From Phycisphaerae bacterium RAS2 (GTDB taxonomy: Bacteria; Planctomycetota; Phycisphaerae; UBA1845; UTPLA1): a stretch of DNA of 64,000 nucleotides. The notes under the pieces are model-generated. The model ran no database searches and had not been told where the DNA came from. It worked only from the letters and a program-made list of their open reading frames with translations. The stretch's first letter is position 1. Each line of letters begins with the position of its first letter. Both the position numbers and the translations under genes were made by a program. The DNA lies in contig CP036352.1 in assembly GCA_007753915.1 (NCBI GenBank), forward strand, positions 1,860,001 to 1,924,000, in the 5' to 3' direction. Positions 1 to 64,000 of the stretch are shown here, piece by piece.

Positions 1-71
1 GAGATGGCCTGCGTTTATAGTGGTATGGTCCGGAAGCGGAACATTACAATAGTTAAGGCAAGGCGGCAGGA

Positions 72-566
72 ATGGTGAGTTCGGACAAGCCCTTGGACCA
101 GCAACGAAGCGACGGCCCGTATTGCGAAGGGTGCAAGGAATCGGCTCGGCCGGGCGCGATGTACTGCCCTCGTTGCGGAGAACCGCTGAAGCTGGCCGGC
201 ATGGCGGATTCGTCGGTGGCCCAGAAGCCGGCGCACAGCGGTCTGAAGGCGAAATCGCCCAATTGGCAGGCCTGCGACAACGCTGCGGACGTGCAGTATC
301 GCTGGGGCTCGGCCTGGGGTGGGCCGCGGCTGCTGGGAACGGAGAACATCGAGGTGGCGATTGTGAACCGGGGTCGCCCCCTTCGGTCGGTGGTGCTGGA
401 GGTTCGCGGGCGGTCGGCCAACGGGTTGCCGCCGGTGCGGATGTTTCAGGAGATCGAGGAATTGCCGCCCAACCGAGAGGTGCGATTCGAACTGGCGTCG
501 TACGAGATGCCGGACGAGATCGAAGAATTAAGCCTGTCGATTGTTTCATCGACAGCGGTAGAATAG
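72..566 (+). CDS. Zinc-ribbon protein of unknown function
   Basis: A 164-residue protein with no recognised family. Near the N-terminus (residues about 17-37) it has two CxxC pairs, CEGC and CPRC, typical of a small zinc ribbon that binds one zinc ion. The rest, about residues 70-164, looks like a beta-rich domain ending in an acidic stretch. No signal peptide or membrane helix is seen, so it is probably cytoplasmic. The ATG is preceded by a purine-rich GGCAGGA. The SPFH gene follows 36 bases downstream in the same direction, so the two may be co-transcribed. An 8-bp hairpin (534-541 with 548-555) lies over the stop region. A partner role for the SPFH protein is only a guess from position. 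Confidence 0.75.
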   Translation: MVSSDKPLDQQRSDGPYCEGCKESARPGAMYCPRCGEPLKLAGMADSSVAQKPAHSGLKAKSPNWQACDNAADVQYRWGSAWGGPRLLGTENIEVAIVNRGRPLRSVVLEVRGRSANGLPPVRMFQEIEELPPNREVRFELASYEMPDEIEELSLSIVSSTAVE

Positions 567-602
567 CCAACGCCCCGCGCCGCGGGAGAAAGGAAGGCTG
601 CC

Positions 603-1592
603 ATGCCAATGCTGATCTTTATGGGCGCCGCCGCCCTGTTCTTCTTGCTGATCCTCCTGAGCGGGTTTTTCACCGTGGAGCAGCAGACGCATGCGATCGT
701 CGAGCGCATGGGCAAGTTCAATCGGATCGCGCGGCCGGGCCTGAACTGGCGGATTCCGATCTTTGATCGCGTGGCAGGGCGAATTACGCACCGTGTGCGC
801 GAGCTGGAGGTCAAGGTTGAGTCGAAGACAAAGGACGACGTGTTTGTCGATCTGCTCATCGCCGTGCAGTATTTCGTGAACGAAGTGGACGAGGCGATCT
901 ACGCGGCCAACTACAAGTTGAGCAATCCGGCGCAGCAGATTAGTTCGTATGTGTTCGACACGGTTCGCGCCTTGGTGCCCGACATGCTGGTGGACAACGT
1001 CTTCGCGGAGAAGGAGAAGATCGCCGTCGCGGTGAAGGAGCGTCTGGATGTTGTGATGGACCAGTTCGGCTTCACCATTCTCCAGGCGCTGGTCAATGAC
1101 ATCCAGCCCGACCAGGCGGTCAAGTCCGCCATGAACCAAGTCAATGCGACGGCCCGCATGCGCGAGGCGGCGAAGAACGAGGCCGAGGCGAAAAAGATCC
1201 GCGTGATTGCCGAGGCCGAAGCCGAGGCTCGCGCGAAGGAACTGCAGGGCGTGGGCATCGCCCGGCAGCGGTTGGCGATCGCGCGCGGTTTGAAAGACTC
1301 GGTCGACGCGTGCAGCGAAGCGGGCATCAGCCCCGAGGAAGCGACCAAGATGGTGCTGCTGACCCAGCATTACGACACGGTCGCGGCGGTCGGGGGTCGC
1401 AGCAAGGCGACGATCATGATGATTCCTTACACGCCGACCGGCATGACGCAGGTCAGCGATCAGATCATGCAGGCGCTGATGACCACCGGCGAAGCGCAGA
1501 GCGGCGACAGCACAACGCCGCAACCCCCCTCGACCCGCGAGGCCAGGCATCACACGCCCAGCCTTGGAGGCGGCACGGACTTCGGAGCCTGA
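603..1592 (+). CDS. SPFH/band 7 (stomatin-like) membrane protein
   Basis: A 329-residue member of the SPFH (stomatin/prohibitin/flotillin/HflK-C) superfamily. These proteins form large membrane-anchored ring assemblies and often regulate proteases or organise membrane microdomains. An N-terminal membrane helix (about residues 2-22) is followed by the band 7 domain with VEQQTHAIVERMGKFNRI and RPGLNWRIPIFDRV, then a long Ala/Glu-rich helix (AKNEAEAKKIRVIAEAEAE) typical of the stomatin coiled coil. The C-terminal 50 residues are low-complexity. It follows the zinc-ribbon gene by 36 bases and ends at a strong terminator. QmcA-like is the closest familiar type, but no NfeD-like partner is present, so the subfamily is not assigned. 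Confidence 0.9.
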   Translation: MPMLIFMGAAALFFLLILLSGFFTVEQQTHAIVERMGKFNRIARPGLNWRIPIFDRVAGRITHRVRELEVKVESKTKDDVFVDLLIAVQYFVNEVDEAIYAANYKLSNPAQQISSYVFDTVRALVPDMLVDNVFAEKEKIAVAVKERLDVVMDQFGFTILQALVNDIQPDQAVKSAMNQVNATARMREAAKNEAEAKKIRVIAEAEAEARAKELQGVGIARQRLAIARGLKDSVDACSEAGISPEEATKMVLLTQHYDTVAAVGGRSKATIMMIPYTPTGMTQVSDQIMQALMTTGEAQSGDSTTPQPPSTREARHHTPSLGGGTDFGA

Positions 1593-1627
1593 CGGCTCTG
1601 CCGATGGCCGCGCAGACTGGTGATTCC

Positions 1628-1664
1628 GGCATGGCCGTCTTTCGGGGCGGTCATGCCTTTTTTT
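1628..1664 (+). terminator. Rho-independent terminator after the SPFH gene
   Basis: A 10-bp stem (1628-1637 with 1648-1657, one G-T wobble) closes a 10-base loop and is followed at once by seven T residues (1658-1664). It lies 35 bases after the stop of the SPFH gene and before the Ada-type gene, so it should end the first transcript. Confidence 0.85.
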
Positions 1665-1792
1665 GTGCCGGGCAACGCCGAACGTCGCCATTGGAAATCT
1701 GAATACGGCGCTCAAAAATCGGTAGCTGCGCACTTGGGTCAAGCTCTAAACTCTGCGGCATGGTTGCGAATCATTCACCACGGGAATCGACG

Positions 1793-2848
1793 ATGCAGCA
1801 GGCGCTTCCTCGACCAGGCATCATGCGGCGAGCCATTGAACGGCGCGACCGGGAATACGACGGAGCGTTTTTCTTCGCCGTTCGAACGACCGGCGTGTTC
1901 TGCAATCCATCCTGCTCGGCGCGGAAGCCGCTGGCGCGCAATTGCATCTACTTTCGTACGCCTCTCGAGGCGGTTCGCGCGGGCTTTCGCCCGTGCAAGC
2001 GATGCCGGCCGGCCGAGGTGGATTCGCTCGCGCCCGACTGGATTCGCCCGCTGCTGGAACGGATTGAATCCGGCGACGGCGAGCGCCTGTCCGACCTCGA
2101 TCTTCGTGCCATTGGATTGTCACCTTTCCGTGTGCGAAGGTTTTTTCGCGACAAATTCGGCATGACGTTTCAGCGGTTCGCCCGGCAGCGTCGGTTGTCG
2201 AACGCCGCCGTGCACATTAAGAAAGGCAAGGACGTGACGACCACAGCGATCCAAAGCGGGTACGAATCGATCAGCGGGTTTGAGTCGGCCGCGCGTCGAG
2301 CGTTCGGCACGACGGCTCGCCGCGTTGCGACCGTGCATCCCGTGTTCTCGAGAACGATCAACAGCCCCGTCGGGCCGTTGCTTTTGGGCGCGAGCGACGA
2401 TGGGTTGAGCATCCTGTCGTTCAGCGAGGGGCGAAGTGTCGCCGCCAACGCGACGCGATTGGCCCGGCGTCTGAAGCGCCCGGTCCTCGCCGGCACGCAC
2501 CGGTACCTTGACCTCACCGAGAAGCAGTTGGCGGAGTACTTCGCGGGCAAGCGACGGGATTTCGATCTGCCGCTGGATTATCCCGGCACGCCTTTCCAGC
2601 GGGCCGTCTGGTCAGCACTGCGCCGAATTCCGTTCGGTCGAACATGGTCTTACGAACAATTGGCCAAGGCAGTGGGGCGACCCGGTGCTCAACGGGCGGT
2701 GGGCACGGCGAACGGCTCGAACCGAATCGCGATCATCATTCCCTGCCACCGCGTGGTAAATAAAAGCGGCAAAATCGGGGGCTACGGTGGGGGCGTCTGG
2801 CGAAAGGAGTTTCTGTTGAACCTCGAGGGAGCCGCGCCGGGTCGGTAA
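1793..2848 (+). CDS. ada: Ada-type alkylated-DNA repair methyltransferase/regulator
   Basis: A bifunctional repair protein with the Ada domain order. The N-terminal Ada zinc domain carries the four cysteines in GVFCNPSC and PCKRC; in the E. coli family the first accepts methyl from phosphotriesters. Next is an AraC-type helix-turn-helix region (about residues 85-175). The C-terminal O6-methylguanine methyltransferase domain carries the active-site IIPCHRV motif. At 351 residues from this start it matches E. coli Ada (354). In that family the methylated protein activates its own promoter; that is inferred here. The ATG at 1793 is chosen because GGGAA lies upstream and the Ada domain starts directly after it; an in-frame ATG at 1760 lacks a ribosome binding site. 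It stands alone as a single gene. Confidence 0.93.
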   Translation: MQQALPRPGIMRRAIERRDREYDGAFFFAVRTTGVFCNPSCSARKPLARNCIYFRTPLEAVRAGFRPCKRCRPAEVDSLAPDWIRPLLERIESGDGERLSDLDLRAIGLSPFRVRRFFRDKFGMTFQRFARQRRLSNAAVHIKKGKDVTTTAIQSGYESISGFESAARRAFGTTARRVATVHPVFSRTINSPVGPLLLGASDDGLSILSFSEGRSVAANATRLARRLKRPVLAGTHRYLDLTEKQLAEYFAGKRRDFDLPLDYPGTPFQRAVWSALRRIPFGRTWSYEQLAKAVGRPGAQRAVGTANGSNRIAIIIPCHRVVNKSGKIGGYGGGVWRKEFLLNLEGAAPGR

Positions 2849-2953
2849 GGGCGGAAGCGTCAACGTTGCCCGCTACAATTAGGCCGCAGCCCGCGCGAAC
2901 CTGACTGCCGGGGCCGTCGTATGGAGCGAGTCGAGGAGAGGAAAGCACCCTGA

Positions 2954-4009
2954 ATGACCAACCTTGCCACGGATCGCACCCCACGACTTTCGTCTATTCT
3001 TCTGGCCTATCTCGGCGTCTATGTCGTCTGGGGATCGACGTACCTCGCCATTGCCATCGCCGTGAAGTCGATTCCCCCGTTCTGGATGGCGTCGGCGCGG
3101 TTTTTGATCGCCGGATTGATTCTCTATGTCTATGCACGATGGAGCGGCGCGCCGCGTCCGACGCGACTGCATTGGCGCAATGCGGCGATCATCGGCACGC
3201 TGCTGCTTCTGGGCGGCAATGGCGGTGTGGTTTGGGCCGAGAAGCACGTTCCATCGGGACTCGCAGCACTGATGGTGGCGACAGTTCCGTTGTGGTTCGC
3301 GCTGGTGGAGTGGCTTCGGCCCGGCGGCAAGCGGCCGCCAACGCGCGCGTGGTTGGGCATCGCATTGGGCTTTGTCGGCCTCGCGGTGCTATTCAATCCC
3401 GCAAGAATGCTGGGCGGCGATGCCATTCACTACGGCGGGGCGGCGGCGCTGGTGATGGCCTCGTTTCTCTGGTCGTGCGGATCAATCTACTCACGACACG
3501 CGAAGTTGCCGGAATCGGGTTTGCTCACGACCGGAATGGAAATGCTGGCGGGCAGCGTCGCCCTGGGAGTGTTCGGCGCAATCGTCGGCGACTGGCGCGA
3601 GTTGAGAACGGCCGCCATCACCACCGAAGCGCTGCTCGCGGTCGCGTATCTGATTGTGTTCGGCTCACTGATCGGCTTTACGTGCTACATGTGGCTGCTA
3701 AAGGTCAGTACGCCGCACCGGGTCGCAACGTACGCATACGTGAATCCGGTCGTGGCGGTGTTCCTGGGGTGGCTCCTCGCAGATGAGAAGCTGGGGCTGC
3801 CGACGATGCTGGCGACCCCGATCATTGTGTTGGGCGTGGTGTTCATCACCACGGCGCGGGCGACGAGCAACACCTCAATTGACCCGGGCAAAGCGATTTC
3901 CACCGAACCGCGTCCGTCAGGGAGTGCCGAGTTGCCTTGCGATGGCGTGAGCCCTCGTGAAGCGATCGACACCGCGCTGACGCGAGCGCCGGCGCAGAGC
4001 GGTTGCTGA
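2954..4009 (+). CDS. EamA/DMT family transporter
   Basis: A 351-residue drug/metabolite transporter superfamily protein with about ten hydrophobic helices in two EamA repeats. The first begins with AYLGVYVVWGSTYLAIA and the second with a conserved region around LIVFGSLIGFTCYMWLL and YAYVNPVVAVFLGW, both hallmark EamA segments. It most resembles the YedA/RhaT-like branch of inner-membrane metabolite exporters; the substrate cannot be read from sequence. The C-terminal ~45 residues after the last helix are polar and poorly conserved. An AGGAGAGGAAAG stretch upstream of the ATG is a strong ribosome binding site. It converges with aspS, 18 bases apart. Confidence 0.88.
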   Translation: MTNLATDRTPRLSSILLAYLGVYVVWGSTYLAIAIAVKSIPPFWMASARFLIAGLILYVYARWSGAPRPTRLHWRNAAIIGTLLLLGGNGGVVWAEKHVPSGLAALMVATVPLWFALVEWLRPGGKRPPTRAWLGIALGFVGLAVLFNPARMLGGDAIHYGGAAALVMASFLWSCGSIYSRHAKLPESGLLTTGMEMLAGSVALGVFGAIVGDWRELRTAAITTEALLAVAYLIVFGSLIGFTCYMWLLKVSTPHRVATYAYVNPVVAVFLGWLLADEKLGLPTMLATPIIVLGVVFITTARATSNTSIDPGKAISTEPRPSGSAELPCDGVSPREAIDTALTRAPAQSGC

Positions 4010-4027
4010 CGGCGATCCACAACGACG

Positions 4028-5848
4028 TTATTTCTTTTCCGCGACGATGGCGATGCCAAGCTCTTTCAATTGCTCGGGCGACACGTCCGACGGCGCCTTG
4101 GTGAGCGGATCGACCGCACGGGCGTTCTTGGGGAACGCGATCACGTCGCGGATGGAACTGAAACCTCCGAACAACATGACGATCCGATCGAGGCCGAGCG
4201 CCAGCCCGCCGTGCGGTGGCGCGCCGTACTGGAGCGCGTCGAGCAGGTATTCGAACTTGAGCTTCGCCTCGGCGTCGGACAGTCCCAGCAGTTTGAAGAT
4301 CTTCGACTGCACATCGCTGCGATGAATTCGGATTGATCCGCCGCCTAATTCCGTGCCGTTCAGCACGATGTCGTACGCCTTGGCGCGCACGTTGAGCAAG
4401 TCCTCGGCCGGCGGCGGCGCGGCGTCCTCCAGCCGGAGCAGGTGGAGGTCCTCGTCCTTCGGACTCGTGAAGGGATGGTGCATCGGAAAGATGTTCTTTG
4501 AATCCGCGTCCCAGCCGAACAGCGGGAAGTCCACGACCCAGCAGAACGCCCACGTGTCTTTCGGGATCATGCCGCGCCGTTCGGCGACGGTGGAGCGCAG
4601 CCAGCCCAGATGCTTGCAGACATTCGCCTCACTGCCGGCCGCGAACAGAATCAGGTCGCCCGCCTTCGCGCCGCATGCCTTCATGACGGCCTGTTGCACG
4701 GCGGCACTTTCGAGGAACTTCGCGATGCCGGTCTGGAATGTGACGTTTCCGCCTTCTTCAACGACCTTGACCAGCGGCAGGCCGCCCGCCCCGACACCCT
4801 TGATCTCCTCGGTGAGGCTGTCGGTTTCTTTGCGCGTCATGGCGGCGCCGCCGGGGACAACGATGCAGCGCACGACTCCGCGCGCCGAGATCGCGTCGGC
4901 GAAGACGCGAAACTCGCTCGCGCGAACCGCCTCTGTCACGTCCTGAATCTTCATGCCGTAACGCATGTCGGGCGCGTCGCGGCCGTAGTCGCGCATGGCT
5001 TCGGCGTAACTGATGCGCGGGAGGGGCAGTTGCATCTCCAGACCGATCGCCGCCCTGGCGATTTCCGCCATGCAGGCCTCGACGTGCTGCATGACATTCT
5101 CCGGCTGCACGAAGGCCATCTCGATGTCCACCTGGGTGAACTCCGGTTGGCGGTCCGCGCGGAGGTCTTCGTCGCGGAAGCACCGGGCGATCTGCATGTA
5201 GCGATCCAGCCCTGCGATCATCAGCAATTGCTTGAAGATCTGCGGCGATTGCGGCAGGGCGTAGAACGAACCATGCTGCAGGCGTGAGGGGACGAGGTAA
5301 TCGCGCGCGCCTTCGGGCGTGCTCTTGCACAGGATCGGCGTCTCGATCTCGAGGAAACCGTTTCGGTCGAAGTAATCGCGCACGGTTTTCGTGATTCGGT
5401 GCCGGAGCATCAGGGCGTTCTTCATCGGCGTGCGGCGGATGTCGAGGACGCGATTCTCCAGGCGCAGGTCTTCGTTGGTCTCGATGTCGTCGGCGATCTC
5501 AAAGGGCGGCGTCTTCGACCTGCTCAACAGGTCGATCTCGTGCGCGGCGACTTCGACTTCGCCGGTCGGCAAATTGGGGTTGACGTTGCTGCCGCGGCTG
5601 ATGACTTCGCCGCGCACCGTGATGACAAACTCACTGCGCAGGCCGCGGGCGATCTCGTGCGCCTTGGGATCGGTGTCGGGATTGAATCGAATCTGTGTGA
5701 TGCCGCCGCGATCGCGCAGGTCGATGAAGACCATGCCGCCATGGTCGCGGAAGTTATCCACCCAGCCGGCAAGGAGGACGGTCTTACCCACGTCGCTGCC
5801 TCGCAGCGCACCGCAATCATGTGTCCGTTCGTTGTACGCCAGTGGCAC
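4028..5848 (-). CDS. aspS: Aspartate--tRNA ligase
   Basis: Class II aminoacyl-tRNA synthetase that charges tRNA-Asp (or tRNA-Asx in non-discriminating versions) with aspartate. At 606 residues it has the bacterial length. The N-terminal anticodon-binding OB fold (GKTVLLAGWVDNFRDHGGMV) is followed by the catalytic core with motif 2 (FRDEDLRADRQPEFTQ), the bacterial GAD insertion (about residues 290-420) and motif 3 (GLALGLDRIVMLFGG). The start is GTG at 5848 with GGAG six bases upstream; the protein begins with the usual RTHDCG segment. The secreted glycosidase gene lies 52 bases upstream on the same strand. Whether it discriminates Asp from Asn tRNA cannot be decided without knowing if gatCAB is present. 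Confidence 0.97.
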   Translation of the reverse strand: MPLAYNERTHDCGALRGSDVGKTVLLAGWVDNFRDHGGMVFIDLRDRGGITQIRFNPDTDPKAHEIARGLRSEFVITVRGEVISRGSNVNPNLPTGEVEVAAHEIDLLSRSKTPPFEIADDIETNEDLRLENRVLDIRRTPMKNALMLRHRITKTVRDYFDRNGFLEIETPILCKSTPEGARDYLVPSRLQHGSFYALPQSPQIFKQLLMIAGLDRYMQIARCFRDEDLRADRQPEFTQVDIEMAFVQPENVMQHVEACMAEIARAAIGLEMQLPLPRISYAEAMRDYGRDAPDMRYGMKIQDVTEAVRASEFRVFADAISARGVVRCIVVPGGAAMTRKETDSLTEEIKGVGAGGLPLVKVVEEGGNVTFQTGIAKFLESAAVQQAVMKACGAKAGDLILFAAGSEANVCKHLGWLRSTVAERRGMIPKDTWAFCWVVDFPLFGWDADSKNIFPMHHPFTSPKDEDLHLLRLEDAAPPPAEDLLNVRAKAYDIVLNGTELGGGSIRIHRSDVQSKIFKLLGLSDAEAKLKFEYLLDALQYGAPPHGGLALGLDRIVMLFGGFSSIRDVIAFPKNARAVDPLTKAPSDVSPEQLKELGIAIVAEKK

Positions 5849-5900
5849 AGCGTTCTCCAGTTGTATTCATCCCGCTGGTCTCGCGGAGGATCGCGGGATT

Positions 5901-7073
5901 CTAAGGGTTTTTCGAAGGAGCGGTGGAATTCGCCGACTGCTTCGATTGAGACGTTTCAGCGAACCAGTCGCGCAACAGCTTCTCGGCAGGCTTGCCCCGT
6001 GGGGTGTAATTGAAGTCGTCCATACCGCCGTCGGAGGTGTCCCACTCCCACCAGATGATTCCGCCGATGGCCGGCTCCTTCGCCCAGGTTCGCAGGAAGG
6101 AGTCGTACAATCGGCGCTGCTCTTCGTGGCCGGCGGGGGTGGCCTTCTGGTTCGCGTAATAGTTCCAGCCTTCGTGGGCGGCGCCTTCCTGCGAGCACCA
6201 ACCCACTTCGGTGAAGATGATCGGCTTATTCACTTCTTGTTGGAACGCGAGAATATCGCGCTTGATCCGCGCCCAATGCTGATCGATCTCGGACGGCAGC
6301 GGGTTGGCCTTTCGAGCCAGCTCGTAATACGAAGTCATCCCCACGACATCGAGGCGGGACCAGAAGCCGATCTTGGTCGTCTGATAATGGTCCCAGTTCG
6401 CGGAATAACCGAGCTTGCCGCGAAAATTCTGCCGCACGTCTTCGATGATTCGCAGCCACCGCTCGGTATAGGTCTCGGTCTTGACCAGTTCCGATCCGAT
6501 CATCAGCAGGTCCACGCGGTGCAGTTCTGCGATTCGTGCGAAATGCACAATGAAATCGCGATAGCGCCGGAACCAGCCGTCCCAGTCGTGATTCTCCGGG
6601 ACGATCCGCCCGCGCCACTCGCTGTTGCGAGGATTCTTCAGCAGGACGATCGGCATCAGAATGACGCGCAGGCCGTGTTGGGTCGCATGGTCGATCAGGC
6701 GGCCCAGGTCCTTCGCGTCGGGCGTGCGACGTGTGTCGATATGTAAGTCGACGGTGCCCGCGTGTTCCTGCCAGCCGTGGACGACAAAAAGCACCGTGTC
6801 GGCGCCCAGTTCGGCGATCTCCGGAATCAGCCGGTGATAATGGTCGTAGGCGCTGACGCCGTTGACATGCAATTGCATGGCCATGCCGCGATACGGGCCG
6901 TTCCCCCGTGGCGCGGCGCGGGCAGGAGACTCCAATCCGCTGACAACCTGGTGTGAGCGATGAGCCGAATGATCCGCGGGATTCGCCGCATCGCCGGCGA
7001 CCGGCGACCGCGCAGCCATCCAGACCACGCCGACGGCGGTCACGGCGGCAAGTGTCTTGAGGAGCGGCTGCAT
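5901..7073 (-). CDS. Secreted glycoside hydrolase, GH113-like
   Basis: A 390-residue (beta/alpha)8-type glycosidase resembling family GH113, whose characterised members are beta-mannanases. An N-terminal hydrophobic segment (MQPLLKTLAAVTAVGVVWMA) looks like a signal peptide or anchor, so it should act outside the cytoplasm. The likely acid/base Glu lies in LMIGSELVKTE, and the likely nucleophile Glu in IIFTEVGWCS; a conserved GIIWWEWDT follows on strand 8. The ATG at 7073 is preferred over TTG at 7085. It reads in the same direction as aspS, 52 bases apart, but no pathway link is evident. The family call rests on motifs only; mannan specificity is not proven. Confidence 0.78.
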   Translation of the reverse strand: MQPLLKTLAAVTAVGVVWMAARSPVAGDAANPADHSAHRSHQVVSGLESPARAAPRGNGPYRGMAMQLHVNGVSAYDHYHRLIPEIAELGADTVLFVVHGWQEHAGTVDLHIDTRRTPDAKDLGRLIDHATQHGLRVILMPIVLLKNPRNSEWRGRIVPENHDWDGWFRRYRDFIVHFARIAELHRVDLLMIGSELVKTETYTERWLRIIEDVRQNFRGKLGYSANWDHYQTTKIGFWSRLDVVGMTSYYELARKANPLPSEIDQHWARIKRDILAFQQEVNKPIIFTEVGWCSQEGAAHEGWNYYANQKATPAGHEEQRRLYDSFLRTWAKEPAIGGIIWWEWDTSDGGMDDFNYTPRGKPAEKLLRDWFAETSQSKQSANSTAPSKNP

Positions 7074-7266
7074 GGGTTTGCTCAATGTCCGCGAGGCCTT
7101 CGTCCGGCCGGGGAACGCACCCGGCGGAGCAGGAATGGTAGGGCAACCGAATTGCGGCGAAAAGGCGGCGGGTTTTGCATTGGAGCCGGCTGTCGTGCCG
7201 GTGTGCGGTGGCCGCGCAACTATTGCAGGTTCACACGAACCGACGAGAAAACCCGATATTCATTGG

Positions 7267-7962
7267 ATGAACCGCGCTCCATTGTTAACCGGATTTCTCG
7301 GGTGCCTTTGGGTGCTTGCCGTCGCGGCGTGTGATCGGTCCGCGCCGGCAAAGCTCTCGGCCGAGGCGCGGCCAACCCCCACGGCCGCATCGCCTGCTGA
7401 AGCAGTTGCCGGCCTTCAGGCAGCGTATCAAAAGCGGGACTACGAATCGATCATGAACCTCGTTGTCCCGTCACGGCGCGTAGCCACGGTTGATTTCCTT
7501 TCGGCCGTGGATGAAGTCTTGGCAGCCAATTCCCGGCTGCGCAAAACGGCGGAGTCGATGTACCAGGGGCCTGTCAGCGAGACGTGGTCCATCGGCGAGA
7601 TTGAGAACAATCTCGGTCCGTTCTCGGCCCGCGTGAAGCTGATCGGTCAGGAAATGCGAGGCGACGGCGCCGTGGTGACCTTGCAGGAAGGCAGCCACAT
7701 TCCCTTGTTCAAGGCGAATTTTGTTCACGACGGCAACGGCTGGCTGTACGACGCCGAACCCATACCTGCGGCCATGATCGGCGAGCTGCGCCGACTCGCG
7801 ACGACGCTGGACGAAGTCGCGCAGAAAGTTGGAGAAGGTGCGGATATCCGATATTACATGGACATCTTCTTCACAAAGGTCGCGCCGCAGATGTGCCGAG
7901 TCTTGACGGCGACCGATCCCGTAGTGCAAACGGCCCAGACACCTGACGATAATCAGCCTTGA
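7267..7962 (+). CDS. Lipoprotein of unknown function
   Basis: A 231-residue predicted lipoprotein. The N-terminus has basic residues, a hydrophobic core and a lipobox ending LAVAAC (Cys about residue 21), so the mature protein should be lipid-anchored. The body has a helical start (AEAVAGLQAAYQKRDYESIM), a pattern seen in NTF2-like or DUF4878-type stress proteins, but no family is assigned. The ATG at 7267 is chosen because it places the signal sequence correctly; the longer reading frame from 7057 would run back over the start of the glycosidase. A perfect inverted repeat GGTTC-ACAC-GAACC (7228-7241) lies 25 bases upstream of the start and could be an operator. Confidence 0.75.
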   Translation: MNRAPLLTGFLGCLWVLAVAACDRSAPAKLSAEARPTPTAASPAEAVAGLQAAYQKRDYESIMNLVVPSRRVATVDFLSAVDEVLAANSRLRKTAESMYQGPVSETWSIGEIENNLGPFSARVKLIGQEMRGDGAVVTLQEGSHIPLFKANFVHDGNGWLYDAEPIPAAMIGELRRLATTLDEVAQKVGEGADIRYYMDIFFTKVAPQMCRVLTATDPVVQTAQTPDDNQP

Positions 7963-7976
7963 ATCTTGCGGGACCG

Positions 7977-8627
7977 TCAAGTCTTCGCGCGCGACGAGGG
8001 GTGTGACATCCCGAGCCGGCGTTCCTGCGACGCCTCCAGCAATGACGCCATGCGGCGCATGACTTCCGCCGTGATTTCTTCGAGCGACCACTCGCGCACC
8101 TGCTCCGCTGTAATCGGCTCGGCATACGATACATAAACCGGTTTCGGAGAGGGCAGTCGCTGCGACCTCGGCCATGCTTCGAAGGCGCCATCCACCACGG
8201 TCGGCACGATCGGCACTTTCGCGCGCTTGGCGATGGCGAGGCTGTTGGGGTTGATTCGACCGAGTCGGCCGTCCGGAGATCGCGTCGCCTCGGGAAAGAT
8301 CACGACGGCCCAGCCATCGCGCAGGCGTCGCAGAATCTCCTTGACCGCGCCGACATCGGCGGCGCCGCGGCGCACCGGAAAGGCATTGAGCGAGTGGATC
8401 ATCCGCCCGAAGACGGGGTTGCGAAACAACGTGTCACGTGCCATGAAGCTGATCTCGCGCGGAAGGGCCTGCCCGACGGCGACGGGGTCGAAGTAGCTTT
8501 GATGATTCGAGACGATCAGCACGCCGCCCGTCTGGGGAACCCGGTCCGCATCAAATGCGCGCCCGCGAAAATAAACTTTGAACGTGCACCGTGAGAGAAA
8601 CCGCATGAAGCGATAGAAGGGTTTCAT
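7977..8627 (-). CDS. plsC: 1-acyl-sn-glycerol-3-phosphate acyltransferase (PlsC family)
   Basis: A 216-residue acyltransferase that transfers a fatty acyl group to lysophosphatidic acid to make phosphatidic acid at the inner membrane face. The catalytic HX4D motif is in VSNHQSYFDP, followed by the substrate-binding region NAFPVRRG, the FPEATRS block and the VPIVPTVV block. The usual third motif is FPEGTRS; here Gly is replaced by Ala, a mild but visible departure. It lies 54 bases downstream of cmk on the same strand, a pairing seen in many bacteria. It converges with the lipoprotein gene ending at 7962. Confidence 0.92.
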   Translation of the reverse strand: MKPFYRFMRFLSRCTFKVYFRGRAFDADRVPQTGGVLIVSNHQSYFDPVAVGQALPREISFMARDTLFRNPVFGRMIHSLNAFPVRRGAADVGAVKEILRRLRDGWAVVIFPEATRSPDGRLGRINPNSLAIAKRAKVPIVPTVVDGAFEAWPRSQRLPSPKPVYVSYAEPITAEQVREWSLEEITAEVMRRMASLLEASQERRLGMSHPSSRAKT

Positions 8628-8681
8628 GCAGGACCGTATGGATTCGGGTGCGGTTGATTCGACCCAAAGCGAGGCATGCCG

Positions 8682-9353
8682 TTACCGAGCGACCAGTTGC
8701 CGCTTGCGAACTTCTTCCAGCAGCCGCTCGACCACTTCATGAATGGTCATCTGGGTTGTGTCAATCGCGATGGCCGACGCGGGGTGCAACAGAGGCGCCC
8801 ACTGATGCTGATCGTTCCCGTCGCGCTCCCGCAGGTTCTCGAGGATCAGGTCGTACGAGGTTTCTTCGCCGTCCGCGATCAACTCCTGGTAACGCCGCAT
8901 GGCGCGGCGCTCCAGCGAAGCATCGAGGAAGAACTTCAAATCGGCATCGGGAAAAACCACGCTCCCCTGATCGCGCCCCTCCGTCACGAGCGAACCAAGC
9001 CGGCGGCCGATCTCGCGCTGTTTCTCCACCAACAGCGTCCGAATCTCGGCGATTCGGGCGACAAAGCTGGTGGCCTGGTTGACGGCCATGCTGCGAACTT
9101 CCTCGCTGACATCGACGCCATTGAGCAATACCCGGGTAAACGTCGGCCCGCAATCGACGTGGACATCACTCTGCCGGGCGATGCGAATCAAGGCGTCGTT
9201 GTCTTTCAGGCGGGCGCCGCCCTGGATCGCTGCGAGGGCCAGTGCTCGATACATGGCGCCGGTGTCGAGGTAGGCAATCGACAGTTTGCCCGCGAGTTTG
9301 CGTGCGGCGGTGCTCTTCCCTGAACCGGCCGGCCCGTCGATGGTGATGATCAT
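8682..9353 (-). CDS. cmk: Cytidylate kinase
   Basis: CMP/dCMP kinase, which makes CDP/dCDP from ATP and CMP in the pyrimidine salvage and lipid-precursor pathways. The 223-residue protein begins MIITIDGPAGSGKST, the P-loop; the nucleotide-binding and lid regions follow (YLDTGAMYRALAL, TEGRDQGSVVFPDADLKFF, RRYQEL). The start at 9353 is supported by AAGGAG ten bases upstream and by correct alignment of the P-loop at the N-terminus; the open frame extends upstream without sense. It probably forms an operon with plsC. CMP kinase supplies CTP for CDP-lipid synthesis, so the neighbour makes metabolic sense. Confidence 0.96.
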   Translation of the reverse strand: MIITIDGPAGSGKSTAARKLAGKLSIAYLDTGAMYRALALAAIQGGARLKDNDALIRIARQSDVHVDCGPTFTRVLLNGVDVSEEVRSMAVNQATSFVARIAEIRTLLVEKQREIGRRLGSLVTEGRDQGSVVFPDADLKFFLDASLERRAMRRYQELIADGEETSYDLILENLRERDGNDQHQWAPLLHPASAIAIDTTQMTIHEVVERLLEEVRKRQLVAR

Positions 9354-9463
9354 GCTCGGCTCCTTGAGCGATGCAGCCATTATAAGGAGCGAATCCATCG
9401 CGCCAAACCAGAATTGAAGCGAGCCGCGCGATCGGTACAATTCACAGGACAAGGAGGTGGCGC

Positions 9464-10561
9464 ATGTCCAAAGCCGCGCAACGCCGGTCAGCCCTCGTCG
9501 CTTGCTCCATGTGTGTGGCAATGGGGATGGGGTGCAAAGATCGCTCCACGGGCACGCCGGCCAGTGCGCCGGCGGCGGAAGTCCCCGCTGCAAGCGAATC
9601 ACGATCTCCCGCGCTGACCGGTTCGCAACAGGCGGGGTCGCCAAATGATCCTGAAGCGATGGAACGCGCCGCCGGGGTGGATCAACAGGACGACCCGCGC
9701 GGACCGGACTACCTCCCCAAGTCGGGAAAAGACGGTCCGTGGATCAAGACCGAACCTGTGCGCGTTTATGATCCCGGCGAATTGTCCACGGCACTGGTCG
9801 CGGACGATACCTCTCGACTGGGATACTTCCGAATCCGGTCGGTCGTGCGATGTGTGTATCAGCTCCCTCACAGCGCGCGGGAAAAGCCGCTGGCGCGCAT
9901 TGTCGTCATATCCACGGAATCGCCGGAGGACGCCTACGGAGTCATGACCTGCCGCGCGCCGGGCATCGAGCAGTTTCGCATCGCCGGCGAGACGCGCGTT
10001 ACGCGGCGCGACGGCATCGGACTTCACTCCTGGCAGGGCACCGCTTACGTCAACGTCACGTGCGACCGGGCAGATTCGGAAACGACCGAAGAATTGATCC
10101 GCCTGACGAATTTCATCACCGGGCGAATTCGGCGAGAGAGTCCGCCGCGCATGCTCGACGCCATGCCGCGCGACACGTCGACCGTTTACTTTCGCTGGCT
10201 GTTGCGAAACCTCGCGAGTCTGCCGCCGGATGCGTTTGAACTGGCAGGTCGGCTGGACCCGCGCAAGTTGAGTGAGTTGCTGGGGCTTTCGCGCGAAACC
10301 CTTATGTGCGTCGGGGCGTATTCCGTTCGCGGAGGCGAACCGAACGTCGTCTGGGTCGTGCAATACCCGAATGTCCGCGCTGCTCACGACGCGGCCGCAC
10401 GATACAAGGCGTATCTTGATGAGCACGCCAGCGAGCCACTGGCGATTTCCACCAATCTCCTCGCGCCGCAGGGTGTGTACCTCGCGGGCACCTGGACCGC
10501 TGAATTGGAATCGATGCAGTACATGCTGCCTCGGATTCAGCAGTTGCTTCCGGCGCCTTGA
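9464..10561 (+). CDS. Lipoprotein, DUF6599-like
   Basis: A 365-residue predicted lipoprotein with a signal sequence and lipobox MGMGC (Cys about residue 24), then a low-complexity Ala/Pro/Ser linker to about residue 60. The body contains PVRVYDPGELSTALVADDT, a stretch of strands with RIVVISTESPEDAYGVM, and GIGLHSWQGTAYVNVTC. This layout is reminiscent of DUF6599 proteins of planctomycetes and related phyla, but the resemblance is loose. The ribosome binding site AAGGAGG before the ATG is strong. It runs divergently from cmk and converges on the giant extracellular protein gene, with a shared terminator between. Confidence 0.7.
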   Translation: MSKAAQRRSALVACSMCVAMGMGCKDRSTGTPASAPAAEVPAASESRSPALTGSQQAGSPNDPEAMERAAGVDQQDDPRGPDYLPKSGKDGPWIKTEPVRVYDPGELSTALVADDTSRLGYFRIRSVVRCVYQLPHSAREKPLARIVVISTESPEDAYGVMTCRAPGIEQFRIAGETRVTRRDGIGLHSWQGTAYVNVTCDRADSETTEELIRLTNFITGRIRRESPPRMLDAMPRDTSTVYFRWLLRNLASLPPDAFELAGRLDPRKLSELLGLSRETLMCVGAYSVRGGEPNVVWVVQYPNVRAAHDAAARYKAYLDEHASEPLAISTNLLAPQGVYLAGTWTAELESMQYMLPRIQQLLPAP

Positions 10562-10618
10562 TCGCCGGCTCGCAAGGTCGAGCGGGCATTTCAGTCTAAT
10601 TGGTTATCAACAACGAGC

Positions 10619-10651
10619 AGGGCCTTGCATTCGCTCGGAATGCAAGGCCCT
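10619..10651. terminator. Bidirectional terminator hairpin
   Basis: A perfect 13-bp stem (10619-10631 with 10639-10651) around a 7-base loop lies between the convergent lipoprotein gene and the 1480-residue LTD protein gene. There is no long T tract on either side, so it may work as a stem-only or Rho-assisted terminator. Its symmetry and position between converging genes support a bidirectional role. Confidence 0.7.
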
Positions 10652-10690
10652 ATGCTTCGCTTCTCTTCCCTTATTGGGCAGCCACAAGCC

Positions 10691-13600
10691 TTACGGCAAC
10701 AGAATCTCCATCACGACCGGCAGGTGGTCCGATGCCCCGTGCAACGCGTCGGCGATCACCGCGCCTTCGGGAATCGTCGGAGGATCGTTGATGTCGTTGT
10801 TGAAGTGATTGCCGTCGTTGCCGTACGCGTGGTACGACCCGGTGCGGTATGTGAGCGCGACGCCGTCGAGCAGCGCCTGTGAACAGAGGATGAAGTCAAA
10901 CCGGTCATCGAGGCCGCCGTTTGAGGCACCCGGCGCCGGATTTGCATTGTTGTTATGCGTCGACTGTGTATGGATGTCCCGGAAACTGCTGTTCGCGCTC
11001 CAATTGCCGGGCCGATTGATCGGATCAAAAACGCGGCCGTCGTTGTCGACCTGTGAACCGATCAACTCCTGATAGGCTGTCTCCGTGCTCGTGTACAGGT
11101 TCATGTCGCCGGCGATCATGAAGTTGCTGCCGGCCGGCAGGGCGTTCGCATGGGCGCGAATCAACTGGGCCGCCGCAAACCGATCCGAGGCATCGCCGCC
11201 GGTGTTTCCGGCCTTGAGGTGCGTCGAGTAAATGTAGAACGACGACTCGGGACCGGTGAACCCGTTGATGGTCAGCCGCCAGCGGTCGGTCTGTCGCGGG
11301 CTGGTTCCGACAATCGCGTGGTCGCCGGCGCCTGCAAACGCGAGTCGGCTCGTGCGGTAGTAGCAGGCGTTGTCCGAATCGGGGCCGTTCGAGAAAGTGG
11401 CCATGTTGTAGCCGCTCGGTCCACCGACCCCATTGAGCACGGTATTCAGGAACGTGTTCGCGGCCGATGAGCCGCTGACTTCCTGGCAGACAATGACATC
11501 AGGCAGAACGGCATTAAGGATCGCCTGATACTGCGTGGTGCGATCCGAGCCGTTGTAGTTGAGCAGGTTGTAGCTCATGACCTTGATGGCCAGCGGGGGC
11601 GGCGCATCGTCGAAGCGCTTGCCCGTTGGACAGCCTTGGCAGGAGCCCGACGCGAGCGAGGCGTAGAAGATGCAGTCGTTGCCCAGCCCGTCGTGATTGA
11701 CCCACCGGAACCGGACACGATCGCCCGGCGTGCCGCAGGTTCCCTCAATGGGGCAGGCGACGCAGATCATCTCGCCTTCCACAAGCTGGTTCGGCCCCGG
11801 GCCCGACACGACTACGCACGACGAGATGCCGGCCTGATTGAAGTCGACCTGATACTGGCAGAATCCGGTCGGCGAATCGGGGCAGTCGTTCGGCGGAGTC
11901 GCGTTGTCGCAGCGGGCGATGTCCTTCTGCGCCGCCGGCAGGCAGGATGTTCCCGCGCCACCGTTGGCCAGAATCAGCTGGATCAAATTGCGAATGTCCA
12001 GACCGTTGACCGCGCCGTCAAGATTCAGATCGGCACAGACGTTGGACTCCAGACCGAGGACCACGTCGACAAACTCGTCAATGTCGTCGATGTCCACGCG
12101 CTGGGACTGATCGACGTCGCCATAGCAGGTGAGGCAGGCGTTGCTGCAGTCGTTCTCGTCGCCCGGCGTGTCGTTGCCGGTCGGCGGAAGATCGCCCGAG
12201 CCGATGATCCAGTTGTTCAGCGCGCCGGCACATCGAATGACATGGAACGGCGAACTGCCGAACGGCGTCGGGCCGACGGTCGGACCGTAGTACCATTCGG
12301 TGCCGACCGGCGGGTTGTTGACGTTCTTGACGATGGCGATCGAGTCAAGCACGCGCGTCCATGGCGTGACATCGAGGATTCCATCGTCGTCAGTGTCGAG
12401 GTCTTGCCCGCTCGTGCCCGTGAAGCCTTCGACGAGCATGTGGGTCACGTTGTCGTCGTTTTCAAAGCTGACGGCAACCGACACGAGGTCGGGAGTTCCG
12501 ATGGTCAGCGTGTTGCGGGCACACAGGAATACGCCATCGGCAGGTGTGATCGCGCCGTCGAGTTCAACGATCGTTTCGATGACACCGCTGCCGGCCGCCA
12601 CCGCACCGTCACCCAGCACGATGTAAGTCAGCGAGCCAAGGGGCACGTTCGCGGGGCCCTTGATCTCGAAGTACTCATCGTTATCGACGCCGTCCTGGTC
12701 GACACGAATCTCATTGATGAGCATTCCGTCGGCTGTCGGGCACTTCACATTGGCACACAAAGTGGCCGCGCCCTGGAAGACGCCGCCGAGGCCCTCGCAG
12801 AGTGCTTCGGTGAGATTGTCATTGCAGGTTCCGCCGCCCAGACAGCACGCACCGACATCACCGCACATTGGCGCGGTGTCGAGGTCGGACAAGATGCGAG
12901 GCAGCAATTGATAGGCGGCATCAAACGGGGCCGCCGTGTCGCTCTGGCTGAACACGCCGGTGATCGTCACCGGGCCGGATGGAATCTGCATGTTCTCGAA
13001 ATCAAGCTGGTTGCTCGAAATCCGAACCGTGGCGAATCCGATGCCATCCGTTACGACGTAATTGCTGGTGGCGAGGCCGCCCAGGAACGTGCCGCCTGCA
13101 TCGAGGAAGGTCACGCAGGAAAGCGTGACGATTTCGCTTTCCAATCCCTCGGCCGAGGCACTCTGATCCTGGAAGTCGCTTGTCGTCACGCTCGCGGGTG
13201 CAGTCGTGCCCACGAAACTTCCAAGCGTGATTCGCTTCAGCGGGAGTGAGCCATCAACCACCTCGAGGAGTCCGTTAAACTGGTCCGTCACTCCCTGCAG
13301 GTCGATCTGCGTCCCTTCCGCCGCTGCGGCAAGGAGCGGATCGATGAGTTCATTCGCACCAAAAACGGTGAGCCCGCTTCGGCCGCCGGGGCCGGAAGCA
13401 TCCTCGATCTGGAAGGACTTAACGGTGCCAGACTGAATCAGGTCGGTCGTGGAAGAGATGACGACGTTGCACAGCTTGACGCGCGAGCCGGTTGGCAACG
13501 CGCGAGCGTCGGCAATTGTCATGCAAGCGCCACAAGCCGGGACCGGTGCGGGCGTGCACGTCGTGCCCGCGCCCTGGAAGACACCGCCTTGCCCTTGGCA

Positions 13601-15133
13601 CGTCAGAGGATCCACCAGCGTGCAATCGTTGCCAGTGCAGCACGCGCCGGTGCAAATGGAACCGTCACCACAAACGCTTCCAACTCCCTTGAAGGTTCCA
13701 CCAAGTTCGACGACGCATACGTTGCGCTCCTGGATGTCGCAGAAGCCTCCCTGGCAGCAGGCGCCGGTGATGGAATTGGCTACGCCCGGCGTATCGACAC
13801 CTGTCGCCGGATCAAAGATGCCGATGTTCCAGGGCAAACCGCCGTTCGGCAGTCGATACACGTGGCCGGGTACAAAAGTGCCGTCCGGTCCGACAACCTG
13901 GCTGGGATCGGTAAAGTAGTACCACTCGTTCCCGGCGATGGTTGGTGGGTTAGTCGTCTCAATCACACAAACACGGTCAATCTCTGATGTCCAAGGCATC
14001 GAATCGAGGACGCCGTCGTCGTTCGTGTCCAAATCGTTGCCCGAGGCGCCGGTGAACCCTGCGACAAGCATGAAGGTGAGGTTATCGCTGTTCTCGATCA
14101 TGTCATTGGCGATGCCAATGTTTAGGTCCGCGGTCGCACCGAACGTGTCATTGTCGCCGGCGATGAGGAAATATCCGTCCGGAGGAATCGTCTGACCGGC
14201 GAGATTGATCACCCGCTCGATCACGCCGCTGCCGCCAGTGCCATCGCCAATGATGAACAACGTGAGGCCGTTCAGGCTTGTGCCGGCGACACCGGTCAAT
14301 TCAATGTATTCATTGGTGTCCGTACCGGGCATGTCGATGCGGATTTCGTTGATCTTCACGCCGGGGAACGAGACCGGGCAGAGGCCGGGGGTGCAGGTCG
14401 AGCCAAGGCCGACAAACACCGCGCCGCTGATGGCGGCGCACTGGGCAGGCGTGACTTCGGTGCAGTTGCTGCCGTCGCAGCAGGCGCCGGTGGTCGGCGG
14501 GCAACTCGGGGCCGCGCCGGGTGAAGGCGTGGTGAGGGCGTACGACGCCGTGTTTCGCAGGCCGCCCGCGCCATTGGGGCAGCGGTGCATCGAGACAACC
14601 GTTGCGTTACCGCTTCCGGCCTCGTTGACCTGCGGCTGGGCCGCGTTGAGCAGGACCAGCAGTTCGACGTCGTCCGGCTGATTCGCGCCATAGACCATCG
14701 CGTCAACCAGATTCGTTGTCGTCACGGCCGTGCCGTTCGGAAAGTCCGATCCATTGGCCTGGTACAGCGCAACAGCGTCAGCGCCGTTCTGGAGGGTGTT
14801 GTCGTTGAAAATGATCGAGGGGGTCGGCGTGACGCCGGCGTTGCCGATCAGGAAATAACCCTGGGCATTGGTTTGAAATCCATCCAAATCGAACGCAGCG
14901 TAGGATGTGTCATTCGACCCGTTGTAGAACACCACCACGAGGCCGTTCAGCGACGTGTTCCCCACGCCGCCGTCGTACAGTTCGACAAACTCGGCGGCAT
15001 CCGTTCCCTGTTGATCGGCGTCCACTTCATTGATGCGAACCTGCTGCGCAGAGACAGGCGAAGTCACAAAACAAAGACACGCCGTCATGGCCAGCGTCGC
15101 CAGCACGATCTTTCCCAATCCTCGATTCAACAT
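10691..15133 (-). CDS. Giant secreted lamin-tail/OB-fold/dockerin/EEP-nuclease protein
   Basis: A 1480-residue extracellular multidomain protein. After a signal peptide (about residues 1-30, ending PVSAQ) come a lamin-tail domain (about 31-150), a GACC cysteine module, a second lamin-tail (about 255-400, INEIRID), two more GACC modules, an OB-fold domain (about 530-640, RVKLCNVVISSTTDL), another GACC module, a third lamin-tail (about 800-930), a dockerin-type repeat (about 1000-1060, GDVDQSQRVDIDDI and DLNLDGAVNGLDI) and a C-terminal endonuclease/exonuclease/phosphatase domain (about 1180-1480, MSYNLLNYNGSD, AGDMNLY, HGASDHLPVV). The EEP core keeps the expected Asn, Asp, His residues. Likely an exported nuclease or phosphodiesterase; substrate unknown. 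Start 15133 is chosen for its AGGAGACAAGGG site and signal peptide. Confidence 0.88.
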   Translation of the reverse strand: MLNRGLGKIVLATLAMTACLCFVTSPVSAQQVRINEVDADQQGTDAAEFVELYDGGVGNTSLNGLVVVFYNGSNDTSYAAFDLDGFQTNAQGYFLIGNAGVTPTPSIIFNDNTLQNGADAVALYQANGSDFPNGTAVTTTNLVDAMVYGANQPDDVELLVLLNAAQPQVNEAGSGNATVVSMHRCPNGAGGLRNTASYALTTPSPGAAPSCPPTTGACCDGSNCTEVTPAQCAAISGAVFVGLGSTCTPGLCPVSFPGVKINEIRIDMPGTDTNEYIELTGVAGTSLNGLTLFIIGDGTGGSGVIERVINLAGQTIPPDGYFLIAGDNDTFGATADLNIGIANDMIENSDNLTFMLVAGFTGASGNDLDTNDDGVLDSMPWTSEIDRVCVIETTNPPTIAGNEWYYFTDPSQVVGPDGTFVPGHVYRLPNGGLPWNIGIFDPATGVDTPGVANSITGACCQGGFCDIQERNVCVVELGGTFKGVGSVCGDGSICTGACCTGNDCTLVDPLTCQGQGGVFQGAGTTCTPAPVPACGACMTIADARALPTGSRVKLCNVVISSTTDLIQSGTVKSFQIEDASGPGGRSGLTVFGANELIDPLLAAAAEGTQIDLQGVTDQFNGLLEVVDGSLPLKRITLGSFVGTTAPASVTTSDFQDQSASAEGLESEIVTLSCVTFLDAGGTFLGGLATSNYVVTDGIGFATVRISSNQLDFENMQIPSGPVTITGVFSQSDTAAPFDAAYQLLPRILSDLDTAPMCGDVGACCLGGGTCNDNLTEALCEGLGGVFQGAATLCANVKCPTADGMLINEIRVDQDGVDNDEYFEIKGPANVPLGSLTYIVLGDGAVAAGSGVIETIVELDGAITPADGVFLCARNTLTIGTPDLVSVAVSFENDDNVTHMLVEGFTGTSGQDLDTDDDGILDVTPWTRVLDSIAIVKNVNNPPVGTEWYYGPTVGPTPFGSSPFHVIRCAGALNNWIIGSGDLPPTGNDTPGDENDCSNACLTCYGDVDQSQRVDIDDIDEFVDVVLGLESNVCADLNLDGAVNGLDIRNLIQLILANGGAGTSCLPAAQKDIARCDNATPPNDCPDSPTGFCQYQVDFNQAGISSCVVVSGPGPNQLVEGEMICVACPIEGTCGTPGDRVRFRWVNHDGLGNDCIFYASLASGSCQGCPTGKRFDDAPPPLAIKVMSYNLLNYNGSDRTTQYQAILNAVLPDVIVCQEVSGSSAANTFLNTVLNGVGGPSGYNMATFSNGPDSDNACYYRTSRLAFAGAGDHAIVGTSPRQTDRWRLTINGFTGPESSFYIYSTHLKAGNTGGDASDRFAAAQLIRAHANALPAGSNFMIAGDMNLYTSTETAYQELIGSQVDNDGRVFDPINRPGNWSANSSFRDIHTQSTHNNNANPAPGASNGGLDDRFDFILCSQALLDGVALTYRTGSYHAYGNDGNHFNNDINDPPTIPEGAVIADALHGASDHLPVVMEILLP

Positions 15134-15643
15134 TCCCTTGTCTCCTGGTGTTGATGGCCGCGTCGCGTCAGACCGGCACATCTGATTTCCCCATCGTCGG
15201 TTGACTGTCCGAGCCGCGTACGCAAGTCGCGGCCGATTTGCTTCGTTTCGCGAACTCTAGTCCGCTCCGGTCAGGATTCCACGAGCGCCCCGTTCAATTC
15301 GCGTTAAATTGTTCGGCGGGCACTAAGTGGACTTCCCCATCAAGTTGACGCGGAACGCCCGACAATCCGAGCGCGCCCCGTGGCCACTCCTTGCAAAGCC
15401 ATCTTCAGGGTCGGCGAATAGCGGGGTCCGCTTTGCCTGAACCAGCTTTCCGAGCTGACCTTCAGTTTACCACAAATGCTGACTGGAGCATACGAAAAGC
15501 TGCGGTTATGGGGGCATTTTCGGCTGCGAGGCAAGCAGCGCGTGCGTAATGACTTACACGCTGGCGAGGACCAATCCGCACAACGTTTCACAGGAGCGAA
15601 TCACCTGCCTTGTCGCACGCATTCTCGGGCCTAAAGTGTGCCC
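15134..15643. other. Intergenic region between divergent genes
   Basis: About 500 bases between the giant secreted protein (minus) and the RNase HII-like gene (plus). Apart from the ribosome binding site next to 15133, no gene, RNA or repeat could be supported. An 83-codon minus-strand frame (15340-15591) has no ribosome binding site or recognisable protein features and was not called. The region must hold promoters for both genes, but no clean -35/-10 pair was identified. Confidence 0.5.
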
Positions 15644-16615
15644 ATGGACGAACGGATCATTCTCGCCGGGATCGACGAAGCAGGTTACGGGCCGCTTCTG
15701 GGTCCGTTGGTCGTGACGGCAGTGGTTCTTGATTGCCCGGCACCCTGGGCGAAGCAGTCGCTTTGGGATGAATTAGAGTCAAGTGTCTGCACCGCCCCGC
15801 AGGATCGCAAGCGTCGAATTCCAATCTGCGACAGCAAGAAGTTGCACAAGCCGGGTGAAGGCATCGCCCGGTTGGAGCGCACGGCGTTGGCGGCCATCGG
15901 GGCGGCAGGCCCGCTGCCGGAGAAACTCGACGCATTGATTGAGCAGGTTTCCCCCGGCGCGGCGCAGGCCGTTCGCGGCGAACCCTGTTATGGCGATCTT
16001 GAAGTGAGCGTGCCCCTCGACTGCGACGCGGGCGCGTTGGCCGTCGCCTCGGCGACGCTGCGGCGAGACCTTGCCGAACACGATGCATGCCTTGCACACA
16101 TCTTCTGCGAGGTCGTGACCGAGGGGCGTTTCAATGAGCTGGTCGGCCATACGAACAACAAAGCGGCTGCGCTGCTCGGCCTGACGTTTCGCCTGATCGA
16201 TCGAATCTCCCGCGCGTTTCCTGATCGGCCGCTGGTGATCCAGGCGGATCGGCAGGGCGGACGAACCTCTTATGGCCGGCCGCTGATGCGTTCATTTGAG
16301 GATCGGCGATTGAAGATTGATGCAGAGGAGGACCGCTTCAGTTGTTATGAGTTGACCGATAGCAAGACGCACTGGCGGATCAGCTTCGACACGGGCGGGG
16401 AATCGAAGCATCTGCCGATCGCGCTGGCAAGCGTCGTGAGCAAGTACGTGCGCGAGGCATTGATGCACTGTTTCAACGCGTTCTGGTCGCGCGAGGCGCC
16501 GGGGGTGAAGTCGACCGCGGGCTATTATACAGACGGAAGTCGCTTTATGCTGGAGATCGCGCCGCACCTGGAGCGGCTGGGCATTGCGCCCCAGCGGCTG
16601 ATGCGGCAGCGTTGA
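15644..16615 (+). CDS. RNase HII-like protein (divergent)
   Basis: A 323-residue protein with an RNase H fold of the type HII/HIII. The N-terminal block GIDEAGYGPLLGPLVVTA matches the RNase HII motif (DEAGRGP in E. coli) with Arg replaced by Tyr. A second block with ICDSKKL resembles the conserved DSKKL site of RNase HII, and a C-terminal segment SVVSKYVREALMHCFN resembles the SKYxRE helix of HII/HIII. The protein is longer than typical RNase HII (about 200) because of extra segments in the middle. By family it would cut RNA in RNA/DNA hybrids, but activity here is inferred. Start is ATG 15644; GTG at 15638 is also possible. Mpo1-like gene follows 9 bases later. Confidence 0.78.
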   Translation: MDERIILAGIDEAGYGPLLGPLVVTAVVLDCPAPWAKQSLWDELESSVCTAPQDRKRRIPICDSKKLHKPGEGIARLERTALAAIGAAGPLPEKLDALIEQVSPGAAQAVRGEPCYGDLEVSVPLDCDAGALAVASATLRRDLAEHDACLAHIFCEVVTEGRFNELVGHTNNKAAALLGLTFRLIDRISRAFPDRPLVIQADRQGGRTSYGRPLMRSFEDRRLKIDAEEDRFSCYELTDSKTHWRISFDTGGESKHLPIALASVVSKYVREALMHCFNAFWSREAPGVKSTAGYYTDGSRFMLEIAPHLERLGIAPQRLMRQR

Positions 16616-16624
16616 GGTGAACCG

Positions 16625-16915
16625 ATGCCGGGATGGCTCGCCAACTGGCTGGAACGTCATCAGAATCGAACGTCGTTCTGGCTGCACATGATCGGGATTC
16701 CGATGACGATCGCGTGCGTACCGCTCGCGCTGGTGCAGCTCTCGCGCGATCAGTGGGACTTGTGGTGGCGGCCGGTGGTGCTGCTGACCGGGGGCTATCT
16801 GTTGCAATGGATTGGACACGTCATCGAGGGCAACGACATGGGCGAAGTTATTCTAATCAAGAAGTGGATGGGGCGACCGTATGTGGCGGTCTCGCCGAAG
16901 TATCAGAAGAAATAG
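16625..16915 (+). CDS. Mpo1-like (DUF962) membrane protein
   Basis: A 96-residue integral membrane protein of the Mpo1/YGL010w-like family (formerly DUF962). It has the conserved NRTSFWLHMIGIPMTIA and GYLLQWIGHVIEGN segments with the expected histidines, and two hydrophobic helices. The yeast member is a dioxygenase-like enzyme acting on 2-hydroxy fatty acids; bacterial function is less clear. It starts 9 bases after the RNase HII-like stop, with a GAGGTGA ribosome binding site over the junction, so the two are almost certainly co-transcribed. No metabolic reason for that pairing is evident. Confidence 0.87.
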   Translation: MPGWLANWLERHQNRTSFWLHMIGIPMTIACVPLALVQLSRDQWDLWWRPVVLLTGGYLLQWIGHVIEGNDMGEVILIKKWMGRPYVAVSPKYQKK

Positions 16916-17033
16916 CGAATCGCGAATTGCGAAAGGTGGTTTACGAACGTTTCGGTGAGTCCGGCGGGCATCCATTCGTGCTGATGTACCCGGGAACCCG
17001 GTTTCGAGCGCTCAAGCCGATTGAGCCAAAACG

Positions 17034-18305
17034 TCAATCCTCTTCGTCCAGTGCCTCGGTCAAATCGCCCTTGCAGACTTCTCGCAACAGCATCGTCGCG
17101 TAACAGCCCGAGGGCAGCGAGAATCTCAAATCAACGTACGGACCGTGTTCATCGCTTCCGGCCTCGATTGCGAGATCATCGGGCCGAAATCGCAGCGGCC
17201 GGCGCGCGCCGTGAAAACTCATGCGCCGCAACTTGCGAAAATCATCGAGCGTAACGCCGCCCGAATCAAATACCGCGGCTTCCAGCTCCCCGATTTCTCC
17301 TCCGGCCGTGGTCATGCGCGGCGCAAAGATCGGCCCGCTGGGTGAAATCTCGAACGCCTCGGCACGGTCCGCCTCGGCCGCCGCATCCGTCACGAGGAAC
17401 ACCGCGCCGTTGTCGTGCTTGTATGCCAGATCGCCTTCGCGCACGCGATCGATTTCACCGATTCGTTGCGAGAGCACTCGGTTAAACAGGTACGATTGGA
17501 ACGCGTTGACGAAGAATTTTTTCATCCGGTCGTCCAGCGCGTGGGCCGCGCGATGATGCTTCCCGCCGGACTTCGCCATGGCTCGGCACATCCGCGCGTT
17601 CGTGGAAAAGCCAAACGGCCAGGCCTTCGCGGCGGCGTCGAACTTTCCTGCCTGGTAAAGCTGCCGCGCCTTGAGCACCGGCCCGGTGTCCAGCGGCCCC
17701 GGCGTGCCGAGAATCAGATCGACGAGGGTCTTCGGGTCATTTTTGAGAATGGCTTTGCCCATCTCCCAGCTGTCGCCGCGCAAACCGAACCGTTGCTGGC
17801 CGAAGTAATTGGGCGTGCCGCGGCGGTGCAGGATGTCGCAGATCGCGCGAATGTCACTGATGCGCTCCGGCGGCACGTCGCGCAGCTTGATGCGAAAGCG
17901 ATTGCCGCGAAGGTGCCCGATTTTAAGTTTGTTGGTGTGACGACTGACGCGCAAGATGCGAATGCGCGGAATGCGCAGGGCTTCAATCTTCGCCGGGTCG
18001 ATGTGTTCGAGGCTTAGGGTCTGCACGCTGACGGCGCGAGCGTCTTTCAGCCCTGCCAAACCGACATCCCGCGGATTGGCTCCCAGCGCGCGCGCGATGT
18101 CCTGCACGGCGCGCATGGTCGAAAGCCCGGATTTCTCAATGGTGAAATAGTAATGGTCGCCGCGGCCGCATGCCTCGTACGCCGGGATCTCTTCGACGAC
18201 GAAGTCTTCATATCGCCGCTTGATCGATGCGGAAATCGGCGCGAACTCGGAGGTCAGGTAGACCATTAATTCGCTGACATCCGGCGCCGTGCGGAGGCTC
18301 GACAT
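17034..18305 (-). CDS. truD: tRNA pseudouridine(13) synthase TruD
   Basis: Converts uridine 13 of tRNA-Glu to pseudouridine. The 423-residue protein has the TruD pattern: an N-terminal DFVVEEIPAYEA segment, the catalytic Asp in GLAGLKDARAVSVQ, and PNYFGQQRFG, which precedes the TRUD insertion domain (about residues 190-340) before the C-terminal catalytic half. Longer than E. coli TruD (349), mostly from added loops. The ATG at 18305 is chosen because AAGAGAG lies seven bases upstream; ATG at 18323 is an alternative. The rnc gene is divergent, with about 240 bases between the two starts. Confidence 0.93.
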   Translation of the reverse strand: MSSLRTAPDVSELMVYLTSEFAPISASIKRRYEDFVVEEIPAYEACGRGDHYYFTIEKSGLSTMRAVQDIARALGANPRDVGLAGLKDARAVSVQTLSLEHIDPAKIEALRIPRIRILRVSRHTNKLKIGHLRGNRFRIKLRDVPPERISDIRAICDILHRRGTPNYFGQQRFGLRGDSWEMGKAILKNDPKTLVDLILGTPGPLDTGPVLKARQLYQAGKFDAAAKAWPFGFSTNARMCRAMAKSGGKHHRAAHALDDRMKKFFVNAFQSYLFNRVLSQRIGEIDRVREGDLAYKHDNGAVFLVTDAAAEADRAEAFEISPSGPIFAPRMTTAGGEIGELEAAVFDSGGVTLDDFRKLRRMSFHGARRPLRFRPDDLAIEAGSDEHGPYVDLRFSLPSGCYATMLLREVCKGDLTEALDEED

Positions 18306-18544
18306 GGACTGACTCTCTTGCATGGAAGGCCCGCTAACTGATGCGCGCGGGACGATTTCTTATGATCGAAGCGACGTCTGAAGATTGACCCGTTCCCGGC
18401 CCGATAGTATATTGGAATCGGCCGACGCGGGGTGAAACGCTGGCGCAACAGCCGCCCCGGCCGGTCGGGCATATGACGAAAACCGCCTTCTCGTGCGGCG
18501 ATTTTCGCCATCGGCCTGACGATGTCCCGTTTCAGGTCGTTCTC

Positions 18545-19252
18545 ATGAGCGATTCAGCGCTCGACACGTGTCAGGAAGCCATTGGGTATCGTTTTCGCGA
18601 TCCGTCGCTGCTGTCGGCCGCGCTGACACACGCCTCCATCGCCACATCCCGCCTGCAAAGCAACGAACGCATGGAGTTTCTCGGCGACGCCATTCTCGGT
18701 ATGGTGGTCTGCCGTTATTTGTTTGATAACTATCCCGAATACCTTGAGGGCGAGCTGACCAAGATCAAGTCGGCCGTCGTGTCGCGGAAGACCTGCGCGG
18801 AAATCTCCGAGCGACTGGGCCTGCCGCAGTTTCTCTACCTCGGCAACGGAATCAGCGGGCGGCATCGGCTGCCCACGTCGCTCGCCGCGGCGGCGTTTGA
18901 ATCGCTCATCGCAGCCATTGCAATCGACGGCGGCACGGAGGCTGTCACCGAGTTCATTCTTCGGCACGTCGTGCCGGACATCCGCTCGGCGGTCGCCAGC
19001 GAGCATCAGAATAACTACAAATCTCAACTTCAGCAGTTCGCCCAGAAGCAGCAGGGCGGCACGCCGGTGTACGAATTGCTTGACGAGAAAGGCCCGGATC
19101 ACAGCAAGTGCTTCGAGGTGGCCGTGGTCGTCGCCGGGCGGCGGTTTCCCAGCGCCTGGGGCCCGAGCAAGAAAGAGGCCGAGCAGAAAGCGGCGCTCAA
19201 CGCACTGGTGGAGCTGAACCTCGTTCCGGCGGAACCGGCGGCATTCCAGTAG
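18545..19252 (+). CDS. rnc: Ribonuclease III
   Basis: Double-strand-specific RNase involved in rRNA maturation and regulatory RNA decay. The 235-residue protein has the RNase III signature NERMEFLGDAILG with catalytic Glu and Asp, the second acidic site in AAAFESLIAAIAID, and a C-terminal double-stranded RNA binding domain (about residues 160-230, NYKSQLQQFAQ and SKKEAEQKAALNAL). The ATG at 18545 gives the usual family length; the frame could begin 24 codons earlier at 18473, but that extension has no conserved features. It stands divergent from truD and converges with the aminotransferase gene 25 bases away. Confidence 0.95.
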   Translation: MSDSALDTCQEAIGYRFRDPSLLSAALTHASIATSRLQSNERMEFLGDAILGMVVCRYLFDNYPEYLEGELTKIKSAVVSRKTCAEISERLGLPQFLYLGNGISGRHRLPTSLAAAAFESLIAAIAIDGGTEAVTEFILRHVVPDIRSAVASEHQNNYKSQLQQFAQKQQGGTPVYELLDEKGPDHSKCFEVAVVVAGRRFPSAWGPSKKEAEQKAALNALVELNLVPAEPAAFQ

Positions 19253-19277
19253 CCATGGTTGCAGCGCGACCGGCTGA

Positions 19278-20411
19278 CTAAGCCTTGGTTGCCTTCACAA
19301 ACGCCGCCGTGCCCGCACCGACATCGAGCTTGTAACCCGCCTCGGCCAGCGTCCACTCCATCGCCGCGATCGCGCCGACCATGTCCACGTCGTCGACGTA
19401 GCCCATGTGATTCACGCGCACCATCTTGCCCTTCAGTTCGCCCTGACCGGCCGCGATGTGAATGCCATGCTTGGCACGCAGCGCCTTCCGCCACGCGCCT
19501 TCATCCAGACTTGCCGGTGTGTTGACACCTGTCACGCTATCGACCGGGTCGGCCGCGTAAATCTCCAGTCCCATCGCTTTGAACGCCGCGCGCGTTCCTG
19601 CTGCCAGCCGCGCCGTGCGTTTCCAGACGCCCTCAATCGTCTCGGCTTTGATCTGCCGCAGCGTGTAGCGCAGACCGCGGACCATCTGGTTGTTCGGCGT
19701 CCACGGCACGTCGCTGTCCTTCTGGCTCTTGCGGAATGCTTTGAGATCGTTGTAGAAAGTAGGCCCTTCGAACGAATCAATCACCTGCCAGGCGCGATCG
19801 CTCACCGCCGCGAACGCCAGCCCCGGCGGCAGCATCATCGCCTTTTGCGATCCCGTCACGGCGATGTCGATGCCCCATTCATCCATCTTGAACGGGATCG
19901 CGCCGATCGACGTGATGCCGTCGACGATGCTGATCGCGCCATGATCGCGGCAGGCCTTGGCGATTCCCTGCGCCTCGCTCACCGCGCACGTACTCGTCTC
20001 GCTGTGGACGAAAATGACGGCCTTTACGTCGGCGTTTTTCTTCAGCGCGTCCATGACCATCTCGGCCTTGATGCCGTGGCCGTACGGCTGCTTGATCTCC
20101 ACATGCGGCAGCTTGAAGCGAGCGAGAATCTTCTGCCATCGTTCGCCGAACTTGCCGGAGTGACAGACAAGTGTCTTCACATCGGGGCGGCAAACCGACA
20201 GGATCGCGCCTTCCATCGCGGCCGTGCCGGAACCGGTCAGCACCAATGGGGCGGCCTTGGTCTGGTAGACGTAGCCGAGCAGCTCGGTGCATTCCTTGAG
20301 CGTGTCCTTGAAGCCCTGGGTGCGGTGATGATCGAGCGGCTGGGCCATCTCGAGCAGGACTTCGGGGCTGACCATCGTGGGGCCGGGTGTGAAGAGGCGT
20401 AGTTTCATCAT
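19278..20411 (-). CDS. Class V aminotransferase (alanine-glyoxylate/serine-type)
   Basis: A PLP-dependent transaminase of the class V fold, 377 residues. It begins LRLFTPGPTMVSPEVL, the usual start of the alanine-glyoxylate/serine-pyruvate group. It carries GSGTAAMEGAI for phosphate binding, the PLP-contacting Asp in SIVDGITSIGAIPF, and the Schiff-base Lys in TGSQKAMMLPPG. Such enzymes interconvert alanine, serine, glyoxylate and pyruvate; some act on phosphoserine or 2-aminoethylphosphonate, so the substrate stays open. The ATG at 20411 has GGAG eight bases upstream. No pathway neighbours are present. Confidence 0.9.
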   Translation of the reverse strand: MMKLRLFTPGPTMVSPEVLLEMAQPLDHHRTQGFKDTLKECTELLGYVYQTKAAPLVLTGSGTAAMEGAILSVCRPDVKTLVCHSGKFGERWQKILARFKLPHVEIKQPYGHGIKAEMVMDALKKNADVKAVIFVHSETSTCAVSEAQGIAKACRDHGAISIVDGITSIGAIPFKMDEWGIDIAVTGSQKAMMLPPGLAFAAVSDRAWQVIDSFEGPTFYNDLKAFRKSQKDSDVPWTPNNQMVRGLRYTLRQIKAETIEGVWKRTARLAAGTRAAFKAMGLEIYAADPVDSVTGVNTPASLDEGAWRKALRAKHGIHIAAGQGELKGKMVRVNHMGYVDDVDMVGAIAAMEWTLAEAGYKLDVGAGTAAFVKATKA

Positions 20412-20529
20412 GGGTGTCGCTCCAATCGGCGGGAATCATGCCGCCGCAATGGTAGGATAGGGGGCGGTAATCATTCGTTCAAACGGGCCGCAGCCGGGGT
20501 TGTAATTCTTGATCGATGATGAAGAAAAC

Positions 20530-20572
20530 TTGACGAGACAGATCGATCGATATATCGTATGACGATAGGAGG
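20530..20572 (+). promoter_or_regulatory. vapBC promoter with overlapping operator
   Basis: A sigma70-like pair TTGACG (20530-20535) and TATCGT (20553-20558) with a 17-base spacer. The -10 forms the left half of a perfect inverted repeat TATCGT-ATG-ACGATA (20553-20567), and the right half runs straight into the AGGAGG ribosome binding site (20567-20572), nine bases before the vapB ATG. A protein bound at the repeat would block both transcription and translation, which fits the autorepression known for VapB antitoxins. Confidence 0.7.
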
Positions 20573-20581
20573 ATCGTTCAG

Positions 20582-20788
20582 ATGAAACCGGTCAAGGTGT
20601 CACCCAAGTTCCAGGTCGTCATTCCGCAGGAGGTTCGCGAGGCGATGAAGCTCGCTCCCGGCACCTCGGTGCATGTGTTCCAATATGAAGATCGTATCGA
20701 GTTCATTCCGCAGCAACGGCTCAAGAAAATGCGGGGCTTCCTCAAGGGCATCGACACCCGCGTGCCGCGCGAGAAAGACCGCGTATGA
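20582..20788 (+). CDS. AbrB/MazE-type antitoxin (VapB-like)
   Basis: A 68-residue antitoxin. The sequence KVSPKFQVVIPQEVREAMKL is the classic swapped-hairpin AbrB/MazE/SpoVT DNA-binding domain; the C-terminal 25 residues (after IEFIPQQR) are basic and charged, as in segments that wrap the toxin. It would neutralise the PIN toxin encoded next and, with it, repress their shared promoter. The stop overlaps the toxin start by four bases (ATGA), so translation is coupled. Confidence 0.92.
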   Translation: MKPVKVSPKFQVVIPQEVREAMKLAPGTSVHVFQYEDRIEFIPQQRLKKMRGFLKGIDTRVPREKDRV

Positions 20789-21162
20789 ACGTGGTCGATT
20801 CATCAGGCTGGTTGGAATACTTTGCTGACGGCCCCAATGCCCAATTCTTCGCCGGGGCGATTGAGGCGACGGACAAGCTGCTTGTGCCGGCCATCTCGGT
20901 CGCCGAGGTTTTCAAACGGGTGCTTCAGCAGCGGAGCGAGGATGAAGCGCTGCAGGCTGTCGCGCTCATGCGACAGGGAACCATGGTGGAACTCGACTTC
21001 TCGCTGGCGCTTCACGCCGCCAAGCTGGGCCACGAGTTGAAGCTGCCACTGGCGGACAGCATTATCCTGGCGACGGCTCGAGCGCACGATGCGACTCTCT
21101 TCACGCAGGATTCTGACTTTGAGGGGATCGAGGGCGTGCAGTTTATTTCGAAGCAGCCCTAG
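20785..21162 (+). CDS. PIN-domain toxin (VapC-like)
   Basis: A 125-residue PIN-domain ribonuclease. The acidic active site is intact: Asp5 in VVDSSGW, Glu41 in ISVAEVFKR, Asp91 in LPLADSII and Asp109 in TQDSDF. VapC toxins usually cut initiator tRNA or the sarcin-ricin loop of 23S rRNA, stopping translation; the target here is unknown. It overlaps the antitoxin gene by four bases. The DSSGWLEYF variant belongs to the branch paired with AbrB-type antitoxins, consistent with its neighbour. Confidence 0.92.
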   Translation: MNVVDSSGWLEYFADGPNAQFFAGAIEATDKLLVPAISVAEVFKRVLQQRSEDEALQAVALMRQGTMVELDFSLALHAAKLGHELKLPLADSIILATARAHDATLFTQDSDFEGIEGVQFISKQP

Positions 21163-21266
21163 TTTGATAATCCCGCATGGATCGCAACCTCTGGTAACGA
21201 AGCAATTCCCACATAATAATACGGCCCGATAGCGAACAGTTCAAACCAGTTGACGAGGGACCACGG

Positions 21267-22436
21267 ATGGCCGCGAAGACAACCGAGCGCTCCAGCACAT
21301 CAGGCAAATCAGCCGGCAAGTCGCGCGGCGCCTCCCGCTCCGCACGCAACGCCGCCACCGCGCAAAAGATCGTCGGCCTTGCCGAGTCGGTCGTGACCCA
21401 CGCCGCGAAGAAGAAAGACCCTGCCGTGGACATCCCGTTGCGCACGCTCTCCAACGCGCAGTACAACCCGCGCAAGCGCATCATCGAAATGGGCGACAAG
21501 GCCCAGTCGCGCAGCTTCTTCAACCTCGGCATGGCCAAGAGCTTCATGCAGACCGTGCTCATCGCCAGCGGCTGCAAGAAGCTGATCGACGAGGACAAGA
21601 CCGTCAGCATCCGCGGTCTGTATTACCTCACCAAGCACACCATCCCCGGCACGACGGAGAAGACTTTCAACGATCAGGACGAGAGCGACCCGATCATCGA
21701 GGACCTCGAAGTCGCCCTGGAGAGCCTGCGCGAAGAGCTGCACGTCTTCGCGAGCAGCCGCGGCACCATCGCCGGCAACCTCACCGTGGTCAGCAAAGGC
21801 GACGAGATTGACCTGCGCCGCATGGGCAGCGGCGGCTGGGGCATCCCCGGCATCGTCGAGCCGGACATGCTGCAATTCAAAAAGTGCGAGGCCAAGTACA
21901 TCCTCCACGTCGAGAAGGACACCGTCTGGCAGCGCTTCAACGAGGACAAATTCTGGCAGAAGAACAATTGCATCATCACCCACGGCAACGGCCAGCCGCC
22001 GCGCGCCGTCCGTCGGCTGCTCTTCCGCATGCACGATGAGTTGAAGCTGCCGGTCTATTGCCTGCTCGATAACGACCCGTGGGGGTACTACATCTACAGC
22101 GTCATCAAGCAGGGATCGATCAACCTCGCCTTCGAGAGCAACCGCATCGCGATCCCTGACGCGAAGTTCATCGGCGTGCGCAGCCGCGACTTCGAGGAGT
22201 TCGGCCTGTCCGACGACGTGAAGATCGCCGTGGACGACAAGGACCTGAAACGCGCGAAGCAGATCATGGAATACCCGTGGTTCAAGGGCAAGAAGGAGTG
22301 GATGAAGGAAATCGACGCGATGATCAAGCACGGCTTCAAGATGGAAGTCGAAGGCCTGCTGACCAAGAGCATTTCGTTCGTGACGGAGACGTACGTGCCG
22401 CAGAAGTTGAAGAAGCAGGGGGTGTGGTTGGATTAG
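21267..22436 (+). CDS. DNA topoisomerase VI subunit A-like protein (Spo11 family)
   Basis: A 389-residue homologue of the DNA-cutting subunit of type IIB topoisomerases. A Ser/Lys/Arg-rich tail (about residues 1-50) precedes a winged-helix (CAP) region with the catalytic tyrosine, Tyr120, in TVSIRGLYYLTKHT. The Toprim domain has its Glu216 in ILHVEKD and its Asp pair (268, 270) in LLDNDPWGYY. Archaeal topoisomerase VI works as A2B2 and needs ATP-binding subunit B; no B gene lies in this window on either side. Codon use is strongly biased to C/G-ending codons. GAGGGA sits before the ATG. Bacterial members are rare, so gene transfer from archaea or an older bacterial lineage is possible. Whether it relaxes DNA alone is unknown. 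Confidence 0.88.
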   Translation: MAAKTTERSSTSGKSAGKSRGASRSARNAATAQKIVGLAESVVTHAAKKKDPAVDIPLRTLSNAQYNPRKRIIEMGDKAQSRSFFNLGMAKSFMQTVLIASGCKKLIDEDKTVSIRGLYYLTKHTIPGTTEKTFNDQDESDPIIEDLEVALESLREELHVFASSRGTIAGNLTVVSKGDEIDLRRMGSGGWGIPGIVEPDMLQFKKCEAKYILHVEKDTVWQRFNEDKFWQKNNCIITHGNGQPPRAVRRLLFRMHDELKLPVYCLLDNDPWGYYIYSVIKQGSINLAFESNRIAIPDAKFIGVRSRDFEEFGLSDDVKIAVDDKDLKRAKQIMEYPWFKGKKEWMKEIDAMIKHGFKMEVEGLLTKSISFVTETYVPQKLKKQGVWLD

Positions 22437-22494
22437 CCGCGCGGTGAATTTTCGATCTAAGAGAATGCATGCCTTAGGCTGGTCGAGCGACCTG

Positions 22495-23658
22495 CTATTT
22501 CGCCTTTAAGATCGGAATTGTCACCATTTGTTGAGAGGCTCTTAATTCGATCCCGTATTTCGCTTGAAGGGTGCGTCGCAAATCGTCAAACGGTACATCA
22601 AACTTCCACGAGAAATCGTATCGACCGGGCAGTTCGGTCTTGTCCTGTATCAGCAGCTTGTATCGTGCTTCGATTGCGCTGATTAATTGCGGGATCTCAA
22701 CGCCCGCAGCGCTGTATTCATCGGTCTTTTGGAATCCGATCGAAGGCGTATCGTGCTTCGACTCGTCGAGGACTTTATTGCGACATGTTGCGATCCATAC
22801 CTCCCGTTCAACGGACACGTAGGATATGGAATGGCGTGTTTGCTCGAGGATCGCATTGACCAGAACATCGAACGCGGGGTGATTTTCACCACACATTCGT
22901 TGCTCAAACTCAATATCGTACAAATCAGTCGAGACATTGTCGGCAACAACAAGTCGTGGCTGACTCACATTCATTGCTGCGCGCAGAATCTGCGGAATCG
23001 GCTTGGACTTGCACTTTAGGCTGATCGCCGTCCCTGTGTCTCCCCGCGAGATGCCGATGGAATTCCGCTCCTGATCCGCTGAACGCGAGATGCGAATGAG
23101 CAGATAGGGCTCGCCCGCTGCGGCTGTAGCGCCAGCGTTTGAATCAGGCTGCGATGCAGGCGCTTCGCCCAAATCAAGAAACCTCTGAACGGCTTCCTCG
23201 GTCAAAATGCGAGGGTCTCCGGTCCATCGCACGACGCTTTGATTGTCAACCAAGACGGCAAAAGGCAGTGAGCGAACACCGAACGCCTTTGAAGCGAGGC
23301 TGTCGTTATCCAGTGCAACGTGGTAGGGCACGGGATGATTCTTGAGGAATGCTCGAACCGTAGGCTCTTGCTCCGTCGTCATCGCGACGATGTGGAGTCC
23401 TTTGTCATGGAGTTTTGCATGGAGGTCCGAAAGTCGCCTGGTTGCTTCGCGGCAGGGCGTGCACCATGTGGCCCAGAAGTCCACGAGCAAGGCTCGCCGG
23501 ATGTTCTTCTGAACGGTGACCGGGATCAGTTCTTTATCAGCAAGGATGGAATAACCAAACGCCGGCATGGGCCGGCCAACGTCTGGGGGTCTAATGTCAT
23601 CCAAGACAGCAATCACCGCACAAAAGCCTATGAAGTGTGCTGCCAAGCTCGCCGCCAT
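22495..23658 (-). CDS. TlpA-type thioredoxin fused to TIGR03435-like domain
   Basis: A 387-residue membrane-anchored protein. A hydrophobic helix (about residues 2-21) anchors the N-terminus. The thioredoxin-like domain (about 45-165) has LLVDFWATWCTPCREA with the redox CxxC and a cis-proline loop in VRSLPFAVLVD, as in TlpA/ResA proteins that reduce exported disulfides. The C-terminal half (about 190-387) ends KTELPGRYDFSWKFDVPFDD, which recalls the TIGR03435 family from Acidobacteria and planctomycetes, function unknown. The ATG at 23658 has AGGTGG upstream; a GTG at 23709 would overlap the upstream gene's end. Base composition is clearly lower in GC than around it. Confidence 0.78.
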   Translation of the reverse strand: MAASLAAHFIGFCAVIAVLDDIRPPDVGRPMPAFGYSILADKELIPVTVQKNIRRALLVDFWATWCTPCREATRRLSDLHAKLHDKGLHIVAMTTEQEPTVRAFLKNHPVPYHVALDNDSLASKAFGVRSLPFAVLVDNQSVVRWTGDPRILTEEAVQRFLDLGEAPASQPDSNAGATAAAGEPYLLIRISRSADQERNSIGISRGDTGTAISLKCKSKPIPQILRAAMNVSQPRLVVADNVSTDLYDIEFEQRMCGENHPAFDVLVNAILEQTRHSISYVSVEREVWIATCRNKVLDESKHDTPSIGFQKTDEYSAAGVEIPQLISAIEARYKLLIQDKTELPGRYDFSWKFDVPFDDLRRTLQAKYGIELRASQQMVTIPILKAK

Positions 23659-23671
23659 GAACCACCTGCAA

Positions 23672-24361
23672 TTATTCAATGGACCCAGCCGCGCCAGCCA
23701 GTTGGGCACGCTGCTCGTCGGGAATCACAGTGCCGCACTCGGGGCAAGTACCTGAAGAGTTCCCACGCAAACAATAGTAGCACTCCCGGCACGTTATGGT
23801 TTTCTCGCTTCCGCGCCATTGACGCAAAGACTGCATTAGAAAGAAACCCAGCAAAGTGAACTCTGCACAAAGCGCTGCCCCAAGTGGGTACTTCAGCTCT
23901 ATATGCCTCCGTGCAATCGCTGGTGGATAACCACCTTCGGACCATGTTTCCCAGCGTGGGTGTTCTTGATAGTAGATAATGTTCGAACGAATCTTACACG
24001 CTTCACGACCACTAAGACAGAACCATCCCATCGCGCTAACTTGTGGCAGCCTATCCCTGAATGCTATTATCTTCTTGGTAAAATCTAACGGATCTTTGCT
24101 TGTTGGCCAAACAGCAGAATCTCTGTCAGCAACCGACACAGCCCTTAGCCATCGGTAGTAGGTCAAGCGACCGAATCGGCATTCAATCGCCCATTGATTT
24201 GCTTCGTATCCAATGCAATAGTCACTTGTCGTCTTCGGCGCAATGCAAAGGAGTTGGTAAGAGGAGTAAGTCAAGCCGATTAGGATTGCGAGCAGGAGGT
24301 ATTTTTTAAGACGCTTGGCGATGCCGAGGACTCCACGTTTTCGTAGGGCCGGGCGACCCAT
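23672..24361 (-). CDS. Membrane protein with C-terminal zinc ribbon
   Basis: A 229-residue protein with one N-terminal hydrophobic helix (about residues 20-40, YLLLAILIGLTYSSYQ), a soluble stretch rich in aromatic residues, a second helix (about 175-195, GAALCAEFTLLGFFL) and a C-terminal zinc ribbon with CRECYYCLRGNSSGTCPECG. This ribbon, CRxCxYxLRGN...CPECG, recurs in planctomycete membrane proteins of unknown role. GC content is low, as in the TlpA-like gene just downstream, with which it is probably co-transcribed. The start is uncertain: ATG 24361 has a purine run directly abutting it, and frames reach back to 24475. Confidence 0.6.
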   Translation of the reverse strand: MGRPALRKRGVLGIAKRLKKYLLLAILIGLTYSSYQLLCIAPKTTSDYCIGYEANQWAIECRFGRLTYYRWLRAVSVADRDSAVWPTSKDPLDFTKKIIAFRDRLPQVSAMGWFCLSGREACKIRSNIIYYQEHPRWETWSEGGYPPAIARRHIELKYPLGAALCAEFTLLGFFLMQSLRQWRGSEKTITCRECYYCLRGNSSGTCPECGTVIPDEQRAQLAGAAGSIE

Positions 24362-24753
24362 CCTTTGCAAAGAGGATGGGGTCGCGATAATAGAAGCGTT
24401 GCGGATCATTCGAGTTCTACGTAGCATGACCAACCCGCGCATGGCGGCGGGCACGTCTCCGAAACACGGGCGCAATTCATTCTATTGTCGCGATGGCATC
24501 ATTCCAAGGCCGCTCGAATGGGTCGGTTGGATGTATTCTTCTCAATCCCCAGACGCGAAATTGCAAGCATTCCGGCCACACGGTGCCCGCTCGCTCGCGC
24601 TCGGGGCTCGGATCGGCGCGCAAAAAGAACCCGTTCGTGCACGGTCGCGGCTCGGTCAAGCCGGCGCGGCTTGAGTTTCGCCAAACATCCCCGACAATCC
24701 CTTTCACCGCGAGTGTCTGAATCGGCCCGCGAATTCTAGGATGGGAGATGCAC
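24362..24753. other. Intergenic region without a supported gene
   Basis: About 390 bases between the zinc-ribbon membrane protein (minus) and the DUF4287 gene (plus). Several short frames cross it on both strands, but none has a ribosome binding site or recognisable protein features. No RNA gene, repeat or clear terminator was found. It should contain promoters for both divergent genes. Confidence 0.5.
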
Positions 24754-25305
24754 ATGGCAACAAACCGCAAACTGCAACTCGGCGTCGGTGACGAGGCCGT
24801 GAAGAAGGCCACGGGCAAGACGTGGGACCAGTGGATCGCCGCGCTGGACAAGGCCGGCTGCCGCAAAATGGATCACAAGCAGATCGTGGCCGTGCTGCAC
24901 AGCAAGCACAAGATCGGTCCGTGGTGGGGGCAGATGGTCACGGTGGGGTACGAGCAGGCGACGGGCCTGCGGGCCAAGCACGAGAAGCCCGGCGGGTTTT
25001 CGGTGAGCGCGAGTCGCACGCTGGCTGCGCCGGTGGGGCAGGTGTTCGACGCGTTCAACGATGCCAAGACGCGGGCGCGCTGGCTGGGCAAGGCCGCTCT
25101 CACGATCCGCAAGGCGACGAAGAACAAGTCGCTGCGCATCACGTGGGACGCCGACGACACGCGCGTCGATGTGAACTTCTACGCGAAGGGCGCGGCCAAG
25201 AGCATGGTGGCCGTGGAGCACGACAAGCTGCCCGACGCGAAGTCGGCCGCGAAGATGAAGGCGTACTGGGGCAAGGCGCTGGACGGATTGAAGGCGACGT
25301 TGTGA
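24754..25305 (+). CDS. DUF4287/SRPBCC domain protein
   Basis: A 183-residue soluble protein with two parts. Residues about 8-70 match the DUF4287 pattern: ATGKTWDQWIAALDKAG, then MDHKQIVAVLHSKHKI and PWWGQMVTVGYEQATG. Residues about 85-183 resemble an SRPBCC (START-like, AHSA1-type) ligand-binding domain, with SASRTLAAPVGQVFDAFND and ARWLGKAALTIRKAT. The combination is common in soil and planctomycete genomes, and its ligand is unknown. The ATG at 24754 has GGGAG upstream; an in-frame ATG two codons earlier (24748) is possible. The gene stands alone. Confidence 0.85.
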   Translation: MATNRKLQLGVGDEAVKKATGKTWDQWIAALDKAGCRKMDHKQIVAVLHSKHKIGPWWGQMVTVGYEQATGLRAKHEKPGGFSVSASRTLAAPVGQVFDAFNDAKTRARWLGKAALTIRKATKNKSLRITWDADDTRVDVNFYAKGAAKSMVAVEHDKLPDAKSAAKMKAYWGKALDGLKATL

Positions 25306-25328
25306 TGGGTCGCGCGGCTGCAAGCGAA

Positions 25329-25367
25329 CCCTCACCCCGGCCCCCTCCCTGAAAGGGAGAGGGTGCG
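25329..25367. repeat. Palindromic GC-rich element after the DUF4287 gene
   Basis: A run of the form CCCTCACCCCGGCCCCCTCC followed by TGAAA and GGGAGAGGG makes a hairpin with one mismatch, 24 bases after the DUF4287 stop. Sequences of this form (CCCTCACCC...CTCTCCC-loop-GGGAGAGGG) recur as dispersed palindromes in many GC-rich bacterial genomes. Here it could also act as a terminator. Only one copy was seen in this window. Confidence 0.5.
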
Positions 25368-25392
25368 TTCTTGGGCCGCCGCGCTTTGCGTT

Positions 25393-25467
25393 GCGGTTCT
25401 CGCCGCGCTTTTCGCTGCAATAGTTGTTTGGCTACTTGGCGCGTTTGGTGTCGCGGTTCTCGCCGCG
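25393..25467. repeat. Short imperfect tandem repeat, 60-base period
   Basis: GCGGTTCTCGCCGCG occurs twice, at 25393-25407 and 25453-25467, exactly 60 bases apart, and flanking words (TTGGCTACT, GCGTTT) recur in the same order. The array lies just past the 3' end of the hydrolase gene (stop at 25480, minus strand). No coding meaning is supported on either strand. It may be a decayed duplication. Confidence 0.45.
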
Positions 25468-25479
25468 AAATTCGCTTGG

Positions 25480-26646
25480 CTACTCACCGCGTTTCCTAAC
25501 GCTCTTGTTCTCGCGCTCCGGGCTGCCCTTTGCTTCGCGCTTGGCGGTGGTTGACTTACCCGACGCGTTCGCGGTCCATGCGACTGCCTCGTCGATGACA
25601 TCGACCATCGGCGGGCCTTTCTGCTCGGCCTTGGGGTCGCCGAGGCTGTGATCGCGCCCGGGGTAGCGATGGACGGTCACGTCCTTCCGGCCGCGGCGGA
25701 TCAGGTCGCTGACGGTGAAATCGAACGACTCGATGGGCACGGAGATGTCCTCGGTGCCGTGTGCGAGAAAGATTTTCGCGCTGGCCCGGGCGAGGCTCTC
25801 GACGGGGGGATGAGCGCAGAACGTGGCCCAGCGCTTGTACGCGTGCCCGGCGAAGAACTTATCGATTGCGTCGGGATGGGCTATGATGTCGCGGTATTCC
25901 GCTTCCATCTCGCGCACGGCGGAGTCGATTTCTTCGGGTGACGCACCGTCCTTGGCCATCCCCTTGCGGCGAAGCGTCACGAGATCGAAGAACTGCGTCG
26001 GCCCGCCGCCGGACATGAACACGACATGCGTCACGCGCGGGTCGCGCGCCGCGGCGTGCGCGGCCACGTCGGCCCCCTCGGACATGCCCATCAGCACGAC
26101 GCGATCCGCGTCGACGTTGGGTTGTTTCAGCAGCGTGTCAAGAAGCAGGCACACGTCGCCGGTGCGGCCTTCGTAGGTCGCGTTTTGCTGATACTCCTCG
26201 GGCGCGCCCTCGGCCGAGCCGATGTGTTCCTTCGGGAAATATCCGAACTCGATGCCGCGCTTCTCCGCCGTGGCGACGTGGAACTCCTTCTTGAATCGGT
26301 CGGCGATGAAGCCGAACAGGCCGTAGCCGACTCTTCCGTCGCGGACCATGAATTGCGAATGGGCGCCGGAGCCGTCGACGAAAACGAGAAGAGGCTTCTT
26401 GCTTGCCAGGCCGTCGTCGAAATCGCCCAGGTAAATTGACAGATTGCTGCCGTCGGCGCGGCGTGCGTCCACCTGCCGGAACATGGGAGGCAGCTTGGGA
26501 TTATGCACAAAGGCGACGTTCCAACCCTTCGGCGCGGGGCGGGCAGCGGCGGGCTTCTTCTCATCCGCGACGGCAGGGCGACCTGCCAGGGCAAGACCAA
26601 GACACATCATCCATGCAATGCGATTCGCTGCCGGGACGCTCGCCAT
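25480..26646 (-). CDS. Secreted alpha/beta hydrolase
   Basis: A 388-residue hydrolase with a signal peptide (about residues 1-25, MMCLGLALAGRPAVA). The nucleophile elbow is MGMSEGADVA (Ser in GxSxG); the likely catalytic His is in RDHSLGDP, and a late Asp lies in HGTEDISVPIES. This layout fits the dienelactone-hydrolase/prolyl-oligopeptidase-like group, probably acting on esters or peptides in the periplasm; the substrate is unknown. The start at 26646 is supported by GGGAGAAGCGC before the ATG; frames upstream read without the signal. The C-terminus is Lys/Arg-rich. It lies 153 bases downstream of the foldase gene on the same strand. Confidence 0.82.
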   Translation of the reverse strand: MASVPAANRIAWMMCLGLALAGRPAVADEKKPAAARPAPKGWNVAFVHNPKLPPMFRQVDARRADGSNLSIYLGDFDDGLASKKPLLVFVDGSGAHSQFMVRDGRVGYGLFGFIADRFKKEFHVATAEKRGIEFGYFPKEHIGSAEGAPEEYQQNATYEGRTGDVCLLLDTLLKQPNVDADRVVLMGMSEGADVAAHAAARDPRVTHVVFMSGGGPTQFFDLVTLRRKGMAKDGASPEEIDSAVREMEAEYRDIIAHPDAIDKFFAGHAYKRWATFCAHPPVESLARASAKIFLAHGTEDISVPIESFDFTVSDLIRRGRKDVTVHRYPGRDHSLGDPKAEQKGPPMVDVIDEAVAWTANASGKSTTAKREAKGSPERENKSVRKRGE

Positions 26647-26799
26647 GCGCTTCTCCCACAAAGTGGACCGAGGGTTACTGGGCGGCGAGGCTCGCCGCGG
26701 AACGTTACACACTAGACGGATGACGCAGGCAAGTCCTGTCAGAATGATCGTCGCAGCCAGATCAGCCGGGTGGGCATCCATTGGAAGGGTATGCAGGAT

Positions 26800-28107
26800 T
26801 CAGCGTGCCGGCCTTGGGACTCCGCGCAGGACGCGTGTGACGAAGTCCTCCAGCGAGCCGATCGTGGCCTTCTCCAGTTCCGCCTGGAGGAACTCGGTGC
26901 GCAGACGGATGAATCGCTCCTGACGAATCGTGTCCACGATCTTCGGCTGGGCCTGCTGGAAAGACATTTCTTCGGCCGGCTCGATCTGTCCAACACGCAC
27001 GATGAAGAAGCTGTTGGCGGCATGGATGATTTCACTCGTCTCGCCGGGCTGCAATTCGAACAGGCGGCGCGACGGTGCTTCCCAATGCCCCTGCAGCGCG
27101 GATTCTTCGCCGATTGGTTTGGTAATCAAGCCCCAGTTGCCGCCAGTTTCGGTGTGCAGGCCGCGCGAGCGCGTGCGTGCTACTTCTTCAAACGTCTCGC
27201 CGCGTTGCAGGGCGGCCTGGGCTGCTTCGATTTCGGCGCGGGCCTTGACTTCGGCCTCCTGTTGCTCCTGGCGCGTCGGCCAGCGGCGCGTGTCGAGAAA
27301 AGCGTTGACGGGAACGTCGATCAGAAACATTTCGCGCCGCTCGGGACGTGAGAACTCCGCTCGATGACGATTGAAATACGCCATGAGTTCCTGCTTGCGC
27401 GGTGAATTGATCTGCGGCAGCAGGCGATCGCGCAGGTAGCTGTCGATCAACACGACTTTGCGTAGGCGCTTCTTCACGTCGTCGCGCGACCGGCCGTGCT
27501 TGGAGAGGTATTTCTCATAGAGCGTTTCGCGGCCGCCGAATTCGCGATTGATGCGATCCTTCTCCATCTTCGCGACGGCCTTGTCGACTTGCGGCTCCAT
27601 TTCTTCGGTGAGATGGGTCTTGGCCCGACGCCAGATCAGGTGCTGGGCGACGTGCTCGACGATCTGCGAGCGCACGAGCTTGGCGGCTTCTTCGAAATAG
27701 GTCGACGCGGGCAGGGAGCGAGCCAGGTCCTCCAATCGCTGTTCTATCGGTTCGAGGATGTCGGTGACGCTGATTCGCTCATCATCGACAACGAGAACAT
27801 CCGGCAGAACGGCGCCGGGCGGCGGGGCCGGGGCGGCGTTGGCGAACTCGGCGGCGAGAGCGCGGTCGGCCTTTTTCTGCTGTGCGGGGGTTGCATCTGC
27901 CGGCAGATCGTGGAGAGAAGACCGCTCGGGAGTCGCAGCGCGCGAAGATGCCGCGTCAGAATTCGTCGCGTCGGGAGCTTGTGGAGGAGAATCGGCAGAG
28001 CGACCGCGAAACCAGTCCTCCATGGAGACGCGGTTTCCGGCGCGGTCGGTGCAACCCAAAGCGACGGACAGGATCAAAAGCACGGCGAACGTGCTGTATC
28101 GACTCAT
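26800..28107 (-). CDS. SurA/PrsA-like peptidyl-prolyl isomerase lipoprotein
   Basis: A 435-residue periplasmic foldase lipoprotein. The signal peptide ends in lipobox VALGC (Cys about 18). After a low-complexity Ala/Pro linker comes a SurA-type N-terminal chaperone domain (about residues 110-260, with ILEPIEQRLEDLARSLPAS and HLIWRRAKTHLTEEM), then a parvulin-like rotamase domain (about 300-400, with RSRGLHTETGGNWGLI, LQPGETSEIIHAANSFFIVR). The family catalyses proline isomerisation and escorts envelope proteins. The ATG at 28107 gives the lipobox the right spacing; the frame upstream of it is charged and unlikely. It is divergent from the glycosyltransferase gene. Confidence 0.88.
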   Translation of the reverse strand: MSRYSTFAVLLILSVALGCTDRAGNRVSMEDWFRGRSADSPPQAPDATNSDAASSRAATPERSSLHDLPADATPAQQKKADRALAAEFANAAPAPPPGAVLPDVLVVDDERISVTDILEPIEQRLEDLARSLPASTYFEEAAKLVRSQIVEHVAQHLIWRRAKTHLTEEMEPQVDKAVAKMEKDRINREFGGRETLYEKYLSKHGRSRDDVKKRLRKVVLIDSYLRDRLLPQINSPRKQELMAYFNRHRAEFSRPERREMFLIDVPVNAFLDTRRWPTRQEQQEAEVKARAEIEAAQAALQRGETFEEVARTRSRGLHTETGGNWGLITKPIGEESALQGHWEAPSRRLFELQPGETSEIIHAANSFFIVRVGQIEPAEEMSFQQAQPKIVDTIRQERFIRLRTEFLQAELEKATIGSLEDFVTRVLRGVPRPAR

Positions 28108-28239
28108 GGCGCGAGATTGTACCCGGCGAGTCGGCGTGGCGCAATGGCCCGCTGCCCTTAGACTTGTCGATGCGTTGCGAGTTGAACTGCCAGGCGAGTT
28201 GCCACCCGCGCGAGGCAAAAGTACGGGAGACGCTTTTTG

Positions 28240-29196
28240 ATGGAGTCAGCCAATCCAGGAAAACCCGCTGGCGGCGGCGCAGGGCGAATCGCCGTCTTGG
28301 TGCCGTGCTACAACGAAGCCGCAACGATCGCCAAAGTCGTGGCCGACTTTCGCCGTGAGTTGCCCGAGGCGACGGTGTATGTCTTCGACAACAACAGCAC
28401 GGACGGGACGGGCGACCTGGCACGCAGCGCCGGGGCGGTAGTCGTACACGAGAAACGGCAGGGCAAGGGCTTCGTCGTCGCGGCGATGCTGGAGAAAGTC
28501 GATGCTGACTTCTATGTGATGGCCGACGGCGATGATACGTATCCGGCCGAGCGCGTGCGCGACATGCTGTCGCCGGTGCTGACCGGCCAAGCGGACATGG
28601 TGGTCGGTCGGCGCGAAGCGGAGAACGAGGCGGCGGCGTACCGTCGGTTCCACGTCTTTGGCAACTGGCTCGTTCGGACGATGATCAACCTGATTTTTCG
28701 AGCGCGTCTGACGGACATCATGAGCGGATACCGGGCCTTCACGCGCGAAGTGGCGCGGAGCCTGCCCATCATGGCGTACGGTTTTGACATCGAGACGGAA
28801 ATGACCGTGCAGTGCCTGTATCGCAAGTGGGTGCTGCGCGAAGTGCCGATCGCCTACCGCGAGCGGCCGGAGGGAAGCGTTTCGAAGTTAAGCACGTTTC
28901 GAGACGGGTTTCGCGTGATTTTTCGGATATTGAGTTTGTTCCGCTCGTACAAGCCGTTGACGTTTTTCGGGGGCATGGGCATCGCGTTGATGGGATTGAG
29001 CCTGGGATGCGGGGCGTGGGTGCTGTTTGGCGAGGCCGGCGCTGATTCGACGCGCCGCACGCTGTTCATCGTGGCGACGTTCACGCTACTCGCCATGAGT
29101 TTGATCGCCGCGAGCATCGGCGTGATTGTGCAGTTGATTAATTTCCGGTTTCTGGAGTTGGATTCCGTCCTGCGGCGCAATCGCGGCGGTCGATAG
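28240..29196 (+). CDS. GT2 family glycosyltransferase with C-terminal membrane helices
   Basis: A 318-residue membrane-associated glycosyltransferase. The GT-A domain starts IAVLVPCYNEAATIAKVV, has the nucleotide-binding VFDNNSTDGT and the DXD-type metal site ADGDDTYPAER, and ends with IEVIYRERPEGSVSKL-like features (here IAYRERPEGSVSKLST). Two hydrophobic helices follow (about residues 240-265 and 275-300). It resembles polyprenyl-phosphate sugar synthases (DPM1/GtrB-like), which charge a lipid carrier with sugar at the inner membrane. The sugar is unknown. ATG 28240 follows ACGGGAGACGC. No other glycan genes are adjacent. Confidence 0.88.
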   Translation: MESANPGKPAGGGAGRIAVLVPCYNEAATIAKVVADFRRELPEATVYVFDNNSTDGTGDLARSAGAVVVHEKRQGKGFVVAAMLEKVDADFYVMADGDDTYPAERVRDMLSPVLTGQADMVVGRREAENEAAAYRRFHVFGNWLVRTMINLIFRARLTDIMSGYRAFTREVARSLPIMAYGFDIETEMTVQCLYRKWVLREVPIAYRERPEGSVSKLSTFRDGFRVIFRILSLFRSYKPLTFFGGMGIALMGLSLGCGAWVLFGEAGADSTRRTLFIVATFTLLAMSLIAASIGVIVQLINFRFLELDSVLRRNRGGR

Positions 29197-29234
29197 GAGC
29201 CGAATCGGCGGACGATGAAGGACGGCGCGAGCGC

Positions 29235-29858
29235 TTATGTGTTCTTCAGGATAATGGCTTCGATGATGTCCGCGGTGTCTTCGCAACTGTCGATGGCCCG
29301 TTCAGTGAAGTCGTAAATCTCTTTCATCTTGATGACGCGAAGCGGATCGCTGGCGTTTTCAAAAAGCTCCGCGACGGCGGCGTGATTGTTCTCGTCGCCC
29401 TCGTTCTCGATCAGGTGAATCTCAACGAGCTTCTGTTGCAGGCCGTTGGGGCGCTTGAGGTCGCGCAGTCGATTGACCGCGTCGCGCAGCAGGGCCGTAG
29501 ACTTGACCAGGAGCTGTGACTGCTTGGTCAGCCATTTGTCCGGCGCGTCGATTTTGTAGATCGCAAGCCGCTTGGCCGAGGCGTCGATTTCGTCGATCAC
29601 GTCGTCCATGTTCTTCAGCAGCAGATGGATGTCTTCACGGTCGAACGGCGTGATGAAGACCGTGTCCATGCGTGCCAAGGCCTTGTGCACGACCTCATCG
29701 TTGTCGTGTTCGGCCTGGCGAATTCGCTTGATGTGATCGTCGCGCCGGGGGAAGTCTGCCATCAATTCGCTGTACACTACGGCGGCCCGGGCAACCAGAT
29801 CGGCCGACTGCTCAAACAGGTCGAAGAAGACCGTATCGCGAGGGATGATCGTGAACAC
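29235..29858 (-). CDS. DUF47 (PhoU-like) phosphate-transport regulator
   Basis: A 207-residue all-helical protein of the DUF47 group, relatives of PhoU that usually sit beside Pit-type phosphate permeases and modulate their use. Visible hallmarks are RDTVFFDLFEQSADLVARAA, HDNDEVVHKALARMDTVF with ITPFDREDIHLL, and the C-terminal KEIYDFTERAIDSCEDTAD. The start is GTG at 29858, with AGGAG nine bases upstream; the family normally begins at this point (xFTIIPRD). No pit gene is adjacent; the nearest partner is the phoB-phoR-like pair, divergently transcribed upstream, which supports a phosphate role. Confidence 0.9.
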   Translation of the reverse strand: MFTIIPRDTVFFDLFEQSADLVARAAVVYSELMADFPRRDDHIKRIRQAEHDNDEVVHKALARMDTVFITPFDREDIHLLLKNMDDVIDEIDASAKRLAIYKIDAPDKWLTKQSQLLVKSTALLRDAVNRLRDLKRPNGLQQKLVEIHLIENEGDENNHAAVAELFENASDPLRVIKMKEIYDFTERAIDSCEDTADIIEAIILKNT

Positions 29859-30161
29859 GGGGTCCCACTCCTGATTCGCTCCCGACGCATCGTGCCTGGG
29901 CTGTCGGGGGCTGGTTCGGTCTGATCGGCTGAGGCCTGCATCATACTTGGCGCGGCATTGGTCGCAAGTGAACCGGCCATTAAGGTCTTGTGAGCAGGGC
30001 ATGTGAATGGATCTCAAATCGGAGTAACAACGGTCGGCAGCGGAGGTTGCGCGCCACTGAAACACCAATCCACCGATTATTAAGAATCCATGAACTGCCG
30101 TCCGTAAAAAACGCGGCCCGCTGTCTGCAATAGACCGGAAAGCATCGAATGCTTCGGGTTG

Positions 30162-30229
30162 TTCAGCAGGAGTTAACAAACCTTTCACAGTCATTGCCGG
30201 TGCGGAGAGCGCCATGCCCGGTTTATAAT
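30162..30229 (+). promoter_or_regulatory. PhoP/PhoB-box-like repeats and -10 for the phoB gene
   Basis: TTAACA (30173-30178) and TTCACA (30184-30189) are separated by five bases, exactly the TT(A/T/C)ACA direct-repeat layout with an 11-base period known for Bacillus PhoP boxes. A weaker unit TTCAGC (30162-30167) continues the period upstream. A perfect TATAAT lies at 30224-30229, 34 bases downstream, about 95 bases before the response-regulator start. No -35 is visible, as expected at an activator-dependent promoter. Autoregulation is inferred. Confidence 0.55.
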
Positions 30230-30323
30230 GGGCCCTTCATCGGTGCGCGACGAGCGAAATTGGCCCGGCGACTGACGGATAATTGGGCAAACACGGAGGT
30301 CGGGGGAGCGACGGAGCGAACGA

Positions 30324-31034
30324 ATGACGCAATCACGGGTACTGGTTGTCGATGACGAACGCGACCTGGTCGAACTGATCTGTTTCAATCTGAAGCGGAA
30401 TCAGATGACGCCCATCAGTTGCCACGATGGGAACACGGCCTTGGAACTCGCGCGCCGGGAAAAGCCCGACCTCATCATCCTGGACCTGATGCTACCGCAG
30501 CGCAATGGGCGCGAGGTGGCATCCATGCTTCGTGCAGATTCCGCTACAAGGCAGATCCCCATCATCATGCTTACGGCGCTGACCGCCGAGCATGACATCG
30601 TGACCGGGTTGCAGATCGGCGCGGACGACTACGTGACCAAGCCGTTCAGCATGGAAGTGCTCATGGCGCGGGTGGCCGCGGTCTTGCGGCGACGAGCCGG
30701 GGTGGCCAAGGATGACACCGTGCTGCGCGCTGGCGCTGTGACGCTGGATCGAGCCCGGCATGTCGTCGAAGTCGATGGTCAGCCGGTCGCGGTAACGCTG
30801 ACGGAGTTTCGTTTGCTTGAAGCACTGATCTCGGCGCGGTCGCGGGTCTTGTCGCGCGATCAACTGATGGCCAAGGTCATGGGGCCGGACATCGCAGTGA
30901 CCGACCGCACGATTGACGTACATATCACTTCGCTTCGGCGGAAACTCGGCTCGTGTCGCGATCTGGTGGAGACGGTGCGAGGAGTCGGCTACCGGTTTGC
31001 AGACGTCTGGCAGGGCGAGCCGGTGGAGTGCTAG
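30324..31034 (+). CDS. phoB: PhoB-like response regulator (OmpR family)
   Basis: A 236-residue response regulator. The receiver domain has Asp10/Asp11 in LVVDDERD, the phospho-acceptor Asp54 in LIILDLMLPQ, a Thr in MLTALTAE and the Lys in VTKPFSME. The winged-helix effector domain follows (about residues 130-232; LTEFRLLEALISARSRVLSR and IDVHITSLRRKLG), binding DNA direct repeats. The closest type is PhoB, which controls phosphate starvation genes. It is followed by the histidine kinase gene and preceded by PhoP-box-like repeats; DUF47 is divergent upstream. The phosphate assignment rests on these neighbours and on PhoR-like kinase architecture, not on a direct test. Confidence 0.85.
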   Translation: MTQSRVLVVDDERDLVELICFNLKRNQMTPISCHDGNTALELARREKPDLIILDLMLPQRNGREVASMLRADSATRQIPIIMLTALTAEHDIVTGLQIGADDYVTKPFSMEVLMARVAAVLRRRAGVAKDDTVLRAGAVTLDRARHVVEVDGQPVAVTLTEFRLLEALISARSRVLSRDQLMAKVMGPDIAVTDRTIDVHITSLRRKLGSCRDLVETVRGVGYRFADVWQGEPVEC

Positions 31035-31142
31035 GCCGTCCCGCGGTTGACGGTGCTGCGAGCTTCTTCTTCAGGCGGGTGGGCCCGCGTGAATCGCGCG
31101 GCCGGATCGCGTAGAATTCCCATTGTGCCGCGAATCACTGAA

Positions 31143-32915
31143 ATGCATTGGCAGGGGCGATTTTTCAAGCGCGTGTTCTCGCGCCTCGGAGCGCTCTTGT
31201 GCGTGGGCATGTTGCTGGTCTGCGCGGTGACCTGGCAAATCATGCACCGGTGGCTGGCCGGCTACACGCAGGATCAGATCATCAATCAGGCGCATCTGAC
31301 GAAACTGGTGATCGAGCGGCAATGGCCGCTGGATGGTGAAGCGCTTCAGCGCGAATGCGACCTCATGCATGAACTGACTCTGCTTCGGCTGACAGTCATG
31401 TCGCCCGATGGCCGCGTTATTGCGGATTCGAATGCGAATCCGACGGAGATGGAGAATCACTCCAAGCGCCCGGAGGTGGTGGCGGCGCTTGCGGGCCGCA
31501 TCGGGCAGGACCTTCGCAAGAGCAGCTCGGTTGGAGAGGATTTTGTCTACATCGCGATGCCGCTCGTTCACGAGGGGCGTCTGGCTGCCGTGGTGCGTGC
31601 GGCGGCGCCGGCGGCCGACCTCAAGCGTCGCGAAGAAGCGCTCGTCAAGTGGATCACGATCGGCCTGGCCATTGCGATTCCGCTGGCTCTGCTCGGTGCC
31701 TGGGTCTTGTCCAAGGCGCTGGCCCGGCCGGTGCAGCGAATCAGTGTACTGGCGAGGCGACTGTCTACGGGCGACTTGCAGGATCGCGTCGAAGTCGGCG
31801 GGGACGACGAAATTTGGCAGGTGGCCGAATCGCTGGAGACAATGCGGGAGAATCTGCTCGCGCGCGTACGCGAGGTCCAGCAACAGAGAATGGATCTGGA
31901 GGTCACGGTCAGCCACCTGGAAGAGGGCATCATCACCGTCGACCGTGCGGGGCTGGTCCTGACGGCCAATGACGCAGCGCGCCGGCTGCTTGCGGTGGAT
32001 TCCCCTTTGTTGGGGCGACTTTTGTCGGAGCAAATTTCCAACGAGGCGTTGCGAGACATGTGGACCGAAGCGCTTGCGGCCGGTCGCCCGGAGCTTCGTC
32101 GCGAACTGAAGCGCAGCAAGGTCCCGGGCGCAGCGCAATTGAGTGTGACGATCATCCGTGTGACCGAGCCTTCGACGCCGATTGCATGGTTGATTTGCAT
32201 TCGGGACATCACGGCTTTGGCGCGTTCAGCGGCGATGAAGACGGACTTTGTCGCCAACGCTTCGCACGAGCTTCGCACGCCCGTAGCGAGCATTCGTGCC
32301 GCCGTGGAGACGCTCAACGCCGACGGGCTGGATCGCGAGATGACCCGCCGATTCATGTCGGTGATCGCGCGCAACGTAGAGCGGCTTCAGAATCTTACGG
32401 AAGACCTGATGGACCTGAATCGCGTCGAATCCGAGTCGCCCGATCTATCGGTTCGGCGATTTCGGCCCGACGAAGTCTTCGCGTCGATTCGCTCGGTGTT
32501 TGCCGAAGCGCTTCGTCAGAAGAGCGTGCGGCTGGAATTCTCCAACGAGGTGGAAGAGCTGGAGACCGATCCGCGTTGGCTTGAGCTGGTGCTGAAAAAC
32601 CTCGTCGATAACGCCGTCAAGTTCGTCGGCATCGGCGGACGAATCGAGATTCGTTGTCGGCACGAAGGCGACATGGCGCGGTTGGACGTCGAGGACAACG
32701 GCTGCGGAATTCCGAAAGCGGATCTGGAGCGTGTCTTCGAACGGTTCTACCAGGTGGACAAATCTCGTCGCGTCGGCATCGGCGGCACCGGCCTGGGGCT
32801 GGCCATCGTCAAACATGCCGTGCTGGGCATGGGCGGCGAGGTCTCCATCGCCAGCGAAGAGGGCCGCTTCACGCGCGTCAGCTTCACTGTCCCGGTTGCA
32901 GCCGTTCCTGTTTGA
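31143..32915 (+). CDS. phoR: PhoR-like sensor histidine kinase
   Basis: A 590-residue membrane kinase partner of the response regulator. Two helices (about residues 12-35 and 167-190) flank a periplasmic sensor domain of about 130 residues. Then come a HAMP segment (ISVLARRLSTGDLQDRVEVG), a PAS-like region (ITVDRAGLVLTANDAARRLL), the HisKA box with the phospho-His in NASHELRTPVAS, and the ATPase domain with DNGCGIPK and GGTGLGLAIVKH. Known PhoR/PhoPR kinases have this order. The start is uncertain: ATG 31143 is chosen because the first helix follows directly; a GTG at 31125 is possible, and the frame runs back to 31047. It lies just downstream of the regulator, in one transcription unit. Confidence 0.88.
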   Translation: MHWQGRFFKRVFSRLGALLCVGMLLVCAVTWQIMHRWLAGYTQDQIINQAHLTKLVIERQWPLDGEALQRECDLMHELTLLRLTVMSPDGRVIADSNANPTEMENHSKRPEVVAALAGRIGQDLRKSSSVGEDFVYIAMPLVHEGRLAAVVRAAAPAADLKRREEALVKWITIGLAIAIPLALLGAWVLSKALARPVQRISVLARRLSTGDLQDRVEVGGDDEIWQVAESLETMRENLLARVREVQQQRMDLEVTVSHLEEGIITVDRAGLVLTANDAARRLLAVDSPLLGRLLSEQISNEALRDMWTEALAAGRPELRRELKRSKVPGAAQLSVTIIRVTEPSTPIAWLICIRDITALARSAAMKTDFVANASHELRTPVASIRAAVETLNADGLDREMTRRFMSVIARNVERLQNLTEDLMDLNRVESESPDLSVRRFRPDEVFASIRSVFAEALRQKSVRLEFSNEVEELETDPRWLELVLKNLVDNAVKFVGIGGRIEIRCRHEGDMARLDVEDNGCGIPKADLERVFERFYQVDKSRRVGIGGTGLGLAIVKHAVLGMGGEVSIASEEGRFTRVSFTVPVAAVPV

Positions 32916-32980
32916 GCTGATTGGTTCTTCGCGCGCCCTGTGATTTTGCGGGCCGAACCGGCGCGTGCTACGATCCGCCC

Positions 32981-33499
32981 ATGTTCAAGGCGGCGGTGGT
33001 CACGATCTCCGATAGTCGGTCAGCAGGCTCAAAGGAGGATCGCAGCGGTCCGGCGGCGGCCGAACTGGTTGCCGCGCTGGGCGTAGAGGTTGTTGAAAGA
33101 CGAATGACGGCGGACGAGGCGGATCAGATTGCTGATTGCGTGCGTTCGCTCGTTGGGCGAGTAAACCTGATCGTTACGACGGGCGGAACGGGAATCGGCC
33201 CGCGCGACGTCACGCCCGAGGCGATCGTTCCGATGCTGGATCGTGAGTTGCCGGGGTTCGGCGAAATCATGCGGACCGGAGGCTACTCGAAGACCCCGAT
33301 GTTTGACCGAACTCCTTTGTCAATCATGACGCGCGGAGGCGCGGGGATCATAGGTCATACGCTCGTTGTGATGCTCCCCGGCAGCGTCAATGGAGTACGG
33401 AGCGGGCTGGACCTGATCGGCCCGGCGATCCGCCATGCGCTGGGGATTCTCAACCGCACGGTCACGGATTGCTCCGCGACGGCGCAGGGCCATGAATGA
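32981..33499 (+). CDS. Molybdenum cofactor protein MoaB/MogA family
   Basis: A 172-residue protein of the MogA/MoaB group, which adenylates molybdopterin so that molybdate can be inserted. The starting block FKAAVVTISDSRSAGSKEDR, the GTP-site-like TTGGTGIGPRDVTPEA and the PGSVNGVRSGLDL segments are typical. The open frame begins at 32921, but ATG 32981 matches the family start. It overlaps the following rhomboid gene by four bases (ATGA). No other moa/moe genes are close, so it may be the MoaB-type paralogue rather than MogA. Confidence 0.9.
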   Translation: MFKAAVVTISDSRSAGSKEDRSGPAAAELVAALGVEVVERRMTADEADQIADCVRSLVGRVNLIVTTGGTGIGPRDVTPEAIVPMLDRELPGFGEIMRTGGYSKTPMFDRTPLSIMTRGGAGIIGHTLVVMLPGSVNGVRSGLDLIGPAIRHALGILNRTVTDCSATAQGHE

Positions 33500-34338
33500 T
33501 CCCAATTCGCGATGACAATCCAACGGCAGGAACGCCGGTGGTGACGATTGCCCTGATCGTCATCAACGTGCTGGTGTTCTTCGCCGAGCTGGGTCAGGGC
33601 CAGCGAATGCAGGAGTTCATCTGGAAGTACGGCTACGTCCCGGCAGAGTTGACGGAGTCGCGTGCTGATCTGCGTCGCGCGATGGTCGATGAAGCGCCGG
33701 TGCAGCCCGCCACCGACCAGTTCGGTAACCAGATCTTCGATCCGTTCGGAAGGCCGCTGGGGCGGCGCGTGCCGCTTCCGTTCGACGAAGCGATCGCACT
33801 CCCGGCATGGCTGAATATCTTCACGTGTATGTTTCTGCACGGCGGCTGGGGGCACCTGCTTGGCAACATGCTGTACCTGTGGATCTTCGGGAACAACATC
33901 GAGGACCGACTCGGTTCGGCGCTGTTTCTCGTTTTCTATCTGGCGACCGGCCTGGTCGGGAATCTGGCCCATACGCTCTTCGATTCCGGAGTTGTGCCGC
34001 TGGTCGGCGCGAGCGGTGCGATCAGCGGTCTGATGGGCGGGTACTTGTTGCTGTTTCCCCATGCGCGCGTGCTGGCGCTGGTGCCGGCCGGCTGGTATTG
34101 GTTCACGGTCAAGCTTCCTGCGTGGGTCTTCCTCGGGTTCTACGTTGTGCTTCAAAACGCGTTCCCTGCGCTGGGCGGTTTCGTCAGCTCCGGCAGCGAA
34201 GGGAGCGCGGTCGCGTACCTGGCGCACCTGGGCGGCTTCGTGGGCGGCATGGCGTTCATCCATTTGTTTCCCCATCGGCCCGCGTCGCACCGTGCCCGGC
34301 GCGAAATCAGCGACGAAGACGCCGACCTCGTAATCTGA
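33496..34338 (+). CDS. Rhomboid-family intramembrane serine protease
   Basis: A 280-residue polytopic protease that cuts transmembrane substrates. The catalytic Ser is in GASGAISGLMGG and the catalytic His in YLAHLGGFVGG; HGGWGHLLGNMLYLWIFGNN carries the conserved HxxxxN segment. About six to seven hydrophobic helices can be counted, plus a soluble insertion (about residues 50-95) between the first and second. It begins inside the stop of moaB (ATGA overlap), so both are translated together. The physiological substrate is unknown. The C-terminus is a short charged tail. Confidence 0.92.
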   Translation: MIPIRDDNPTAGTPVVTIALIVINVLVFFAELGQGQRMQEFIWKYGYVPAELTESRADLRRAMVDEAPVQPATDQFGNQIFDPFGRPLGRRVPLPFDEAIALPAWLNIFTCMFLHGGWGHLLGNMLYLWIFGNNIEDRLGSALFLVFYLATGLVGNLAHTLFDSGVVPLVGASGAISGLMGGYLLLFPHARVLALVPAGWYWFTVKLPAWVFLGFYVVLQNAFPALGGFVSSGSEGSAVAYLAHLGGFVGGMAFIHLFPHRPASHRARREISDEDADLVI

Positions 34339-34371
34339 CGAACAGGCGAAACCATCGGGCCGTACGACGGT

Positions 34372-35283
34372 ATGTCATCCGCAAGCACCGCCGCCTCGAC
34401 AATTGAAGTTCACGATCTTGTGAAATCCTACGGAGCGATCCGCGCCGTCGCGGGTGTGAATCTGCGCGTGGAGGCCGGTGCGATCTTCGGGTTCCTCGGC
34501 CCCAACGGCGCGGGCAAGACGACAACGATTCGTATTCTGCTCGGCCTGCTGCGAGCGACCGGCGGCTCGGCGCGCGTGCTCGGGCTGGACGCGTGGCGGC
34601 AGAGCACCGAGCTTCGTCGACAGGTTGGCTATCTCCCCGGCGACGTGCGGTTTTACGACTGGATGCGCGGAAACACGTTCGTCAACTTCTGCAATCAGGC
34701 GCGAGGCGGTGGCTGCGAGGCGGAGATTCGCCGCCTGTGTGACCGATTTCAGCTCGACTTGTCGCGCCGCATCCGGGACTACTCACGCGGGATGAAACAG
34801 AAGCTCGGCGTGATTCAGGCGCTGATGCATCGGCCGCAGGTGTTGATTCTCGATGAACCGACGACGGCCCTCGATCCGTTGGTGCAGCAGACGGTGTACG
34901 AGGAGCTTCGTGCGGCGGCTGGGGAAGGGCGCACCGTGCTGTTCTCGAGTCACACCCTAAGCGAGGTGGAGTTGCTATGTGATCGCGTAGCGATTATTCG
35001 CGCCGGGCGGATCATCGAAGACAGCACGATCGACGCGCTGCGACGCCGTGCGCTACGCCGGGTGGAATTGCGGCTGAAACAGGGCGGGCTTTCTGAAAGC
35101 CGAGCGCCGAAGGGCTTCACGCCGCGCCCGTCGGCCGACGGTGCGACATGCGGAAGTTGGACGGGACCGGTGGAGGAATTGCTTCGCTGGCTGGCAACAC
35201 TGGACCTGGCCGATGTCACGATCGGCGCGCCGGACCTGGAGGATTTGTTTGCGACGTACTACGAGGAGGCCCCGCGCGCATGA
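34372..35283 (+). CDS. ABC exporter ATP-binding subunit
   Basis: A 303-residue ATPase for an ABC-2 type exporter. Walker A is GPNGAGKTTT, the signature is DYSRGMKQKLGVIQ and Walker B is VLILDEPTTALD; the H-loop is SSHTLSEVE. The C-terminal ~80 residues after the nucleotide-binding domain are variable and end with a segment (LEDLFATYYEE) seen in CcmA/NatA-like and Nod-type exporters. It overlaps the permease gene by four bases (ATGA), so the two form a transporter. The substrate is unknown. It starts 33 bases after the rhomboid stop and may share its transcript. Confidence 0.9.
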   Translation: MSSASTAASTIEVHDLVKSYGAIRAVAGVNLRVEAGAIFGFLGPNGAGKTTTIRILLGLLRATGGSARVLGLDAWRQSTELRRQVGYLPGDVRFYDWMRGNTFVNFCNQARGGGCEAEIRRLCDRFQLDLSRRIRDYSRGMKQKLGVIQALMHRPQVLILDEPTTALDPLVQQTVYEELRAAAGEGRTVLFSSHTLSEVELLCDRVAIIRAGRIIEDSTIDALRRRALRRVELRLKQGGLSESRAPKGFTPRPSADGATCGSWTGPVEELLRWLATLDLADVTIGAPDLEDLFATYYEEAPRA

Positions 35284-36095
35284 TCAGTTTGCCGCTGACA
35301 GGCAAGACGCTTCGCGGCTACGCCGTCGTGATTGTGGGGGCGCACCTGCTGCTGTGCGCGTTCGCGGCGCTGTACATGGTCGTGACGGCGTCGGTGCCGA
35401 TCGAGCGCAGCCTGGAAATGCTGAATCTCGAGTGGGTGCGCAGCCTGCTTACGGCGCTGCTGGGGAGCGATGTCGGCTCGCAGTTCACGCCGAACGGGAT
35501 CACCGCGTTCTTCTTTGTGCATCCGCTGATGTGGACGCTGGTCGTAGCGACGCTGATCACGATTTCCACCGGGGTCATGGCCGGCGAAGTGGATCGCGGC
35601 ACAATGGACTTGCTCGCGTCGCTGCCGATCTCCCGAGCGCGGCAGTACGGCTCGCACTCGCTGGTGCTGGTGGCGCTGGGCGCGCCGTTCATTGTGGCCA
35701 TCCTCGTCGGGATTCGCCTGGGCCTGGCGATCAAGCCGCAAAAGGAGATTGAGTTCTGGCGGCTGGCCATTGTCGCAGGGCACCTTTATGTCGTTTATGT
35801 GACACTTTCGGCGTGTTGCCTGGCGGTCTCGGCGATGTGCAATCGGCGCGGGGTGGCGGCGGGCATCTGCTTCGTGGCCATTTTCTATTGCTTTGTGATT
35901 AACTTTCTTGCGGAGTTGTGGGGCCCGGCGAAGCGCATTTCGTGGACGAGCTTTCTGCATTACTACCGGCCGCTGCCGATTGTCCGAGCGGGGGCGTGGC
36001 AGGTGCGTGAGCTTGCAATTCTGCTGTCCGTCGCGACGGCGTTCTGGGCCGGCGGGCTGATGGCCTGGACGCGGCGAGACATCCCCGCGCGATGA
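35280..36095 (+). CDS. ABC-2 type transporter permease
   Basis: A 271-residue membrane subunit that pairs with the ATPase encoded immediately upstream. About six hydrophobic helices can be seen, with a conserved central stretch (TGVMAGEVDRGTMDLLASLP) that matches the ABC-2 membrane family; the segment just after helix two often contacts the ATPase. The ATG at 35280 overlaps the upstream stop (ATGA) and is chosen over the longer frame from 35148, which lies inside the ATPase gene. No substrate can be read. The gene ends at a bidirectional terminator. Confidence 0.85.
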   Translation: MISLPLTGKTLRGYAVVIVGAHLLLCAFAALYMVVTASVPIERSLEMLNLEWVRSLLTALLGSDVGSQFTPNGITAFFFVHPLMWTLVVATLITISTGVMAGEVDRGTMDLLASLPISRARQYGSHSLVLVALGAPFIVAILVGIRLGLAIKPQKEIEFWRLAIVAGHLYVVYVTLSACCLAVSAMCNRRGVAAGICFVAIFYCFVINFLAELWGPAKRISWTSFLHYYRPLPIVRAGAWQVRELAILLSVATAFWAGGLMAWTRRDIPAR

Positions 36096-36129
36096 TCTGT
36101 CATGTGCCGATGAACGCGCGCCGATTTGC

Positions 36130-36159
36130 AAAGCCGACGGACTGCAATCCGTCGGCTTT
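36130..36159. terminator. Bidirectional terminator hairpin
   Basis: A perfect 12-bp stem (36130-36141 with 36148-36159), loop CTGCAA, between the convergent ABC permease and purH genes. The stem begins with AAA and ends with TTT, so each strand reads a short T run at its end. It lies 34 bases after the permease stop and 22 bases from the purH stop. Confidence 0.85.
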
Positions 36160-36181
36160 AATGCTTGATAAGCCCCGTGCG

Positions 36182-38650
36182 TTAATGTTTGAAGTGCCGC
36201 GTGCCGGTGAAGATCATCGCCACGCCGCGCTCGTCGCAGGCACGGATGACCTCCTCGTCGCGCTTCGACCCGCCGGGTTGAATGATCGCCGTTACGCCGG
36301 CGTCGATGAGAATGTTCGGCCCGTCGGCGAAGGGGAAGAACGCATCGGATGCCGCTGCACTGCCGGCGAGTTTATCCGCATGGCCATTCTCGCGGGCTAG
36401 CCATGTGGCGATGCGGCAACTCATGACGCGGCTCATCTGCCCCGCGCCGTTGCCGATAAGCATGCTGTCCTTGCACAGGCTGATGGCGTTGGACTTGGTG
36501 TGCTTGGCAATGAGCCAGGCCAATCGCAAATCTGACATTTCAGATTCGGTGGGGGGGCGCTTTGTGACGACTTTCCACTGGTCTTCGTTGAGGCACACAT
36601 TGTCCGCCGTCTGAACGAGCATGCCGCCGGCGATGCTGCGATAGGCGAGTTCATCCGTCGAAGGAGGCTGCGTCATGTCGCCGACGGCGAGCAATCGTAC
36701 GTTTTCGCCCCATTTCTTCTTTGGGCGCGGCGGTGTGTCAGAATCGGAGCTGCCGGCGCTCGATTCACTTGCCGGCGTGCCTGATGTGCCGCGAATAATC
36801 TCGACGGCAGCCTCATCAAATGACGGTGCGACCCACACTTCGACGAAGAAACCGCCGGGCGCATGGGAAGCTCCGGCTTCACGCAATGGCTTGCCGAGTC
36901 GGTCATACGTCTCCATCACCATCGCGGCGAATTCCGCCGAGACGGGAAAATTCACCGCAAGGATGCCGCCCATCGCGGCGTTCGGGTCGCCCAGATACGC
37001 GCGGCGATAGGCTTGAATGGGATCGGAATCGATGCCAACGCCGCAGGCATTTGTGTGCTTTATGAAACATGCGACAGCCAAAGAGCCGCGGGCTTCAGCC
37101 CGCGCGGCGCCGACTACTTCCGATACACGTTTAATTTCGCCAAACGAGCCGCGGGCTTCAGCCCGCGCGGCGCCGGGATGAGAGTGAACATCGCCCCTGT
37201 TTCTCTCGGAATCAAAACACTGGATGAGCAATGAGTGCTTCTGTTCGCACACATAGTTGATCGCCGCTGTCGGATCGTCGCCCTGCTTCAGATGCCGGGT
37301 CGAACCTGATTTTGTCCACCAGCGGGGTGAATTCGCCAACGGAAATGCCTGTCCGAGCCGGCGCGATGATACCCCTTTGAAGAGTTGAAGTAACTCCGAT
37401 CCTTGTTGTGTTGCCTGGCAAAGCACGTGAATGTGATTGGGCATGATTGCAAAGGCAACCAGCCGAATATTGTGCGCCGCCGATGCCTCAATGAATGCAT
37501 CCCTCACCGTGGCCGCATGCTTTGCGTCCAGGAGTACCGGCTCTCCGGCCATTCGATCTTTGGCTGCTTCGGACAATTCGGGTTGGTCCGCCGAATAAGG
37601 CTGCCCGGGTGAACTAAAGATCTCATGGGGGCCGGCGTCCGTCGACGTTCGACTGACGTATCCTCGCGCGTCACCCGGAAGCCAGGTGCCATAGGTGGTC
37701 CATGTCAGAAGCCAGGTTGGGTCGTCGAGGGTCGGCGGCGCGAGGGGGCCGGCGCTCGCGTTTGAATGGCCGCGCGGGCTGAAGCCCGCGGCTCGTTGCG
37801 ATGGATCAATTGATCTCGCCAGCTCCGCGCAGAGTGAGAGTGCCGCGTCGGCGTCGAGGTAATTATTGTACGAACAACGTGACTGAACAGGTTCATCGCC
37901 GTTAACAGTGTCGGCTATCGTTAGATCGAGCGGAAAAAACTTGTCCCAAATCTTTGTCAGCAAGGCCTGCTGGCTAGGATTCTCTCCGTATCGCAGCCCG
38001 CCCCAATCAAACAACTCGATGAATCTATATATGCACATCTGCGATTCGGGATTCACCCTGCCGAGCCATCGAGTGATGTCGGCGTCATACCGCGTGACTT
38101 CCCGAAACGCGCGCATCGCGGCGGTGCTGCTGAAGTTATGGAAATCCACGTTGAGCCTATCCCTGAGCCATTCCAGCGTGGTATCGACGGCGTCTCTCGT
38201 TTCCACCACCAGCACATGCCGATGATTTTTGGCCGCCGCGCGGAGCATGCACGGCCCGCCGATGTCGATCATCTCGATGGCGTCTTCAAATGTGCACGCC
38301 GGGTCGGCCACCGTTTTCTCAAACGGGTACAGATTCACCACCACCATGTCGATTGGCTTGATGCCGTGCTCGGCGAGCTGCCGCATGTGTTCGGGATTAT
38401 CGCGATCTGCGAGGATCCCGGCGTGAATCTTCGGATGCAGCGTCTTCACACGGCCGTCGAGCAATTCGGGAAAGCCCGTAACCTCTTCGACCATTGTGAC
38501 AGGAATGCTGGCGTCCTTGAGATGCTTGGCCGTGCCGCCGGTGGAGATGATCTCGATGCCGAACTCGTCGACGAGCGCGCGGGCGAAGTCGATGATTCCC
38601 GTCTTGTCATAGACGGCGATGAGCGCCCGGCGAATGGGGTGGGTCGGCAT
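36182..38650 (-). CDS. purH: PurH (AICAR transformylase/IMP cyclohydrolase) with in-frame Y1 transposase insertion
   Basis: PurH carries out the last two steps of purine synthesis, formylating AICAR and cyclising FAICAR to IMP. The cyclohydrolase part (about residues 1-200: RALIAVYDKTGI, KTLHPKIHAGIL) is intact. The transformylase part is split by about 238 extra residues (about 285-523) between SLCAELARS and ACFIKHTNACGVG, the block with the catalytic Lys-His. The insert reads in frame with no stop and contains a Y1 transposase domain flanked by REP palindromes. A second, shorter low-complexity insertion (about 685-715) follows. The C-terminal half then resumes (GAGQMSR, IQPGGSKRDEEVI). At 822 residues it far exceeds the usual ~520-530. 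Start ATG 38650 matches the family (PIRRALIAVYD). Activity is unproven. Confidence 0.93.
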   Translation of the reverse strand: MPTHPIRRALIAVYDKTGIIDFARALVDEFGIEIISTGGTAKHLKDASIPVTMVEEVTGFPELLDGRVKTLHPKIHAGILADRDNPEHMRQLAEHGIKPIDMVVVNLYPFEKTVADPACTFEDAIEMIDIGGPCMLRAAAKNHRHVLVVETRDAVDTTLEWLRDRLNVDFHNFSSTAAMRAFREVTRYDADITRWLGRVNPESQMCIYRFIELFDWGGLRYGENPSQQALLTKIWDKFFPLDLTIADTVNGDEPVQSRCSYNNYLDADAALSLCAELARSIDPSQRAAGFSPRGHSNASAGPLAPPTLDDPTWLLTWTTYGTWLPGDARGYVSRTSTDAGPHEIFSSPGQPYSADQPELSEAAKDRMAGEPVLLDAKHAATVRDAFIEASAAHNIRLVAFAIMPNHIHVLCQATQQGSELLQLFKGVSSRRLGQAFPLANSPRWWTKSGSTRHLKQGDDPTAAINYVCEQKHSLLIQCFDSERNRGDVHSHPGAARAEARGSFGEIKRVSEVVGAARAEARGSLAVACFIKHTNACGVGIDSDPIQAYRRAYLGDPNAAMGGILAVNFPVSAEFAAMVMETYDRLGKPLREAGASHAPGGFFVEVWVAPSFDEAAVEIIRGTSGTPASESSAGSSDSDTPPRPKKKWGENVRLLAVGDMTQPPSTDELAYRSIAGGMLVQTADNVCLNEDQWKVVTKRPPTESEMSDLRLAWLIAKHTKSNAISLCKDSMLIGNGAGQMSRVMSCRIATWLARENGHADKLAGSAAASDAFFPFADGPNILIDAGVTAIIQPGGSKRDEEVIRACDERGVAMIFTGTRHFKH
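37083..37112 (-). repeat. REP-like palindrome, outer copy
   Basis: One of three copies of a 26-30 base imperfect palindrome built on CCGCGGGCTTCAGCCCGCG. It is identical over 30 bases to the copy at 37146-37175 and exactly 63 bases from it, a multiple of three. In the purH frame it codes GAARAEARGS. Each copy can fold as a hairpin with one bulged base. Confidence 0.8.
37143..37175 (-). repeat. REP-like palindrome, inner copy
   Basis: Second copy of the palindrome. Bases 37143-37171 are the exact reverse complement of 37769-37797 (29 of 29), forming the terminal inverted repeat of the transposase insertion. In the purH frame it also codes GAARAEARGS. Confidence 0.82.
37768..37797 (-). repeat. 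REP-like palindrome, upstream copy in opposite orientation
   Basis: Third copy, inverted relative to the other two and lying at the 5' side of the transposase domain in the purH reading direction. In frame it codes RAAGFSPRG. Next to it (about 37801-37815) is a GATCAATTGATC palindrome, which may belong to the target or the element. Confidence 0.8.
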
Positions 38651-38875
38651 GATCGAAATCAAATCGTGGCGCGATACTCGTGAACTGTCGCACGAATCGC
38701 GCCGTGGTGGCAACAGTCCGCGGTCGCTGGGGCAGCGCGTCCAGTGTCCGGCCGCGGAAGCGCGATTCTAATGCGATAAAGAAGCCACAACCAGTTGGCC
38801 TGATCGGGTGCACAGTGCCGAGATGGGAACACGACGTCCGCCGCGCGAAAGCGGAGAGTGTATTGGGAGAGTTCG

Positions 38876-40711
38876 TCAACCGCCGGTTACGCCGCTATCC
38901 TCGTCATCGGAATCCTCTTCCTCATCTTCGGATTCCTCTTCGTCTTCGTCATCGGACGATTCTTCATCTTCTGTTTCGTCGGCGTCGGCATCGTCTGCCG
39001 CCATGTCGGTGTCCTCGGACTCCGAATCACTCACCCCGTCCGATTCATCCGATCCCTCGTCCTCCTCCGGGGCGGTCGCTGCTTTCTCTTGATCGGCCTC
39101 TTCACCAACCTCCACAAGACCGTGGCCGCCCACCGGTTTGGCCGTGCTGCGGCTGGAGAGCAGGTCGTCGTCGAACATGAGTTCGCGCGCCGTGGGGCGC
39201 TTGGGCTGATCGACGGTCTTCTTTTCAGCAGCCGCTTTTCGATCGGCGTCCACTTTGGCAATGGCCCGCGCCTTGTCGGCGTCGTACAACACCTCGGCAA
39301 CATCCTCGGGTCGAACCCGTGGGGCGAATCGCGAGCGAAGGCTCTGCACGCGCCCGTCGGCCGACGCGATCAATATCGCTTGTGCCGCAAGGCTGGAGGT
39401 TGCCTGTCGGACGCCGCTCAACTCGGCGACTTGCTTACGCGTCCCCTTGGCGGCATCGACACGAACCATCGCGCCGGCACCGTCGTCCGAAAGCAGAATC
39501 ACATCGCGCTCAAGCTGCAAAAGGAATCGCCCGCCCTGGGGGCGCTTCCAGAGTTGCGTGCCGTTCGTTGCATCGAGGACGTAAAGCCCCGCATCCGGGA
39601 CCTGAAGGTAAACGCGACCGTCCGAGACATTCGGGGCCGTATTGAGCTGCGAATCGAAGCGCTCGCGCCACAGGCGCTTACCCGTGAGCCGGTGTAGGCA
39701 GTAGAGCGAGCGATCGCTGGACGCCACAAAGAGGCGGTCTCCATCCAGCACCATGCTGGCGAAGATTGGCCCCTCGGTCGTGAAGGTCCAGTTCTTCGCT
39801 TTTTCCGCCTGCGTGCAGCAAGTGACCAGCCCGTCTTGTCCGGCGATCAGCAGACTCTTCCCGTCGAGGATCGGCGCGGCTGTCACCGTGTTCGGAGTCA
39901 GCAACTGCCAGTGTGTCACGTCGCGATGAATATCGACACAATAGAACCGTTGATTGGACGCACCAACGAACAAGTGGCTTGCGTTGGCGACAGCCGGACT
40001 GCTCGCCGCGAAAGGCAGCTTCACTTCTTCAAGCGGCATTTCCAGGTCGGCCTCAACTTTGTATCCCGCGAGCGGCTTGATGCTGGGATTCAGGGACGTG
40101 ATTCGCCCCTTGCTGTAACGATTCTCAACGACGCCAAGCTGAATACGGGCGACGGGATCGCCTTCGCGGTCGCCGTACTCGTTGGCCATGTACACGTTGA
40201 GAATCTCGCCACCCTTGAGGCCGTGTACTTCGCCGAGATTCACTTCGGCCGTGTCGTGCTTGATCTCGACGACGACACCGGCCAAATGGCGCGGCTCGCC
40301 GGGGATGAGGCCCGTGCGGCGGTCGAGCATGCGCACCGCGCCGGGTGTCGTGAAGACGGCATAATTATCGCTGTGGGTGGGGCCGCGGACCTGGTCGCCC
40401 GTCGACGAGACATCGGATGCCCAGCGCAGAATTCCCGTGTGCAGATGGACCGCGTACACACGATTGATGGACGTGAGGACGTACAGGTTGTCATCGATTG
40501 CGACGGTTCGCGTTACTTCCTCGCCGCCCTCGAGCGGTAGGTCGATGCTCCACGCCGAGCGCAGGTCGAGCCGGCCCAGGGCCTCGTCGCTGACCATCTG
40601 CGCCGCCGACGAGCGGGGCAATGCAAGCATCACGACGAATGCAAACGCCGCGAGCAGGCAGGTCGCGCTGCGTGGTAGGGATTGGCAGATTGAGTAGTCG
40701 CGCTTCTGCAT
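38876..40711 (-). CDS. PQQ-type beta-propeller protein with poly-acidic tail
   Basis: A 611-residue exported protein. A signal peptide (about residues 1-38, ending RSSAAQ) precedes a beta-propeller built of PQQ/BamB-like repeats: IDDNLYVLTSINRVYAVHLH, PILDGKSLLIAGQDGLV, MVLDGDRLFVASSDRSLYCL and SDGRVYLQVPDAGLYVLDA. An inserted OB-like segment (about 150-220) interrupts the propeller. The last ~70 residues are almost all Asp, Glu and Ser, ending DSGVTGG. Propellers of this kind serve in quinoprotein enzymes or as scaffolds such as BamB; no catalytic calcium/PQQ residues were recognised, so a scaffold role is favoured. It lies about 225 bases downstream of the purH start, which reads the same way. 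Confidence 0.82.
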   Translation of the reverse strand: MQKRDYSICQSLPRSATCLLAAFAFVVMLALPRSSAAQMVSDEALGRLDLRSAWSIDLPLEGGEEVTRTVAIDDNLYVLTSINRVYAVHLHTGILRWASDVSSTGDQVRGPTHSDNYAVFTTPGAVRMLDRRTGLIPGEPRHLAGVVVEIKHDTAEVNLGEVHGLKGGEILNVYMANEYGDREGDPVARIQLGVVENRYSKGRITSLNPSIKPLAGYKVEADLEMPLEEVKLPFAASSPAVANASHLFVGASNQRFYCVDIHRDVTHWQLLTPNTVTAAPILDGKSLLIAGQDGLVTCCTQAEKAKNWTFTTEGPIFASMVLDGDRLFVASSDRSLYCLHRLTGKRLWRERFDSQLNTAPNVSDGRVYLQVPDAGLYVLDATNGTQLWKRPQGGRFLLQLERDVILLSDDGAGAMVRVDAAKGTRKQVAELSGVRQATSSLAAQAILIASADGRVQSLRSRFAPRVRPEDVAEVLYDADKARAIAKVDADRKAAAEKKTVDQPKRPTARELMFDDDLLSSRSTAKPVGGHGLVEVGEEADQEKAATAPEEDEGSDESDGVSDSESEDTDMAADDADADETEDEESSDDEDEEESEDEEEDSDDEDSGVTGG

Positions 40712-40776
40712 GGCGGGCGAACTCCTTGTGCGGCGTTGCGCCGCTGAATCTCGATGCCCCCGGCATCGTGGTCAGG

Positions 40777-41055
40777 TCAGGCGTTGCGAGACGACGGCGA
40801 CTCGCTCGGTGCCGCACCGCGCTGTTGCTCCACCGCGCGGAGCCGGTCGATGCGGTCCAGGTCGTCCTGGATGCGACTGGCGAGCTTGAAGATATATGGC
40901 TCGCCGCGCAACCGGCACTGCAAGTCGAGTATCATTTCTCCCCAGTTGCCCCCATACAACTGGTCTCGGAGTCGCACCAGCATCCGATCTTCCGGCGACA
41001 AATCGTTCGGCGGGCTTGCCTGCGGGCTGGCGGGCGGTTGGGCCATGGTCGACAT
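40777..41055 (-). CDS. Small conserved-looking protein of unknown function
   Basis: A protein of about 92 residues with no assigned family. The pattern LSPEDRMLVRLRDQLYGGNW, then MILDLQCRLRGEPYIFKLAS and RIQDDLDRIDRL, suggests two or three helices in a cytoplasmic protein. It looks like short planctomycete proteins seen near other cell-division or envelope genes, but that is from memory and unverified. The start is unclear: ATG at 41055 or 41046, or TTG 41079; a GGAGGTG lies 15 bases before 41055. It lies 65 bases upstream of the PQQ-propeller gene on the same strand. Confidence 0.55.
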   Translation of the reverse strand: MSTMAQPPASPQASPPNDLSPEDRMLVRLRDQLYGGNWGEMILDLQCRLRGEPYIFKLASRIQDDLDRIDRLRAVEQQRGAAPSESPSSRNA

Positions 41056-41289
41056 CCGAAGGGCCGATTTCACCTCCAATTTAATGGTTTTTTCAATCGC
41101 AGGTCAAGCCGGGGCCGGGACTTGGGCTTAGCCGATCACCGTCGTTATGGGCGAAAGTCACGAGCGGGCGGCGGATGCGTCGCGTGGCGAGGCCTGACCC
41201 ATAAACAGGGTCGTTGTTCGGCAAATCACGGACAGTTTTGGGGCGATGGCTCACTGGTGACGAACTGCTGATTTCGCGCGAGGAGCGGC

Positions 41290-41318
41290 TTGCAAAACCC
41301 GTTTCCGTGGGAGATAAT
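41290..41318 (+). promoter_or_regulatory. Sigma70-like promoter upstream of the coiled-coil gene
   Basis: TTGCAA (41290-41295) and GATAAT (41313-41318) with a 17-base spacer, about 190 bases before the GTG start at 41506. It is the only good promoter match in the 450-base gap between the divergent genes. The long leader that would result has no obvious folded element beyond generic GC-rich stems. Confidence 0.45.
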
Positions 41319-41505
41319 CCTGTGAGTCGGGCACAGTCGGCCGCCCAGGCCGGCGCAGCAAATTGGCCGCCCGACCCTCACCGCACGCACGGCGTGCATC
41401 CGACATCGCGCTGCGATATGTCGCCCACCCCGGGGGGAGTGGCAGTTACGGATTTACGCGGTCGCACACCCAGGGCGGGACAGGATCGCAGCGAGGGAGG
41501 TTTCC

Positions 41506-42420
41506 GTGAGCGTTTTGACGAAAGTATTGGTCGTCCTACTGACGGTCTCGTCCATCGCGCTGTCGATGCTGGTCGTGGCCGCCTTTTCGCAACAGGAAAA
41601 CTGGCGACAGTCGGCCACCGACTGGGAGGCCACGGCGCTCGCGGCGCAGGCCAAGGAGCGAGCCGCCGTCGCTAATGCGGCCATCGAGCAGCAGCGCGCG
41701 CTGGCCCAGTCCAAGACGGATAGCGGCAAGATTGCTGCGTTGCAGGCGGACCTGACCGCGCGAGAAGCGAAGGTGAAAGAGCTGGAGCTGGCCGTAGCCG
41801 ACGCTCAGAACAAGCTGTCCAAGGAGCAGAGTCAGGTCACAAGCGTTGCCGATGAGAACAAGATCCTCCTAACGGGTCTGAACAAGGAAAAGGATTTCGC
41901 CGCCAAGCTCGCTCAACGAAACAGTGAACTGGAACGCGGCAACATTGACCTGACCGATCGCGTGAAGGAACTGACCACGAGCGTGGATATGGCTCGGGCG
42001 CAGGTCCGGGCGCTTCAGCAGCAGATTGCTTCGATGGATGACGCGGCCCGATCCGGAGCAGGGGGCCTGACGGCCGCTACGCAAATTCCGGGCGGTGGCG
42101 GCATCGTCGAAGGCGGAATGCCGTCGGTTCAGCCGGTGGCGGGTCAGGTTGTTGCGGTTCCGATTCGCGGCCAGGTCAAGAGCGTGAAGGACAACCTCGC
42201 GAGCATTTCGATCGGCAGCGCCGACGGCGTGGTGCCGGGGATGACATTCCTGATCTATCGGCGTGGCGGTGGTGAGGGCGGCAAGCCGCAGTACCTCGGC
42301 ACGCTGAAAGTGACCCGAGTCACGGCCAACGAGTCGGGCGGCACGATTGAGCAGGCTGAAGGCGACATTCGCCCGGGCGACCTCGCCCGCGACGAGGCCA
42401 GCTTCGCGATGCGCGGCTGA
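41506..42420 (+). CDS. Membrane-anchored coiled-coil protein, MreC-like layout
   Basis: A 304-residue protein with an N-terminal membrane helix (about residues 5-27), a long Ala/Glu/Lys-rich coiled coil (about 30-185) and a C-terminal beta-rich domain (about 215-300; GQVKSVKDNLASISIGSADG and PGMTFLIYRRGG). This order (helix, coiled coil, beta domain) is that of MreC, the scaffold linking the rod machinery to the wall, although the beta domain looks closer to a FlgT-C-like fold and no MreC signature could be verified. The start is GTG 41506 with GAGGGAGG five bases upstream. The mreB gene lies about 450 bases downstream, after a 49-residue membrane peptide gene, which supports an envelope-shape role. 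Confidence 0.7.
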   Translation: MSVLTKVLVVLLTVSSIALSMLVVAAFSQQENWRQSATDWEATALAAQAKERAAVANAAIEQQRALAQSKTDSGKIAALQADLTAREAKVKELELAVADAQNKLSKEQSQVTSVADENKILLTGLNKEKDFAAKLAQRNSELERGNIDLTDRVKELTTSVDMARAQVRALQQQIASMDDAARSGAGGLTAATQIPGGGGIVEGGMPSVQPVAGQVVAVPIRGQVKSVKDNLASISIGSADGVVPGMTFLIYRRGGGEGGKPQYLGTLKVTRVTANESGGTIEQAEGDIRPGDLARDEASFAMRG

Positions 42421-42457
42421 TGGCAGGTGAGATTCACGCAGAGTTGGAGCACGAACC

Positions 42458-42607
42458 ATGGCAAAAGGCGCAGCAAGCGACGCGGACAACGACATCTACA
42501 CAATCCTGACCGGGATCGGCCTGGCGCTGGTGTTGGGCGCGATTGCCTATGTGATGATTCGCTCGAACGAGGTGCTGGGGACCGTCGCGCCGGGATTCAT
42601 CTTCTGA
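42458..42607 (+). CDS. 49-residue single-pass membrane peptide
   Basis: A small open frame of 49 residues between the coiled-coil gene and mreB, translated here by hand. A charged N-terminus (MAKGAASDADND) is followed by a hydrophobic stretch (ILTGIGLALVLGAIAYVMI) and a short tail ending APGFIF. The ATG is preceded by GGAGCACGAACC. It starts 37 bases after the coiled-coil stop and ends in front of a terminator, so it should be the last gene of that transcript. No family is recognised. Confidence 0.65.
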   Translation: MAKGAASDADNDIYTILTGIGLALVLGAIAYVMIRSNEVLGTVAPGFIF

Positions 42608-42657
42608 CCGGCAGGAACGACACGCCGCCGACTTCGGCGAAACAGAGTTGATCTGAT

Positions 42658-42693
42658 CGGCCTGCGGACTGCGGTTCGCGGGCCGTTTTTTTT
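42658..42693 (+). terminator. Rho-independent terminator before mreB
   Basis: A 9-bp stem with one T-G pair (42658-42666 with 42677-42685) is followed directly by eight T residues (42686-42693). It ends the coiled-coil/peptide transcript and separates it from mreB, which must have its own promoter in the remaining 170 bases. Confidence 0.85.
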
Positions 42694-42865
42694 CTCCCCA
42701 CGAGAATTCACAGCCGCCAATTCTTGTCACGGCACGATCCACGCGCGGGCGAGTGGCGTACTGGCTCGCAGCGGGTAGAATGCCCCGGCCCATGGCGTCG
42801 CCTCGTCGCCCTGTCGGCCGGAGCCTCGTCGGACAGGCGTCTATTCACAGGAAGGGATTTCGACT

Positions 42866-43918
42866 TTGTTATTCGACGGCTTTCGGGGATTGTTCAGCAC
42901 CGACATGGGCATCGACCTGGGCACCTGCAACACGCTGGTGTGCGTGAAGGGTGAGGGCATCGTCCTCAACGAGCCGTCGGTGGTTGCGGTGCGCAAGGGC
43001 ACCAACGAAGTCGTGCAGGATGGCAACGCCGTCGGCCTCGTCGCCAAGGAAATGCTCGGAAAGACGCCCGGCTCCATCACCGCCGTGCGCCCGCTGAAGG
43101 ACGGTGTCATTGCGGACTTCGACATCACCGAAGCCATGCTCGGCTATTTCATCCGCAAGGTTCACGGCAACAGTTGGTTTCGCCGGCCACGCGTCGTCAT
43201 CGCTGTCCCATCGGGGATCACGGCGGTGGAGAAGCGCGCGGTGTACGGCTCGGCCGAGCGCGCCGGCGCGCGGCGCGTGTACCTCGTGCCCGAGCCGATG
43301 GCGGCAGGAATCGGCGCAGGCCTGCCGATTGCCGAGGCACGAGCCAGCATGATCGTGGACATCGGCGGCGGCACGACGGAAGTCGCGATCATGTCGCTTG
43401 GCGATATCTCGGTGAGCGAGTCGATTCGCGTCGCGGGCGACGACCTCGACGAGGCGATCATTTCGTACATGAAACGCACCTACAACATGCAGATCGGCCC
43501 GCAGTCGGCCGAAACGCTGAAGATCGAGATCGGCTCGGCTGCGCCGCTGGAAAACGAGCTGTCGCTGGACGTGCGCGGGCGCGACATGATCAGCGGCCTG
43601 CCGCGTAAAACGGTTGTCACGAGCCAGGAAATTCGTGAAGCTCTTCGTGAACCGGTCAGCCAGATTCTCGAAGCCGTGACGCACACGCTGGAGCGCTGCG
43701 AGCCGGAGCTTGCGGCGGACCTGGTCGATACGGGCGTGCATCTGTGCGGCGGCGGGGCGCTGTTGCGCGGCCTGGATCGAATCATGGCCGATGCGACCGG
43801 GTTGCAGGTTCACATCGTTGACGATCCGCTTTCGTGCGTCGCACGCGGGACATACATCTTTCTTGAGAACCTCGGCGATCTCAAGGGCGCGCTCGAATCC
43901 GACTACGACAACGTGTGA
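42866..43918 (+). CDS. mreB: Rod shape-determining protein MreB
   Basis: Actin-like ATPase that forms membrane filaments guiding elongation wall synthesis. The 350-residue protein has MGIDLGTCNTLVCVKG (phosphate 1), SMIVDIGGGTTEVAIMS (phosphate 2), the adenosine motif LCGGGALLRGLDRI and the usual RVAGDDLDEAIISYMKR helix. The N-terminus includes an amphipathic GFRGLFS segment that could bind membrane. The start is TTG 42866 with AGGAAGGGA eight bases upstream, a strong site that offsets the weak codon. It is presumably the major mreB of the strain; mreC- and mreD-type genes do not follow directly, while an MreC-like protein lies upstream on the same strand. A short gap (4 bases) separates it from the convergent CBM9-like gene. 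Confidence 0.96.
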   Translation: MLFDGFRGLFSTDMGIDLGTCNTLVCVKGEGIVLNEPSVVAVRKGTNEVVQDGNAVGLVAKEMLGKTPGSITAVRPLKDGVIADFDITEAMLGYFIRKVHGNSWFRRPRVVIAVPSGITAVEKRAVYGSAERAGARRVYLVPEPMAAGIGAGLPIAEARASMIVDIGGGTTEVAIMSLGDISVSESIRVAGDDLDEAIISYMKRTYNMQIGPQSAETLKIEIGSAAPLENELSLDVRGRDMISGLPRKTVVTSQEIREALREPVSQILEAVTHTLERCEPELAADLVDTGVHLCGGGALLRGLDRIMADATGLQVHIVDDPLSCVARGTYIFLENLGDLKGALESDYDNV

Positions 43919-43922
43919 TGGA

Positions 43923-44576
43923 TCAATCCGCCAGCACGGCTGTCGGCCATGTGCTGGGGTCGATGAACCAGTTCAAGTCGTCGCCGATCGTCAGCGATTG
44001 TTGCCCTTTCTCTGTGTCCTCCAGCATGTAGAACAGTCCGATTCGGCGATGCTCGGCCGGATTCCAGCCGCTCAAAGCGTCGGCCGGCAGGTGCGCGGTC
44101 AGGGCGTAGCCGTCGTCGAAATGATGTGCCGCGATGGGGATGCGGCTTGCCGGGATCGGGGCCGCGTTTTCGGTTGCGCGGTGGACCTTGGCGTTTCCGG
44201 CAACGGGATCATTGCCTCCGCGTCCGCCGCCCGCCGGAAGCAGGTAGAAATGCTGGCAGAACCGCGTCGCCCGGCGAATGTCGCGAGTGTCGCGCATGTC
44301 GGTCATGATACGCAAACAGTCGGATTTCCAGAATTGGGCTGGATCGCAACGGACACCCCGCCGTTTGCCGCGAACGACGCAGCCGATATACAGGCCGGCG
44401 TCGTTCCAGGTCGCCAGCACGTTGCCCGTGGGCGGCTCGCCGTCCAGTTCGTACAAAGGCGGCAGCAGCAGGCGCTCGTCCCAGCGATCGGCCCGGCCGT
44501 CGATTTTTGGCGCTTTGGCGCTGCGGATTAGCGGGAATTCGAATTTGAACAGGTAGCGGTTGGGTATGAGGGACAT
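43923..44576 (-). CDS. CBM9-like carbohydrate-binding protein
   Basis: A 217-residue protein built on one CBM9-type domain: KIDGRADRWDERLLLPPLYE, then LATWNDAGLYIGCVV, then KSDCLRIMTDMRDTRDIRRA and FIDPSTWPTAVLAD near the end. Domains of this type bind sugar chain ends and often sit on secreted or membrane proteins; no signal peptide was found here, so it may be cytoplasmic or lack its export tag. It converges with mreB, only 4 bases apart. The ATG at 44576 follows AGGG; a longer frame from 44648 exists. Function unknown. Confidence 0.72.
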   Translation of the reverse strand: MSLIPNRYLFKFEFPLIRSAKAPKIDGRADRWDERLLLPPLYELDGEPPTGNVLATWNDAGLYIGCVVRGKRRGVRCDPAQFWKSDCLRIMTDMRDTRDIRRATRFCQHFYLLPAGGGRGGNDPVAGNAKVHRATENAAPIPASRIPIAAHHFDDGYALTAHLPADALSGWNPAEHRRIGLFYMLEDTEKGQQSLTIGDDLNWFIDPSTWPTAVLAD

Positions 44577-44660
44577 GTGTGTCAAATGCCGGGTGAAAAT
44601 TCCAAAAAAGTCGAGACTACCGGAAGTTATCTGTTTATAGTAAAGCAAAGGAGTCGCAAG

Positions 44661-45116
44661 ATGAACAGGTTGTTTTTCTTGTGCGTCGCGTGTTGTTTGT
44701 TTTTTTCATCAGGTTGCAATTCACTTTTCCGGTCCAAGGCCGTCTCGGAGCGAGTGTGGAGTCTGGACACTGACACAATTGTTAAGGTGCGTTGTGAGCG
44801 GGAAGTAGATTTTCTCAAACCCGCGCAGCAACGGTCAAGAGGGGTGAGTTTTGTCAGTGTGGAGTCAAGAGACGGGCTGGCGCGTGAAATCCAGTTTGAC
44901 GCAGAGACGAACAACGGGGCCTGCTTGTTCGATCTCGAAAGCATGAAGATATGCACTGACTCGCATCGCCGCATCATTTGGTTGATTGGCCCCGACGGTC
45001 AACCGCTCGATGAATACATATTCATTCGTGCTGAGAGCCAGACCGGCATTCCACAAAATGCCCCGGTTCCGCATTACGATCCCGCTACCGCAGTTATTCT
45101 CGAGCCGGTCTCCTGA
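44661..45116 (+). CDS. Small lipoprotein in an AT-richer pocket
   Basis: A 151-residue predicted lipoprotein: MNRLFFLCVACCLFFSSGC carries a lipobox ending SSGC. The mature part is rich in strands and has no recognised motif. The ribosome binding site AAAGGAG, seven bases from the ATG, is strong. The gene and the 80 bases before it are noticeably lower in GC than the neighbours, which are close to 65%. This suggests foreign or recently acquired DNA. It converges with the transporter permease gene across a 50-base gap. Confidence 0.65.
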   Translation: MNRLFFLCVACCLFFSSGCNSLFRSKAVSERVWSLDTDTIVKVRCEREVDFLKPAQQRSRGVSFVSVESRDGLAREIQFDAETNNGACLFDLESMKICTDSHRRIIWLIGPDGQPLDEYIFIRAESQTGIPQNAPVPHYDPATAVILEPVS

Positions 45117-45166
45117 TGAAACGAAAGTGATCTGACTGGCTCGGACGGGGAGTGACTTGCCACGGC

Positions 45167-46399
45167 CTAGTCGTGTCGCAGTGCCTCGATCGGATTCAAA
45201 TTCGCCGCGCGGCGCGCCGGCAGCAGGCCGAATCCCACGCCAACCCCGGCGCTGAATACAAAGGCGACCACCGCGATCCACGGCGACATGAGCGGTTCGA
45301 CGCCGATCGACGTCGCGATCAACGTCGCGCCGATCAGCCCGATCACAATCCCCACAGAGCCGCCCGCGCTGGAAATCACGCTCGCCTCGACCAGAAACTG
45401 GCGATTGATCGCCTTCGTCGAAGCGCCGATCGCCATGCGCACGCCGATCTCCCGCGTCCGCTCGGTGACCGCGACGAGCATGATGTTCATGATGCCCACG
45501 CCGCCGACGGCGAGGCTAACTAGCGCAAGGAAAAACATCAGTAGCGTCATCTGATCGCTGATCTGTCGCGCCTGCTCTTCCTTTTCCTTTAGCGTCGTCA
45601 CGCGGAAATCGCTCATCTCTTCTTCGGGGATCTTGTGGCGCTGACGAAGCAGGTCGGTGATCTGTTGCACCGCCAGCTCCACGTCCTCGTCCGACCGCGC
45701 CGAGCAGAGAATCGCCGCCGGCTCACGGATGCCCATGAGATCGCGCAGCACGATCGGCAGCGGAACAATCAGTGTTTCATCTTCGTCCATGCCGAGCGGG
45801 TTGTAACCCTTCGACGCCAGAACGCCGACGATCTTCAGCGACAGTCGCCCGACCCGCACCGTCTGATTCAGCGCGTTCCGCTCGCCGAACAGGTTGCGAG
45901 CGGCCGTCTGGCCGATCAGCGCCACGCGCCGGCCGGTGGCCACATCGAACGGCTCCAGGTCACGGCCTTCGTCGATGCCCCAGTTGCGGATCGACGTGTA
46001 ATTCGCATTCACGCCGGTCACCGGGACCATCGCGTTGTCGGTCTCGGAGACCACCTGCGTCGTGATGCCTTGTGTGCCGCAGGCCATCGTCACGGCGTCG
46101 CATTCGTCCTGGATCGCCTCGACGTCGGCGCGCGTCAGATTGCTTACGGCCACGCCGGACGTTTCAAGCTGCACGTTTTTCTTTTTTGTCTCTTCGTTGA
46201 TGACGAAGATCATGTTCCGCCCGGCCTTGCGGATGTCTCCGATGAGCGATTCCTTCACGCCCTGCACGACGCTGACGCAGATGATGACCACCGAGACCCC
46301 CATGATCATGCCGATCATGGTCAGAAAGCTGCGCAACTTGTGCCGCCACAGCTCGCGCAGGCCCATCTTGAGGCACTCGATCCACAGCGCGAACATCAC
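45167..46399 (-). CDS. MacB/FtsX-family ABC transporter permease
   Basis: A 410-residue membrane protein of the MacB_PCD/FtsX group. One helix near the N-terminus (about residues 18-42) is followed by a periplasmic domain of about 210 residues and three further helices (about 285-305, 340-365, 370-395), the usual four-helix layout. It works with the ATPase encoded just upstream and the periplasmic adaptor beyond it as a MacAB-type machine, which usually moves lipids, peptides or antibiotics across the envelope without substrate entering the cytoplasm. The start overlaps the ATPase stop (ATGA). No outer-membrane channel gene is present. Confidence 0.88.
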   Translation of the reverse strand: MMFALWIECLKMGLRELWRHKLRSFLTMIGMIMGVSVVIICVSVVQGVKESLIGDIRKAGRNMIFVINEETKKKNVQLETSGVAVSNLTRADVEAIQDECDAVTMACGTQGITTQVVSETDNAMVPVTGVNANYTSIRNWGIDEGRDLEPFDVATGRRVALIGQTAARNLFGERNALNQTVRVGRLSLKIVGVLASKGYNPLGMDEDETLIVPLPIVLRDLMGIREPAAILCSARSDEDVELAVQQITDLLRQRHKIPEEEMSDFRVTTLKEKEEQARQISDQMTLLMFFLALVSLAVGGVGIMNIMLVAVTERTREIGVRMAIGASTKAINRQFLVEASVISSAGGSVGIVIGLIGATLIATSIGVEPLMSPWIAVVAFVFSAGVGVGFGLLPARRAANLNPIEALRHD

Positions 46400-47208
46400 G
46401 CCACCCCCTGCGCCGAGAGCGCGCGCACATCAGGCACCGGCGGCCCGCCGATGCGAGGTGTCTTCTGGTCGGCGATGATCAACCCGTCGCGCAGCACGAT
46501 GACGCGCTCCGCAAATTCGGCCACGCCGGGGTCGTGGGTCACGAGGATGATCGTGCGCTTCTCGCGCTCGTGCAGTTCCGTCAGCAGCCGCATGATCTCG
46601 CCGCTCGTGTGCGAGTCGAGGTTGCCGGTCGGTTCGTCGGCGAGCATGATGCGCGGGTTGTTCACAAGCGACCGGGCGATGGCGACGCGCTGCTGCTGGC
46701 CGCCGGAGAGCTGCGACGGCAGGTGGTGGATGCGCTCCGCGAGATCGACCCGGCGCAGGGCTGCGAGCGCCGATTCACGCCGCCGTGCCGCTTGCACCCC
46801 GGCGTAGACCATCGGCAGTTCGACGTTCTCCAGCGCGGTGCTGCGCGTCAGCAGGTTGAAGTTCTGGAAGATGAAGCCGATGTACGTGTTGCGCAGGGTG
46901 GCAAGTTCATCCCGATCCAGATTGCTCGTGATCTGGCCCGCCAGTCGATAAGTGCCCTTCGTCGGAACATCCAGCGCGCCAAGAACGTTCAGCAGGGTGG
47001 ACTTGCCCGATCCGCTCGCGCCCATGATGGCGATGTATTGCCCCTCGGGGATGTCCACGTTCAGCCCGCGCAGGGCATGCACGGCGTTGTCGCCCGAGTC
47101 GTAGATTTTTTCCAGCGCGCGAAGCTGGATGACGACGTTGACGCTGGGATCGTCGACCGTCGATTTCGGCTGGTTTGGTAGGGGCGTCTGCGACGGCATG
47201 CATTTCAT
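46396..47208 (-). CDS. MacB-type ABC transporter ATP-binding subunit
   Basis: A 270-residue ATPase of the LolD/MacB group. Walker A is GASGSGKSTLLNVLG, the Q-loop lies in GFIFQNFNLL, the signature is LSGGQQQRVAIARSL and Walker B is RIMLADEPTGNLD, with the H-loop in LVTHDPGV. In this group the ATPase and permease are separate genes, unlike E. coli MacB where they are fused. It overlaps the permease gene by four bases (ATGA) and starts 41 bases after the adaptor stop. ATG 47208 or 47199 can serve as start; the frame runs back to 47403. Confidence 0.9.
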   Translation of the reverse strand: MKCMPSQTPLPNQPKSTVDDPSVNVVIQLRALEKIYDSGDNAVHALRGLNVDIPEGQYIAIMGASGSGKSTLLNVLGALDVPTKGTYRLAGQITSNLDRDELATLRNTYIGFIFQNFNLLTRSTALENVELPMVYAGVQAARRRESALAALRRVDLAERIHHLPSQLSGGQQQRVAIARSLVNNPRIMLADEPTGNLDSHTSGEIMRLLTELHEREKRTIILVTHDPGVAEFAERVIVLRDGLIIADQKTPRIGGPPVPDVRALSAQGVA

Positions 47209-47249
47209 CCGAGGGTCGATCAAATCGGCCGATGGCGGCCGCGCGACCG

Positions 47250-48668
47250 TCAAAGCGTGCGATTGTCCGGCCGGGCCTGTTTGAGAACTTCCTTGAAGTC
47301 GAATCCGCCGCCGGACTTTTCCGTGAATCGGCGGACGAAGTTCTCGCCGGGCTTCGCACCGCTTAGGATCTCTGTGATGATGTTGTCGGTCACGCCGACC
47401 CACAACGGCACGACGCGCCAGGTGCGGGACTTTTCTTCAAACTGCCACGCGAAGGACTTGGTGCAATAGTCGGCCGCTGCACCGGTCGAGTCGCGTTCGG
47501 GCTGGTCGGGCCATTTCGCCGCGGCGATCAGCTTCTGGCGATCCTCGATTGGCAGCGGCGGCTTGAAACGCAGCGCGGCGTTGGCGATTCGCGGAACATC
47601 GGGCTTGCTCACGATTTCAATCACGACGTTCACGGTCAGCCCGGGAATCAGCGTGCGCTCCTCGTCGTTCTTCACGCGGAAACCCACCGTGTACGTCACG
47701 ACGTTGTTGATGATGTCAGGCTGGTTGCGACGCTCTTCGATGACGCCTTCAAACGTCTGCCGCTGGCGGCCTTCGATCGTGAAACGGGCCTTCTGGCCGA
47801 CCTGAATGTGACTGATATCCGATTCGCCGACCTTAGCGCTGACGCGCATCTCGTCGAGCGCGGGCGCGAGCAGAAACAGAATCGGCGTCTGGAAGGCGGC
47901 GTTGACCGTCGTGCCGGGGTCGAGGTAGCGCTTCAGCACGATGCCGTCGATGGGGGAGGTGATCGTGCAACGCTCGACGCGCGTCTTGGTCAACTCAAAT
48001 CGCGCCTCGGCCTGCTTCAGCGTGGCTTCGGCCTGCGAGATGGCTTGCTCGGCGCGCTTCACTTTGACCGTCTCGTTCAGCTTGGCCAATTCGTGCGCGG
48101 CCGTCGTGGAATGCACGGCGGCCTGTGAGCGCAACAGCCGCGCCTTCGTCGCGATCCATTCGGCCTTCGGAGCATTGTCGTTCTTGTAGAGTTCGTCGAC
48201 GCGCTCCCATTGGTAGTCGGCGTCAACCAGATTCGCCTCGGCCTCTTCCTTCGCCGCCAGCGCCTGCCGTGTCGCAATCGGGAGATTGGCCTTCAATTCG
48301 TCCAGCGCCAGCTTCGCATCGGTCAGGCCGCTGCGGCCGCGCGCAAGATCGGCGGTCGATTGCTGGTGGTCGGCGTCGGCCAGTTCCTGATCGATCCGGC
48401 AGATGACCTGGTCCTTCTTGACCGGCTGGTCATGATCGACCGGCATGTCGATGATTTTGCCGGTGACTTCGCAGCCGACCTGAACTTGAGACAGGGGCTC
48501 GACCGTGCCGCTGGTTTCGACCGTCATCTGCACCGGGCCGGATTCGACGATGGCGTGTTCAATTTCGTAGGACGGACCGGAGCCTTTATAGGCCTGGTAC
48601 CCAAAGAATCCCGCGGCGGCGACCACGAGAAACACCACGATGAATCCGATCCCTGATTTTCGCTTCAT
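47250..48668 (-). CDS. MacA-like periplasmic adaptor (RND/HlyD family)
   Basis: A 472-residue adaptor that links an inner-membrane pump to an outer-membrane channel. It has an N-terminal anchor helix (about residues 6-26, IGFIVVFLVVAAAGFFGY), a lipoyl/barrel segment (about 35-80, VETSGTVEPLSQVQVGCEVT), a long helical hairpin (about 95-215, very Ala/Glu-rich), and the beta-barrel region (about 250-330, CTITSPIDGIVLKRYLDPG). It resembles MacA more than HlyD. It is the first gene of the operon with the ATPase and permease, and no further pump genes follow on this strand. Confidence 0.87.
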   Translation of the reverse strand: MKRKSGIGFIVVFLVVAAAGFFGYQAYKGSGPSYEIEHAIVESGPVQMTVETSGTVEPLSQVQVGCEVTGKIIDMPVDHDQPVKKDQVICRIDQELADADHQQSTADLARGRSGLTDAKLALDELKANLPIATRQALAAKEEAEANLVDADYQWERVDELYKNDNAPKAEWIATKARLLRSQAAVHSTTAAHELAKLNETVKVKRAEQAISQAEATLKQAEARFELTKTRVERCTITSPIDGIVLKRYLDPGTTVNAAFQTPILFLLAPALDEMRVSAKVGESDISHIQVGQKARFTIEGRQRQTFEGVIEERRNQPDIINNVVTYTVGFRVKNDEERTLIPGLTVNVVIEIVSKPDVPRIANAALRFKPPLPIEDRQKLIAAAKWPDQPERDSTGAAADYCTKSFAWQFEEKSRTWRVVPLWVGVTDNIITEILSGAKPGENFVRRFTEKSGGGFDFKEVLKQARPDNRTL

Positions 48669-48745
48669 GAAGCCCTTGCTGGCATGAGGAGTAGTGTAGG
48701 AATCCTTTTACACGTTTCCAACCGCCGCGCCGCAATCACACAAAA

Positions 48746-49549
48746 TCAGCGGCTGCCGATGTTTCCGAGCGTGGCTTCTTCCTGGACCGGTTCCTTGGAT
48801 TCGGCCGGTTCCGGTTTGACCACAGCGGAGGGGGGCTTTCGCGCTGCGCGAACAATGTGCTTGGAGATTTCCGCCTTGACGAAGCGTTTGTTCGTGCAAT
48901 CAGCGTGGCCGCCGGTCCAGCCAAGCGACGAATAGCGACTCGACCAACCGATGTTGTGAATCCGCCCGCTCGACTTGCCCGCGCCGCGCAATCCGACCAG
49001 TCCGGCCGAGTCGTCGAACTTGCCGTCGATCGTGCCTAGCACGCGCACCGGCCCCTGCAGAACCGGATCCGACGCGGAGTAATAAACGTAAATCCCGCCC
49101 TTCATGTTTTCCTGTGCCTTGCGCGTGTCATAATTGCAGGACAGGCTGGAGCCGACAAGAATGACGTTGTTGACCTTGTACGGCGGCTTGACCGATTCGA
49201 CCGCCCACATGGCGACCCCGGTACCCGCCGAGAGCGCGATGATGTTCGCGTCGGCGTCAGGATTCCTCTTGAGGTAATCGGTGATGATCGCGCCGAGCAC
49301 TTCGCCTCGGCCCTTCGCGATGAAGCGCAGCGTCTGATCGAGGGCGGGGTTGAATGTCAACGACCATTGGTAATTGTTGACGCGGCCTTTGTAGCCCGCC
49401 TCTTCGAGGCCGACCGGGACGTCGATCACGCCGAAGCCCCAGTTGCCGGCCCCGTCGATGTACCAGGTCTTGCCGAACTTTTCCTTCGGGTCCGCGCAGC
49501 CGGTCAGCGCGATCAGCCCGATGATTCCAGCCGCCAGACAGTGTTTCAT
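48746..49549 (-). CDS. Lipoprotein with alpha/beta-hydrolase-like fold
   Basis: A 267-residue predicted lipoprotein (lipobox IALTGC, Cys about residue 18). The middle segment IIALSAGTGVAMWAVE resembles a nucleophile elbow of the alpha/beta hydrolase fold with Ala in place of the first Gly, and IHNIGWSSRYSSLGW follows; no catalytic His or Asp could be assigned with confidence. The C-terminal 35 residues are a Pro/Lys/Glu-rich tail. The frame upstream (to 49669) reads through an unlikely Arg-rich stretch and is not used; ATG 49549 gives the lipobox correct spacing. It lies 120 bases downstream of mutS on the same strand, probably a separate unit. Confidence 0.65.
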   Translation of the reverse strand: MKHCLAAGIIGLIALTGCADPKEKFGKTWYIDGAGNWGFGVIDVPVGLEEAGYKGRVNNYQWSLTFNPALDQTLRFIAKGRGEVLGAIITDYLKRNPDADANIIALSAGTGVAMWAVESVKPPYKVNNVILVGSSLSCNYDTRKAQENMKGGIYVYYSASDPVLQGPVRVLGTIDGKFDDSAGLVGLRGAGKSSGRIHNIGWSSRYSSLGWTGGHADCTNKRFVKAEISKHIVRAARKPPSAVVKPEPAESKEPVQEEATLGNIGSR

Positions 49550-49669
49550 GGAGAATTCCGCCCTGCATCCGCCGCCTTGTTGGCAGGCGGTCGCTATCTC
49601 TACGGTGCATATCCTATTCGATGTCCGCCGGGCGTAAACCCGCGCCGGGCCGGCGGGGGTCGTTCTCAA

Positions 49670-52483
49670 TCATTTCGGCGTGGCAGAGTCCTGCGACAGA
49701 AGTGCGCGAAGCTCCGCGAGGGCCGCCAAGGCCGCCAATGGGGTCATTTCCTCCGGGTTGAGCTTGGTCAATCGCTCCGCGATTTGTGGCCACGATTCGG
49801 GAGTCGCCGGTGCGCCACCGAAGAGCATGAGCTGGTTTGATTCGGTACTCGCCTTGCCGCGGCGCGGCTGATTCACCTCGCCATCGGATCGCGATTCCAA
49901 TTCGTGAAGGATCGACTCGCTGCGACGGACGACGGATGGAGGCAGGCCGGCCATCGCGGCGACATGGACGCCGTAACTTCGATCCGTCGGGCCGGGCAGG
50001 ATGCGGTGAAGAAAGACGATGCCGCGACTCGCGCCGCCGGGCCGCAATTCCTCTCGCACCGCGACATTGAAATTGGCCACGCCGGGCAGTTCGCCTGCGA
50101 GGTCCGTCAATTCGTGATAATGCGTGGCGAAGAACGTGCGGCAGCGCGTCGTCCGCGCGAGGTGCTCGGTGATCGCCCACGCGATGGCGAGGCCGTCATA
50201 GGTGCTCGTGCCGCGCCCGATCTCGTCGAGAATGACGAGCGAACGGCGCGTGGCCGTGTTCAGGATGCGCGCCGCTTCGACCATCTCGACCATGAAGGTC
50301 GATTGCCCGCGCGTGAGTTCGTCGCTCGCGCCGACCCGCGCAAAAAGCCGATCGACCGTTGAGAGACGCATGACCTTTGCGGGGACGAAACTGCCTGTGT
50401 GAGCGAGCAAAGTCAGCAGGGCGACTTGGCGGATGTAAGTCGATTTGCCTGCCATGTTCGGGCCGGTTAGAAGAATCAGCCGGTCCCCATCCGCGCGAAG
50501 GCGACAATCATTCGGCACAAAGCGCTCGGCCAGCGTGACGTCCAGCACGGGGTGGCGGCCATCCTGAATCTCCAGCAGATGATCGCCATCTTCGTCGAAG
50601 CAGGGCCGCGCGTAGCCGCGTCGTCGCGCGGCGTCCGCGAAACCGGCCAGCACATCCAGCGTGGCGACGGCATCGGCCGTTTCCTGAATGCTCGACAGGC
50701 GTTCCGCAGCTTTGGCACAGAGTTGCTCAAACAGCTCCAGCTCCCGCGCCTGGGCGCGTTCCGCAGCGCCGAGAACTTCGGTCTCATGCTTCTTGAGTTC
50801 GTCGGTGATGTATCGCTCGGCGTTGCGCACGGTCTGCTTGCGCACGTATTCTGGCGGCACTTTGTCTCGGTGCTGGTGAGTGATCTCGATGTAATAGCCG
50901 AAGACCGAATTGTAACCCACCTTGAGGCTGGGGATCCCCGTGCGCTGCGCCTCGCGCGCCTGATACCCGGCGAGGGATTGATCGCCGGCGACGCTAATCT
51001 GCCGGAGGCGATCCAATTCCACATCGTGCCCCTCGGCAACGAAGCCGCCGTCGCGCGCGACCATCGGCGAGTCGTCCCGCAAGGCCGAGGTGAGGACGTT
51101 CGCAAGATCTTCGTGGCCACCCAGTCGTTGAGCGACCTGATCCAGCAGGTCGTTCGCGGCGTCGCGGACCGATTCCCCCAGAACGCGACGGGCTTCGATG
51201 CAGCGTTCCAGCGAACGGCCAAGATTCAGCAAGTCGCGCGGACTGACACGCCGCACACCGAGCCGCGCGCTGATGCGCTCCAGGTCGCCCATCTCGGCGA
51301 TCAGGTTGCGCAACGCGGCCAGCCGGTCGGGTTGATCGATCAACGCCGCCACCGCATCCTGTCGCCGGCGAATCTCGGATACATCGGTCAGCGGGTAGCA
51401 GAGCCATTGTCGAAGACGCCGCGCGCCCATCGGATTGCAGGTGGCGTCGATCGCGCCGAGCAGGGAGCCTTCGCGTGCGCCGTCGCGCAGTGTTCGCTCG
51501 ATCTCAAGCGAGCGAAGCGTAAACTGATCGATCATCATATACCGCGCGGACGACCGCGGCGCAAGCGGCATGATGTGTGCGAGGGCGGATTTCTGGGTCT
51601 CGCTCAAATAGTCCAGCAATGCACCGGCCGCGCAGAGCGACTCGTCGAACCGGTCGAAGCCCAGCCCTTCCAGCGTCGTAACGCCGAACTGACGGTGCAA
51701 CCGATCCCGTGCCAGGTGTGGATCAAATGCGTGGGCGGGACGTGATGTGGTCGGGCAATGCAGGGATGACTGGATCGATTGCCATGGTTCACTCGCGTCG
51801 GCTGCCGCGTCGCCCACCGAAGTCTCGGGCGCCAGAATCTCGGCCGGATTCAGGCGCACCAGTTCGTCTGCCAGATCGGCGGAGTCGATCAACTGGGCAA
51901 AGAACCGTCCGCTTGCAAGTTCGACGCAGGCCAGTCCGACGCGCGCTGTGCCGTCTGCGGCCGGGCAAAGCGCGACCAGCAGGTTGTCGGTTCGCGCGTC
52001 CAGCAGGGCATCGTCGGTCAACGTTCCCGGTGTGATGATGCGGACGATGTCGCGCTTGACGACGCCCTTGGCGAGCTTCGCGTCTTCGAGCTGCTCGCTG
52101 ATGGCGACGCGGTAGCCGGCGGCCACGAGGCGCGCCACGTAACGATCCAGCGCGTGATAGGGGACGCCCGCCAGTGGAATCGGCGAGTCGCTGCTTTTCT
52201 CTCGCGCGGTCAGGGTCAGGCCCAGGACGCGCGAGATCGTTTTCGCATCCTCGTAAAACGTCTCATAGAAGTCGCCCATGCGAAAGAGCAGGATCGCGTC
52301 GGATACGCGAGCCTTTTGCTCGAGGTATTGACGCATCGCAGGCGCGATCTTGCTTGCCGGCTCGGCGGGCGCACGGCGGTGGGAGGCCGGTTCACGCGGC
52401 GCGCGATCGGTCGACGCAGGGGCGTCCGTTGCATTCGCCGCGTCGGTCACAGGAGTGTCATGTTTCTGTCGCCGTGCAGCCAT
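49670..52483 (-). CDS. mutS: DNA mismatch repair protein MutS
   Basis: Mismatch recognition ATPase, 937 residues. After a low-complexity linker (about 1-45) comes the mismatch-binding domain with MGDFYETFYEDAKTI (the Phe-x-Glu wedge), the connector, the long lever/clamp helices, and the C-terminal ATPase with Walker A GPNMAGKSTYIRQ, Walker B LVILDEIGRGTSTYDG and the signature STFMVEMVEAARIL. MutS slides on DNA after binding a mismatch and recruits MutL. The extra N-terminal ~45 residues and the extended C-terminal tail are the only departures from the usual ~860. No mutL is in the window. Confidence 0.97.
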   Translation of the reverse strand: MAARRQKHDTPVTDAANATDAPASTDRAPREPASHRRAPAEPASKIAPAMRQYLEQKARVSDAILLFRMGDFYETFYEDAKTISRVLGLTLTAREKSSDSPIPLAGVPYHALDRYVARLVAAGYRVAISEQLEDAKLAKGVVKRDIVRIITPGTLTDDALLDARTDNLLVALCPAADGTARVGLACVELASGRFFAQLIDSADLADELVRLNPAEILAPETSVGDAAADASEPWQSIQSSLHCPTTSRPAHAFDPHLARDRLHRQFGVTTLEGLGFDRFDESLCAAGALLDYLSETQKSALAHIMPLAPRSSARYMMIDQFTLRSLEIERTLRDGAREGSLLGAIDATCNPMGARRLRQWLCYPLTDVSEIRRRQDAVAALIDQPDRLAALRNLIAEMGDLERISARLGVRRVSPRDLLNLGRSLERCIEARRVLGESVRDAANDLLDQVAQRLGGHEDLANVLTSALRDDSPMVARDGGFVAEGHDVELDRLRQISVAGDQSLAGYQAREAQRTGIPSLKVGYNSVFGYYIEITHQHRDKVPPEYVRKQTVRNAERYITDELKKHETEVLGAAERAQARELELFEQLCAKAAERLSSIQETADAVATLDVLAGFADAARRRGYARPCFDEDGDHLLEIQDGRHPVLDVTLAERFVPNDCRLRADGDRLILLTGPNMAGKSTYIRQVALLTLLAHTGSFVPAKVMRLSTVDRLFARVGASDELTRGQSTFMVEMVEAARILNTATRRSLVILDEIGRGTSTYDGLAIAWAITEHLARTTRCRTFFATHYHELTDLAGELPGVANFNVAVREELRPGGASRGIVFLHRILPGPTDRSYGVHVAAMAGLPPSVVRRSESILHELESRSDGEVNQPRRGKASTESNQLMLFGGAPATPESWPQIAERLTKLNPEEMTPLAALAALAELRALLSQDSATPK

Positions 52484-52720
52484 TCAGTTCTCGGATGGGC
52501 GCGAAATCAGGGCGCGCGGCGGAGTGTAACCGAGGCGTGGATGGGCCGGATCAAATGGGTATTTGCCTGTGAAATCGTCGATTCGTCGAAAACCGATGCG
52601 CCCTTTACGGTTAAGTTCGATGGTTTCGAACCTTGTGGAGAATGCGCTCAAGGAAGCGGACAATTCGGCGAAAGCCGAAGTGAGCGGTAGCATGTGATTG
52701 GCGCGTATGCACTTACCGAC

Positions 52721-52749
52721 TTGACAGGTCCCATAAACGGCGATATACC
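52721..52749 (+). promoter_or_regulatory. Strong sigma70-like promoter for the lipoprotein cluster
   Basis: TTGACA (52721-52726, a perfect match) and TATACC (52744-52749) with an ideal 17-base spacer, about 210 bases upstream of the CsgG-like lipoprotein start at 52961. The region between is a plausible 5' leader without an evident regulator. This is the best-looking promoter in the window. Confidence 0.6.
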
Positions 52750-52960
52750 GTACTTTGTGGCTCGTGGAATCCGTGCGCTTGCGTCCGGGTGCTGTCTGAC
52801 ACCGTGGCGCGCTTGAAACGAGCCCGACCTCGCGTCCATCTGGGATCGACCGATGACGGCGTCCCGTTCCAGCCAATTGCTGCACGCGCGGCGCCGTGGA
52901 CGGCGCGGCTGCGTTTTCGGCTTGCATGCACACTACACACCTTTGAAGGAGACCGACCCG

Positions 52961-53989
52961 ATGAAGCAGTTCGCCCGACTCGCCGTTTTCGCTCTCGCGG
53001 TATCGGCCATCGGCTGTTCCAAGACGCCGATCGCCAACGTCGAGATCACTGAAAGCTCGCAGCCCAAGACGCCGCTTTCGAGTCAGCACATGCAGATTGC
53101 GGTGATGAACGCCAACATGGCGGATTCCACCGGCGAGTTCGATCAGGCCAAGTGGTCGACGCTGACGGCTGACATGATCCAGTCCTACCTGGAGCGCGCG
53201 TCCGAGCAGAACAACATCCCGATCAAGCTGGTCGACCGCGAGCACCTGAAGATGACGATGGGCGAGAAGGACCTCGCAGCCGCCGGCGTCACGGACAGCG
53301 GCGACAACGTCGCGGCGGCGCAGGTCAAGGGTGCCAGCGCGATTTTAACGAGCAAGGTCACGGTCAAAATCGACAAGCAGGTCGGCAAGAAGCGCACCAT
53401 CGATGCGATGGCGCTGGCAGCCGGTGCATGGGGCAGCGGCGGTTTCGGCGCCGGAGCGGTGGATACCGAACAGGTGGATGAAGAAGCCCGTAACATCACC
53501 GTGAGCTGCCAATTCCAGATCAAGGACCCGGCGACCAACGAAGTGATTGTTTCGCACAACGGAATGCCGTCGCAGGAATTCACCAAGACGTCGGCCAGCC
53601 CGTTCTTCGGATCTGCAAAGACCGAGGCGGACATGTCACCGCGCGACCAGGTCATCGGCGGCATGATTGAGCATCACGCCCAGGACTTCCTCGCGAAGTT
53701 CATTCCCATGTCGCGCCGAACGGACATCACGGTAAAGCCCAGCAGCGACAAGAACAGCATCGCCGGGGTGAACGCGCTGGTCGGCGACGATTACGAAACC
53801 GCCCTGGGCAGCTTCAAACAGGCCATTGCAGCGGACCCGACCGATCACAAGTCGTGCTTCGGCGCGGGCGTTGCATGCGAAAAGCTCGGCCGCCGCGACG
53901 AGGCCCGCAAGTACTACAAGCAGGCGAAGTCCTATGACAACGACGAGCCGCAGTACAACGCTGCGGTCGCGCGAATTGAGCGGATGTAA
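52961..53989 (+). CDS. CsgG-like/TPR lipoprotein
   Basis: A 342-residue lipoprotein: MKQFARLAVFALAVSAIGC has a clear lipobox (Cys about residue 19). Residues about 45-240 resemble the CsgG/LpoB-type beta-alpha fold (QIAVMNANMADSTGEFDQAK, VKGASAILTSKVTVKID, NITVSCQFQIKDPATNEVI), which in E. coli forms secretion pores or activates wall synthesis. Residues about 265-342 hold two tetratricopeptide repeats (NALVGDDYETALGSFKQAI and KSCFGAGVACEKLGRRDEA). GAAGGAG before the ATG is strong. It starts a run of four envelope lipoproteins; a well-formed promoter lies 210 bases upstream. Function unproven. Confidence 0.8.
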   Translation: MKQFARLAVFALAVSAIGCSKTPIANVEITESSQPKTPLSSQHMQIAVMNANMADSTGEFDQAKWSTLTADMIQSYLERASEQNNIPIKLVDREHLKMTMGEKDLAAAGVTDSGDNVAAAQVKGASAILTSKVTVKIDKQVGKKRTIDAMALAAGAWGSGGFGAGAVDTEQVDEEARNITVSCQFQIKDPATNEVIVSHNGMPSQEFTKTSASPFFGSAKTEADMSPRDQVIGGMIEHHAQDFLAKFIPMSRRTDITVKPSSDKNSIAGVNALVGDDYETALGSFKQAIAADPTDHKSCFGAGVACEKLGRRDEARKYYKQAKSYDNDEPQYNAAVARIERM

Positions 53990-54213
53990 TCACTCGGTGC
54001 AGACTTTGCCGATTCGCCGGGGTGGCGGTTGCCCGCGATCCAGTATGGACCGGGACGTACCAACCTTCGGAGGTTAGCGGTGTCTAGTTCGCCATGTTGA
54101 TTCGCCAATGCGGAGGATTCCCTGCCGCTTGTCATTACAAGTAACCAAACGGGGCGGCCGTTCCTGACGAAATCGCCGGGCGGCCGACCGATCCTCGACC
54201 CAAGGAGAACACC

Positions 54214-55533
54214 ATGATGAAACAATCGAAACGACTCATTGCCGCCGTAGTCTGTATGGCGGTTTGTCCGGCGCTGGTATCAGCGCAGGATGCCGCCAAG
54301 GATGCCCAGAACAAGCTGCTGGCCAAGCGCGCGGCTGAAGCGGATGCATACCGCAAGCTGGGCGAGACGATTCAGGGCCTGCAGATCACGTCGGACACGC
54401 ATGTACGTGATTTCGTATGCGAGTCGGACACGATTCGATCAGACTTTGACGGATTTGTGCGGGGTGTGCGGTTCGGGAAGCCCAAGTGGGATTCCGAAGG
54501 CACCTGTTCAATCGAGGCCGAAGTAACCGTCGCCAAGCTCGTGGAGGAATTGAAGGAGCTTCACAAGCGGCATTACAAGGGCGACAAGTTGAAGTCCGAA
54601 GACTTCCGCCAGATCACGCAGTACTACAAGAAGGACATCATCAAGGCCGTCGGCATGGGCGCCCCGCGTCCGGAGCTTCCGCCCGGAATTCCCGGCGGCG
54701 ATATTCCGATGCCGGCCGGCGTGACGGCTCCGCCGCCGGTGATCCCCGCCTTGTGGAAGAGCATCCCGCCACAGGAGCGGTTGATGGCGCAGCGCGCGGC
54801 GGAATTGGACGCGAAGCGCAAGCTGGTGGAGCGCATCAAGGGTCTGCGCGTGAGCAGCGCGACGCATGTGCGCGATTTCGTAGCCGAGTCCGACGTGATC
54901 GACGCGGAATGCGCGGCGACGCTGACCGGTTCGTACCAGGTTGGCGATGCCTATTTTCACGACGATGAGCTGATCGTTGAAGTGACCTGCGAAGTCCCGA
55001 CCGAGCAAGTCATCACGACGATCAAGAGCCTGCACAAGCGCCACTACAAGGGCGACAAGGTGACGGGCATGGACATCGAGAAAGTCTCGCAGGAAATCAA
55101 GTCGCAGAAGTTCCAGGCGGTCGGAATGGGCGTACCGCGACCGCAGGCCATCGCTGTGTGCGTGAAGACCGCGAAGATCGAGCTGCCCGATTGGGCGGGC
55201 CAGAAGATTCGTGCCGAAGGCAACGGCGTACCGCCGGCCGACAAGACGGGCACGCCGCAAGGCAAGCTAATGGCTGCCCGCGCCGCGGAGTTGGATGCCA
55301 AGCGCCGACTCGGCGAGCAGGTCATGGGATTTGTGATCGAATCGAATACGACCGTTCGAGACTTCGTCACCGAGAACGACGAGATCAACACGCAATTGCT
55401 GGCATACATCCAGGGTGCGTACGTCGTGTCCACCAAGTACGACGCCGAAGGCACCGCCACGGTGGCCGTCGAGATGCCGGCCATGCAGATTTGGGAAATT
55501 GTTCACACGTACATCAAGGTCAAGCGGATGTAA
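54214..55533 (+). CDS. Exported protein with three LPP20-like repeats
   Basis: A 439-residue protein with an N-terminal signal peptide (about residues 1-25, ending ALVSAQ). The body is three related modules of about 155-160 residues starting near residues 32, 187 and 349; each opens with a helix such as AKRAAEADAYRKLGETIQG and continues with THVRDFVxExD. The pattern fits the LPP20/DUF541-type lipoprotein family, though the signal lacks a lipobox Cys. The third module is shorter, ending AYVVSTKYDAEGTATVAVE. AAGGAG precedes the ATG. It lies 224 bases after the CsgG-like gene and may share its transcript. Role unknown; likely an outer-membrane or periplasmic structural protein. Confidence 0.78.
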   Translation: MMKQSKRLIAAVVCMAVCPALVSAQDAAKDAQNKLLAKRAAEADAYRKLGETIQGLQITSDTHVRDFVCESDTIRSDFDGFVRGVRFGKPKWDSEGTCSIEAEVTVAKLVEELKELHKRHYKGDKLKSEDFRQITQYYKKDIIKAVGMGAPRPELPPGIPGGDIPMPAGVTAPPPVIPALWKSIPPQERLMAQRAAELDAKRKLVERIKGLRVSSATHVRDFVAESDVIDAECAATLTGSYQVGDAYFHDDELIVEVTCEVPTEQVITTIKSLHKRHYKGDKVTGMDIEKVSQEIKSQKFQAVGMGVPRPQAIAVCVKTAKIELPDWAGQKIRAEGNGVPPADKTGTPQGKLMAARAAELDAKRRLGEQVMGFVIESNTTVRDFVTENDEINTQLLAYIQGAYVVSTKYDAEGTATVAVEMPAMQIWEIVHTYIKVKRM

Positions 55534-55560
55534 CGAGTGGATGGCCGTCGATTGAATTCC

Positions 55561-55590
55561 GGGGCTGCGGCGCGAGGGCGCTGCGGCCCC
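55561..55590 (+). terminator. Stable hairpin after the LPP20-like gene
   Basis: A 13-bp stem with two G-T pairs (55561-55573 with 55578-55590) and a 4-base loop, itself flanked by CCGTCGA and TCGACGG that can extend the stem. No T tract follows, so it may act with Rho or only stabilise the upstream message before the small lipoprotein gene starts at 55671. Confidence 0.5.
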
Positions 55591-55670
55591 GCATTCGACG
55601 GATTGACTTGAAACGGCTAGGACTTTGAACGGTCTGTGATCAGGCCGGCGATTTCGAAAGGATTCGAACC

Positions 55671-55829
55671 ATGTTGCGAAAGTTGATGGCTTTTTGTGTG
55701 GTCTGTTGCTTCGGGCTGGCGATTTCGAGTGGTTGCTCGGAAAACGAACACAAGGTGACGGAAAAGAAAGAAGTGAAGACCGAAGGAGAGGTTCGAGACG
55801 TCTCTCCGGGCGAGATGGTCGTCGAATAG
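55671..55829 (+). CDS. 52-residue lipoprotein
   Basis: A small lipoprotein translated here by hand: MLRKLMAFCVVCCFGLAISS followed by GCSENEHKVTEK, with a lipobox SSGC around residue 22, then a short charged tail. The ATG has AAAGGA upstream. Its size and lipobox match the many tiny lipoproteins of this region. No family or function is known. It may be part of the lipoprotein cluster transcript, beyond a hairpin. Confidence 0.65.
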   Translation: MLRKLMAFCVVCCFGLAISSGCSENEHKVTEKKEVKTEGEVRDVSPGEMVVE

Positions 55830-55909
55830 TCCGGGGCTGGCGATCCAGGCAGAGCGTGCTATTGCTCAAACCGTGACGCATTGCGGAAAAGGGCGCGCGC
55901 TGGTGCGCG

Positions 55910-56035
55910 ATGAATGCACGATTTTTACTATTCTTACTCCTGCTTGCAGTGTCCGCGGCCGAGTCGGGCTGCGCGAACAATCAGCGGGTCGTGGACGAGC
56001 ATCACGAGGCCCTGACGCGGGAAGAAGAAGGTTAG
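55910..56035 (+). CDS. 41-residue lipoprotein
   Basis: A second tiny lipoprotein, translated here by hand: NARFLLFLLLLAVSAAESGC then ANNQRVVDEHHEALTREE, with a lipobox ESGC at about residue 21 and a Glu-rich tail. There is no strong ribosome binding site, so it is less certain than its neighbour, but the fit of a signal sequence and cysteine in a cluster of lipoproteins supports it. Confidence 0.5.
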   Translation: MNARFLLFLLLLAVSAAESGCANNQRVVDEHHEALTREEEG

Positions 56036-56105
56036 CGAAGCGGGGATCGCCGATATAGTATGTCGCTTGATCCGATGTCCGCCCAGTGCGGCTCGAACGA
56101 ACGGC

Positions 56106-56558
56106 ATGAATCAGAAAACTCATTCCAAACCGTGGTACGACAAGGGTCTAAAGTTCACCTGCACCCAGTGCGGCAACTGCTGCACCGGCGCGCCGGGTTA
56201 TGTCTATCTCTCGCCCGATGAGATCAAGCTGGTCTCGGCGTTTCTGGGGCGCACAGATGGAACGCTTTCACCGCAGCACCTGCGCAAAGTCGGCCGCCGC
56301 TACTCACTTACGGAAGACAAGAAGTCGGGCGATTGCTGTTTTCTGAAGACCGAGAACGGCAAACGAATGTGTTCCATTTATCCGGTGCGCCCGCTTCAGT
56401 GTCGCACGTGGCCGTTCTGGGATATCAACCTCGAATCCGAAGAGGCCTGGGCCGAATCGGCGCAGGGCTGCCCGGGTATGAACCAGGGCCGGCATTATTC
56501 GTTCGTACAGATACAGGTTCGCGTCAATGCCGTTCGCTGGGAGGATGCGGAACGATGA
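56106..56558 (+). CDS. YkgJ-type cysteine-cluster protein (first of pair)
   Basis: A 150-residue cytoplasmic protein of the YkgJ group, which uses a cysteine cluster to bind zinc or iron. The pattern FTCTQCGNCCTGAPGYVYLS, then CCFLKTENGKRMCSIYPVRP, then QCRTWPFWDIN matches the conserved CxxCxxCC, CxxY...RPxxCRxxPF signature. Bacterial function is poorly defined; members have been linked to metal-cluster or modification chemistry. The frame begins earlier (56067), but ATG 56106 fits the domain. It overlaps the next gene by four bases. Confidence 0.9.
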   Translation: MNQKTHSKPWYDKGLKFTCTQCGNCCTGAPGYVYLSPDEIKLVSAFLGRTDGTLSPQHLRKVGRRYSLTEDKKSGDCCFLKTENGKRMCSIYPVRPLQCRTWPFWDINLESEEAWAESAQGCPGMNQGRHYSFVQIQVRVNAVRWEDAER

Positions 56559-57196
56559 GCGCGTCGTCGGATGAAAGTTCGCGGGAATTCATGCGATGGG
56601 TTTCGCATGACGACAGCGCGGCGGCCGAACGTCGACACGAAGCCGATCGCCTCGCGGACCAACTATCCGTCATCGAGTTCCTTCGCGGGTTTTATCATCA
56701 GGTTGATACGGCTGTGGCGGCGCTTGAGCCGCGGTGTACGAATCGGGGACAGTGCTGCAACTTTGCGCGGACCGGCCATCGGCTCTTTGTCACGCCCATT
56801 GAAGTGGCCGCTTTTCGCCGGGCCTACGCGGACCGCTGGCAGCCGGCGGAACCGGCGTCGGGTCGATGTCCGTGGCAGATCGATGGCCTCTGCACCGCCC
56901 GCGAATTCCGGCCGCTGGGTTGCCGAGTATATTTTTGCGATCCGCAGGCCCAGGCGTGGCAGAATGAGTTCTATGAAGCCCGCCTGCGCGAGATGAAACA
57001 GTTCATGGGCGAGCATGGAATTCAATATCGGTACGAGGAATGGTTATCGGCGTTAAGTGTTTTTTCCGCAGAGACTTCAGGCCAGGGTCCCCAGGGCACC
57101 GCTTCGACGAGTTCCAAGCCTGCGGCAATTGACCCTTCCGCTTCATCCGCGATACAATTGACCGTGGTAAACAACCCGCCTGCCCGGCCGAGCTAA
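56555..57196 (+). CDS. YkgJ-type cysteine-cluster protein (second of pair)
   Basis: A 213-residue protein with the same metal-binding fold as its neighbour but with an added N-terminal helix and longer linkers: CTNRGQCCNFARTGHRLFVT, RCPWQIDGLCTAREFRPLGC, VYFCDPQAQAWQNEFYE. The clusters are spread wider than in the first copy. The ATG overlaps the upstream stop (ATGA), so both are co-translated. The pair may act together on one substrate, as two halves of a larger site; that is inference. The C-terminal 40 residues are low-complexity. Confidence 0.85.
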   Translation: MSASSDESSREFMRWVSHDDSAAAERRHEADRLADQLSVIEFLRGFYHQVDTAVAALEPRCTNRGQCCNFARTGHRLFVTPIEVAAFRRAYADRWQPAEPASGRCPWQIDGLCTAREFRPLGCRVYFCDPQAQAWQNEFYEARLREMKQFMGEHGIQYRYEEWLSALSVFSAETSGQGPQGTASTSSKPAAIDPSASSAIQLTVVNNPPARPS

Positions 57197-57278
57197 CCGG
57201 CCGACCCGGGAGCCGCCCGCTCCCGCCGACGATGGGGTTTGATCAGCTTAGCAAATGCCAGTGGGAGGAATCGGTGTG

Positions 57279-57491
57279 ATGAATTCAATGCGAAAGCTCT
57301 TGTGCCTGATGCTTGCGGTTGCGGCGATTGTTCCTGTCATGGGAGGCTGCGGTGTGGGTACGACCCAGCAGGAAAACAACCGTCAGATCGGTCGCGTGGC
57401 GGATTACGACGCCCGCATGATGGTGGACGATCTCGCATTGTTCTTTCAGACGCGCCGGCCGCTGCGCGGCAGCAAGTGGGTCATCGACTGA
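57279..57491 (+). CDS. 70-residue lipoprotein
   Basis: A small predicted lipoprotein: NSMRKLLCLMLAVAAIVPVM then GGCGVGTTQQ, lipobox GGC at about residue 24, followed by a region rich in Asp/Arg (ARMMVDDLALFFQTRRP). GGGAGGAA precedes the ATG at 57279; the frame runs back to 57255. Members with this mature stretch recur in planctomycetes as 'hypothetical lipoprotein' (recalled, not checked). It ends at a stem-loop. Confidence 0.7.
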   Translation: MNSMRKLLCLMLAVAAIVPVMGGCGVGTTQQENNRQIGRVADYDARMMVDDLALFFQTRRPLRGSKWVID

Positions 57492-57516
57492 TCGTCGAAC
57501 CATTCAATTGAATCCG

Positions 57517-57563
57517 AAGCCCACGGTCGTTGCGATGGTTTGTCCTTCGCCGCCGTGGGCTTT
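57517..57563 (+). terminator. Hairpin terminator after the small lipoprotein
   Basis: A 10-bp stem (57517-57526 with 57553-57562) with a long loop that itself can partly fold, ending in TTT. It lies 26 bases after the lipoprotein stop and before the Rieske gene, so it probably ends that transcript. Confidence 0.5.
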
Positions 57564-57651
57564 CACGTTGTTCGTGTCGCGAAAACACATCGGCTAAGAT
57601 TGGGTCCCGCTACTTGATCAAGGGTGAAGGTCTGCGCCACGAGTGCATTGG

Positions 57652-58014
57652 ATGAAAGGTAAACACTGGGTACGCCTGCTGCCGACGAACGCCTTAGCGC
57701 CTGGCGCGGCGAAGTACGTCGAGGCGGGCGGCCTGGAGTTGGCGGCTTTTCACTTGTCGGACCCGGACCGATTTGTGGTCACGGCCAATTCATGTCCGCA
57801 TGCAGGAGGCAATCTTGCGGCAGGGCAGGTGGAAGGACGCGAAGTAACATGCCCGTGGCATTGCTGGAAGTTTGATCTCGACAACGGCCGATGCACGCTT
57901 TCCGAAACGGTTCAGCTTCGGCGGTACGAAGCGCGGGTGGAGGGCGGCTTCATTTGGGCGAGACTGGATCAGCCGCTGCCGCCCGGTCCGCCCAATGCCG
58001 AAGGACCTTCCTGA
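57652..58014 (+). CDS. Rieske [2Fe-2S] ferredoxin-type protein
   Basis: A 120-residue single Rieske domain protein. The cluster ligands are in SCPHAGG and CPWHCWKFD (CxH...CxxH). This size and layout resemble the NirD/ferredoxin components of oxygenase or nitrite reductase systems, which pass electrons to a partner enzyme. No partner gene is adjacent. The ATG at 57652 is chosen; a GTG at 57643 is possible. The 3' end overlaps the convergent TPR gene by 65 bases, so read-through would pair the two messages. Confidence 0.85.
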   Translation: MKGKHWVRLLPTNALAPGAAKYVEAGGLELAAFHLSDPDRFVVTANSCPHAGGNLAAGQVEGREVTCPWHCWKFDLDNGRCTLSETVQLRRYEARVEGGFIWARLDQPLPPGPPNAEGPS

Positions 58015-58987
58015 ACGGCGCGGTGTCATCGTCGGCCGCCGATTTGACGGCCTCCCACCGATCCAGTGCGGCCAGCGCGCCGCGGGCATCGCCATCCCAC
58101 CAACGGACAAGCGTCAGCACGACGGTCGCATCAACGTCGTCGGGATGGGCGGCGGCGTGTGTTTCCAGTCGATTGCGATGCATGCGGAAATCTTTCGGAT
58201 CACCGTATCGCGCAAGCAGGCGATAGGTCAGGGCGGCATGGGGTGCGAGTTGGACGCCGCTTTGCAGTGAGGTCGATGCGCGGTCGTATTGTCCGCTGGC
58301 GAACGCCGCGACACCGAGGGACAGGCTCAACGTCGCATCGACGCCAGAAAGATCGCGCGCGCGGTCAAAGGCACGAAGGGCGTCGTCGTATCGACCTTGT
58401 TCAAAAGCGACCTCTGCTCGACCGATTGCGATTCCGGCTTCCTTCGCAATGTCGACAGATTGTGAAGGCTCACGGCGATGGAATCCGCGTGAGTCCCGAA
58501 CCGGGCCGCTGGGAAAGATCGGAGCGGAGCCGGCCCCCATTTGATACGACATCATCGAGCCGGGGGTGCCCGCGCCGGCGATGGGCCGCAGGGTCGTGGT
58601 GTTCATGTATGTGGTGACCGGGGCTTCGCGGACCGGACTCATCGTTGCGGGAGTGGGATGGTACATGGCAGCGAGAGAGGGCGGCGTATTGACTTGTGTC
58701 GGACGAAGGGCGTCGTACGCCCCGGGGCTGAAGACGAGATTGCTTGACTCGTTGGAGTAAACGTACGACGGCGACGTGACGATCACGGTTCGGTTTCTGC
58801 CGTCGGGAATCCACGGTCGGCGGCCGGAGTTGTTGAGAATGGACGCGGCGAAATTTCGCAAGATGCCGCGCCCGCCGCGATCCTGTGAAGGCTTGGTTTG
58901 TGCAAACGCGTCGGTGGAAACACAGAAGACGATACACAGAACGGCCGGGAACACGGACCGATTCCGGATTCGATTCGACGGGTGCAT
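57950..58987 (-). CDS. Exported TPR-repeat protein
   Basis: A 345-residue protein with a signal peptide (about residues 1-30, FPAVLCIVFCVSTDAFAQ). After a Pro/Ser-rich middle that contains RDRGGRGIL-type low complexity, residues about 180-290 form tetratricopeptide-like helices (KEAGIAIGRAEVAFEQGRYD, SGVDATLSLSLGVAAFASGQ). TPR proteins of this type scaffold envelope complexes. No partner is evident; the gene converges on and overlaps the Rieske gene. Confidence 0.75.
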   Translation of the reverse strand: MHPSNRIRNRSVFPAVLCIVFCVSTDAFAQTKPSQDRGGRGILRNFAASILNNSGRRPWIPDGRNRTVIVTSPSYVYSNESSNLVFSPGAYDALRPTQVNTPPSLAAMYHPTPATMSPVREAPVTTYMNTTTLRPIAGAGTPGSMMSYQMGAGSAPIFPSGPVRDSRGFHRREPSQSVDIAKEAGIAIGRAEVAFEQGRYDDALRAFDRARDLSGVDATLSLSLGVAAFASGQYDRASTSLQSGVQLAPHAALTYRLLARYGDPKDFRMHRNRLETHAAAHPDDVDATVVLTLVRWWDGDARGALAALDRWEAVKSAADDDTAPFRKVLRHWADRAAAADPVSPK

Positions 58988-59080
58988 GGCGCCCTCCGCT
59001 ACAAGTCTACCCTGCGAAACCGGGAGAATTCAAACGAAATGCCCTGAATTAGGTCCCGAAAACAGGACCGCGCCAGAAGG

Positions 59081-60337
59081 TCAGGGCGAGGGGGTCAGCC
59101 AGGCCGGCAGGGGGGCGGGCGTGGCCAGAAAGACGCCCCACGTCTGAATGGCAATGGACACGCTCATCAGGATATAGGCCGTTGGGGCAGGTCGGGGACC
59201 CATCCCCGCGATCATGAGTAACAGGAGCACGGGCAGGTAGTCTAGCGCGAAGCGATGCCCGAACTGCCAGAATCCGGAGTTGAAGTAGGCGAGCAGAGGC
59301 GCCAGGCCTAGCGCCAGAGCAATCCATGCACCGCGCAGCTCGGCGTGGCGACGCGATGTTCGCATTGAGGCGAACGCATACATTAGGGCGGGAGATGCGA
59401 GAAACAGGCTCAATCCGCGCGGGTCATAAGTGAGCCGAAACACCGGCTCGATGGCGGCCCACGGCGGCGCGAGGAAGAACCAAAAGAAGTTGCGGGGAAT
59501 GAAGTGCGAATGAAACTGGCCGTATTGCGCCATGAGTCGCTCGCCCATCCCGGTAAGCAGCATGTGCGAGTAGCCAAAATCCAGCGGGTCGCCGAAGCGT
59601 GCGGCGTTGTACGTGGCGAGCGCCAGTCCGCCTGCGCCAATCGGGGTGAGCGCGCGCCAAAGCGAAACGTAATCACGAGTGCGAATCCACGGCATCAGAT
59701 AGAGCGCACCGCAAAGCGCGGCGGTCGGTCGGGTGAGCAAGGCCGCGGCGGCAAAAATACCGACGACAGCGGGGCGTTTGCGGCCGCAGTACTCTGCCAA
59801 TCCGGCGAGCATGGCTGCGAGTGCTACGGCATGAGCGTAGTGCCAGTCGCCGCCGAAGTGTGCGTTGTGCCAGGTGACCGTGCCAAACGCGAAGAGCAGC
59901 CCCAGCGCGGCGCGCGCCATCGGTTTGGGGGGCGGTCTACCGAAAGACCTCGTAGCGGCGACAACGCAGATGTCGAACAGCGCTACGTTGCACACACTGA
60001 CCACGCGGCACGCGATTTGAGTGGTCACCGCACCCACGCCCAACAGCGCGACAAACGGCATCATGAGGATGGCGGGCAGCGGAGGGTAGGCGAGGTAGAG
60101 TCGCTTTCCGTCCGGCGCGGGGATGAGTTCCTCCAATACGTCGATCGGCGCATTCGTGGCATCAACGGACAGCCGGCCCTGCATAAAGGCGGCAGCGAAA
60201 GGAGGAAAGCGGCCGCTCGTGCTAAACACTTCGCCGGTGATGCGCGGCGACAGGAAATAAACAGCCGCGGCCGCCAGAATCAGCGCGCTGCGCAGGCGCC
60301 AAACAGGCATGTCGGACGTGTGCGGCGAGTCGGCCAT
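59081..60337 (-). CDS. Polytopic membrane protein, possible glycosyltransferase
   Basis: A 418-residue protein with about ten hydrophobic helices (for example FVALLGVGAVTTQIACRVVS, AHAVALAAMLAGLAEYC, LPVLLLLMIAGMG). One external loop after the first helix carries APDGKRLYLAYPPLPAIL, a layout seen in PMT/GT39-like mannosyltransferases and ArnT-type enzymes that use lipid-linked sugars. No catalytic Asp pair could be fixed, so the family stays open. ATG 60337 opens the first helix region correctly; the frame upstream (to 60562) is Arg-rich and unlikely. It diverges from the HAD gene with 86 bases between starts. Confidence 0.7.
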   Translation of the reverse strand: MADSPHTSDMPVWRLRSALILAAAAVYFLSPRITGEVFSTSGRFPPFAAAFMQGRLSVDATNAPIDVLEELIPAPDGKRLYLAYPPLPAILMMPFVALLGVGAVTTQIACRVVSVCNVALFDICVVAATRSFGRPPPKPMARAALGLLFAFGTVTWHNAHFGGDWHYAHAVALAAMLAGLAEYCGRKRPAVVGIFAAAALLTRPTAALCGALYLMPWIRTRDYVSLWRALTPIGAGGLALATYNAARFGDPLDFGYSHMLLTGMGERLMAQYGQFHSHFIPRNFFWFFLAPPWAAIEPVFRLTYDPRGLSLFLASPALMYAFASMRTSRRHAELRGAWIALALGLAPLLAYFNSGFWQFGHRFALDYLPVLLLLMIAGMGPRPAPTAYILMSVSIAIQTWGVFLATPAPLPAWLTPSP

Positions 60338-60423
60338 TGATCGGATTCCATTGGCCCCGGCGAGCGGTGTCAAGCAGAACGGAAGCGGGTGAAGGCGGTT
60401 GGGGGATCGGCCGATAAAGGGGC

Positions 60424-61188
60424 ATGGCCCAGACCGCTTCGATCCTTGAGTGCAACGGCGTCGCCCCGACCCCGAACAGGCCGTGCGAGATTGATATCGA
60501 CGCGTTTCTGTTTGACGTGGACGGCGTCCTCGCGGACACGGCGGACCTCCACGCTGCGGCATGGAAGCGGGCCGCGAATGAAAGTGGCATCACGGTGCCA
60601 GAAGCGGTAATCCCGCTGTTGCGCGGCCGCTCGCGCGAGGACTCACTTCGGTTGATCCTGGGCCATCGCGAGCTGCCGACGGCCGATTTCGTGCGCGTGA
60701 TGGATCGCAAGAACGGCTATTACGTCGCCGGCCTCGCAAGCTTGACGCCTTCCGACGCATTGCCCGGCGCGGCCGAACTGCTGTCCGATCTTTCCCGTGC
60801 CGGCATTCGGTTGGCGGCGGTGTCGGCCAGCCGGAACGCGCGGACGGTGCTGACCCGCATCGGCCTGATGCGATGGTTTGAGCGCGTTGTGGATGGCCTT
60901 GTCGAGATGCCGCGCGGTCAAAGCAATCGTTACGCCCATGCCGCGGCAGCCATGCGATGCGATCCCGCGCGATGCGTGGTCGTAGAGGATTCGCAGGCGG
61001 GGATTGAATTGGCGCACGCCGCAGGGATGCGAGTCATCGGCCTTGGACGGGCCGTGCGAGATTCGCAGGCGATTCTGAAACTGGACAGCCTGTGTTCAGT
61101 TTCAGTGAATGATCTTTTGTTGATCATTGGCGCCGGCGCGGCGAACAAGATCATTGGGTCGTCGCAGGCGACAAGGGAAAGGCCGTGA
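60424..61188 (+). CDS. HAD-family phosphatase, beta-phosphoglucomutase type
   Basis: A 254-residue HAD hydrolase of the beta-phosphoglucomutase group. Motif I is LFDVDGVLADTADLH (the two Asp nucleophile/acid pair), motif II SASRNARTVL, motif III/IV CVVVEDSQAGIELA. The cap domain (about residues 30-100) contains the usual ARGRSREDSLR-like patch. The group converts beta-glucose-1-phosphate to glucose-6-phosphate or simply dephosphorylates small sugars; substrate undetermined. It overlaps the convergent NqrB/RnfD-like gene by 38 bases at its 3' end. Confidence 0.88.
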   Translation: MAQTASILECNGVAPTPNRPCEIDIDAFLFDVDGVLADTADLHAAAWKRAANESGITVPEAVIPLLRGRSREDSLRLILGHRELPTADFVRVMDRKNGYYVAGLASLTPSDALPGAAELLSDLSRAGIRLAAVSASRNARTVLTRIGLMRWFERVVDGLVEMPRGQSNRYAHAAAAMRCDPARCVVVEDSQAGIELAHAAGMRVIGLGRAVRDSQAILKLDSLCSVSVNDLLLIIGAGAANKIIGSSQATRERP

Positions 61189-63145
61189 ACCAGTTCGGCA
61201 AGAGCATGCGCGGCTTGCTGAACGGCGGCAGGCTCGGCATCGCCTTGATCTTGCACGCTTCCTTCTCGCCAAGGCGACACGCTGTCTCGAGGAACCGCCG
61301 CGATTTGACCGTGTCCTTCGCGACTCCGATGCCGCGGTCGTACATGTAAGCGAGGTACCAGCAGCTTTCTGAATCGCCATACACACTCGCCTGCACGAGG
61401 ATTTGCTCTATTCCCGTGGGAACATATGAGGGAGCATCCGGCAGCAGCGCGATCCGCGCAATTCCTTTGACTGCGTAGAGATTCTCCTTCCCACACCTCT
61501 CATACAGGGCGATCGCCCGAGCCAAGTCGCGCGGCCTCCCACGTCCGGTTTCATACGCCTTTCCGAGGAGGAAGCACGAGGCCCAATTCGACTCGGCATC
61601 ACAGACCGCCTCAAGCGACGTCAGCGCGCGAGCCACGTCGGATTCAGACTTCACTTCATTGAGGAAGAGATATTGAATCACCACGTTGAGGCAGCCATCG
61701 ACGTTGCCCAGTTCGCAGGCACTGGCGAAATGCCTTGCGGCAGCGCCGTGATTCTTACGGACGATCTTGCCTTCCATGCAGATCAGGCCGAGTTCGTTGT
61801 ACGCGGCCCCGGAATGGCCGCCCTCGGCCTGCGCGCCCGCCGCGAGGACGAGGCTGTGCCCGGCGTGCATGCGATTTTCGGCGAAGGCCTTCTTCCAGAA
61901 CGGAATCGAGTTGCCGGGGTGCGGCGCTTCAATGTAGCCGGTTGCGTACATGCCGCCGAAGACCGCCGCCCAGCAGGCCATGTGCACGAGGTTGAGCCGC
62001 TTCGGCTGAAGGGTCGATTCCCACCATTGATTGAATCGCCCCACAAAACCGCTTCGCGCTAGTTTCTCGATCATCGGAACGCACAGGTTCAGGATCGGAA
62101 CCGGCAACAGCTTGTCCCAGAACAGCGGGACTTCATAAACGTCCAGAACGCGGAACAGGACGAAGTAGCCGGTTCCGTACAACGCGCCGAAGATCACGCG
62201 CCCGAGGTTGGTTCGCGGCGACGTGGCTGGATCGGTGATGAGCAGATGCAGCCCGAGGAAGATCGGCGCGGCGATGTTGACGTTGACGAAGAAGTAAAGC
62301 CCGGTCGCTTGCGTGTAACCCAGGTTGAGCACGATGAGCATCGACATCGCGGCCAGCGTCATCAGCGTGACGTGGAACAGGTACTGCACCAGCAGGCCGC
62401 CGAGGAAAATCACGATCAGCATGTGCGGCGTTTCAAACGACGCGGCGATCTGCTTGCCCCAGGTCAGGTCGTTCGTCGTGCCCGTAAAGATCAGCCCCAG
62501 CGCGAAGAGAAACTGCCCGAAGGCCGACGGGTTGAAAATGTGCGACCGGCGACCGTTCCGTTCCCAAGTGATGAACTGCTTGGCGAACGCGCCGAGAGCG
62601 ACCATCGCGAATTGGAAGAAATACCAGTCGTCCTTGAACCAGAGCAGCAGGTTGGTGCTGAAGATGATCGGCAGGGGGCCGAAGCCGATGCGCCATGTGC
62701 GGCCGCGGCTCCAGGTGACCAAGCCTTCGAGGATGTATAGAAACATCACTTGCGACAAAATCAGAGGCAGTTCGAGATAGACTTCCGGCGCGAACCAGCC
62801 CCACCAGATCATGATGGAGAATTGCACGAACGCCTGAACGTAATGCGAAGAGATCGGAACGAATTCGACCGTCAGCGTTTGACCTCTTCGGCGGGCGACG
62901 GAACGGAGTATCAACTGCCAGATCGCCATGACCGTGGCGACACCGACGAAGGTCCATCGCAGGCGGGCGCTGTCCTGTGCCCGTTGAAGGAACGTAAACA
63001 ACAGAAGCCCGGCGGTGAAGATCGCAGGCAATTTGACGAGCAGCGCCTGGGGGGGCGTTCGCATCGTCACGGCGTTGGTGATCGGCGCGGCGATCGTCGA
63101 ATCGCGGCCGGCAGGAATCTCAACGTTCGCTGGTTGCAGGCTCAC
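61151..63145 (-). CDS. NqrB/RnfD-like membrane protein fused to Sel1-type repeats
   Basis: A 664-residue protein. The N-terminal two thirds (about residues 30-410) is a polytopic region with about ten helices resembling the NqrB/RnfD/RnfE family of ion-pumping electron-transport subunits (SHIFNPSAFGQFLFALGLIF and LLITDPATSPRTNLGR). The flavin-bearing Thr motif of true NqrB/RnfD could not be confirmed, and no other rnf/nqr genes are near. The C-terminal third carries Cys-rich Sel1/TPR-like repeats (LGNVDGCLNVVIQYLFLNE, YGDSESCWYLAYMYDRGIG), which would lie in solution. The start is GTG 63145 with AGAGGA nine bases upstream; ATG 63064 or 63190 are alternatives. The 3' end overlaps the HAD gene. 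Confidence 0.75.
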   Translation of the reverse strand: MSLQPANVEIPAGRDSTIAAPITNAVTMRTPPQALLVKLPAIFTAGLLLFTFLQRAQDSARLRWTFVGVATVMAIWQLILRSVARRRGQTLTVEFVPISSHYVQAFVQFSIMIWWGWFAPEVYLELPLILSQVMFLYILEGLVTWSRGRTWRIGFGPLPIIFSTNLLLWFKDDWYFFQFAMVALGAFAKQFITWERNGRRSHIFNPSAFGQFLFALGLIFTGTTNDLTWGKQIAASFETPHMLIVIFLGGLLVQYLFHVTLMTLAAMSMLIVLNLGYTQATGLYFFVNVNIAAPIFLGLHLLITDPATSPRTNLGRVIFGALYGTGYFVLFRVLDVYEVPLFWDKLLPVPILNLCVPMIEKLARSGFVGRFNQWWESTLQPKRLNLVHMACWAAVFGGMYATGYIEAPHPGNSIPFWKKAFAENRMHAGHSLVLAAGAQAEGGHSGAAYNELGLICMEGKIVRKNHGAAARHFASACELGNVDGCLNVVIQYLFLNEVKSESDVARALTSLEAVCDAESNWASCFLLGKAYETGRGRPRDLARAIALYERCGKENLYAVKGIARIALLPDAPSYVPTGIEQILVQASVYGDSESCWYLAYMYDRGIGVAKDTVKSRRFLETACRLGEKEACKIKAMPSLPPFSKPRMLLPNWFTAFPLSPATTQ

Positions 63146-63389
63146 CGGGTTGCATCCTCTGGGTTGATGATATGGTATTGGAACACGCATTGAATCGGCA
63201 ACTTTGCGTGGGTCCGCACCGATAAACAGGGCCGCTGGAGCGTTGCCTCTAAACGCCCGGCAGGCGCACGGCGGCTGGCTGGATCAACTGGCTTCCAGGT
63301 TGAATCAATGCTAGGATGGCCGCGAGTCCTTCGCCGCACACTTTGCAGGGATGCTCGCGGCGGTGGCGACGGATCGAATGGAGCAGCGA

Positions 63390-64000
63390 ATGAAACTGGC
63401 GTTCAGCAGCGTGGGCTGTCCGGGCTGGAACCTGGCCCAGATGGTGGAGCGGGCCAAGGAGTACGGCTACGAGGGGATCGAACTTCGCGGCCTAATGGGG
63501 CAGATGCATCTGCCTCTGGCTCCGGAGTTAGCGTCCAATCCGGGCAAAGTGTCGCAGCTCATGCGGCAGGCCGGCGTCGAGTTGATCTGCCTGGCATCGT
63601 CCGCGGCGTTTCACATGCGCAACCCGAAGGAAGTCGCCGCGAACCAGGCCCAGGCGCGCGAATACATCGATCTGGCCCAGCGGCTTGAGTGCCCCTTCGT
63701 CCGCGTCTTCGGCGCCGAGATTCCCAAGCGACTGTTGGGCTACGAACGCCGAGAGGTGACACTTGGACGAATCGCCCAGGCGCTGCGCGAATTGGCGGCG
63801 TATGCCGAGGCGCGTCGTGTGACCGTGCTCGTCGAGAACAGCGGCGATTTCACCGACAGCGCCGCAATTTGGTACCTCGTCGATGCGGTGGAATCGGTGG
63901 CGATGCGCTGTTGTTGGAATCCTCTTGCCGCGCGGACGCGTAGCGAACGGCCGACGGTGTCCATTCCCCGGCTCGGCTCCAAGATCGGCCTCGTTCACGT
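63390..64000 (+). CDS. Sugar phosphate isomerase/epimerase (partial, cut by window edge)
   Basis: The first 203 residues of a TIM-barrel isomerase of the xylose-isomerase-like (AP_endonuc_2) family: MKLAFSSVGCPGWNLAQMVE, YGYEGIELRGLMG, VELICLASSAAFHM and FVRVFGAEIP, with a metal-ligand candidate Glu in VLVENSGDF. Members isomerise or epimerise sugars and inositols; the substrate is unclear. The frame is open to the end of the window, so the stop is beyond it. ATG 63390 has GGAGCAGCGA upstream; ATG 63378 is four codons earlier. Confidence 0.85.
   Translation, partial: MKLAFSSVGCPGWNLAQMVERAKEYGYEGIELRGLMGQMHLPLAPELASNPGKVSQLMRQAGVELICLASSAAFHMRNPKEVAANQAQAREYIDLAQRLECPFVRVFGAEIPKRLLGYERREVTLGRIAQALRELAAYAEARRVTVLVENSGDFTDSAAIWYLVDAVESVAMRCCWNPLAARTRSERPTVSIPRLGSKIGLVH

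Follow-up and report, generated by a model that had tools for sequence, protein, structure and literature searches.

The 64,000-nucleotide stretch of DNA analysed here (the window) carries a topVIA gene that very probably encodes, together with a distant topVIB on the same chromosome, a complete topoisomerase VI with a split locus, in which the A subunit and the docking hairpin of B seem to form an exchangeable module. The initial annotation had regarded the gene as an orphan; its observation of the gene itself was confirmed, and the enzyme is a topoisomerase VI of familiar type whose genes are, unusually, far apart.

The window topVIA gene and its distant partner

The topVIA open reading frame is real, and Tyr120 of the RGLYY motif, Glu216, Asp268 and Asp270 lie where they were initially annotated (Table 1). 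Its product matched the Pfam models PF21180 (TOP6A-Spo11 Toprim, 1.1e-59), PF04406 (TP6A_N, 2.7e-15) and PF20768 (all-beta domain, 4.1e-6), and scored 553.5 bits against the curated equivalog NF003333 (cut-off 465), a topoisomerase VI A-type model although it is named topoisomerase IV subunit A. Sequence comparison with the PDB returned 2zbk_A (8.1e-77), 2q2e_A of M. mazei (9.6e-48) and 1d3y_A (2.3e-46), where we take 2zbk and 1d3y to be the S. shibatae and M. jannaschii topoisomerase VI structures. The AlphaFold model of the window A (pLDDT 74.5) aligned with M. mazei Top6A 9o0g_C at Z 32.6 and rmsd 3.8 over 349 residues, and with 2zbk_A at Z 28.5 and rmsd 3.0 over 331. We then inspected an alignment of 55 A rows, comprising 45 planctomycete genomes (the window's included), 5 second copies and 5 archaeal chains. 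The Y120 column holds tyrosine in 53 rows and a gap in two, both of which are excised segments from divergent second copies, and the adjacent Y119 column varies to phenylalanine in several rows, which identifies Tyr120 as the catalytic tyrosine. As in topoisomerase VI, the subunit thus combines a winged-helix catalytic tyrosine with the Toprim glutamate and DxD pair. The strong codon bias noted initially is also real (GC3 0.91); since one of nine neighbours tested has an equal value (0.91) and topVIB reaches 0.83, it is a weak sign of the good expression that had been read from it.

Table 1. Coordinates of the features discussed (window positions unless a locus or contig is given)
Feature	Position	Strand	Basis or remark
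topVIA, topoisomerase VI subunit A, type 1	21267..22436	+	389 aa; Pfam, NCBIfam, AlphaFold model fold
Catalytic Tyr120 codon (winged-helix domain)	21624..21626	+	alignment column
Toprim Glu216 codon	21912..21914	+	55/55 alignment rows
Toprim DxD pair codons, Asp268-Asn269-Asp270	22068..22076	+	both Asp columns 55/55 rows
topVIB (P0002)	G000:C1 about 3,212,233-3,214,329		698 codons from first TTG
Short ORF before the PIN-domain ORF	~20582-20788		presumed AbrB/MazE-type antitoxin
PIN-domain ORF	20785-21162	+	5.9e-19
Histidine kinase ORF	31047-32915		HATPase_c 5.1e-31
Second A-like ORFs	L189: 1642-2535; L191: 1452-2801	-	Toprim E and DxD
B of viral contig L210	4004-5674	+	adjacent to A
A of viral contig L210	5679-6830	+	adjacent to B

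A search of the genome with the TopVIB transducer model PF09239 gave a single place, at ~3.213 Mb on the 4.32 Mb contig that also carries topVIA, so that topVIA and topVIB stand 1,331,542 bases apart on one chromosome (HMM match starts). The full-length ORF found there, whose true start probably lies downstream of the first TTG, combines a GHKL ATPase with a topoisomerase VI transducer domain (HATPase_c 1.9e-12; PF09239 3.2e-57) and scored 536.2 bits against the NCBIfam top6b equivalog TIGR01052 (cut-off 380.7); its best PDB match was M. mazei 2q2e_B (8.5e-158), over the whole M. mazei core. The distances of the window's A and B to their type-1 relatives (defined below) agree (r 0.72), and the hairpin of this B scored as type 1 (71.7 bits) with no match to the type-2 profile, so the distant B fits the window A. 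A topVIB on the same chromosome with matching distances and hairpin means that the window gene is no orphan, and on finding it at 3.21 Mb we dropped the orphan and Spo11-like readings; a topVIB of matching phylogeny elsewhere in the genome was what the initial annotation itself had said would overturn its proposal. Of the partners it had envisaged, the one located elsewhere is what we found.

The statement that no B subunit or GHKL ATPase is encoded within 20 kb proved right as to topVIB and wrong as to the fold, since one ORF there is a GHKL-fold histidine kinase and no topoisomerase VI partner. It is the sole GHKL-fold ORF among nine scanned neighbours, and replacement of the partner by another ATPase is accordingly unsupported. 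The ORF immediately upstream of topVIA has a PIN domain; before it comes a short ORF that to us reads like an AbrB/MazE-type antitoxin, and the two likely form a type II toxin-antitoxin pair.

Collectively, the window A and the distant B make up, on sequence evidence, a complete topoisomerase VI, with complex formation and strand passage predicted. The two would assemble as a conventional A2B2 enzyme in which B binds ATP and dimerises, the transducer stalk and terminal helical hairpin of B move the winged-helix domains of the A dimer, and the A dimer, through Tyr120 and the Toprim acids, cuts both strands of one duplex while another passes. Archaeal topoisomerase VI (M. mazei 2Q2E/9O8P, S. shibatae 2ZBK, M. 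jannaschii 1D3Y) shares the winged-helix tyrosine, Toprim acids and near-whole-chain fold of A and the GHKL and transducer sequences of B, and a stalk and hairpin are likewise predicted in a model of a related B (locus L109). The window enzyme differs in its bacterial host, in the 1.33 Mb between its genes, and in that its A is nearest to S. shibatae A whereas its B is nearest to M. mazei B; unlike M. mazei B, it has Pfam matches for transducer and HATPase domains and none for an Ig-like C-terminal domain. Some type-1 B proteins carry variable transducer insertions, from ~30 residues in the window B (~454-490) to >60 in G167 and G121, as noted at L155 and L175/L176; in Pirellula staleyi topoisomerase VI a helical bundle at the transducer is described (part of PMC11302465).

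The name topoisomerase VIII is used for type IIB enzymes encoded by plasmids, whether free or integrated (part of PMC11302465). None of nine ORFs scanned with Pfam at the window locus is a plasmid gene, and both subunits have topoisomerase VI equivalog scores. A mobile or plasmid origin was considered and rejected: a phage collection held no A match, and three plasmid records did, two of them haloarchaeal on inspection and the third (Salinibaculum) haloarchaeal by name. In the two inspected haloarchaeal plasmids the gene order is likewise B then A.

Topoisomerase VI and type IIA enzymes across the Planctomycetota

We surveyed 294 Planctomycetota genomes, many of them incomplete MAGs, and matched A in 133, B in 136 and both in 132, so that the subunits co-occur in 132 of the 137 genomes having either. 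The initial description of topoisomerase VI as an enzyme chiefly of archaea and plants no longer holds, given 133 genomes of this phylum with a match to the A Toprim model; the enzyme has been listed in at least 17 bacterial families (part of PMC11302465), and its presence in planctomycetes is already published (PMC11302465).

In 109 of the 132 genomes the genes form a same-strand pair within 5 kb (HMM match starts) with B upstream, and in two more the spacing is 5.6 and 6.8 kb. Four genomes, the window's and G127, G167 and G287, have A and B on one contig with 481 kb or more between them, and in 17 the two are on different contigs, where an assembly break and a real split look alike. The window genome has no topVIB directly upstream of topVIA, and the usual B-A pair is split in its lineage. 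The nine closest relatives of the window A (L067-L075; 71-82% identity; labelled planctomycete, Planctomycetota, Planctomycetaceae or Phycisphaerae/Phycisphaerales) showed no B in their fetched flanks, eight of which include 3.5 kb or more on the upstream side, enough to reveal a paired B. All but three (L077, L111, L146) of the best 80 named relatives are labelled planctomycetes; B was seen in 35 of these 80 loci, always upstream and on the same strand, and many of the remaining 45 are on short contigs. The 98% complete genome G172, a near relative, gave a match to neither subunit.

We next considered the type IIA enzymes. The window genome has one place matching PF00521 (GyrA/ParC) and one matching PF00204 (GyrB/ParE), with no second type IIA pair that could be topoisomerase IV. 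Given that gyrase is present and topoisomerase IV homologues are absent, topoisomerase VI is probably the dedicated enzyme that decatenates the chromosome in this organism. M. mazei topoisomerase VI has been characterized as a preferential decatenase (parts of PMC8837201 and PMC9348778).

The phylum shows a related pattern. Among 155 better genomes (at least 90% complete, at most 5% contaminated; two B-only genomes left out), those with both topoisomerase VI subunits had one GyrA/ParC copy in 72 cases and two or more in 9, whereas those without had one in 27 and two or more in 45 (Fisher p 2.4e-11), with related genomes counted as separate and ParC taken together with any second GyrA. Over all 294 genomes, one copy, two or more, and none were found in 112, 16 and 4 of those with topoisomerase VI and in 70, 84 and 3 of those without it, five further genomes having a single subunit. 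Topoisomerase VI and a second GyrA/ParC copy thus tend toward mutual avoidance, which is not absolute. The swap recurs inside families (e.g. f20, f37 and f72), and in f5, which belongs to the window's class, all four of the genomes sampled (G111, G185, G231, G242) are without both topoisomerase VI subunits and have two GyrA/ParC genes, an apparent exchange of topoisomerase VI and topoisomerase IV. The nearly complete genomes G217, G248 (f49) and G172 have no topoisomerase VI and a single GyrA/ParC gene, so that gyrase may suffice for them; in other f49 genomes there are two copies.

We presume that Anaerohalosphaeraceae, Sedimentisphaeraceae, Lacipirellulaceae, Pirellulaceae and Thermoguttaceae are families of the Planctomycetota. 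These families are reported to have topoisomerase VI and gyrase and no topoisomerase IV, as the window genome does, and for topoisomerase VI-bearing families outside Pseudomonadota and Terrabacteria, which are without topoisomerase IV, a decatenase role has been proposed (part of PMC11302465). To the part of that account used here, the present analysis adds the split locus, a count over the whole phylum, two A types on one B body and the type-matched hairpin.

Two A types and the docking hairpin of B

Identity to the window A is bimodal: 43 genomes, the window's included, fall at 50-64% or self (type 1), 90 at 31-37% (type 2) and none between. Both types occur in the window's own class. M. jannaschii A shares 53-60% identity with type-2 A and 33-39% with type-1 A, which in turn shares 39-46% with S. 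shibatae A; the archaeal references comprise five A and four B sequences only. In a tree of 31 planctomycete and four archaeal A sequences, the type-2 sequences come together as a clade (100/99) and those of type 1 join S. shibatae (100/99); a single planctomycete A clade is rejected (AU p 0.0015). Because S. shibatae is a long branch, its affinity with type 1 is insecure; the identity gap between the A types is independent of where it is placed.

The B subunits do not follow this division. In 30 tree genomes B is 45-60% identical to the window B regardless of A type. Tree path lengths among 45 genomes have medians for A of 1.56 (within type 1), 1.27 (within type 2) and 4.95 (between types); those for B are 1.51, 1.48 and 1.74, and the median A/B ratios are 1.01, 0.84 and 2.86. 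Inside each type, the distances of A follow those of B (r 0.62 and 0.66), a correlation that none of 2000 permutations reached.

When B columns were compared between types, the separating positions concentrated in residues 593-640 of the window B (mean divergence 0.48 against 0.10-0.17 elsewhere, Mann-Whitney p 1e-17). All four columns fixed at 80% or more per type (594, 598, 628 and 632) lie in this block, and among the 506 well-filled B columns none elsewhere is so fixed; lowering the threshold to 60% gives 15 differing columns, of which the block holds 6, and at 50% the numbers are 30 and 8. Control clades of the B tree showed no like concentration at 80%, although columns 594 and/or 598 do turn up for the clades of 27 and 17 rows, in which the bulk of type 1 falls, and column 612 is the one block position for each of two small clades. 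Over sliding windows, identity across types tracks that within types to ~590 and then drops to 30% and 20%. Identity within types 1 and 2 and across them is 61.0, 58.3 and 57.3% over residues 98-560, 56.5, 53.8 and 48.1% over 561-592, and 38.1, 47.3 and 17.8% over 593-640, where single pairs overlap (cross-type maximum 33%; within-type minima 20% and 26%).

The hairpin in this block is what binds A in M. mazei cryo-EM structures (part of PMC13040014), and in the model of the L109 B (mean pLDDT 73.1) the block is predicted to be the end of the stalk helix 451-499 plus a helix at 507-525 (pLDDT ~59-72). Tail profiles built from the 45 genomes assigned each of 56 held-out loci (37 of type 1, 19 of type 2) to the right A type, which, since these loci are all relatives, amounts to consistency and not to 56 independent events. 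The loci came from a set of 111, of which 66 had B and from which 7 belonging to training genomes and 3 without a known A type were set aside; the 37 of type 1 derive mostly from one similarity search with the window A. Haloarchaeal, M. mazei and S. shibatae B tails, the last two incomplete, matched neither profile. We found no report of two A types or a type-matched hairpin in searches that covered the open-access literature and few subscription papers, and as far as these go, two A types on a shared B body with a type-matched hairpin are new.

Further A-like genes accompanied the survey. Three genomes of one family with a type-1 topVIA (G171, G141 and G076; loci L189, L191 and L190) have, in addition, a divergent A-like ORF that retains the Toprim glutamate and DxD pair. 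The two of these searched whole matched the Top6A Toprim model (8.8e-30 and 1e-25) and gave no TP6A_N winged-helix match in Pfam, and the G076 copy keeps a tyrosine aligned with Y120. The L189 ORF overlaps a putative Uma2 endonuclease ORF (2.4e-38) by four bases, with an unrelated ORF set alongside. These second proteins look more like true orphans than the window A does. An adjacent B and A were also seen on the 482-kb viral contig IMGVR_UViG_3300028558_000016 (L210), whose B is 32% identical to the window B and whose A is 36% identical to a type-2 A and 28% to the window A.

Origin of the match between A and hairpin

Whole-length B places type 1 in one clade (99/99; SH-aLRT 99 with 45 genomes), whereas B without the hairpin (98-585) mixes the types, with five to six changes and a type-1 clade in 0 of 200 bootstrap trees. 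In the hairpin-less tree the type-1 G033 joins the type-2 G208 (97/93), a pair that is 63% identical in the B body, 19% in the hairpin and 34% in A. The nearest row is of the other type for 4 of 45 B bodies and for none of 45 hairpins or 45 A subunits. AU tests against one clade were borderline (p 0.044 for type 1, 0.056 for type 2, 0.067 for type 1 without S. shibatae). The one type-1 clade obtained with whole-length B fits a single event, and the types mix only after the hairpin is removed; the borderline AU values do not firmly argue against a single exchange.

Because the B body is not sorted by A type, A and hairpin seem to have been exchanged as a cassette, and the type match, which also holds where A and B are unlinked, as in the window genome, indicates that it is kept by selection. 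A and the docking hairpin therefore seem to behave as one exchangeable module, and the pattern suggests repeated exchange. On the simplest reading of the sequences, hairpin and A may have travelled together through recombination close to where topVIB ends at its 3' side. In a B-A operon, where topVIA directly follows, such a crossover would exchange both at once, and a foreign A (~33% identical) would then sit on an unchanged ATPase body. That a single crossover near codon 590 brought in a foreign hairpin with the adjacent topVIA several times, and that a chimera of this kind was the ancestor of the split enzyme in the window genome, is a plausible account that we advance tentatively. Two scans of viral contigs yielded no archaeal donor; they returned one contig with a type-1 pair (L209/L211) and the large viral contig L210.

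Replacement of A alone, followed by residue-by-residue re-adaptation of the B hairpin, would also produce matched types. The divergent block is just the A-docking element (part of PMC13040014), where selection alone could focus change; matching holds for unlinked genes including the window's, and whole-length B is one type-1 clade. However, the break is abrupt, with cross-type identity falling from 48.1% over 561-592 to 17.8% over 593-640, and type-1 hairpins are alike even on bodies nearest to type 2 (G033-G208), which would require repeated re-adaptation if the body tree is right; we regard this course as possible, if somewhat doubtful. Alternatively, two whole B-A operons may have come from different archaea, with B bodies alike by chance and no exchange inside bacteria. 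At least two archaeal transfers have been proposed for both A and B (part of PMC11302465), and the affinities of type-2 A to M. jannaschii A and of type-1 A to S. shibatae A agree with this. Yet the B bodies of all 45 planctomycetes group together, apart from three archaeal B (98/95), very few archaeal B being compared; cross-type body identity (57.3%) nearly equals that within types; the types mix in the body tree, if with borderline AU support; and archaeal A and B trees both broadly follow taxonomy (part of PMC9348778), all of which makes such double transfer unlikely.

Action of A without B, as a Spo11-like break maker or a Toprim nuclease like JetD of Wadjet, would suit a topVIA that stands alone at its locus, and the Toprim and winged-helix folds are common to Spo11 (8urq_A of the core complex, Z 18.6, rmsd 5.0, 302 aligned) and partly to JetD (7til_B, Z 8.8). 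In PADLOC the Toprim part of the window A matched JetD weakly (25.3 bits, 1.7e-6). The JetABC/Mks genes that stand alongside JetD/MksG in Wadjet are nevertheless missing at the window locus, with no Jet/Mks protein among the eight ORFs flanking topVIA on both sides, and a defence nuclease was dropped as a candidate, this match of A itself having been its sole support. In Spo11 systems the partner B is without a recognisable GHKL domain, as in yeast Rec102, whereas the window genome encodes a full B with a GHKL ATPase, making the enzyme one of topoisomerase VI type as judged from its domains. B distances track those of A, the subunits occur together in nearly every genome having either, A exceeds the NF003333 cut-off, and its best alignment is to archaeal Top6A, ahead of Spo11. 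The Spo11-like or nuclease-like role initially suggested is thus unsupported, and action of A alone is very improbable.

The type-matched hairpin, carried in the window genome by the distant B, makes this enzyme family more interesting than the orphan finding did. It constitutes a natural experiment in which a cutting subunit only ~33% identical appears to have been swapped in and the same ATPase would still drive it. The exchangeable-module reading predicts that swapping ~50 residues of B would re-target it between A types, and such a hairpin swap would test how ATP is coupled to DNA cutting in topoisomerase VI and, by analogy, perhaps in Spo11. The avoidance between topoisomerase VI and a second type IIA enzyme across the phylum bears on the role of topoisomerase VI in bacteria.
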